NCBI GenBank assembly: GCA_004298545.1
Contig: SCQX01000138.1
Span: forward strand, 1-34,762
DNA: 34,762 nucleotides
Source of the DNA: Candidimonas sp.
GTDB taxonomy: Bacteria > Pseudomonadota > Gammaproteobacteria > Burkholderiales > Burkholderiaceae_B
Direction: 5' to 3'
Position numbers and translations under genes: made by a program. Of this stretch, positions 1-34,762 are shown piece after piece; positions within the stretch are counted from its first letter, which is position 1; the number at the start of each line of letters is the position of its first letter. A model generated the notes under the pieces. It was not told the DNA's origin. It made no database searches and was given only the letters and a program-made list of their open reading frames with translations.

Positions 1-1878
1 GTGGGAACCCTGGATGTTCAGGCGCTGATGCCGGCGCAAAACACATTCGTGATTCACAACGCGCTTGCCCGCGGCGGATCGGGATGGTGGGAAGTGCGCG
101 GCGGTGTACCGCGTCTGGCGGTGTCGCGCCGTCTGATCAATACCTTGCGGCGGCGTTTCGGGAGCGGCAGTTCGAGTCGCAACGGGGGCGTGCGCGTATC
201 GGACGACCGCGCACCGAGCCGCGAACTCGTGTTGGCCGCCGACTGGAACCTGCGGTTTCGGGGTGCGCTCGAAGGGCAGGCGCGCATCAGGCGTGTGGCA
301 GGCGATTTATCCATGCCTGGCGACCCGAAGGACGCGCTGGGCCTGCAGTCGCTCGATCTGGCGGTCGTCGCGCGACGGCGCGGCGGCGCCGTCAGCGAAC
401 TCGCGGCCACGCTGAACATGACCGCGGCGAAGGTGGGGCGCCTCTCGGCGCGCGGCTCGGCCGCTGTGCACACCGCGGGCGCGGCGGCGTGGACACTGGA
501 TGCGGCGGCGCCCGGAACCATCGCGGTCGATGCCAACGTGGCGGACCTGGGCGTGTTTGATGCGCTCGTGGATGATCAGACCGAACTCGGCGGCTCGCTG
601 ACGGTCGACGCCGATGCCACGATCGGTGCGGGCGGGGCATGGCACACGCGTGGTGTTCTGCGCGGCAAAGGCATCAAGTTCGTTCGTGTCGACGATGGGG
701 TGCGCCTGTTCAACGGAACGCTCGAGGCCCATCTGGACGGCACCCGGCTGGTTCTGGACAGCTTGCGTTTCCCGGCACTGCTGCGGGTTGCGCCGAAAGA
801 GTGGCGAACCCAGGAGTGGGTCGCGAACAATCCGGGCGCCAAGGGTGGCAGCCTTGCGCTGAGCGGCGATTGGGATTTGCTCGCTGCCAACGGCACCGTG
901 ACGGCCAAGCTGACCCGCTACCCCATTTTGCAGCGTTCCGATCGCTACGCCATGCTGTCGGGGGTGGTGACGCTGGTTGCGCGGCCCCCCTCGATCGCCA
1001 TTACGGGTGATGTGGCGGCCGACGCGGGCTGGTTCGACCTCGACGTCCTGGGCAGTGTGCCAGCCGTGGATGGCGATGTGGTGGTGATCCGCCCCGGCCG
1101 GCAGCGAACCGTTCAGGTGCCGGCGGACCTCTCACTGGATCTCAAGGTCGATCTGGGGCCGCGCTTCTACCTGACAGGCTACGGTGTGAACTCGGGCCTG
1201 GTCGGTAGTCTGCGCGTAGTGATGAAAGACAACAAGTTGACCGGCGTGGGTGAGTTGCGCACGCGCGGCGGTTCCATCGACGTCTACGGGCAGCATCTGC
1301 AGCTGCGCCGCGGCACCGTGACGTTCCAGGGCAATATCGCCAACCCGGTCCTGGACATCGAGGCGCTGCGCACGGGGCTGGCGGTGCAGGCGGGCGTGCG
1401 CGTGAGCGGGACGGCCAAGAAGCCCAAGATCGATCTCATGTCCATTCCCGACGTCAGCGAGGCCGAGAAGCTGTCGTGGTTGCTGCTGGGGCGGGCGCCG
1501 GATGCGGGCGGCGGCGATGTGGCGCTGCTGTTTTCGGTGGGGTCGTCGCTGTTGGGCGGTGGCGAGCCGTTCTATCGCAAACTGGGACTCGATGAATTGA
1601 GTATCCGCACCGGCGAGCTGGGCACCACCGGCAGTGTCTTGCCGCCTCAAAGCGTCGTCAGCAGCGCGAACCAGAACCCCAGCCCGTTCGAACAGCAGTT
1701 TGCGCAGGCGGGCAAACATCTCAGCGATGGCGTGACGCTCAGCCTCGAGCAGGCGCTGGCCACAACGGGTACGGTGGGTCGATTGAGCTACCGCCTGTCG
1801 CGCCGGTGGCGCGCCGAGTTGAGTGTGGGAACGGCAAACGGTATTGCCCTGATTTACCACGTATTTTTCGGTGATTGA
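1..1878 (+). CDS. tamB: TamB, translocation and assembly module inner-membrane component (C-terminal part)
   Basis: This is the 3' part of a large tamB gene; the reading frame is open from the first base, so the true start lies upstream. About 625 residues are visible against roughly 1,250 in E. coli TamB. TamB is anchored in the inner membrane, spans the periplasm as a long beta-rich groove and works with the Omp85 protein TamA in outer-membrane protein assembly and, in later work, phospholipid transport. The diagnostic C-terminal DUF490/TamB block is present: a GQHLQLRRGTVTFQGNI-type stretch near residue 430, then repeated short beta-strands, a SEAEKLSWLLLGR motif near residue 490, and a terminal strand ending in aromatic residues (YHVFFGD). 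tamA would be expected just upstream, outside the window. The next gene, dcd, starts 64 bases later. Confidence 0.93.
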   Translation: MGTLDVQALMPAQNTFVIHNALARGGSGWWEVRGGVPRLAVSRRLINTLRRRFGSGSSSRNGGVRVSDDRAPSRELVLAADWNLRFRGALEGQARIRRVAGDLSMPGDPKDALGLQSLDLAVVARRRGGAVSELAATLNMTAAKVGRLSARGSAAVHTAGAAAWTLDAAAPGTIAVDANVADLGVFDALVDDQTELGGSLTVDADATIGAGGAWHTRGVLRGKGIKFVRVDDGVRLFNGTLEAHLDGTRLVLDSLRFPALLRVAPKEWRTQEWVANNPGAKGGSLALSGDWDLLAANGTVTAKLTRYPILQRSDRYAMLSGVVTLVARPPSIAITGDVAADAGWFDLDVLGSVPAVDGDVVVIRPGRQRTVQVPADLSLDLKVDLGPRFYLTGYGVNSGLVGSLRVVMKDNKLTGVGELRTRGGSIDVYGQHLQLRRGTVTFQGNIANPVLDIEALRTGLAVQAGVRVSGTAKKPKIDLMSIPDVSEAEKLSWLLLGRAPDAGGGDVALLFSVGSSLLGGGEPFYRKLGLDELSIRTGELGTTGSVLPPQSVVSSANQNPSPFEQQFAQAGKHLSDGVTLSLEQALATTGTVGRLSYRLSRRWRAELSVGTANGIALIYHVFFGD

Positions 1879-1883
1879 ACTTT

Positions 1884-1902
1884 CCGCCGCAGGGTGCGGC
1901 GG
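1884..1902. other. Intergenic hairpin after tamB without a U-tract
   Basis: CCGCCGCA and TGCGGCGG form a perfect 8-bp stem around a GGG loop, six bases after the tamB stop. No run of T follows on either strand, so it is not a standard intrinsic terminator. It may stabilise the 3' end of the tamB mRNA or be incidental. Confidence 0.4.
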
Positions 1903-1909
1903 CGCGCGA

Positions 1910-1915
1910 TAAAAT
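1910..1915 (+). promoter_or_regulatory. Possible -10 element for dcd (TAAAAT)
   Basis: TAAAAT lies 28 bases before the dcd ATG, which would give a leader of about 20 nt. No good -35 hexamer is visible at 16-18 bp upstream; that interval is the GC-rich hairpin after tamB. Weak prediction by position and match only. Confidence 0.3.
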
Positions 1916-1942
1916 GGGCGCCCACGAGGCAGGGTACTGGAC

Positions 1943-2506
1943 ATGAGCTTGAAGAGTGATCGCTGGATCAGGCGTGCCGCCGCGAGCGGCATGATTGAAC
2001 CGTTCGAAGCGGCGCAGGTCCGTTCGGTCAACGGTGGGCGCATCGTCAGTTACGGCACCAGCAGCTACGGCTATGATGTGCGCTGTGCCGATGAATTCAA
2101 GATATTCACGAACATCAATTCGACTATCGTCGATCCCAAGGCGTTCGATGAACGGTCTTTCGTCGATTTTCAGGGCGATGTCTGCATCATTCCACCGAAT
2201 TCTTTCGCCCTGGCCCGCACGGTCGAGTATTTCCGCATTCCGCGCAACGTGCTGACGGTGTGTCTGGGCAAGAGCACGTACGCGCGCTGTGGCATCATCG
2301 TGAACGTCACGCCTCTGGAACCCGAGTGGGAAGGTCACGTGACGCTGGAATTCTCCAATACGACGCCGCTGCCCGCCAAAATCTATGCCGGCGAAGGTTG
2401 TGCGCAGATGGTTTTCCTGGAAAGCGACGAGATCTGTGAAACCTCGTACAGAGATCGTGGCGGCAAATACCAGGGGCAGCGTGGTGTAACCCTGCCCCGC
2501 ACCTAG
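1943..2506 (+). CDS. dcd: dCTP deaminase
   Basis: Deaminates dCTP to dUTP, feeding dUMP and hence dTTP synthesis in the cytoplasm. At 187 residues it is close to the E. coli enzyme (193). The family signatures are clear: SYGYDVR at residues 41-47, GKSTYAR at 109-115 with the nucleotide-binding Ser111 and Arg115, and WEGHVTLEF ending at 137 with Glu136 in the place of the catalytic Glu of E. coli Dcd. The C-terminal [10 protein letters not shown] tail that closes over the active site is intact. The family is a homotrimer. The ATG at 1943 gives the expected N-terminus (SLKSDRWIR). It lies between tamB and a PLP decarboxylase on the same strand; no terminator separates it from the latter. Confidence 0.97.
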
Positions 2507-2596
2507 CGCCCACCGCGCATCTCATCGGCTGGTCCACGCGCGCGCGTCGGCGCGCCGCGCCCGCCAGCGTGAACGGACCCCATTCGGAGTCATGTC

Positions 2597-4858
2597 ATGA
2601 AATTCCGCTTCCCCATCGTCATCATCGACGAAGATTACCGCTCCGAGAATGCCTCGGGGTTTGGCATCCGCGCCCTGGCTGCGGCGCTCGAGGCCGAGGG
2701 CGTCGAAGTGCTGGGGGTGACCAGCTATGGCGATCTCAGCTCGTTCGCGCAGCAGCAGAGCCGCGCGAGCGCGTTCATTCTGTCGATCGACGATGAAGAG
2801 TTCGACGTCGATTCGCCCGAAGACGTGGCGTACGCCATCAAGAATCTGCGCAATTTCATCGGCGAACTGCGTTTTCGCAATGAAGACATCCCCATATATC
2901 TGTATGGCGAAACCCGCACGTCGCAGCACATTCCCAACGATATCCTGCGCGAGCTTCACGGCTTCATTCACATGTTCGAGGACACGCCGGAATTCGTGGC
3001 GCGCCACATCATACGCGAGGCGCGCGCTTATCTCGACGGCCTGGCGCCGCCATTTTTCCGCGAATTGGTCAAATACGCTTCGGATGGCTCCTATTCGTGG
3101 CACTGTCCCGGGCACTCCGGCGGCGTCGCCTTCCTGAAGAGCCCGGTGGGACAGATGTTCCATCAGTTCTTCGGTGAGAACATGCTGCGCGCCGATGTCT
3201 GCAACGCGGTCGACGAACTCGGCCAACTGCTGGATCACACCGGTCCGGTGGCGGAAGCCGAACTCAATGCGGCGCGAATTTTTCATGCCGACCACTGTTT
3301 CTTCGTGACCAATGGCACCTCCACGTCCAACAAGATCGTGTGGCACGCCAACGTTGCCTCGGACGATGTGGTGGTGGTCGATCGCAATTGCCATAAGTCG
3401 ATTCTGCACGCCATCACCATGACGGGCGCCATCCCCGTGTTTCTGCGGCCCACGCGCAACCATCTGGGCATCATCGGGCCCATTCCGCTGGAGGAATTCG
3501 ATCCCGCGAACATCCGCCGCAAGATCGAGGCGAATCCGTTTGCGCGCAAGGTCAAGGACAAACGACCGCGAATCCTCACGCTGACGCAAAGCACGTACGA
3601 TGGCGTGATCTACAACGTAGAGATGATCAAGGAGAAACTGGGCAGCGAGATCGATACGCTGCATTTCGACGAAGCATGGCTTCCCCACGCGGCGTTCCAC
3701 GAGTTCTACACCGACATGCATGCCATCGGCGCCAACCGCCCGCGCAGCAAGGATGCCATCGTGTTCGCCACGCACTCCACACACAAGCTGCTGGCGGGCA
3801 TTTCGCAGGCGTCGCAGATCATCGTGCAGGAGTCGGAGACACGCAAGCTGGACCGCAACGTGTTCAACGAAGCCTACCTGATGCATACCTCCACGTCGCC
3901 GCAGTACGCCATCATCGCGTCGTGCGACGTGGCGGCGGCCATGATGGAGCCGCCCGGCGGCACCGCGCTGGTCGAGGAAAGCATCCGCGAAGCCATGGAT
4001 TTCCGCCGCGCCATGCGCAAGGTGGAATCGGAATACGGCAAGAACGACTGGTGGTTCCGCGTGTGGGGACCGAACCGGCTGCCAAGCGACGGCATCGGCT
4101 ACCGTGAAGACTGGATCCTGGAATCGGGCGACGAGTGGCATGGTTTCGGCGATCTTGCCGAAGGCTTCAACATGCTCGACCCCATCAAGGCAACCGTCAT
4201 CACGCCGGGGCTCGATATTTCGGGCACCTTCGCCGAGACCGGCATTCCGGCGGCGATGGTGACCAAGTTTCTGGCCGAGCACGGCGTGGTGGTGGAGAAA
4301 ACGGGGCTGTATTCGTTTTTCATCCTGTTTACCATCGGCATCACGAAAGGCCGCTGGAACACGCTGTTGACGGCGCTGCAGCAGTTCAAGGATGATTTCG
4401 ACCGCAACCAGCCGATGTGGCGCAGCCTGCCGGAGTTCTGCAAGCAGCATCGCTGCTACGAAAAGCTGGGCTTGCGCGATCTCTGCCAGCAGATCCACCA
4501 GGCTTATCGCAAGCATGACGTGGCGCGCCTGACCACCGAAATGTACCTCAGCGACATGATCCCGGCGATGAAGCCGTCCGACGCCTACGCCAAGATGGCG
4601 CACCGCCAGATCGAACGCGTGGTCGTGGACGAGCTCGAGGGGCGGGTGACGGGGGTGCTGCTGACGCCATACCCTCCCGGCATTCCCTTGTTGATCCCGG
4701 GCGAGCGGTTCAATCAGCGCATCGTGCATTATCTGCAGTTCGCGCGCGAGTTCAACGTTGAATTCCCGGGATTCGAGACCGACATCCACGGATTGGCAAG
4801 CGATACGGCGGCGGATGGCTCGCTCGAATATTACGTCGACTGTGTGCGCGAGGATTGA
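2597..4858 (+). CDS. Biodegradative-type arginine/lysine/ornithine decarboxylase
   Basis: A PLP-dependent Orn/Lys/Arg decarboxylase with the large bacterial architecture: an N-terminal receiver-like wing domain (about residues 1-130), the aspartate-aminotransferase-fold core, and a C-terminal domain. The PLP lysine is Lys397 in THSTHKLLAGISQAS. LHFDEAW carries the Asp that contacts the pyridine nitrogen, and DRNCHKSI is the other conserved core block. The length of 753 residues is closest to E. coli AdiA (about 755) and longer than CadA/LdcC (about 715), so arginine is the best guess, but substrate cannot be decided from sequence by eye. The start is supported by GGAG at 2586-2589, 7 nt before the ATG. 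No antiporter gene (AdiC/CadB type) is adjacent, so a role in polyamine supply is as likely as acid resistance. Downstream comes the glycine-riboswitch leader. Confidence 0.9.
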   Translation: MKFRFPIVIIDEDYRSENASGFGIRALAAALEAEGVEVLGVTSYGDLSSFAQQQSRASAFILSIDDEEFDVDSPEDVAYAIKNLRNFIGELRFRNEDIPIYLYGETRTSQHIPNDILRELHGFIHMFEDTPEFVARHIIREARAYLDGLAPPFFRELVKYASDGSYSWHCPGHSGGVAFLKSPVGQMFHQFFGENMLRADVCNAVDELGQLLDHTGPVAEAELNAARIFHADHCFFVTNGTSTSNKIVWHANVASDDVVVVDRNCHKSILHAITMTGAIPVFLRPTRNHLGIIGPIPLEEFDPANIRRKIEANPFARKVKDKRPRILTLTQSTYDGVIYNVEMIKEKLGSEIDTLHFDEAWLPHAAFHEFYTDMHAIGANRPRSKDAIVFATHSTHKLLAGISQASQIIVQESETRKLDRNVFNEAYLMHTSTSPQYAIIASCDVAAAMMEPPGGTALVEESIREAMDFRRAMRKVESEYGKNDWWFRVWGPNRLPSDGIGYREDWILESGDEWHGFGDLAEGFNMLDPIKATVITPGLDISGTFAETGIPAAMVTKFLAEHGVVVEKTGLYSFFILFTIGITKGRWNTLLTALQQFKDDFDRNQPMWRSLPEFCKQHRCYEKLGLRDLCQQIHQAYRKHDVARLTTEMYLSDMIPAMKPSDAYAKMAHRQIERVVVDELEGRVTGVLLTPYPPGIPLLIPGERFNQRIVHYLQFAREFNVEFPGFETDIHGLASDTAADGSLEYYVDCVRED

Positions 4859-4955
4859 GCGGGTGGAAGCGGCACTGTCGACGCCACGCCCGACGTCGAC
4901 GATACGCGTGGGAATTGGACCCCGCGTCGGGGAAATTCGGCGGGGATGACTCTGT

Positions 4956-4984
4956 TTGGCGTTTGGCGGCTTTCGCGGTATGCT
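4956..4984 (+). promoter_or_regulatory. Candidate promoter of the gcvTHP operon
   Basis: TTGGCG (4956-4961) and TATGCT (4979-4984) are separated by 17 bp and each matches the sigma-70 consensus at four of six positions. The predicted start of transcription, near 4991, falls about 15 nt before the first conserved base of the riboswitch. That position supports the call more than the match itself does. Confidence 0.5.
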
Positions 4985-5005
4985 TTGCGTTGCTGTCGAT
5001 ACACA

Positions 5006-5280
5006 GGGTGGGAGAGTGCCGGTCATCCGGCCGCCGAAGGCGCAATTCGCCCAGAATCGCTCAGGTCCCTGTACCGCCCGTGTGCCGCCGCATAGCGTCG
5101 TGCACTGTCTGGATGGTTCAGTCCATTGAATGACCAAGCCGGACACCAGGGCCTATGTGGCGGGGCGGCTCTCTGGAGAGATTCCGCGGCACCGCACCGG
5201 TGGTGGCCGTGGGCGCCGAAGGTGAATCCTTGCCGCTCGCGCGGTTCAAGGCAACTCTCAGGCAAAAAGGACAGAGGGGC
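5006..5280 (+). promoter_or_regulatory. Tandem glycine riboswitch upstream of gcvT
   Basis: Two glycine-aptamer-like elements precede gcvT. Aptamer 1 spans about 5006-5079: GGGTGG (5006-5011) pairs with CCGCCC (5074-5079, one U-G wobble), GAGAG (5012-5016) faces CGCTC (5058-5062), GCCGG-TCAT-CCGGC forms a hairpin, and the conserved CGCCGAAGG core lies at 5032-5040. Aptamer 2 spans about 5169-5280: CTCTGGAGAG (5171-5180), CGCCGAAGG (5214-5222), ACTCTCAGG (5254-5262), then AAAAGGACAGAGG, all matching the family consensus. The spacer is about 89 nt, much longer than usual. Known members switch on glycine-cleavage genes when glycine binds. No intrinsic terminator follows, so control is probably at translation: ACTC (5292-5295) could pair with GAGT (5321-5324), which overlaps the gcvT ribosome-binding site. 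That last point is weak inference. Confidence 0.88.
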
Positions 5281-5329
5281 GGCGCGGTCAAACTCATGGT
5301 TCCCTCGTTGCCTGTTCCCGGAGTCCTCT

Positions 5330-6424
5330 ATGTCTTCCGCTCTGAAGCATACGCCCCTGCATAGTGTCCACCTCGAATTCGGCGCGCGTCTGGTCGACTT
5401 CGGCGGTTGGGAGATGCCCGTTTCCTACGGATCGCAAATCGAAGAGCATCGCGCCGTTCGCGCGCGCGCGGGCATGTTCGACGTGTCCCACATGCTCAAT
5501 GTCGATCTGACGGGGGCGGGCGCCACCGCGTTCCTGCGGCGTTTGCTTGCCAACGACGTGGCGAAGCTGTCGCAACCCGGCAAAGCACTGTATTCATGCA
5601 TGCTCAATCCCGAAGGCGGGGTGATCGACGACCTGATCGTGTATTTCTTTTCGCCCGAGCGCTGGCGCGCGGTGGTCAATGCGGCGACCGCCGAGAAAGA
5701 CGTCGCCTGGATGCGCCGCGTTGCCGCCGCGGAAGAGTTCGCGGTCGCCATCACCCCCCGGCGCGATCTGGCGATGGTAGCGGTGCAGGGGCCGGCGGCG
5801 CGGGAGGCCGTCTGGGCGGCACGCCCCGCCTGGCAGGCGGCCACCGAGACACTGGCGCCCTTCACCGCCGCGCGGGTCGACGACGACACGCTGGTCGGCC
5901 GTACCGGCTACACGGGAGAGGACGGGTTCGAAATCGTCCTTCCCGGCGTATCGGTCGAGGCGCTATGGCGCGATCTTGCCGGGCACGATGTGAAGCCGTG
6001 TGGCCTGGGCGCGCGCGACACGCTGCGTCTGGAGGCCGGCATGAACCTCTATGGCCAGGATATGGACGAATTGACGCAGCCGTGCGAATCGGGGCTTTCG
6101 TGGACGGTCTCGTTCAAGGATCCAGAGCGCCGCTTCGTTGGCCGCGCCGCCATCGAGGCGACCGGTCGCGGCCACGTTCTGCTGGGGTTGAAGATGCGCG
6201 AACGCGGCATCATGCGGGCGCGCATGCCGGTGCGATCGGCTCGCGGTCCGGGTGAAATCACCAGTGGCACGATGTCGCCCACGTTGGGTGTCTCCATCGC
6301 GTTGGCGCGCCTGCCCACCGGTGTCGGCGTGGGCGATTCGTGCGACGTGGATATCCGCGGCAAGTGGGTTCCTGCCGAAGTCGTCAAGCTGCCGTTCGTT
6401 CGGCACGGCAAAGTACTCGTTTGA
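5330..6424 (+). CDS. gcvT: Aminomethyltransferase, glycine cleavage system T-protein
   Basis: Transfers the aminomethyl group's carbon from the lipoyl arm of the H-protein to tetrahydrofolate, releasing ammonia and 5,10-methylene-THF. At 364 residues it is full length (E. coli 364). Visible family features: [17 protein letters not shown] (18-34), GGVIDDLI with the conserved acidic residues at 100-101, [11 protein letters not shown] (191-201), and [13 protein letters not shown] (225-237). The ATG at 5330 is chosen over longer in-frame alternatives because it begins the conserved SALKHTPLH segment and is preceded by CGGAG at 5319-5323. First gene of gcvT-gcvH-gcvP, directly under the glycine riboswitch, which explains its likely regulation. 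gcvH follows after 29 bases. Confidence 0.97.
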
Positions 6425-6453
6425 GTCATCCTTTTTCACAGGACGGAATAATC

Positions 6454-6825
6454 ATGGGCTTACCAACCGATCGCAAATACACGACGTCGCATGAGTGGGT
6501 CAAGGCCGAGGGCGATGTCTTCCTGGTGGGCATCACCGATGATGCGCAGAGTCAGCTGGGCGACCTGGTGTTCGTGGGCGACTTCAACCCGGGAACGAAA
6601 CTGGCGGCGGGCGCCACCGCCGGGGTGGTCGAATCGGTCAAGGCCGCCTCGGACATCTATGCGCCGATCGCCGGGGAGGTCGTGGCCTTCAACGAGCAGC
6701 TCACGGCGCAGCCCGAACTGATCAATCAGGCTGCTTTCGACACCTGGATTTTCAAACTGCGTGTCGACAATCCCGCCGACGTCGACGGCTTGCTCGACGC
6801 GGCGGCGTACAACGCTCAAAAGTAA
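6454..6825 (+). CDS. gcvH: Glycine cleavage system H-protein
   Basis: The lipoate-carrying shuttle of the glycine cleavage complex, moving the aminomethyl intermediate between P-, T- and L-proteins. The 123-residue length is typical. The N-terminal [10 protein letters not shown] motif (8-17) and the lipoylation site Lys63 in [14 protein letters not shown] are present, as is the GDLVFV strand at 36-41. The start at 6454 gives the usual N-terminus and has AGGA at 6440-6443. Lipoylation would need LipB/LipA or LplA from elsewhere in the genome. gcvP starts 7 bases after the stop, consistent with one transcript. Confidence 0.97.
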
Positions 6826-6832
6826 GGCTGCC

Positions 6833-9736
6833 ATGCTGCGCGATCTCGATCCCCACGACGACTTCATTTCCCGCCACATCGGGCCATCCGCTGCCGACCA
6901 AGAGAAAATGCTGCGCGAAATTGGGCTTGGCGGCATTCAGGAACTGGTCGACGCGGTCGTGCCACACGGCATTCTCATGGCGGGGCGGTTGAATCTGCCG
7001 TCCGCCCGCGGAGAGGCCGAGGCGCTGGCCGACTTGCGCGCGATGGCGTCGCACAACCAGGTGTTTCGCAGCTACATTGGCCAGGGCTACTACGGCACGC
7101 ACGTGCCGAACGTGATTCTGCGCAATATTCTCGAGAATCCGGCGTGGTACACGGCGTACACGCCGTATCAGCCGGAAATCTCGCAGGGGCGGCTCGAAGC
7201 CTTGTTGACGTTCCAGACCATGGTCGCCGACCTCACCGGCCTCGACATCGCCAACGCGTCGCTGCTCGACGAAGCCACCGCGGCGGCGGAGGCCATGGCG
7301 TTGGCCCGCCGCAGTTCGCGCACCGAATCCAGGGTCTTCTTCGCGTCGAAACACTGTCATCCGCAAACGCTCGAGGTATTGCGCACCCGTGCGGCGGGCG
7401 TCGATATCGACGTCGTCGTGGGCGACGAGGCCGCGCGCCTGCCCGATTGTTTTGGCGTGCTGCTGCAATATCCCCACAGCCTGGGCGGCCTGGGCGATTA
7501 CCGCAAGCTGGTTGAAACCGCGCACGAACGGGGGGCCGTGGTGGCCGTCGCCACCGATCTCCTCGCGCTGGCGCTACTGACGCCGCCGGGCGAATGGGGG
7601 GCGGATATCGCGGTGGGATCAGCCCAGCGGTTCGGGGTTCCCCTGGGCTTTGGCGGCCCGCACGCGGGTTTCATGGCGTGCCGCGATGCATTCAAGCGAC
7701 ATTTGCCGGGCCGTCTGGTGGGGGTATCGCGCGACAGCGGTGGCGAGTACGCGCTGCGGCTCGCGTTGCAAACGCGCGAACAGCATATCCGGCGCGAGAA
7801 GGCCACCTCGAACATCTGCACCGCGCAAGTGTTGCTGGCGGTCATGGCCGCCATGTACGCGGTCTGGCACGGCCCGCAGGGCGTGGTGCGGATTGCACGC
7901 CGGGTGGCCATGCTGGCGGCGCTGTTCGCTGAGACCATGCGCGGCATGGGGTTGCCGGTCGTCAATGACACGTTTTTCGATACCGTGCTGCTCGCCACGG
8001 GAGAACGTACGCGCGCGGTACTCGAGGCGAGCCGCGCCGCCCGCATCAATCTGCGCCAGGTGGGGGCCGACTACGTGGCGGTGTCGTTCGATGAAACCGT
8101 GGGTACCGATGATCTGGTTCAGCTGGCCGAAGTATTCGCCGTCGCCCTGCGCGCACCGTTCGACGGCGCGGCGCTGGCGCGCGCGGATGTTCCGGAACCG
8201 GCGATTCCTGCCGTCCTGCGGCGCGCGTCGCCCGTGTTGTCGCACCCGGTGTTCTCGCGCGTGCGTTCCGAAACCGACATGTTGCGTTATCTGCGCGGCC
8301 TGGCCGACAAAGATCTGGCGCTGGATCGCACGATGATCCCGCTGGGCTCGTGCACCATGAAACTCAATGCCACAGCCGAGATGATTCCCATCACGTGGCC
8401 GGAATTCGCAGACCTCCACCCGTTCGCCCCCGCGTCGCAAAGCCGCGGCTATCGTGAACTCATCGAGCATCTGTCGGCGGCGCTGTGCGAAATCACCGGG
8501 TACGCGGCAATCAGCCTGCAACCCAATTCCGGCGCCCAGGGAGAGTTCGCCGGGCTGATGGCCATTCGCGGCTATCACCGCGCCAACGGGCAGAGTCAGC
8601 GCGACGTCTGCCTCATTCCAGCATCGGCGCACGGCACCAATCCGGCCTCCGCGCAGATGGCGGGCATGAACGTGGTCGTGGTGGCCTCCGACGAGCGCGG
8701 CAGCATCGATCTGGCAGATTTGAAAGCGAAGATCGCCAGCGTGGGTGATCGTCTGGCGGCGTTGATGCTGACCTATCCCTCCACGCATGGCGTGTTCGAG
8801 TCGGCGGTCGTGGAAGTCTGCGATCTGATCCACGGGGCGGGCGGACAGGTCTATCTGGATGGCGCCAACATGAACGCCATGGTGGGGCTGGCACAGCCAG
8901 GCCGGTTCGGTTCCGATGTTTCACACCTGAACCTGCACAAAACGTTCTGCATTCCGCACGGTGGCGGCGGACCCGGTGTCGGGCCGGTGGCCGTGCGCGC
9001 GCATCTGGCGCCGTATCTGCCGGGTTGCGTAAACGAGTTCGGGCGCCTGCCGGCGGGCACGCCCGCAGGCCCGGTGTCGGCGGCGCCCTATGGCTCCGCG
9101 GGCATTCTGCCCATTCCGTATCTGTACATTTTGATGATGGGGGCCGACGGCCTCAAGCGGGCGTCCGAAGTGGCGATGCTCAACGCCAATTACGTCGCCC
9201 ACCGCCTGCGCCGGCATTACCCGATTCTGTATGCCGACGCCGACGGGCGGGTGGCGCACGAATGCATTCTGGATATCCGGCCCATCAAGGACGCCTGCGG
9301 AATCTCCAACGAAGACATTGCGAAGCGGCTGATCGATTTTGGCTTTCACGCGCCAACGATGAGCTTTCCGGTGCCAGGCACTCTGATGGTCGAGCCCACG
9401 GAATCGGAAGGCCTGGCCGAACTGGACCGTTTCGTGGATGCCATGATTGCCATTCGCGGCGAGATCGCACAAGTGGAAAGTGGCCGCTGGGATGCGGGAG
9501 ACAATGTCTTGAAGAACGCGCCGCATACCGCGGCCATGCTGCTGGCCGGGGACTGGAACCACGGCTATGCGCGCGCCGCGGCGGCGTATCCGCTGCCCGG
9601 CGTGCGGGCAAACAAGTATTGGCCGCCGGTCGCGCGCGTGGACAACGCTTACGGCGATCGCAATCTGGTGTGTTCATGCCCTCCCGTTGAAGACTACGTG
9701 GCCGTGGCCGACGCACTGGCGGAGCCGTCCGCCTGA
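6833..9736 (+). CDS. gcvP: Glycine dehydrogenase (decarboxylating), P-protein
   Basis: The PLP-dependent decarboxylase of the glycine cleavage system: it removes CO2 from glycine and loads the aminomethyl group onto lipoyl-GcvH. At 967 residues it is the fused single-chain form (E. coli 957), with both the regulatory N-terminal half and the catalytic C-terminal half. The PLP lysine is Lys703 in [28 protein letters not shown] lies about 200 residues before it, and the N-terminal [10 protein letters not shown] start is conserved. The ATG at 6833 has AAGG at 6824-6827 overlapping the gcvH stop. It ends 7 bases before the stop of the convergent gene dadA, with no terminator visible between them. 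The lipoamide dehydrogenase (L-protein) gene is not in the window; it is usually shared with other dehydrogenases. Confidence 0.97.
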
Positions 9737-9743
9737 TCGCGCT

Positions 9744-10994
9744 TCAACGATAGCGGCTGAGGTCGAGGTCGTCGCTGCGTATGGCCGGTTCGCGTCCCGA
9801 CACGATATCGGCCAGAAGCTGGCCGGCGCCGCACGACATGGTCCACCCCAGCGTTCCGTGCCCCGTGTTTAGAAACAGGTTGCGGTACGGGGTCTTGCCG
9901 ATGATGGGCGTGCTGTCGGGTGTCTTGGGTCGCAGGCCGGCCCAGAACTGGGCGCTCCCGGACGCGTGGCTGCCGGGAAATAGATCATTCAGCACCATCT
10001 CCAGTGTCCGCTGGCGCTTCGGATTCAACGTTTTGTCGTAGCCCACGATTTCTGCCATTCCACCCACGCGAATGCGGTCGTCGAATCGCGTCACCGCGAT
10101 CTTGTACGTTTCGTCGAGCAGCGTGGAGACGGGCGCCGCGGCGCTGTCGGTGATGGGCACGGTAATGGAATACCCTTTGAGCGGGTAGACGGGGATGGGC
10201 AGGCGGTCTCGCAGCAGCGGCCGCGAATACGACCCCGCTGCCACGACGTAGGCATCGGCCGTCAGCGTGCCGGCCGAACATTCCACGCCATCGACGGAGT
10301 TTGCGCCAAAGCGCAGTTTGCGCACGTCGACACCGCAGCGGAATTCCACCCCTTGCGCGCGTGCCAGGTCGGCCAGCCGGGTGGTGAACAGGTAGCAGTC
10401 GCCGGTCTCGTCGTCGGGCGTCTGAACGCCGCCCGCGAGTTTGTGCAGCGCGCTGGCCAGCGCCGGTTCCACCGTAGTCAGTTCGGCGCGCGCCAGCATT
10501 TTGTAAGGCACGCCCGCATCGCGCAGCACGGTAAGATCTTGGGCGGCATCATCGAGCTGGCGCTGGGTGCGAAACAGCTGCAATGTTCCGCGCGACCGGC
10601 TCTCGAACGCGATGCCGGTTTCGGCGCGCAGTTGGTCCAGGCACACGCGGCTGTACGACGATACGCGCACCATGCGTTCTTTGTTGACGGCATAGCGCGC
10701 CGCCGTGCAGTTGCGCCACATGCGGCATAGCCAGGCGAGCTGAAACAGCGTGCCGTCCGGCCGGATGCTCAGCGGCGGATGTTTGGCGAACAGCCACCGG
10801 ACGGCTTTCAGGGGAATGCCTGGCGCCGCCCATGGCGACGAGTAGCCGAAAGACAGCTGGCCCGCATTGCCGAAGCTCGTTTCCATGGCTGGCGAGGATT
10901 CACGATCGAGAACCGTGACCTCGTGACCGCCGCGGGCAAGGAAGTATGCGCTGGTCACCCCGATGACGCCAGCGCCCAGTACCAGTACTCTCAT
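9744..10994 (-). CDS. dadA: D-amino acid dehydrogenase small subunit
   Basis: An FAD-dependent membrane-associated dehydrogenase that oxidises D-alanine and other D-amino acids to 2-oxo acids and passes electrons to the respiratory chain. The 416-residue product begins [19 protein letters not shown], with the Rossmann dinucleotide-binding GAGVIG at residues 7-12. The DadA hallmark [14 protein letters not shown] follows at about 43-56, and the C-terminal [12 protein letters not shown] flavin-contacting segment is intact. The start at 10994 is preferred over an upstream in-frame codon because the family begins with this strand. The alanine racemase partner dadX is not adjacent. It is divergent from lrp across an AT-rich gap, which suggests control by Lrp as for the E. 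coli dad operon. Confidence 0.94.
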
Positions 10995-11180
10995 TTCGGC
11001 ACCCTGTCGAAGACCCGCCTTTGCGCATTCCAACAGGCATTCTAAGAGAGGCCAACTAGTTTTTTTTATTGAAGAATTTTGAAATTCAGGCGTTCTGGCC
11101 AATGGGGTGTGACACCGATCCTATAATCGGTCTGCCGGCGTGTCACGGCCTGCTGGCGTATCCATGTAGAGGTGCGTGAA
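10995..11180. promoter_or_regulatory. Divergent dadA/lrp control region with nested dyads
   Basis: This 186-base gap drives dadA leftward and lrp rightward. Rightward there is a perfect -10 TATAAT (11122-11127) without a good -35. It lies inside the inverted repeat ACCGAT-N6-ATCGGT (11114-11131). Overlapping it are GGTGT-G-ACACC (11106-11116) and the wider pair GTGACAC (11109-11115) with GTGTCAC (11140-11146). Leftward, TAGAAT (11044 to 11039 on the minus strand) is a possible dadA -10. Between them, 11055-11090 is strikingly AT-rich for this genome, with a run of eight T. AT-rich sites plus dyads are what Lrp-family regulators bind; that these are Lrp operators is inference. Confidence 0.6.
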
Positions 11181-11669
11181 TTGAGAGTACAGCGTCCGCT
11201 TCTCCACTCGCTCGACAAGCTCGACCGACACATTCTTGATCTTCTGCAGAACGACGGCCGGATGTCGATCACCGATCTGTCGGCAGCGGTCGGACTTACG
11301 GTGACGCCGTGTGCGGAACGGGTGAAGCGCCTCGAACGCGAAGGCGTGATCATCGGGTATTATGCAAGGGTGGCGCCCGCCGTCCTCGACGCCGGGTTGC
11401 TGGTGTTCGTCGAGATTTCCATGTCCAGCAAGTCGGACCGCACGTTCGACGATTTCCGCCGCGCGATCCTGTGCATCCCCGAAGTTCAGGAATGCCACCT
11501 GGTCTCGGGGGATTTCGACTATCTCGTCAAGGCGCGCATCAAAGAGATCGGCCAGTACCGCCACCTGTTGGGCGACATTCTGCTGCGCCTGCCGGGTGTG
11601 ACGCAGACCAAGAGTTGCGTGGTCATGGAGGAAGTCAAAGAGACTTTGTTCATTGCCGCGCAGAAGTAA
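11181..11669 (+). CDS. lrp: Lrp/AsnC-family leucine-responsive regulatory protein
   Basis: A global-type transcription factor with an N-terminal winged helix-turn-helix (about residues 12-60; DLSAAVGLTVTPCAERVKRL) and a C-terminal RAM/ligand-binding domain carrying ECHLVSGDFDYLVKAR and LPGVTQTKSCVVMEEVKE. These blocks match E. coli Lrp almost word for word, so true Lrp is more likely than a narrow AsnC-type regulator. I choose the TTG at 11181 (162 residues) because AGAGG at 11168-11172 sits 8 nt upstream; an in-frame GTG at 11172 would add three residues but has no ribosome-binding site. It lies divergent from dadA and close to gcvTHP, both known Lrp targets in E. coli. It converges on proB with a 17-base gap. 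Confidence 0.92.
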   Translation: MRVQRPLLHSLDKLDRHILDLLQNDGRMSITDLSAAVGLTVTPCAERVKRLEREGVIIGYYARVAPAVLDAGLLVFVEISMSSKSDRTFDDFRRAILCIPEVQECHLVSGDFDYLVKARIKEIGQYRHLLGDILLRLPGVTQTKSCVVMEEVKETLFIAAQK

Positions 11670-11686
11670 CGCCTGAACCGCGCGCG

Positions 11687-12931
11687 TCAAGCCGGTCGGC
11701 GCCCCGGCCGGAGAAACACCATGTTGTCGCGGTGCATGAGCTCCTGGTCGGACATGCTGCCCAGTATCTCGTGGATGCGGCTGGTGGGCTGACGCATGAT
11801 TCGGCGAGTGTCGCCCGACGAGTAGTTGATCAGCCCGCGGCCACATTCCACGCCATTTTCGTCGACGCAGGCCACGACGTCGCCGCGTTCGAAAACACCG
11901 TCGACGGCGGTGACGCCGATGGACAGAAGACTCTTGTGATTCTGCGTCAGCGCCTGGACCGCCCCGGGGTCGAGCGTGACGCGCCCCCGCAGGCGCAGGT
12001 GGTTGGCGAGCCAGCGTTTGCGCGCCGATCGCACTGGCAGCAGGGCGCGCAGTTCGGTGCCAATGCGTTCCCCCGCAGCAAGACGGAGCAGCACGTCGGG
12101 TTCCAGTCCCGAGGCGATGACGGTATCGCCACCGCTGTTGGCGGCGCGCCGCGCTGCCAACACTTTGGTCAGCATGCCACCGGTGCCGATACCCGTACCG
12201 GTACCGCCGGCAATAGTTTCGAGCCCAGGATCGCCGGCCTGGCCGGAGCGGATGAGACGCGCCTCGGGGTGTTTGCGCGGGTCTGCCTCGTAGAGGCCTT
12301 CCTGGTCGGTGAGAATGACGAGCGCATCGGCCTCGATCAGATTGGTGACCAGCGCGCCCAGGGTGTCATTGTCGCCCAGGCGGATTTCGTCGGTGACGAC
12401 GGTATCGTTTTCGTTGACGATGGGTACGACTCCAAGCCCCAGCAGCGTGTAGATCGTGGTGCGGGCGTTCAGATAGCGACGCCTGTCGGCGAGGTCCTCG
12501 TGCGTCAGCAGAATCTGCGCCGTGCGAATGCCGCGCGTGGCAAAGGCCGCTTCGTAGGCTTGTACCAGGCCCATTTGCCCGACCGCCGCCGCCGCTTGCA
12601 GTTCATGCATGGTGTGCGGGCGTTGCGGCCAGCCCAGGCTTACCATGCCCTCGGCGATAGCGCCGCTGGACACCAGGACGATCTGGCGGTCCTGGCGGTG
12701 CAGGTCGGCAATCTGCGCGGCCCACGACGAAATGGCCGTCCGGTCTATTCCCTTGCCTTCGTTGGTGACCAGAGAAGAACCCACTTTGACGACAAGCCGC
12801 CGGGCGTTTGCCACGACGCCGGGTTCCCGCGCGTCGACCTCGGACTGGGGGTTGGAGCCGGGCAGCGTCCACTGCGACGGCGAAGCATCGGAGGCATGCA
12901 GCGATGCCGAATTTTTTCGGATTGGGGACAT
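11687..12931 (-). CDS. proB: Glutamate 5-kinase
   Basis: Phosphorylates glutamate to gamma-glutamyl phosphate, the first and feedback-regulated step of proline synthesis. The amino-acid-kinase domain begins at [16 protein letters not shown] and includes [17 protein letters not shown] and [14 protein letters not shown]-terminal PUA domain of about 80 residues is present ([13 protein letters not shown]-type region through [13 protein letters not shown]). From the first plausible ATG (12931) it is 414 residues, some 40 more than usual. The extra N-terminal segment is low in family similarity and the ATG has no ribosome-binding site; a GTG at 12814 would give a normal 375-residue enzyme. The start is therefore uncertain. 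It follows obgE by 17 bases, the standard betaproteobacterial order. Confidence 0.94.
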
Positions 12932-12948
12932 GGCGTGGCGTGGCGGCT

Positions 12949-14193
<1,245 letters not shown>

Positions 14194-14196
14194 CTA

Positions 14197-14230
14197 AAAC
14201 GAAAGCCCCGCCGTCGACGTGGCGGGGCTT
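14197..14230 (-). terminator. Intrinsic terminator after rpmA
   Basis: Read on the minus strand, AAGCCCCGCC and GGCGGGGCTT form a perfect 10-bp stem around an 8-nt loop, followed at once by TTCGTTTT. It lies 26 bases after the rpmA stop and is followed on that strand by obgE. This is the clearest intrinsic terminator in the window; it probably attenuates or ends the rplU-rpmA transcript before obgE. Confidence 0.88.
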
Positions 14231-14255
14231 GGCGCGGGCACGCCCGACCGGCCGC

Positions 14256-14516
14256 TCAGTCGCTTGCCACGACCGACACGGTTTGCTTGTTCAGGGCTCC
14301 GCCCTGCCGGAATTTCACTGTGCCGTCGATCAGCGAATAGAGCGTGTGGTCCTTGCCGATGCCAACGTTGGTACCTGGGTGAAACTGCGTACCGCGCTGG
14401 CGAACGATGATGGCGCCAGCCGAAATCGCCTGCCCACCAAAGGTTTTCACGCCCAGCCGTTTCGATTCCGATTCGCGGCCGTTGCGTGTCGAGCCGCCGC
14501 CTTTTTTGTGCGCCAT
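14256..14516 (-). CDS. rpmA: 50S ribosomal protein L27
   Basis: The 86-residue bL27 protein of the large ribosomal subunit, whose N-terminus reaches the peptidyl-transferase centre. It starts [16 protein letters not shown], the canonical beginning without the cleavable extension found in Firmicutes, and carries the conserved [16 protein letters not shown] block. The ribosome-binding site AGGAG (minus strand, 14527 to 14523) is 6 nt before the ATG. Paired with rplU as usual; the terminator follows. Confidence 0.97.
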
Positions 14517-14568
14517 GTTTGACTCCTGCTTTGCAAAGGGTTGGGTCGCCGGGTTGAATCGCCGTTCG

Positions 14569-14880
14569 CTATGCCGTGACCGCCTCGATGCGGACTTCCG
14601 TGTAGTTCTGGCGGTGGCCTTGGGTTCGGCGGTAATGCTTGCGCCGCCTCATCTTGAATATTCGCACTTTGTCGTGACGGCCTTGCGCAAGAACGGTTGC
14701 TTTGACCACGGCGTTGGCGACGAGCGGCGTGCCGATTTGCAGTTCGTCGCCCTCGCCGACCGACAGCACCTGGTCGAGCGTGATTTCTTGCCCAATGTCG
14801 GCCGGTATCTGTTCTATCTTCAGTTTTTGGCCGGTGGTGACGCGATACTGCTTGCCACCGGTTTTTATGACCGCGTACAT
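14569..14880 (-). CDS. rplU: 50S ribosomal protein L21
   Basis: The 103-residue bL21 protein of the large subunit, which binds 23S r[17 protein letters not shown] at the start and [16 protein letters not shown] near the C-terminus are diagnostic. First gene of the rplU-rpmA pair, with 52 bases between the two. A good promoter lies upstream, leaving a leader of roughly 75 nt that could contain a regulatory structure. Confidence 0.97.
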
Positions 14881-14964
14881 GGGATCTCTGCTCTCTTCAA
14901 AGAAAGGTGGATCGAAAAGAATTCGAAAAAAGTATGAGCCGGCACGAAAAGTACCAAGCCCATC

Positions 14965-14994
14965 ATTTTATGATCAATGCGCCGACGCGGTCAA
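14965..14994 (-). promoter_or_regulatory. Candidate promoter of rplU-rpmA
   Basis: On the minus strand TTGACC (14994 to 14989) and TAAAAT (14970 to 14965) are 18 bp apart. The -10 is embedded in a perfect dyad, ATCAT-TTT-ATGAT (14962-14974). It sits immediately downstream of the argJ stop. The leader that follows holds a small GGTAC/GTGCC hairpin. Confidence 0.6.
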
Positions 14995-15000
14995 ACCGCC

Positions 15001-16227
15001 TCAGGACCGGTAGTCGGCGTTGATTGATACGTAGCCGTGCGACAGATCGCACGTATAGACCGTGTCGGCCAGATCGCCGCGGCCGAGGTCGATGCGCACC
15101 GTGATCTCTTCTTGTTTCACGACACGCTGGCCGTCTTCTTCCCGGTAGGCGGGGTGGCGGCCGCCGCCGCTTGCCACCAGCACATCGTCCAGCCACAGAT
15201 TGGTACGGGTCACGTCGAGGTCTTCGATGCCGGCATAGCCGATGGCGCAGAGGATGCGGCCCAAGTTCGGATCGGATGCGAAAAATGCCGTTTTCACCAA
15301 TGGCGACTGGGCAACCGCGTAGGCGACCTTCAGGGCTTCGTCGTGGCTGGCGGCCCGTTCGACGCGGATGGTGATGAATTTCGTCGCCCCTTCCGCGTCG
15401 CGGATGATCTTCTGGGCGAGTTCGGTGGCGGCGGCCGCGAGCGACTCGACTAGCGCCGCGTAAAGCGGGTCGGACTGCGTGGCGACCTTCAGGCCGCTAC
15501 GCCCGGTCGCCATGACGATGAACGAGTCGTTGGTGGACGTGTCGCCGTCGACCGTGATGCGGTTGAACGACCGGTCGGCGATGGCGCGCGCGGTCTGCGC
15601 CAGGAGCGCGGGCGGCAGGTGGACGTCGGTGGCAAGAAACCCGAGCATGGTCGCCATGTTGGGGCGGATCATTCCAGCCCCCTTGCTGATGCCTGTGATG
15701 GTCGCCGTCTTGCCGCCGATCTCGACGCGACGCGACACGATCTTCGGCTGGGTGTCCGTGGTCATGATGGCGCGCGCCGCCGCCAGCCAGTTCGAATCGC
15801 CCAGTGCGCGCACGGCCCGTGGCAGCGCGGCGATGAGCCGGTCGACCGGGAGCGGCTCGAGAATCACGCCCGTGGAAAACGGCAGCACCCGCGCCGGCTC
15901 GATCGCCAGCAACTTGCCCACCGCCGCGCATGTTTGGCGCGCGGCGGCCAGCCCGCCTTCGCCGGTGCCGGCGTTGGCGTTGCCGGTGTTGATCACCAGC
16001 GCGCCAATGCCGTTGCCCCGCGCCAGGTGGCTCTCGCACACCTGTACCGGTGCGGCGCGAAAGCGGTTGCGCGTGAAGACGCCCGCAACGTTCGTGCCCG
16101 GCGCCAGACGGAACAGGGTGAGGTCGTTTCGCCCCGGCTTGCGTATTCCCGCCGCCGCTACGCCGATTTCGACTCCCGGTACGGTAAAGATTTCGGATTC
16201 GTCAGGAATGTGCAGATTGATGGCCAT
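15001..16227 (-). CDS. argJ: Arginine biosynthesis bifunctional protein ArgJ (ornithine acetyltransferase / N-acetylglutamate synthase)
   Basis: Transfers the acetyl group from N-acetylornithine to glutamate, making ornithine and recycling acetyl; many members also use acetyl-CoA. It is made as one chain that cleaves itself before a Thr nucleophile. The cleavage site is visible as Ala192-Thr193 in [17 protein letters not shown]. Length from the ATG at 16227 is 408 residues, normal for the family. [13 protein letters not shown] near residue 78 and the C-terminal [15 protein letters not shown] end are also conserved. Whether it is mono- or bifunctional cannot be told here. It starts 10 bases after the hemL stop; no strong ribosome-binding site is visible. 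Confidence 0.96.
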
Positions 16228-16237
16228 GGGTTTGGGA

Positions 16238-17515
16238 TCAGAGAGTCGCGAATACGGCTTGCGCCGCATCCAGTGTCGCGTCGATGACAGCGTCGTCGTG
16301 CGCCGCCGACACGAAGCCCGCCTCGAAGGCGGAAGGCGCGAAATGCACCCCCCGGTCCAGCATGCCGTGAAAGAAGCGATTGAAGCGTTCTATGTCGCAG
16401 CGCGAAACTTCGGCCAGCGACGTGGGGATGGTCGCGGAAAAATACAGGCCGAACAGGCCGCCGGCGTAATCGGCGCTGAACGGCACGCCGGCCGCGCGCG
16501 CTCGCTCGGTCAGCCCCGACACCAGCCGCGCTGTGCGCGCCGTCAGCGCGTCGTAGAACCCGGGCGCCGACAACAGGCGCAGCGTGGCGAGCCCGGCGGC
16601 GACCGCAACGGGGTTGCCCGACAACGTGCCGGCCTGGTAGACCGGGCCCACCGGCGCAATCTGCTCCATGATGTCGGCCCTTCCGCCGAAGGCGCCTATC
16701 GGCATGCCCCCTCCAATGATCTTCGCCAGGGTGGTCAGGTCGGGGCGTATGCCGGTCAGCCCCTGCACCCCTTGCGGGCCGACGCGAAAGCCGGTCATGA
16801 CCTCATCGAAGATCAGCAGCGCCCCATGGTCGGTGCAGAGTTTGCGCAACCCCGCCAGAAAACCCGGCGCGGGCTTCACCAGATTCATGTTGCCGGCGAT
16901 AGGTTCCACGATGACACAGGCAATTTCCGGGCCGTGCCGCTGGAAGGCTTCTTCGACCGAGGCGAGGCGGTTGTAGTCGAGGACCAGCGTGTGTTGGATG
17001 AACTCGGGAGGCACGCCCGCGGAGGTTGGATTGCCGAAAGTCAGCAGGCCCGACCCCGCCTTTACCAGCAGACTGTCGGCGTGGCCGTGGTAGCAGCCCT
17101 CGAACTTCACGATTTTCGGGCGCCCCGTGAAGCCGCGCGCCAGGCGTATGGCGGTCATGGTGGCCTCGGTGCCGGAACTGACCAGGCGAACCTTTTCGAT
17201 CGATGGGATGCGCGCTACGATCGCCTCGGCGATCTCGATTTCGGCTTCTGTGGGCGTGCCGAAGGAAAGCCCGCCCGCCGCCGCGTCCTGGACGGCGCGC
17301 ACCACCTCGGGGTGCGCGTGCCCCAGGATTGCCGGTCCCCACGAACCGATGTAGTCGATGTAGCGGGTACCGTCGGCATCCCATAGATAGGGCCCTTGCG
17401 CGCGTCGGATGAACCGCGGCGCGCCGCCAACGGAGCGAAACGCGCGAACCGGGGAATTGACCCCCCCGGGGATGGTGCGCAGGGCGCGCTCGAACAATTC
17501 AGGATTGCGGGACAT
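16238..17515 (-). CDS. hemL: Glutamate-1-semialdehyde 2,1-aminomutase
   Basis: Converts glutamate-1-semialdehyde to 5-aminolevulinate in the C5 route to tetrapyrroles. A PLP enzyme of the class-III aminotransferase fold; 425 residues (E. coli 426). The PLP lysine is Lys265 in [18 protein letters not shown], the same number as in E. coli. The start [23 protein letters not shown] and [15 protein letters not shown] are family signatures. Upstream is a candidate -10 within a dyad; argJ lies downstream on the same strand. Confidence 0.97.
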
Positions 17516-17536
17516 AATGCTTCATGTTTGAAAGTA

Positions 17537-17551
17537 GCCGTATTTTACGGC
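17537..17551 (-). promoter_or_regulatory. Dyad containing a -10-like TAAAAT before hemL
   Basis: GCCGTA-TTT-TACGGC is a perfect inverted repeat; read on the minus strand its centre gives TAAAAT (17547 to 17542), 26 bases before the hemL ATG. No -35 is convincing. It could be a -10 overlapped by an operator; the same layout occurs before rplU. Confidence 0.4.
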
Positions 17552-17616
17552 CGATGCGGGTATCCGCCGCGTAGTGCCGAATGGCCGTGAGGCGTCACGG
17601 GCGGTGCGAACGGCTG

Positions 17617-18270
17617 CTAGTCGAACAGAACCGAACAGGCTCGCGCGGCGGCGCGGATGTCGGGGGTTTCGAACAGACCGCTGATCACGGCGATGCTGTC
17701 GGCGCCGGCCGCGATGAGCGGCGCGGCGTTGGCGGCGGTGATGCCGCCGATGGCGACGACGGCGGCTCTGATGCCACCGCTCGCCAGCCGGGTGGCCAGT
17801 TCACGCCCCGCGCGCAAGTGCTCGGTCGTGGCGCGCACAGAATCGGGTTTGACCAGGGATGGATACATGGCGCCGAAGGCGACGTAGTCGACGCCGGCTC
17901 GCAGCGCCCGCTCGGCCATGGCGGGTTCGTTGTAGCACGAGCAGCCCACCAGTTTGTCCGGCCCCATGGCCACTCTGGCATCGGATAGCGGCCCGTCGTC
18001 GCGCCCGATGTGCACGCCGTCGGCATCGATGGCGGCCGCGAAGCGCCAGTCGTCGTTGACGACGAAACACACGCCCAGTTGGCGGCAGCGCGCGGCCAGG
18101 GCGCGCGCCTGTGGCAGCCCTTGCGCGGGAGCGAGTTTTTTTCGGCGCCATTGCAACGCAACCATGCCGCCCGCCGCGGCTTCCTCGACGGCCCGCATCA
18201 GTCGGTCGGGGTCGTCCCACTCGGGCGTGATGCCGTAGAGGCCGCGGGGAAATTTCAGTGGTGATGTCAT
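17617..18270 (-). CDS. thiE: Thiamine-phosphate synthase
   Basis: Joins hydroxymethylpyrimidine diphosphate and thiazole phosphate to thiamine phosphate. A TIM-barrel protein of 217 residues. Visible family blocks: LYGITPEWDD at the start, VALQWRRKK, FVVNDDWRFAAAIDADGVHIG (conserved diphosphate/Mg region), DYVAFGAMYPSLVKPDS and the phosphate-binding VVAIGGITAANAAPLIAAGA with IAVISGLF. The ATG overlaps the thiD stop in an ATGA, implying translational coupling. Some motifs are looser than in E. coli (YPSLVKPDS where TxTK is typical), but the overall fit is good. No TPP riboswitch is visible upstream of the pair. Confidence 0.93.
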   Translation of the reverse strand: MTSPLKFPRGLYGITPEWDDPDRLMRAVEEAAAGGMVALQWRRKKLAPAQGLPQARALAARCRQLGVCFVVNDDWRFAAAIDADGVHIGRDDGPLSDARVAMGPDKLVGCSCYNEPAMAERALRAGVDYVAFGAMYPSLVKPDSVRATTEHLRAGRELATRLASGGIRAAVVAIGGITAANAAPLIAAGADSIAVISGLFETPDIRAAARACSVLFD

Positions 18271-19070
18271 GATATCGACCTGTTGATGAGACGGTGGCCC
18301 ATGCCCGGCTGGAAGGAGCGGCCGGCCAGTGTGGCGGTATGGTGAATGGCCTCCTCCACGGCCTGGGGTACGTCCAGGCCACGTGCGAGTTCGAGCGCGA
18401 CCACGCACCCCAGCAGTCCCTCGGTGCCCATGACCCGTTCGGGAGGCGGCGCCCAGGGCCATTGCCGTGTCTGCTTGTCGGCGCCGAGCAGCTGATACGA
18501 CCGTTGCCCCGGTCGCAGTGGCGCACCGGTGATCAGCGCCCATTTTGCCTGGTACTCGAGCACGATTTCCGCAGGTGACCCGCCGCCGTGCGCGCTCAGG
18601 AAGCCGTGGTTCGCCCAGAGGGTGATCAGGTTGTGATCCGCGATGACCACGTCGGCCTGCGGTAGCAGAAGTTCGAAAAGCGAGCCAACCAGATCCTCCG
18701 CGTCGTGGTCCGCGGCCAGCATCTCTTCGTCGGGCAGGCTCCCCAGGTGCAGGACGAAGGGAACGGTGCTGTAGTCGGCGACGATTTGCGCGATGGTGCT
18801 GACCGATTCCACGGTGTACAGCGGGCCCGCTTTCATTGCGCCGACCGCCATGTCTTCCAGCAGGCAGCGTGCCTGATCGTCGATGAGTTCGGGCGCGACG
18901 GGCTGGATTGCCTCGATGCTCGCGGTGTCCTGTACGTGTATGGCGGTCAGTACGCCCAGCGCGTGCCCCCCCAGTTGGGCGCAAGTAACCGCGTCGGCGG
19001 GTAAGTTACTTGATCCGCTGGGGTCGAATGGGCCGAAAATGAGTGCGAGTGGCGGAGGGGAAGTGGACAC
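18267..19070 (-). CDS. thiD: ThiD-like hydroxymethylpyrimidine/phosphomethylpyrimidine kinase, divergent
   Basis: Homologous along its length to ThiD, a ribokinase-fold enzyme that phosphorylates HMP and HMP-P for thiamine synthesis. The N-terminal LIFGPFDPSGSSNLPAD corresponds to the canonical AGSDPSGGAGIQAD, and GHALGVLTAIHVQDTAS fits well. The catalytic part is eroded: the usual GTGC(T/S) motif reads GTEGLLGC, the DPVM block is FVLHLGSLPD, and PNLxE is DHNLITLW. Activity is therefore doubtful or altered. GTG at 19070 gives 267 residues, the normal size; an ATG at 19169 would add 33 residues with no similarity. Neither has a strong ribosome-binding site. It ends in an ATGA overlap with thiE and is divergent from rubredoxin. 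Confidence 0.8.
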   Translation of the reverse strand: MSTSPPPLALIFGPFDPSGSSNLPADAVTCAQLGGHALGVLTAIHVQDTASIEAIQPVAPELIDDQARCLLEDMAVGAMKAGPLYTVESVSTIAQIVADYSTVPFVLHLGSLPDEEMLAADHDAEDLVGSLFELLLPQADVVIADHNLITLWANHGFLSAHGGGSPAEIVLEYQAKWALITGAPLRPGQRSYQLLGADKQTRQWPWAPPPERVMGTEGLLGCVVALELARGLDVPQAVEEAIHHTATLAGRSFQPGMGHRLINRSIS

Positions 19071-19235
19071 GGGCGGGAATATCTTATGATGAACGGCGGG
19101 CGGTTCGGCCGCAGCCGCTGTCCGGCGCCTCAGGCGCTGTACGTTGGGCGGTCTGGCGTGGTCGACTCCCATTCTAATTGAACCGTTCGGTGCGCGTGTC
19201 GGTCGCCATTCGAATTTTGTGCGAGTAACCAAGGT
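19071..19235. other. Divergent gap between thiD and rubredoxin
   Basis: No gene is supported here. TAGAAT (minus strand, 19176 to 19171) could be a -10 for thiD, which would leave a leader of about 95 nt. No TPP-riboswitch consensus and no good promoter toward rubredoxin are visible. Confidence 0.4.
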
Positions 19236-19400
19236 ATGCGTACGTGGATGTGCTTGATTTGCGGTTGGATCTACGACGAGGCGGCGGGGCTGCCCGAAGA
19301 AGGTATTGCGCCCGGCACGCGCTGGGAAGACATACCGCCCAATTGGGTCTGCCCCGAGTGCGGCGCGCGCAAAGAGGACTTCGAGCTGATCGAGGTTTAA
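19236..19400 (+). CDS. Rubredoxin
   Basis: A 54-residue iron protein that carries single electrons with one Fe bound by four cysteines. Both knuckles are present: CLICG at residues 6-10 and CPECG at 39-43, with the conserved aromatic residues Trp11, Tyr13 and Trp37. The sequence ends KEDFELIEV, typical for the family. Partners cannot be named; in proteobacteria these proteins can serve alkane hydroxylases or oxidative-stress enzymes, none of which is here. It heads a plus-strand run with yqgE and ruvX, a conserved neighbourhood in Burkholderiales as I recall it. The ribosome-binding site is weak. Confidence 0.95.
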   Translation: MRTWMCLICGWIYDEAAGLPEEGIAPGTRWEDIPPNWVCPECGARKEDFELIEV

Positions 19401-19430
19401 TTGCGTATGATAGGAGGCACCAGCCTATCG

Positions 19431-19438
19431 AAAGGAGG
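19431..19438 (+). promoter_or_regulatory. Strong ribosome-binding site of yqgE
   Basis: AAAGGAGG, a near-perfect anti-16S match, lies 7 nt before the ATG at 19446 and decides that start over an in-frame ATG at 19407. A TATGAT at 19406-19411 could be a -10 but has no clear -35. Confidence 0.75.
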
Positions 19439-19445
19439 ACGAGTC

Positions 19446-20039
19446 ATGGATCCATCCGCCACACGCGTCAGCCACGCGGGTAACGTCGACTTGTCCCGGC
19501 AGTTCCTGGTCGCCATGCCGGGGAAGGTGGGCGGCAGCCTTGCCAACACGGTCATCTATATGTGCGAGCATACCGAACAGGGGGCTCTCGGCCTGGTAAT
19601 CAACCGGCCAACCGACCTCACGCTGGGCAACTTGCTGGAACGCATCGAACTCGATCTCTCGCTTGAAATCGGGCCGGTACGCGACGACCCCGTATTCTTC
19701 GGCGGTCCGGTGCAGACCGATCGCGGGTTCGTCTTGCACACGCCCAAGAGCGGTTACAGCTCCAGCATCGAATTGGGCGATGTCGCGCTCACGACATCGC
19801 GCGACGTGCTGCAGGAAATCGCCCAGGGGCACGGCCCCGGACGTCTGCTGGTGACACTCGGCTATTCCGGCTGGGGCGCTGGGCAGCTGGAAAGTGAACT
19901 GGCGCGCAATGCGTGGCTCAACACGCGCGCGTCCATGGAAGTCCTTTTCGATACCCCGCCGGCCGAGCGCTACGACGCGGCGCTGGCGTTGCTGGGTATC
20001 GATGCGTCCATGCTGGCGAGCGATGCCGGGCATGATTGA
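19446..20039 (+). CDS. yqgE: UPF0301/DUF179 protein YqgE
   Basis: A conserved protein of unknown function (197 residues, E. coli YqgE 187). The family pattern is clear: LSRQFLVAMPGKVGGSLANT near the start, YMCEHTEQGALGLVINRP, a FFGGPVQTDRGFVLH block in the middle, and LGYSGWGAGQLESELARNAW toward the end. No signal peptide or membrane segment. It overlaps ruvX by 8 bases, the usual arrangement with this Holliday-junction resolvase-like gene, so co-translation is likely; that does not define its role. Confidence 0.94.
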   Translation: MDPSATRVSHAGNVDLSRQFLVAMPGKVGGSLANTVIYMCEHTEQGALGLVINRPTDLTLGNLLERIELDLSLEIGPVRDDPVFFGGPVQTDRGFVLHTPKSGYSSSIELGDVALTTSRDVLQEIAQGHGPGRLLVTLGYSGWGAGQLESELARNAWLNTRASMEVLFDTPPAERYDAALALLGIDASMLASDAGHD

Positions 20040-20445
20040 AGAAACGCTGCTGGCATTCGATTATGGGACCAAAAAAATTGGTGTTGCCATTGGCAATACA
20101 TTGACGCGCCGGGCGCGTCCGCTCGGCGTCGTCGTCAGCGCGACGCGACCGCAACGTTTTCAGTCGATCGCCCGGTTGCTTGAGGTCTGGCGGCCGGATC
20201 GCGTCGTCGTGGGTCTGCCATTGACGCTCGACGGTAGCGAGCAGCACGCCAGCCTGCACTGCCGGCGCTTTGCCAACCAGTTGCGCGGCCGCTTTGGCGT
20301 GGCGGTGGCGCTGGTCGACGAGCGTCATACCAGCGTCGAAGCTCAGCGCGCACTCCGGTCGTCCGGACCCGATGATGATGCGATGGCGGCCGCCCTCATT
20401 CTGCAGCGCTATCTCGACGCGCTCGACGGGGAGCGGCTTCCTTGA
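20032..20445 (+). CDS. ruvX: RuvX/YqgF, RNase H-fold nuclease (putative pre-16S rRNA nuclease)
   Basis: An essential RNase H-like nuclease implicated in maturing the 16S rRNA 5' end, earlier proposed as an alternative Holliday-junction resolvase. 137 residues. The acidic active-site positions are visible: Asp10 in LAFDYGTKKIGVAIG, Glu97 in VDERHTSVEA, and the C-terminal DDDAMAAALILQRYL (114-128). GLPLTLDGSE is also typical. The ATG at 20032 overlaps the end of yqgE. Its stop TGA overlaps the TTG start of the next gene (TTGA). Confidence 0.94.
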   Translation: MIEETLLAFDYGTKKIGVAIGNTLTRRARPLGVVVSATRPQRFQSIARLLEVWRPDRVVVGLPLTLDGSEQHASLHCRRFANQLRGRFGVAVALVDERHTSVEAQRALRSSGPDDDAMAAALILQRYLDALDGERLP

Positions 20446-21227
20446 CACTCGTGCGATTCGTTGCGCGCCTGGGCGTGGTCACGGTGTGGATTCTGTTCGG
20501 CCTTTTGTGTGTCTCGGTTGTCTTCCCGCTACTGCCGTCGGTGCGCGCCGGCGTCACGCGCTGGTGGTCCCGGTGGCTGATGATGCTTTGCGGCGTCGCG
20601 GTGCGCGTCGTCGGGCAGCCGGTACTCGACCGCCCTTCACTCTGGGTGGCGAACCATGTGTCATGGGTGGACATCTTTGTATTGAACAGCGTGCGCGGCG
20701 TGTCGTTCGTCTCGAAGAGCGAGGTGCGGCGCTGGCCGGTCATTGGCTGGCTGGTGGCCGGTGCCGGCACGGTGTTCCTGGATCGCGGGCGGCGGCAGGC
20801 GATCCGCGCCGTTGCCGGCCAGATGGGCCGGCGCTTCGCGCGCGGCGAGGCCGTGGGGTTGTTTCCCGAGGGGACGTCATCCGATGGGTTCGACGTCGGT
20901 CCGTTTCATGCCAGCCTGTTCGAGCCGGCGATCGAGGCGGGGGTGGACGTGCAGCCCGTCGCCTTGAGGTTCATGCATCGCGGCCGGCGCAGCGGTCACC
21001 TGGCTTTCGTCGGCGAGCAGACACTGGCGCGCAATGTGTGGCTGCTGCTCGGTACGACCGGCGCCGGTGTCGAGGCGGTGTTTCTGCCGGTCATCGGCGC
21101 GGCCGACTGTCGTGGTCTGGGCCGCGCGGGTGTTGCATCGCGCGCGCATGCGGCGGTGCGCCGCGCCGTGCGGGCCAGGGCCGGGTCGCCCGCGGCCGTC
21201 GCCTCGTCGGACGCCGTTTCGCAGTAG
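20442..21227 (+). CDS. Lysophospholipid acyltransferase (PlsC family)
   Basis: A 1-acyl-glycerol-3-phosphate acyltransferase-like protein of 261 residues, probably making phosphatidate or remodelling phospholipids at the inner membrane. One N-terminal hydrophobic segment (about 10-32) precedes the catalytic motif NHVSWVD (His72, Asp77, the HX4D pair); FPEGTSSDG at 141-149 is block III and QPVALRF at 171-177 block IV. The last 50 residues are Ala/Arg-rich. The TTG at 20442 is preferred because GGGAG at 20428-20432 is correctly spaced, and it overlaps the ruvX stop; a GTG at 20451 is the alternative. Acceptor specificity (LPA versus ornithine lipid or other) cannot be judged. It converges on apaH with a 7-base gap. 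Confidence 0.9.
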   Translation: MTLVRFVARLGVVTVWILFGLLCVSVVFPLLPSVRAGVTRWWSRWLMMLCGVAVRVVGQPVLDRPSLWVANHVSWVDIFVLNSVRGVSFVSKSEVRRWPVIGWLVAGAGTVFLDRGRRQAIRAVAGQMGRRFARGEAVGLFPEGTSSDGFDVGPFHASLFEPAIEAGVDVQPVALRFMHRGRRSGHLAFVGEQTLARNVWLLLGTTGAGVEAVFLPVIGAADCRGLGRAGVASRAHAAVRRAVRARAGSPAAVASSDAVSQ

Positions 21228-21234
21228 GGGGACA

Positions 21235-22122
21235 CTAACCAGGCTTGCGGTATTGCGCGCATGCCACTTGGACCAGATGGCGGTCGCTCATGCGCATGGC
21301 GGTCAGCTTGCCGCCCCAGACGCAACCCGTGTCGAGGCAGACCACGTCGGGGCGCATCAGCAGTCCCAGCGCCGACCAGTGGCCAAACACCACGGTGGTA
21401 TCCCGCGCGGCGCGTTCGGGCACGTCGAACCAGGGTATCAATTCCTGGCCGGGCTCGGGTTCGCGTTTGTATTTGAATTCCATGTCGCCGTTGGACGAGC
21501 ACATGCGCATGCGGGTCAGCGCGTTGACGATCGCCCGCAGCCGCTTGTTGCCGTGGAAGGAATCCTTCCAGCGCACCGGCTTGTTGCCGTACAGGTGGGC
21601 AAGGTGGCTTCGCCAGTCGTCATCCCTCAGCGCTGTCTCGACTTCATGCGCCAGGTCGAGCGTTTTGGCGACGCTCCAGCTGGCGAGAACCCCGGCGTGG
21701 ACCAGGAGGTGATCGTGCGCGTAGTACGCCAGCGGCCGCTGGCGCAGCCAATCGACGAGCGCGTCGGCATCCGGCGCGTTGAGAATGTCGTCCAGAGTGT
21801 CCGCGCGGCTGGGCTGGCGGATGCCGGCCGCCGTTGCCAGCAAATGCAAGTCGTGGTTGCCGAGAACGACCGTAGCGCGGTCTCCCAGCGCAATGACCGC
21901 GCGCAGGGCGCCCAGGGAATCGGGCCCGCGGTTGACCAGATCGCCGGCGAACCAGAACCGCGCCCCGGGGTCGGCGGCGATGTCGGGGTGCGCCAGAAGC
22001 TGGCACAAGGGTGCGCAACAGCCCTGGAGATCGCCGATGATCCAGATATGGGCTGGCGCGTCCGGCGCGTCGCGGCTTTGCTGATGATGCGTGGGTTCGG
22101 TTTGTGCCGCGGGCGTGTTCAT
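21235..22122 (-). CDS. apaH: Bis(5'-nucleosyl)-tetraphosphatase, symmetrical
   Basis: Hydrolyses diadenosine tetraphosphate to two ADP and, in E. coli, also acts as a decapping enzyme on Np4-capped RNA. A PPP-family metallophosphatase of 295 residues. Motifs: IGDLQGC at 29-35 (Gln where many PPP enzymes have His, common in ApaH as I recall), [10 protein letters not shown] at 60-69, [10 protein letters not shown] at 86-95, LVHAG, and FGHWSALGL and LDTGCVWGG near the C-terminus. The first 24 residues are a non-conserved extension. The ATG overlaps the lptG stop as ATGA. Last gene of the long minus-strand run. Confidence 0.95.
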
Positions 22123-23294
22123 GTCGTCCGCCGCGATCCGGCCCGCTGGCGGAAAGCGCGCACACGGTGCTGGTTTTCCATGAGCAGCAGGGCGCCCAGG
22201 GCCAGCAGGAGCACGACCAGATTGGGTACGATGGCCGTAACCCAAGGGTGCCACTTGTTGAGCATGCCGATATTGAGGGCAAGCTGGTTGAGCATGAAGA
22301 AGCCCACCCCCAGGATGATGCCGATGAAAACCTTGCTGCCGACACCGCCGCGGCGCGTCTGCAGGAAACCGATGGGGGCGGCGATGGTCATCATGACCAG
22401 CAGCGTGAATGGATACGCCACTTTGCGCCACAGTGCGACCACCTGGCGATCGGTTTGCAGGTGGTTGGCTTTCAGGTAGCCGATATAGTCGAGCAGGTCG
22501 AGTATGGACATGCGCTCGGGCGTGAGAATGCGTGCAATGAGACGATCGGGCGTCAAGGTCGTTGCCAGCACGCGCCGGGCGACCGTGTCTACGGTGGAGA
22601 CGGGCGCACTGGGCTGTTGCGCGTTGGCCAGTGCCGATATCGCGTTGCCGTCTATTCTGTTCTCGGTGACGTGGTCGAGCACCAGCTTGCCGTGGTCGAA
22701 ACGCCCTTCGGTGGCCGCGGAATACTGTACGAGCTGGTGTTGCCGATTGAACTCATAGACGATGATGTCGCCGACATTGCCGTTGGCCTTGAGTGTCTTG
22801 ATGTTGATGATGCGCGTGCCGCCATGCACGGGGCGCGATTCCTTGAACCAGTAGCCGCTCTCGAGGCCGGCGCCGTTCGAGCGTCCCAGCATCAACAGGT
22901 TGGCCTCGCTCGATTTGACTTCGGCCGCTGGCGTCACGACTTCCGACAGGAAGAAGGCGCCCAGAACCAGGGGCGCGGTGATGGCCCAAAGCATCATGAG
23001 CAGCTTCAACCCGCTGACGCCGGACACGCGCAGGATGACCAGTTCGTTGCGCTGCGCCAGTCCTGCCAGCGCCAGAATCGCACCGATGAGCAGCCCGATC
23101 GGCAATAGATCGTAGAGGCGCGTGGGTATGGCGAGCGCTTGCAGATAGAGCAGGTTGATGAGAGAGAATTTCGCGCTGATGTTGTCGAGTTCGTCGATCA
23201 GCGCGAAGAACGTGAACAAACCCACCAGCGCCAGCAGCACGACCGTGCAGGATCGGTAGATTTCCAGGGCGAGATAACGGCGGGTGGTGCGCAT
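22119..23294 (-). CDS. lptG: LPS export ABC transporter permease LptG
   Basis: One of the two transmembrane permeases of LptB2FG, which extracts lipopolysaccharide from the inner membrane and feeds it to LptC-LptA-LptD. 391 residues with the family topology: three N-terminal helices (about 15-40, 60-85, 100-125), a periplasmic beta-jellyroll domain, and three C-terminal helices from about 300 on. [17 protein letters not shown] is the conserved cytoplasmic coupling region. ATG at 23294 gives the standard short N-terminus. lptF, normally its neighbour, is not here; LptG is assigned over LptF by resemblance only. Starts 10 bases after mtgA and overlaps apaH. Confidence 0.88.
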
Positions 23295-23304
23295 CGGGAA
23301 GATT

Positions 23305-24039
23305 TTAGTGCACGCCCGGGATGCGCACCAGACGCATGCGGCGCTCGATGACATCCGCGCGCGCTGCCAGGTACGATGAGCTTTCATGACCGCCGAAGTA
23401 GTCGGGGTCGGGCAGCATCACCGCCAGCCGCGCTGCCTGATGCGCATTCAGGCGCGCGGCGCTGGTGTGATAGTAGCGTTCCGCCGCCGCCTGGGCGCCG
23501 AACAGATTCCCACCCCACTGGGCGACGTTCAAATACAGTTCGAGGATGCGCCGCTTGCTCATGACCGCGTTGATCATGTAGGCCAGAATCAGCTCCTGGC
23601 CCTTGCGCAGATAAGTACGCGAGCTGGAGAGAAACAGGTTCTTTGCCAGCTGTTGGGTAATGGTCGAACCGCCGCGCCGCTTGTCGCTCCCCAACCGGAT
23701 CTGATGCTGGTTGTAGGCCCAGGCCTGGCGTATGGCTTGCCAGTCCACGCCGTCGTTTTCCACGAAGGACGAATCCTCCGAGGCGATCACGGCGCGCTTG
23801 AGATCATCGCTGATCCGCGCGTAGGGAACCCACCGGTGGACGAGCGTGACCCGCGGGTCGTCGACGCGCAGTTCGGCAAGTGTCTCCCGCATGAACGCGG
23901 TCGTGTCCGGGTTGCGAAAATTGAACCAGATCACGCCCGCGAGCAGGCCGAATTCATAAAGCAGGGCGGCCGCCGTGCTGATCAGCGCCAGCGCTCCCAC
24001 GAGGCCGACCCGTCTTTTCTTCCGGTAAAGGGCGCTCAT
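23305..24039 (-). CDS. mtgA: Monofunctional biosynthetic peptidoglycan transglycosylase
   Basis: A GT51 glycosyltransferase that polymerises lipid II into glycan strands without a transpeptidase domain. 244 residues, with one N-terminal transmembrane helix (about 13-38). Motif 1 is VIASEDSSFVENDG with catalytic Glu88; motif 2 RRGGSTITQQLAKNLFL (121-137); motif 3 RKGQELILAYMIN (145-157); motif 4 KRRILELYLNVAQWG (162-176). Motif 1 has Asn95 where the family normally has His. The ATG at 24039 overlaps the aroE stop as ATGA. Confidence 0.95.
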   Translation of the reverse strand: MSALYRKKRRVGLVGALALISTAAALLYEFGLLAGVIWFNFRNPDTTAFMRETLAELRVDDPRVTLVHRWVPYARISDDLKRAVIASEDSSFVENDGVDWQAIRQAWAYNQHQIRLGSDKRRGGSTITQQLAKNLFLSSSRTYLRKGQELILAYMINAVMSKRRILELYLNVAQWGGNLFGAQAAAERYYHTSAARLNAHQAARLAVMLPDPDYFGGHESSSYLAARADVIERRMRLVRIPGVH

Positions 24040-24887
24040 TGGCGCTCGGCGTCCAGCGCCTGCCGCAACGCGGCAAGTACTGGCGCGGTCGCGGGGTGCA
24101 ACCCGTGCCAGATGGCGAAGCTTTCCGCCGCCTGGGCCACCAGCATGCCCAGGCCGTCCGACACGACGCGCGCGCCTTTGTCGCGGGCGTCCACCATGAA
24201 GGCGGTTGGCCCGGCGGCGTAGACCAGATCGTACGCGAGTGCGCCCGGCGCGTAGCGTGCGTCGGCGATATCGGGCACCTCGCCAGTCAGGCTGCCCGAC
24301 GTGGCGTTGATGACGACGTCCCAGTCGCCCGTGGATTGATCCAGGCTGCCGCTCGATAGCCGTGCGGCGGCCGTTGGCAGTGCTTCCTGAACCTGGCGCC
24401 GCAACGCGTGCGCGCGTTCCGCGTGGCGGTTGACGATGCGCAGGCTGCCGCAACCAGCCAGTAGCAGCGGCGCAACGATGCCTCGCGCCGCGCCGCCGGC
24501 GCCGATCAGCAGTACCCGCTTGTCGGCGGGGGACGCGCGCAGGCGTTCCAGATCGGCCAGCAGGCCACCGCCATCGGTATTGGCGCCGCATAAGGCATCG
24601 TCGCGTCGGTAGAGCGTATTGACCGCCAGTGCCAGCGTTGCGCTATCGTCGAGCCGTGGGCGCGCGAGGGCGTATGCTTTTCCCTTGAACGGCAGCGTCA
24701 CATTCAGACCGACGCCACCCCGCCTGAAGAAGTCGGCGACCACCGCGTCGAATTCGCCGGCCTGCGCGCGGATTTTGTCGTAGCGCAGCGCCAGCCCGGT
24801 CTGCTTGGCGAATTGTTCGTGGATGAAAGGCGAACGGCTGTGATCGATCGGGTTGCCGATCACCGCGCAGTGTCGGGGTGAAGTCAT
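24036..24887 (-). CDS. aroE: Shikimate dehydrogenase (NADP+)
   Basis: Reduces 3-dehydroshikimate to shikimate, step four of the aromatic pathway. 283 residues. Substrate site: NPIDHSRSPFIH at 12-23 and NVTLPFKG at 62-69 with catalytic Lys68; Asp105 in GANTDGGG is the second catalytic residue. The NADP-binding Rossmann motif GAGGAARG is at 129-136, followed by NRHAERA, where Asn-Arg favours NADPH. The ATG overlaps the stop of the TonB-like gene and the stop overlaps the mtgA start, both as ATGA. A second enzyme of the pathway, aroQ, is 6 kb away on the other strand. Confidence 0.96.
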   Translation of the reverse strand: MTSPRHCAVIGNPIDHSRSPFIHEQFAKQTGLALRYDKIRAQAGEFDAVVADFFRRGGVGLNVTLPFKGKAYALARPRLDDSATLALAVNTLYRRDDALCGANTDGGGLLADLERLRASPADKRVLLIGAGGAARGIVAPLLLAGCGSLRIVNRHAERAHALRRQVQEALPTAAARLSSGSLDQSTGDWDVVINATSGSLTGEVPDIADARYAPGALAYDLVYAAGPTAFMVDARDKGARVVSDGLGMLVAQAAESFAIWHGLHPATAPVLAALRQALDAERQ

Positions 24888-25714
24888 GGTGGGCTGGTGG
24901 TGAGTTCGCTGTTGACGAAATGCCAGGTGCGCGTGATGGCCAGAATGTCCGTGTTGCTTGCCAGCGCGGGTGGAAACGGCGCGAACGGCGCGGCCAATTG
25001 CACGATGCGTTTGGCCGCGGAATTCAATATCGGGTATTTCGAGGGCCGGTCGATTTCCACGCGCAGCAGTTCCCCGTTCTTCCTGATGTACACCGTCATA
25101 CGCAATTGACCGTAGACTTTGCCTCGGGCCTGTTCGGGGTAATGTTCGGTACCGATGATTTCAATCTTTTTGCGCCATGCCTCCACGTATTGCGCATAGG
25201 GCACCGACTGGGTCGAGGGGGCCGTGAAGCGCTGGCGCGGGCGGGCGTCGTAGCGCTTGATGGCGGCCTTCAGCGCGCTGATCTGGGCGTTCACCAGCAC
25301 GGCCTCCTGGGTGAGCTCGTCGTCGCCCGCGTCCGCCGATTCGTCCGCCACGTCCCTTCCGGTTTGTGCCAGCAGGGCCGTCCGCTTTGATTCCAGTAGC
25401 GTGAGCAGCCGCGTCTGTTGCCGTTCGAGCTGGACCTGGCGCTGGTGCAGCGCCGCCAGCACCGCTGTCTCGGCGGACGGGTCGTCGGTCGTGCGCGGCA
25501 GCGGCGAGGCGCTGTAACCCTCTGTGGCCGGGCCTCCGCCGTTGAGGGTGTTCTGCGCCAGCAGCTTCGGCCGAATGGGTGCCGCCTGTGTGCGCGCGTT
25601 GACCAGAACGACCTCCAGAGTACTGGCTTCCGGAGGCCGCGGCGGCGACGATGAAAATCGCAGGGCCAACAACGCCGCGTGCACCGCCAGCGAGATTGGC
25701 AACGCAATGCGCAT
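24884..25714 (-). CDS. TonB C-terminal-domain protein (energy-transducer-like)
   Basis: A 276-residue envelope protein with an N-terminal signal-anchor helix (about 4-20), a variable stretch, a likely coiled coil rich in Gln, Leu and Arg (about 83-118) and a TonB-like C-terminal domain (about 175-266) with YPEQARGKVYGQLRMTVYI, a VEIDRPSKYPILNSAA strand-helix block and FAPFPPAL. TonB couples the proton-motive force, via ExbB/ExbD, to outer-membrane transporters. This protein lacks the Pro-rich EP/KP spacer, and no exbB/exbD is nearby, so the role may be structural. The start is uncertain: ATG 25714 has GGGGG close upstream; TTG 25807 would give 307 residues. It lies between rnb and aroE. Confidence 0.82.
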   Translation of the reverse strand: MRIALPISLAVHAALLALRFSSSPPRPPEASTLEVVLVNARTQAAPIRPKLLAQNTLNGGGPATEGYSASPLPRTTDDPSAETAVLAALHQRQVQLERQQTRLLTLLESKRTALLAQTGRDVADESADAGDDELTQEAVLVNAQISALKAAIKRYDARPRQRFTAPSTQSVPYAQYVEAWRKKIEIIGTEHYPEQARGKVYGQLRMTVYIRKNGELLRVEIDRPSKYPILNSAAKRIVQLAAPFAPFPPALASNTDILAITRTWHFVNSELTTSPP

Positions 25715-25823
25715 ATATCCCCCGCGCGGCCCGATCCAGGCGGGCAGGGCGAATGCCACGGACGGCGCTGGCGTCTGTGGCGCGATTGGATGTTCGGGAG
25801 CGTTCAATCCGGGAGATCGGGTA

Positions 25824-27710
25824 TCAGTCGGGGGCCATCCCCGCGTAACGGCAATCCAGTTCCAGGTTGAGTTCATCGTAACCTGAAATGTCGAGCGCGA
25901 TGATATCGCCGCGTTCCAGTGCCGGCAGCGCGCCCACCCGGGTGACGAATGGCGCGCAGTCGAGCCTGACCAGGTCGTCGCGGATGACGGTGGCGCGTAC
26001 CCGCCGCAACCCCTGTTGCTGCAGCCACCGCAGGCACCAGTAGCGTTCCATCGCTGTCTGGTAGTCTCCCCAGGCGCTGTATTGGGCGTCGAATGCGCCA
26101 ATGATGGCGAACAGGTTCGCATCCCTGGGCTTGTAGGGGGCGACCAGCCGCGCCGATACGCCGTGCGCGACGGTAGCCAGCAGCTGCCCCTGATTGACCA
26201 GATCGACGTATCGCCGTAGCGGCGACGTCGTCCAGGCGTATTGCGGGACACCGATGGATTCGTGCGGCAGCGCTTGCGTGGACATGCGCACGCGCCCCGC
26301 TTGCTGGGACCGATAGATGCCCGGTACGCCGTGCTGCGCCAGCAGTCCGCCCCACAGGTTGTTGGTCAGGATCATGTATTCGGCGATCAGCCGGTCGAGC
26401 GGCGCATTGCGGCGGCGCGGAACCAGGATGACGCGGCTGTCGGGGTCATCGCCCGGGCCTTCCAGGTGGAATGTGTAATCGATGCGGTTGTTGTTTTCGG
26501 GGCGGCCGCGCATCTGTTCGCGCTGGGCCGCAAGATGGCGTGCGAATTGCCATAGCGGCCGCAACCAGTCGCCGTAGGGCAGGTCGGCGTCGGGATCGCG
26601 CAGCGCGGCTTCGGTCACCCGGTCGTCGAGTTGGTCGTGGCGCAGATTCTCTTGCACGATTACGCGTTCGAGCCGGGTTTCGCTCGAGATGATCGTGCCA
26701 TTGTCCAGGTCAGCCAGTACGTAAAGCGAAAGCGCGGGTCTGGGCTGGCCGGCATCCAGTGAAAAGGTATGGATCAGGGTGGCGGGCAGCATGGGGATTT
26801 TCTGACCGGGCGCATAGACCGTCGACATGCGCGCGCGCGCCAGCTTGTCGAGATCGCTGTCGCGCGTGATTGCCAGCCCCGGAGCGGCGATGTGCACGCC
26901 GATGCGGGCGCGGCCATTGCCCTGCGTCGTCACCGAGAGCGCGTCGTCGACCTCGTTGGTGCCAACGTCGTCGACCGAATAGGCAACCACGTCGGCCACG
27001 GGAAGATCGACGCCGGGGGTACCCACCTCGATGGGCGGCAGTGCCGTGCCGTGGGGAAAATTGGCCGCCAGAAAGCGCGCGCGATGCAGCGCCAGCGGAT
27101 GCGGCCATGCGCCCGCGTCCAGCAGCAGCTTCTCGGGACTGGTGCCGACTTGTCGCACGGCTGCCTCCAGCGCCTTCCACTGCATGGAATTCTTGTCCGG
27201 GTGCACGAGCAGCGACGTGGCGGCCTCTGCGAGCGGCGGGGGGATGTGGTGGGCGATGAGCGCGTCCGCCCATTCCTGCTGCTGTTCGGCCTGCTTGCGT
27301 TTCTTTTCGATTGCGGCCAGCGCCGCGGCAAGGACATCGGGAGGCGCGGGACGGTAACAGCCCTTGCCGCGCCGGTGGAAATAGGCCGGCGCTCCGTGCA
27401 GCGCGAAGATCAGCGCCGCTTTTTCGACGGCGGTCGGCGCGTGACCGAAATAGTCCTCGGCGAAATCGGCGGCGGAGAATTCCGCCTGAGGCGCGCATTC
27501 CCACAGGAACTTCGTGTCGAGGGAATTGGCGAGCGCGCGCGCGCGGTCCAACAGCTCCGCCGGTGCGGGTTCTTCGAAACGGAACAGGACGCTCGAGTTC
27601 TTGATCTTGCCGCGTTTACCCGATTCGGCCTCGACTTGCATCGTCGATTCCGCCTCGGAAAGGATGCGTTCGGCTTTGAAACCGCCGTTGTCTTCGTAGA
27701 GTGAGTACAT
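25824..27710 (-). CDS. rnb: RNase II-family 3'-5' exoribonuclease
   Basis: Degrades single-stranded RNA processively from the 3' end. 628 residues, close to RNase II (E. coli Rnb 644) rather than RNase R (over 800). The RNB catalytic region is visible around residues 243-260, with a VDDVGTNEVDDALSV acidic cluster that binds metal, then MSTVYAPGQKIPMLP and, further on, the conserved TSPLRRYVDLVNQ. The S1-like tail after this is short. The ATG at 27710 begins YSLYEDNGGFKAE, as in related proteins, but no purine-rich ribosome-binding site precedes it. It is 94 bases after yqiA. Betaproteobacterial members are often annotated as VacB/RNase II. Confidence 0.9.
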   Translation of the reverse strand: MYSLYEDNGGFKAERILSEAESTMQVEAESGKRGKIKNSSVLFRFEEPAPAELLDRARALANSLDTKFLWECAPQAEFSAADFAEDYFGHAPTAVEKAALIFALHGAPAYFHRRGKGCYRPAPPDVLAAALAAIEKKRKQAEQQQEWADALIAHHIPPPLAEAATSLLVHPDKNSMQWKALEAAVRQVGTSPEKLLLDAGAWPHPLALHRARFLAANFPHGTALPPIEVGTPGVDLPVADVVAYSVDDVGTNEVDDALSVTTQGNGRARIGVHIAAPGLAITRDSDLDKLARARMSTVYAPGQKIPMLPATLIHTFSLDAGQPRPALSLYVLADLDNGTIISSETRLERVIVQENLRHDQLDDRVTEAALRDPDADLPYGDWLRPLWQFARHLAAQREQMRGRPENNNRIDYTFHLEGPGDDPDSRVILVPRRRNAPLDRLIAEYMILTNNLWGGLLAQHGVPGIYRSQQAGRVRMSTQALPHESIGVPQYAWTTSPLRRYVDLVNQGQLLATVAHGVSARLVAPYKPRDANLFAIIGAFDAQYSAWGDYQTAMERYWCLRWLQQQGLRRVRATVIRDDLVRLDCAPFVTRVGALPALERGDIIALDISGYDELNLELDCRYAGMAPD

Positions 27711-27804
27711 GAAGGAGTGGAAGAGGGGGCTCGCTGTGGAGAAAGTGTGGGGAAAGCCGGCCGCGCGCCGGGGCTCGCCGCACCCGCTCGCGCGAGAGCG
27801 GGGG

Positions 27805-28398
27805 TCAGGCAGGCGCGGTGGCGAACTCGAGCACCTCCGGCAGATAGTTTGCGAAATCGGAAAGGCCGTGGTCGCCGCCGTCGATGATGTGCTGGCGGCA
27901 GCCGCGGAACCATTCGGCCATTTCGCGCCAGTCGAGCACCTCGTCCCCCGTCGCCGCCAGCAGGAAATACCGCGCCGGATGCGCCGGGGGCGCCACGGCC
28001 ATCGCGGCCAGTTCATCGACGTATTCCGGCCGGAAGGTGAATGCGTTGCCGCCGTGGAATGGCAGGTGTTCCCCGACCTGGGTGGCCAGGTCGCGCGCGG
28101 CGTGGATCACGGGGTTCAGCAATATGGCGCGGCAATTCCAGCGCCGCGCCAGGCAGGTTGCGTAGTAGCCGCCCAGTGACGACCCGATGAGCACCAGGCG
28201 ATGTTCGGTTTGCGCGGTGCCGAGGGGGAAGGCGTGTTCGATCAGACCATTGGTCAGCGCCAGGGCGTGCGACGGGCTGGCCGGCAGTTGCGGGCACCGC
28301 CACTCGTCACCGAGGCCGCGCGCCCGCACGGCCTCGGCCAGGAGCGTGGCCTTGAACGACCGCGGCGACGAGCGGAAGCCGTGAAGGTAGAGGATCAT
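27805..28398 (-). CDS. yqiA: YqiA/YcfP-type alpha/beta-hydrolase (esterase)
   Basis: A small serine hydrolase of 197 residues. It begins ILYLHGFRSSP, the family's oxyanion-hole strand, and has the nucleophile elbow GSSLGG with Ser74, an acid in ATGDEVLDW (Asp152 or Asp156) and His177 in GGDHGLSDF. E. coli YqiA hydrolyses short acyl esters; the natural substrate is unknown. Its ATG overlaps the mpl stop as ATGA, which suggests co-translation with a peptidoglycan-recycling enzyme. Confidence 0.9.
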   Translation of the reverse strand: MILYLHGFRSSPRSFKATLLAEAVRARGLGDEWRCPQLPASPSHALALTNGLIEHAFPLGTAQTEHRLVLIGSSLGGYYATCLARRWNCRAILLNPVIHAARDLATQVGEHLPFHGGNAFTFRPEYVDELAAMAVAPPAHPARYFLLAATGDEVLDWREMAEWFRGCRQHIIDGGDHGLSDFANYLPEVLEFATAPA

Positions 28399-29774
28399 GC
28401 GATTTCGCTATTGCGTTCCAGGGCAACCAGGAGTTTCTGATGGATATCGCCGAACCCGCCATTGCTCATGACGACGATGGCGTCCCCGGGGCGACTGGCG
28501 GCGGTGATGGCGCGCACCATCCGGTCGAGATCGCTGAAGACGTGCGCGCGCGCGCCAAGCGGCGCCAGAACTTGCGCTGGCTCCCATTCCAGCGCGTGTT
28601 TGCCGCCGTGCGCCGCGAAGCAAAATACCTGATCGGCCTGCTCCAGCGCAGCGGGGAGGCGGGCTGCCATCGTGCCGAGTCTCATGGTGTTGGAGCGGGG
28701 TTCGAAGACCGCCAGGATGCGTTCGCCCAAGTGTTTTTTTCGCACGCCGTCGAGCGTCGCCTGAATCGCCGTGGGATGATGGGCGAAATCGTCATACACG
28801 CGTATGCGGTTGACGGTGCCGCGCAGCTCCATGCGCCGCTTCACGCCTCGGAAGCGGCATAGGGCCTTCACGCCCGTTGGCATGGGCACGCCCGCGCGTC
28901 GCGCCGCGGCCAGCGCGGCCAGGGCATTCATGCGGTTGTGGTGGCCGCTCAGCGACCAGGAAACGACGCCGGCATTTTCCTCGCCGCGGTGTATGGTGTA
29001 GCGATCTTCAGTCGCCCCGTCCCCGGTTCGCCAGAGGCCGTCGGGCCCGAATGTTTCGGTGGGAGTCCAGCACCCGCGCGCCAGTACCCGGTCGAGCGCC
29101 GGCGATCGAGCCGGGCGGATGATGAGGCCCGAGGCGGGAATGGTGCGCACCAGGTGGTGGAATTGAATCTCGATGGCGGCGAGATCGGGGAAGATGTCCG
29201 CGTGGTCGTATTCCAGGTTGTTCAAAATGGCGGTGCGCGGGCGGTAATGCACGAATTTCGAGCGCTTGTCGAAGAACGCGGTGTCGTATTCGTCCGCTTC
29301 GATGACGAACACGGTTTGCCGCGCGTCGTAGCGTGCCGAAACGGCCAGGTCGGTGGCGACGCCGCCGATCAGAAAATTTGGTTCCAGGCCCGCGTATTCA
29401 AGTATCCACGCCAGCATGGCGCTGGTGGTCGTCTTGCCGTGCGTGCCCGCCACGGCGAACACGTGCTGGCCCCGCAGCACATGCTCGCCCAGCCATTGGG
29501 GGCCGGACGTGTAAGGCAGTCCCCGGTCGAGAATCGCCTCCATCAGGGGATTGCCGCGTGAAACCACGTTGCCGATGACGAAGAGGTCGGGCGCGAGGTG
29601 GAGCTGGTCGGCGTCATAGCCTTCGATCAGCCGGATGCCCTGCTCTTGCAGCTGGGTGCTCATGGGGGGGTAGACGCCGGCATCACAGCCGGTGACCGTA
29701 TGGCCAGCCGCCCGCGCGACCAGCGCCAGCCCGCCCATGAACGTGCCGCAAATGCCCAGAATATGTAGATGCAT
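28395..29774 (-). CDS. mpl: UDP-N-acetylmuramate:L-alanyl-gamma-D-glutamyl-meso-diaminopimelate ligase
   Basis: Recycles the tripeptide released during murein turnover by ligating it to UDP-MurNAc. A Mur-ligase-fold protein of 459 residues (E. coli 457). The N-terminal HILGICGTFMGGLA, the ATP-binding AVAGTHGKTTTSAM (107-120), the NNLEYDHADIF Mg/substrate block and EWEPAQV/SNGGFGDIHQKLL in the C-terminal domain distinguish it from MurC. ATG at 29774 is supported by GGAGG 5 nt upstream. First gene of the minus-strand run; it is divergent from the thioredoxin-like gene. Confidence 0.95.
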   Translation of the reverse strand: MHLHILGICGTFMGGLALVARAAGHTVTGCDAGVYPPMSTQLQEQGIRLIEGYDADQLHLAPDLFVIGNVVSRGNPLMEAILDRGLPYTSGPQWLGEHVLRGQHVFAVAGTHGKTTTSAMLAWILEYAGLEPNFLIGGVATDLAVSARYDARQTVFVIEADEYDTAFFDKRSKFVHYRPRTAILNNLEYDHADIFPDLAAIEIQFHHLVRTIPASGLIIRPARSPALDRVLARGCWTPTETFGPDGLWRTGDGATEDRYTIHRGEENAGVVSWSLSGHHNRMNALAALAAARRAGVPMPTGVKALCRFRGVKRRMELRGTVNRIRVYDDFAHHPTAIQATLDGVRKKHLGERILAVFEPRSNTMRLGTMAARLPAALEQADQVFCFAAHGGKHALEWEPAQVLAPLGARAHVFSDLDRMVRAITAASRPGDAIVVMSNGGFGDIHQKLLVALERNSEIA

Positions 29775-29869
29775 GACGCCCTCCAGCCGGTATTGTAGTG
29801 GCTCCATCGCGTGTCGCCATGGTGCACGGTGCTATGATTGGCGGGCTGTGAACGAACTTCGGGCCTGTG
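29775..29869. promoter_or_regulatory. Divergent mpl / thioredoxin-like promoter region
   Basis: Toward mpl there is a minus-strand TACAAT (29797 to 29792) as a possible -10; toward the thioredoxin gene a TATGAT (29833-29838), 32 bases before its ATG. Neither has a good -35 at the right distance. Positions are plausible, matches modest. Confidence 0.35.
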
Positions 29870-30364
29870 ATGAAGCGGCGTGAATTCATTCTTTGCGGGG
29901 TGGTGGCCGCCGCCGTTGCCGAAGGGTTGCGGCCCCGGTCTGCGCTGGGCGAGACGGGCCTGTTCAGTCAGTCGTTTCCCGATGTGCGGGGCACGCGTCA
30001 CGCCATGAGCCGCTACCTGGGCAAACCGCTGGTGGTGAACTTCTGGGCAACGTGGTGCCCGCCGTGCGTCAGGGAAATGCCCGAGCTCGATGCACTGCAA
30101 AAGCGGTATCCGGCGGTGCAGTTCCTGGGGTTGGCGATCGACACGGAAGACAATGTCCGAGAATTCGCCCGGAAGGTGCCGGTTTCCTATCCCCTGCTGA
30201 TAGTCGGCCACGGTGGCATCGATCTCGTGCGTTCGCTGGGGGACACCGCGGGTGGCGTGCCGTTCACCGTGGTATTCGATCACCGAGGCGCGATCCGTGA
30301 GCGGGTCCTCGGGCCGGTGCAAGCCGATGCCTTTGCCGCTGTCGTGCGCAAACTGGCGGATTGA
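29870..30364 (+). CDS. TlpA-family periplasmic thioredoxin-like protein
   Basis: A 164-residue exported disulfide reductase-type protein. The active site is WCPPC at 62-66, in the FWATWCPPC(V)REMPEL context of the TlpA/ResA/CcmG group, and the cis-proline loop is GGVPFTVVFD. The N-terminus, KRREFILCGVVAAAVAEGL, combines a twin-arginine pair with a hydrophobic segment and a possible cleavage after ALG near residue 27; Tat export is possible. ATG at 29870 is used; a GTG one codon earlier is in frame. No cytochrome-c biogenesis genes are near, so the thiol substrate is unknown. Confidence 0.9.
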   Translation: MKRREFILCGVVAAAVAEGLRPRSALGETGLFSQSFPDVRGTRHAMSRYLGKPLVVNFWATWCPPCVREMPELDALQKRYPAVQFLGLAIDTEDNVREFARKVPVSYPLLIVGHGGIDLVRSLGDTAGGVPFTVVFDHRGAIRERVLGPVQADAFAAVVRKLAD

Positions 30365-30590
30365 TGGGCGCGTGTTGGTCTGGCGGGTGGCGTATTGCCC
30401 GCCCGCGGCACGTCTCAAATTTCAGGCGTGGATTCCCGGCCGTGCTTTCGGACGACGGCGAATGACTGACGATCCATTCCCCCTGATGCCGTCATGGTCA
30501 TTGGCGGCTGATGCGAAGATGATTAGTGTTTAGTAGACAAATACGCATTTTTAGCGTAAAAAGGCGGTCTCCTTCCTTGAATGAACGTCG
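30365..30590. other. 226-base gap before aroQ
   Basis: No gene is supported. After the thioredoxin stop, GGCGGG and CCCGCC could form a 6-bp hairpin but no T-run follows. Toward aroQ the sequence turns AT-rich (30522-30562) with an inverted repeat TACGC-N7-GCGTA (30542-30558); the promoter of the aroQ-acc genes is likely here, though I cannot place its hexamers. Confidence 0.45.
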
Positions 30591-31025
30591 ATGGCGCAAC
30601 ATATATTGGTCTTGCACGGCCCCAATTTGAATTTGCTCGGCACGCGCGAACCGGCGGTCTATGGGCGCCGGACGCTGGCTGAGATCGACAGGCGGTTGCG
30701 GCAACTGGCAACAGAGGCTGGCGCACAGTACGCGTCTCTCCAGAGCAACCAGGAAGGCGGCCTGGTCGATCGTATCCAGGCGGCGGCCACCGATGGGACC
30801 GATTTCATCATCATCAACGCGGCGGCCTATACTCACACGAGCATCGCCATCCGCGACGCGCTGGCGGCGGTGGCCATTCAATTCGTGGAAGTCCACTTGT
30901 CGAACGTACATCGGCGTGAATCTTTCCGCCATGTCTCGTATCTGTCCGATCTGGCGCAGGGCGTCATCGTCGGGCTGGGGGCGTTCGGCTACGAGGCGGC
31001 CATGCGTTACGCGCTGACCGCGTGA
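30591..31025 (+). CDS. aroQ: 3-dehydroquinate dehydratase, type II
   Basis: Dehydrates 3-dehydroquinate to 3-dehydroshikimate, the step before AroE. The 144-residue dodecameric type-II form. [17 protein letters not shown] (9-25) carries the catalytic Tyr24 and the loop Arg; [11 protein letters not shown] is the substrate-binding block; [15 protein letters not shown] and [14 protein letters not shown] complete the signature. Its position before accB-accC is common in proteobacteria. No clear ribosome-binding site lies before the ATG. Confidence 0.97.
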
Positions 31026-31121
31026 ATCGTCCGCGGCTGTGCTTTTCAAGCCCGTCTCGCATTTGTTTGATCAACGGGGATTCGGCGTGTGTACCGCCGG
31101 GCCGTATAACGGGAAAACCTT

Positions 31122-31568
31122 ATGGATCTCAGAAAACTCAAAACCCTGATCGACCTGGTCGCCGAATCGGGGATCGCCGAACTCGAGATTACCGAGGGCG
31201 AGGGCAAGGTGCGGATTGTGAAGTTCTCGCCAGCGGTGCCGCCTTTCGCGGTTGCGCCGCCTGCGGTCGCTGCGCCAGCGCCAGCGGCCGCGACGGCCGC
31301 CGCGGAAGTCGCGGCCAAACCGGCGGTGCCGGAGGGCCATCTCATCAAATCGCCGATGGTCGGCACGTTCTATCGGTCCCCGAATCCGGGTTCGGCGCCT
31401 TTCGTGGAAGTTGGACAAAGCGTGAAAGAGGGTGAGCCGCTGTGCCTGATCGAGGCGATGAAGCTGCTTAACGAAATCGAGAGCGACAAGGCCGGCGTCG
31501 TCAAAGAAATTCTGGTCGAAAATGGCGAACCCGTCGAATTCGGCCAACCCCTGTTCGTCATCGGCTAA
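31122..31568 (+). CDS. accB: Biotin carboxyl carrier protein of acetyl-CoA carboxylase
   Basis: Carries the carboxybiotin arm between biotin carboxylase and carboxyltransferase. 148 residues: an N-terminal helix region ([20 protein letters not shown]), an Ala/Pro-rich flexible linker (about 37-70), and the biotinyl domain. The biotinylated residue is Lys114 in [14 protein letters not shown]; the [16 protein letters not shown] thumb segment is present. It is four bases upstream of accC, so the pair is one operon. Modification needs BirA from elsewhere. Confidence 0.97.
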
Positions 31569-31572
31569 GCGC

Positions 31573-32919
31573 ATGTTTGGAAAAATTCTTATTGCCAATC
31601 GTGGCGAGATTGCCTTGCGCGTACAACGGGCGTGTCGCGAAATGGGCATCAAAACCGTGGTCGTTCACTCCGAGGTCGATCGCGAGGCGAAGTATGTGCG
31701 GCTGGCGGACGAATCGGTTTGTATCGGGCCGGCGCCGGCGCGCGACAGTTATCTGAACATGCCGGCCATCATCTCGGCCGCCGAAGTCACGGACGCCGAG
31801 GCCATCCACCCCGGCTATGGCTTCCTCTCCGAGAATGCGGATTTTGCCGAGCGCGTCGAGAAGAGCGGCTTCGTCTTCATCGGGCCGCGGCCGGAATCGA
31901 TCCGTCTGATGGGCGACAAGGTCAGCGCCAAGCAGGCCATGATTCAGGCTGGCGTCCCCGTGGTGCCCGGGTCGCCCGGGGCGCTGCCCGAGGACCCGGC
32001 CGAGGTGCAGCGCATCGCGCGTGACATCGGCTATCCGGTGATGATCAAGGCGGCGGGCGGCGGCGGCGGACGCGGCATGCGTGTCGTCTATACCGAGGCC
32101 GCCCTGATCAACGCCGTCACTCTGACGCGATCGGAGGCGGGAATCGCCTTCAACAATTCCGAGGTCTACCTTGAGAAATTCCTCGAGAGTCCGCGCCATA
32201 TAGAGATCCAGGTCATGGCCGACGGGGGGCGCAACGCTGTTTGGCTGGGCGAGCGCGACTGCTCGATGCAGCGCCGCCACCAGAAAGTCATCGAAGAATC
32301 ACCGGCACCCGGTATCGACCGCCGACTCATCGAACGCATCGGCGAGCGTTGCGCCGAGGCTTGCCGGAAAATCAAATACCGCGGCGCGGGCACGTTCGAA
32401 TTCCTGTTTGAAAACGGCGAGTTCTTTTTCATTGAAATGAACACCCGCATCCAGGTAGAGCATACGATCACCGAGATGGTCACCGGGTTCGACCTGGTCC
32501 GCCAGCAGATCGAAATCGCCGCAGGGGAGAAATTCACCGTGCGGCAACGGGACGTCCAGTTGCGCGGCCACGCGATCGAATGCCGCATCAACGCGGAAGA
32601 TCCCTACAAGTTCACGCCCAGCCCCGGGCGGATCACGAATTGGCATGTACCGGGCGGCCCCGGCGTGCGCATGGATTCGCATGTATTCGGCGGCTATACG
32701 GTGCCACCCAACTACGATTCGCTGCTTGCCAAATTGATCACGTACGCGCCCACGCGCGAACGGGCCATTGCGCGCATGGATATCGCGCTGTCCGAGATGG
32801 CGGTCGACGGGGTGTCGACCAATATTCCGCTGCACCGCGAACTCATGCGCGATGCCAACTTCGTCCGCGGCGGGACAAGCATTCATTATCTGGAACAGAA
32901 GCTGGCCAAGCGGTCGTGA
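31573..32919 (+). CDS. accC: Biotin carboxylase subunit of acetyl-CoA carboxylase
   Basis: ATP-dependent carboxylation of biotin on AccB, the first half-reaction of malonyl-CoA synthesis. An ATP-grasp enzyme of 448 residues (E. coli 449). [14 protein letters not shown] opens the N-terminal domain; the glycine-rich [14 protein letters not shown] loop is at about 159-172; [20 protein letters not shown] and [18 protein letters not shown] (near 288-305) hold catalytic and metal-binding residues. The carboxyltransferase subunits accA/accD are not in the window, as usual. Confidence 0.98.
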
Positions 32920-33038
32920 TGGCTGGCCCCTCCGGGAGATGCTGAAACGGGTTGCCGGGCTGGGCACTCCGCGGGATGCGGGCTCGCCAGGGCCCGAGGC
33001 CGGCGCCGCTCTGGCCAAATCTGACACGAAGGTGAGAA

Positions 33039-33956
33039 ATGCGGGAGCTGGTGCTGCATTGCGCGGGTGCGCGGGCCGATACCTTATCCGATGCCTTGCT
33101 CGACGCGGGCGCGCTGTCGGTGTCGGTGGAAGACGCCGATATCGACACGCAACGGGAACGGCCGCTGTACGGCGAGCCCGGGCTGGAACCCGCGGTACAG
33201 GCGTGGGGCCGCAACCGGGTGACCGCGCTGCTGCCCGACGATGTGGATCCCCGTGAACTGGTGGAACGGCTGGCGGCATTGTTGCCAGGTGCTGCTTCAG
33301 ACGGTGGTTGGGTGGTTCGCGGCGTTCCCGACACTGACTGGGTGCGCCTGACGCAGTCCCAATTTGCCCCGATACGCGTTGGATCACGGATCTGGATAGT
33401 GCCAAGTTGGCACGAGCGGTCCGTACCGGCGCAATCGGCCGACGCGGATGAACGCGTCGTCATCCACCTCGATCCGGGGCTCGCGTTCGGCACAGGCAGC
33501 CATCCCACCACGCGTTTGTGTCTGGAATGGCTGGCCGAACATTTGCGCGCGGGCGACACCGTGCTGGATTACGGTTGCGGTTCGGGTATTTTGGCGATCG
33601 CGGCTAAAATGCTGGGTGCTGGCGGCACGCGGGCGGTCGATGTCGATGAGCAGGCGGTCGAATCGGCGCGGGTCAACGGCCGAGCGAACAGCGTCGACAT
33701 CGCGGTGGGCTTGCCCGATCAACTCGACGCAGCGCGAAGCGGCGTGGTGATTGCCAATATTTTGTCCAATCCCTTGAAGGCCATGGCGCCAATGCTGGCC
33801 AACCGGGTGCGATCGGGCGGCTGGCTGGTCTTGTCGGGCGTTCTGGAGCGCCAGGCGGGCGAGGTCGCCCGCGTCTACGAGCCGTGGCTGGCACTTGGCG
33901 TCTGGCGTGCCTGCGATGGCTGGGTGTGCCTGCACGGCCAGCGAATTGGAACGTGA
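33039..33956 (+). CDS. prmA: Ribosomal protein L11 methyltransferase
   Basis: An S-adenosylmethionine-dependent enzyme that trimethylates ribosomal protein L11. 305 residues with an N-terminal L11-recognition domain (ELVLHCAGARADTLSDALLDAG) and a class-I methyltransferase domain: DPGLAFGTGSHPTTRLCLEWL at about 144-164, VLDYGCGSGILAIAA at about 174-188 (SAM motif I), and IANILSNPLK (motif IV, N-P-type). GAAGGTGAG before the ATG provides the ribosome-binding site. It follows accC by 119 bases in which I see nothing else, and precedes the DUF3426 gene by 15. Confidence 0.96.
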   Translation: MRELVLHCAGARADTLSDALLDAGALSVSVEDADIDTQRERPLYGEPGLEPAVQAWGRNRVTALLPDDVDPRELVERLAALLPGAASDGGWVVRGVPDTDWVRLTQSQFAPIRVGSRIWIVPSWHERSVPAQSADADERVVIHLDPGLAFGTGSHPTTRLCLEWLAEHLRAGDTVLDYGCGSGILAIAAKMLGAGGTRAVDVDEQAVESARVNGRANSVDIAVGLPDQLDAARSGVVIANILSNPLKAMAPMLANRVRSGGWLVLSGVLERQAGEVARVYEPWLALGVWRACDGWVCLHGQRIGT

Positions 33957-33971
33957 CTATAGAACTTGCTT

Positions 33972-34762
33972 ATGGACTTGACTACGCGGTGCCCCAAGTG
34001 CGGCGCGACGTTTTCCGTTGGTCTCGGGCAGTTGCAGTTGCGCAAAGGGTATATTCGCTGCCCCAATTGCGCCTATATTTTCGATGGCTTCGAGGCGGTG
34101 GTTCCACCCGACACGCCCGTGTCGCAACAGCCGGTGCAGCCTGCGTCCGCCGCGCCTGGCATTCCACACGTCGTGCGTCAGCGCGCCGCTTCCAGCGCGC
34201 AGGGTGTGCGCGCCGAATCCGAGTCGACCGCGGCGCGGCCGGATTCCCGAACGATTGGCGACCGTCCCGAACCGCCGGCGGTCGCGCGGTCGGTTCGCTC
34301 GGAACCACACGTCCACGCGCCATTCGCACCTGGTTCGCGCGCGGAAGCGCCGTTCCCGCCCGGGCCGCGCAGTACCGTACCCTTCGTAGCCGAGCCGCGG
34401 CTGGAAGTGCCTTTCCCTCAGGAGCCGCATGTTGGTGGCGCGGACGATACCCGCAACGGTGGTCCCCGGGCTGACGCGCCTTTACCCGCGCCTGAGCGGC
34501 AGGGCGGCGTGTACGTCGAACCGCGTTCGGGCAGCCCACGGGAAGATGCGGGGCCGGGTTTCCTCGATTCTCCGCCACGGCGCCATCGCGGGCTCACCTT
34601 TTACGTTTGGGGTTTTCTTTCCGCGGTAGGGTTGGTGGTACTGCTCGCGCAATGTTTTTACGTCTATCGCGCACAGCTTGCGGCCGATCTGCCAGCCATC
34701 CGCCCCCTGCTCGAGCAGGCATGTTTGTCGCTGCGTTGCCAGGTTCCCTATTCGCGCGAGAT
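33972..34762 (+). CDS. Zinc-ribbon and DUF3426 membrane protein (3' end outside window)
   Basis: Open from the ATG at 33972 to the window end (263 codons visible). An N-terminal MJ0042-type zinc ribbon has Cys7, Cys10, Cys30 and Cys33 (CPKC and CPNC). A long Pro/Arg/Glu-rich disordered linker follows (about 45-200), including roughly 10-residue repeats with a PF(A/P/V)xxPR pattern. One transmembrane helix (about 209-233) leads into the start of the DUF3426 domain, with CLSLRCQVPYSRE. The family is known only by sequence; it is often downstream of prmA in Betaproteobacteria. A cytoplasmic zinc ribbon joined to a periplasmic domain suggests a signalling or scaffold role, but no function is established. 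Confidence 0.88.
   Translation, partial: MDLTTRCPKCGATFSVGLGQLQLRKGYIRCPNCAYIFDGFEAVVPPDTPVSQQPVQPASAAPGIPHVVRQRAASSAQGVRAESESTAARPDSRTIGDRPEPPAVARSVRSEPHVHAPFAPGSRAEAPFPPGPRSTVPFVAEPRLEVPFPQEPHVGGADDTRNGGPRADAPLPAPERQGGVYVEPRSGSPREDAGPGFLDSPPRRHRGLTFYVWGFLSAVGLVVLLAQCFYVYRAQLAADLPAIRPLLEQACLSLRCQVPYSRE

Follow-up and report, generated by a model that had tools for sequence, protein, structure and literature searches.

A tandem glycine riboswitch of gcvTHP in Candidimonas with a predicted three-way junction at the position of the leader-linker kink-turn

Two glycine aptamers upstream of gcvT

The window, i.e., the whole stretch of 34,762 nucleotides of Candidimonas sp. DNA that was analysed, carries the genes of the glycine cleavage system in the order gcvT-gcvH-gcvP. 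The first of them, gcvT (aminomethyltransferase), lies at 5330–6424 on the forward strand (PF01571, E 1.3e-81), and Pfam placed gcvH at 6454–6825 and gcvP within the open reading frame at 6761–9736. Upstream of gcvT, the glycine riboswitch model of Rfam (RF00504) matched twice on the forward strand, at 4999–5086 (aptamer 1; 56.2 bits, E 3.6e-09) and at 5163–5284 (aptamer 2; 43 bits, E 1.1e-05), and both matches exceeded the curated cut-off of 32 bits. Together with the Pfam match of GcvT, they confirmed the preliminary description of this DNA, which had placed two glycine aptamers before the gene. No other Rfam family reached its gathering score in the whole window, no third glycine-aptamer match was found in the same genome at E 0.001, and the linker showed no sign of a third, degenerate aptamer in the scan at the gathering threshold, which returned two matches only. 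As in tandem switches, two aptamers thus precede a glycine gene at this locus, with what is probably a single expression platform after them; a singlet with a ghost aptamer would have only one ligand-binding aptamer, and here two matches score above the cut-off. An Orn/Lys/Arg decarboxylase gene (2597–4858, same strand) lies directly upstream of the riboswitch.

Helix P1 of aptamer 1 is formed by 5000–5011 and 5074–5084, with A5005 bulged. The wide spacing of the aptamers held (~89 nt in the preliminary description), and we measured ~80 nt between the P1 helices and 76 nt between the ends of the Rfam matches. It had been allowed that a covariance-model scan might place aptamer 1 elsewhere with a short linker, which was not the outcome. 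Nor is aptamer 2 the canonical one of the pair, as had been supposed, given that aptamer 1 outscored it by 13 bits and that its P2 and P3b arms are longer than in the RF00504 model.

For comparison we used the family to which the genome of the window belongs. The best gcvT matches included named members of Achromobacter, Candidimonas, Paralcaligenes, and Allopusillimonas, and we infer an Alcaligenaceae-type family of Burkholderiales. Glycine aptamers were detected in 219 of its 250 genomes. We read 110 gcvT leaders of the family, 109 of which gave an aptamer pair (L224, without a pair, was left out). The leader alignment comprised 78 of these 109, after 84 had been picked with a per-genus limit and six of g38 had been left out.

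The alignment bears on an A-G mismatch (A5015 against G5059) that had been proposed in a GAGAG/CGCTC helix of aptamer 1. This helix does not exist in the Rfam structure, where GAGAG (5012–5016) is a single-stranded junction and CGCTC is part of P3. The partner of G5059 is C5041, in P3a, and this pair was kept in 78/78 aligned leaders, as were its neighbors G5040-C5060 and G5042-C5058. When compared with the Rfam consensus, which has a and u at these positions, C5041-G5059 is a compensated change and not a mismatch. Both A5015, a junction residue, and G5059 are invariant columns of the alignment. Aptamer 1 therefore has an intact P3a and conserved junction residues, and its core is nearly invariant across the 78 leaders, which represent 24 genera.

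A linker hairpin and a predicted three-way junction

The linker between the aptamers (5080–5170) folded with -47 kcal/mol (z -4.1; 0/200 shuffles as good). Most of it forms a long hairpin, PL (5085–5163, forward strand), whose closing helix (5085–5095/5153–5163) had pair probabilities of 0.99–1.0. That the linker can form hairpins had been recognized previously, and this part of the claim stands; the particular TGGA/TCCA hairpin is absent from the minimum free energy (MFE) fold, in which its bases lie in the apical part of the longer hairpin. In the unconstrained MFE fold of 4990–5172, PL is the third arm of a compact three-way junction together with P1 and with a helix, P0, between the leader and the end of the linker. 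The 5′ strand of P0 (GCUGUC, 4992–4997) pairs with GGCGGC (5164–5169), which stands directly before aptamer 2 and is supported by the predicted fold as well as by P0 pairing in the 78 leaders (both strands are on the forward strand). Mean pair probabilities were 0.996 for P0, 0.84 for P1, and 0.999 for the closing helix of PL. The predicted junction has two, zero, and zero unpaired bases: GA (4998–4999) is free on the leader strand, and PL directly abuts both P1 and P0.

The leader-linker helix P0 was thus predicted here, although not in every fold. When aptamer 2 was included (4990–5300), a different global MFE structure was obtained, without P0 and with an alternative register of P1, at an energy that was unremarkable (z -1.2; 11/100 shuffles as good). 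The energy of the folds alone does not settle the junction, and a comparative argument is needed.

Two further features of the sequence were noted. The segment ACAGGG (5003–5008) can pair perfectly with CCCUGU (5067–5072), downstream of the aptamer 1 CTCAGG, and this is the pairing preferred in the fold of 4990–5300; it could reflect either chance or a second state of the switch. The gcvT frame has no stop codon between a TTG at 5126, inside the linker, and its ATG, so that it also runs across aptamer 2, and the open stretch (5126–5329) is probably a chance occurrence in GC-rich DNA.

Recurrence of the junction among relatives

We called a junction when P0 (at least 4 pairs), P1 (at least 5), and PL (at least 4) occurred all together in the MFE fold. 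Folds of the true sequences gave a junction in 92/109 family leaders, from 23 of 25 genera, and constructs reduced to the junction (aptamer 1 core replaced by A8) also gave 92/109. This count depended on the settings: with a 40-nt leader and a mis-set P1 edge it was 45/109, P0 of the window being missed, and it rose to 92/109 with the leader shortened to 29 nt and the P1 edge corrected, both of which were done after the lower count had been seen. The leader was cut to 29 nt because a -10-like hexamer puts the RNA start near 4990. Mononucleotide shuffling of parts of the constructs (10 rounds) lowered the count to 35 ± 3 of 109 for the P0 part of the leader, 39 ± 4 for the P0 3′ hexamer, and 47 ± 5 for the linker insert. 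The commonest junction (18/92) had 2, 0, and 0 unpaired bases, which is also that of the window.

No junction was found by MFE in 17/109 family leaders. Three of these belong to g38, whose six loci have a mis-set leader start and gave a junction in 1/6 as constructs and 3/6 as true sequences. We also considered 80 named gcvT loci, some of which duplicate family loci (by linker, L035 equals L230 and L059 equals L146); 36 had an aptamer pair and 44 did not. The junction was predicted in five of the 36, namely in Achromobacter, Candidimonas, Paralcaligenes, Allopusillimonas, and an unclassified proteobacterium (L068).

These predictions refine the earlier suggestion of a new architecture at this locus. 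The long linker does appear as a structured third arm in a junction with the leader, but that design is common to the 92 leaders and hence not private to the window; only the length of the arm is peculiar to this locus, and the junction design, to judge from the folds, is lineage-wide.

Comparative support for P0

Across the 78 aligned leaders, 89.5% of P0 cells were paired, as against 68.5% in the best slid register, and the covariation score of P0 was greater than that of every slid register. Two-sided changes occurred in 16 cells, compared with 6.5 ± 2 in column shuffles (0/500 as high), a kind of count that relatedness among the leaders inflates. Counted by pairs, two-sided changes were seen in 3/6, a number reached by 67/500 shuffles and by 3/6 slid registers. 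Examples of changed helices are GCCGUC/GGCGGU (g30), GCUUU/AAGGC (g40), and AUCUAC/GUAGGU (g24; folded as P0 in the constructs only, not in the true-sequence fold).

The native duplex of leader and linker was better than that of shuffled leaders in 102/109 cases. Swapping leaders between genera did not lower the energy of P0 (native -9.2 and swapped -8.9 kcal/mol, p 0.69), an uninformative outcome because the P0 sequence is itself conserved. RNAalifold on the 78-leader alignment returned neither P0 nor PL, the arm being unalignable, and P0 pairing was afterwards counted as a named structure. Taken together, alignment and folds suggest good support for the pairing of P0 and moderate to modest support for its covariation, the latter only modest because the leader swap showed nothing and the count of 3/6 pairs is unremarkable.

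Length and variability of the linker arm

Measured from the CTCAGG of aptamer 1 to the GAGAG of aptamer 2, the linker was 44–110 nt long in the 109 family leaders, with a median of 60 nt. (L209 and L034 were entered at 76 nt, where another annotation version, and for L209 also the alignment, gives 57, which hardly touches the median and extremes.) The linker of the window was the longest (110 nt), followed by 107 and 97 nt. A linker of the same length in all close relatives, which would have spoken against anything unusual at this locus, was therefore not what we observed. The additional length of PL could be compared across the family but not within the genus, because the collection holds one genome of the genus.

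Inserts of the linker folded better than mononucleotide shuffles on average (mean z -2.5; 61/101 below -2), including that of the window (z -2.2), and that of L245 was no better than shuffles (z +0.4). The PL arm could not be aligned in the leader alignment. It looks like a tolerant site, with a tip that is apparently under little constraint in length and sequence. At the other end of the range, 14 of the 36 named loci with an aptamer pair had a linker of 28–32 nt (Rhodocyclaceae, Polynucleobacter, Nitrosomonadales, gammaproteobacteria, and others), and a linker hairpin was predicted in 0/14. The comparison of linkers, made without a tree, suggests that a short linker gained an arm.

Expression platform and proposed mechanism

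A -10-like hexamer, TATGCT, was found at 4979–4984 on the forward strand, and T4979, A4980, and T4984 were each present in at least 90% of the 78 leaders; a scan for consensus promoters gave 0 sites. Given the hexamer, transcription would start near 4990, and P0 would lie at the very 5′ end of the RNA. The gcvT Shine-Dalgarno sequence GGAG is located at 5320–5323 (forward strand), and a count by eye gave GGAG shortly upstream of the ATG in 25/30 aligned rows, among them that of the window. A putative anti-Shine-Dalgarno strand, ACUCUCAGGCA, lies within aptamer 2 (5254–5264, forward strand) and could pair with the ribosome binding site of gcvT if the aptamer were unfolded. In the MFE fold of 5236–5345, ACUCU (5254–5258) pairs with GGAGU (5320–5324) and CAGGCA (5259–5264) with UGCCUG (5309–5314), with an energy no better than that of shuffles (z 0.40). 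No terminator-like site was found by a scan of 4860–5340, linker included, and a terminator in the linker was rejected accordingly. The pairing of aptamer 2 with the Shine-Dalgarno sequence, the parallel with Neisseria (PMC13104608), and the lack of a terminator-like site in the scan together suggest a translational ON switch.

Computation yielded the two aptamers, the predicted helices P0 and PL, and the recurrence of the junction in the family, and from these a mechanism can be proposed. The 5′ end of the RNA would pair with the last six bases of the linker to form P0, so that P0, the P1 of aptamer 1, and the long PL would close a three-way junction with GA (4998–4999) unpaired on the leader strand. 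This junction would take the place of the leader-linker kink-turn and bring the effective length of the 80-nt linker down to nearly zero. It may set the angle between the aptamers such that they can dock, a three-dimensional role that we propose by extension from the predicted helices. Binding of glycine would then stabilize the docked pair, and aptamer 2 would retain its CUCUCAGG strand, which otherwise would pair with the Shine-Dalgarno sequence of gcvT. Translation of the glycine-cleavage operon would presumably increase once the Shine-Dalgarno sequence is freed. We consider it probable that gcvTHP is preceded by an intact tandem glycine riboswitch that acts as a translational ON switch and has a three-way junction in place of the leader-linker kink-turn.

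Alternative explanations

A first alternative, which extends one of the readings first offered, is that aptamer 1 is decaying, the linker is a drifting spacer, and aptamer 2 is the sole glycine sensor. Decay from tandem to singlet is a described route (PMC6944388), and the gap in the window is the largest among the 109 family leaders, but aptamer 1 is the higher-scoring aptamer, the 78 leaders from 24 genera have almost the same aptamer 1 core, the fold of the linker is far better than that of shuffles, and the same report names aptamer 1 as the conserved one in the gcv switches of Bacilli. With the RF00504 score, the conservation of the core, and the kept C5041-G5059 pair, decay of aptamer 1 was rejected, and a singlet switch is hardly credible. 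Only slightly better placed, and still very unlikely, are two independent consecutive glycine riboswitches with the linker hairpin as the expression platform of the first. One published survey counts aptamers as tandem only when they are less than 20 nt apart (PMC12452182), against 76 nt here, and the gcvT frame that is open to the TTG at 5126 reaches into the linker; against this, the scan of 4860–5340 gave no terminator-like site, no ORF of at least 100 aa is confined between the aptamers, and for most relatives the folds predict P0, between the leader and the 3′ end of the linker.

Two other possibilities accept the tandem switch and concern the nature of the junction and of its arm. The junction could be a k-junction proper, i.e., a kink-turn with PL inserted in the non-bulged strand and its tandem G.A pairs kept. 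The topology is the same as that of the TPP-riboswitch k-junction (PMC4005666), and the leader bases at 4998–4999 are GA, yet the linker strand has no unpaired base at P1/PL or PL/P0, which leaves the G and A without partners unless helix ends open, and the leader junction bases are not GA in many relatives; we regard this as unlikely. The additional PL length in the window could also stem from a repeat or mobile palindrome that recently entered a shorter, pre-existing hairpin. This has a precedent in the family: the 107-nt gcvT linker of one genome (G024, locus L212) holds the palindrome GGGGTCAGACCCC, present in 870 + 882 copies in that genome and in 0 copies in the congener G058, which has a 56-nt linker. 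As its sequence reads, a repeat has landed inside the riboswitch arm of G024, where the P0/P1/PL junction was still predicted, with a non-canonical aptamer 1 core in the true-sequence fold. For the window, a search of the same genome gave no second copy of the insert and nothing beyond a match of 20 bases (E 0.67), in an assembly of 339 contigs from which repeats may be missing. The window linker had some match at E ≤1 in 179/250 family genomes, but among the matches listed there were only short stretches besides the window itself (the best of 30 bases, E 1.6e-4, in one genome), and those of the five best-matching genomes listed lie away from gcvT. An insertion is thus an outside chance for the window, if the best placed of these alternatives.

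Relation to known junctions and tandem switches

P0 has been reported in >90% of tandem glycine switches, and when the leader-linker P0/kink-turn was disrupted, B. subtilis lost regulation and the V. cholerae switch bound glycine with lower affinity (PMC5666159). Similar to the gcvT and ON tandem switches of V. cholerae and B. subtilis, the switch in the window has two aptamers, apparently one expression platform, and a predicted P0, before gcvT. It differs in that the internal-loop kink-turn of those switches is replaced by a 79-nt hairpin in the linker and a predicted three-way junction. A kink-turn would need tandem G.A pairs between P0 and P1, and the predicted fold leaves no base of the linker strand unpaired. 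The k-junction of the TPP riboswitch is described as a kink-turn that has an additional, third helix in its non-bulged strand, and it is defined by G.A and A.G pairs 3′ of the loop (PMC4005666). The predicted folds share the topology, with a third helix inserted opposite the bulged strand of the would-be kink-turn, whereas no tandem G.A pairs can be drawn in the window, which has 2, 0, and 0 unpaired bases. We therefore filed the junction neither as a kink-turn nor as a k-junction, because no linker-strand bases are free for G.A pairs; it may nonetheless work like either of them.

The gcvT tandem of N. gonorrhoeae (PMC13104608) is likewise located before gcvT without a terminator, and it is a translational ON switch in which a segment of aptamer 2 masks the ribosome binding site, as established by experiment there and proposed by analogy here. 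P0 and the kink-turn are reported as apparently absent there, as opposed to the predicted P0 and linker hairpin of the window. An extra hairpin also adjoins the glycine aptamer in singlets with a ghost aptamer, but PL stands between two complete aptamers.

The decay and mismatch that were first posed are unsupported. No description of a linker hairpin closing a three-way junction with P0 was found in the literature searched, which the primary kink-turn papers lay outside, and priority is uncertain. A broader reading, to which we give an even chance, is that the whole family swapped the kink-turn for a three-way junction, the third arm of which is a fast-evolving hairpin that absorbs insertions, even repeat palindromes, with the switch unbroken. 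The arm itself may also adjust how the aptamers are angled, or serve as a binding site for a protein or small RNA. If the broader reading is true, surveys that require a short linker would overlook tandem switches with a long hairpin linker or break them up; the 20-nt distance cut-off of one recent survey (PMC12452182) would file them as separate riboswitches. A natural family that keeps P0 without the kink-turn would show the real task of the element, which would be to hold the leader and set the angle, and it offers natural variants with differing arm lengths.

Linker hairpins were also predicted in other genera. Eleven named loci of Burkholderia, Paraburkholderia, Trinickia, Massilia, and related genera (L038, L040, L041, L043, L046–L049, L051, L056, and L090) have gaps of 50–80 nt, and a linker hairpin was predicted in 11/11 and P0 in 0/11 with a 24-nt leader; these loci perhaps have the hairpin without P0. 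In Uliginosibacterium (L045), the gap between the two glycine aptamers is 152 nt, with 119 nt between the Rfam matches, and this is perhaps an independent long linker.
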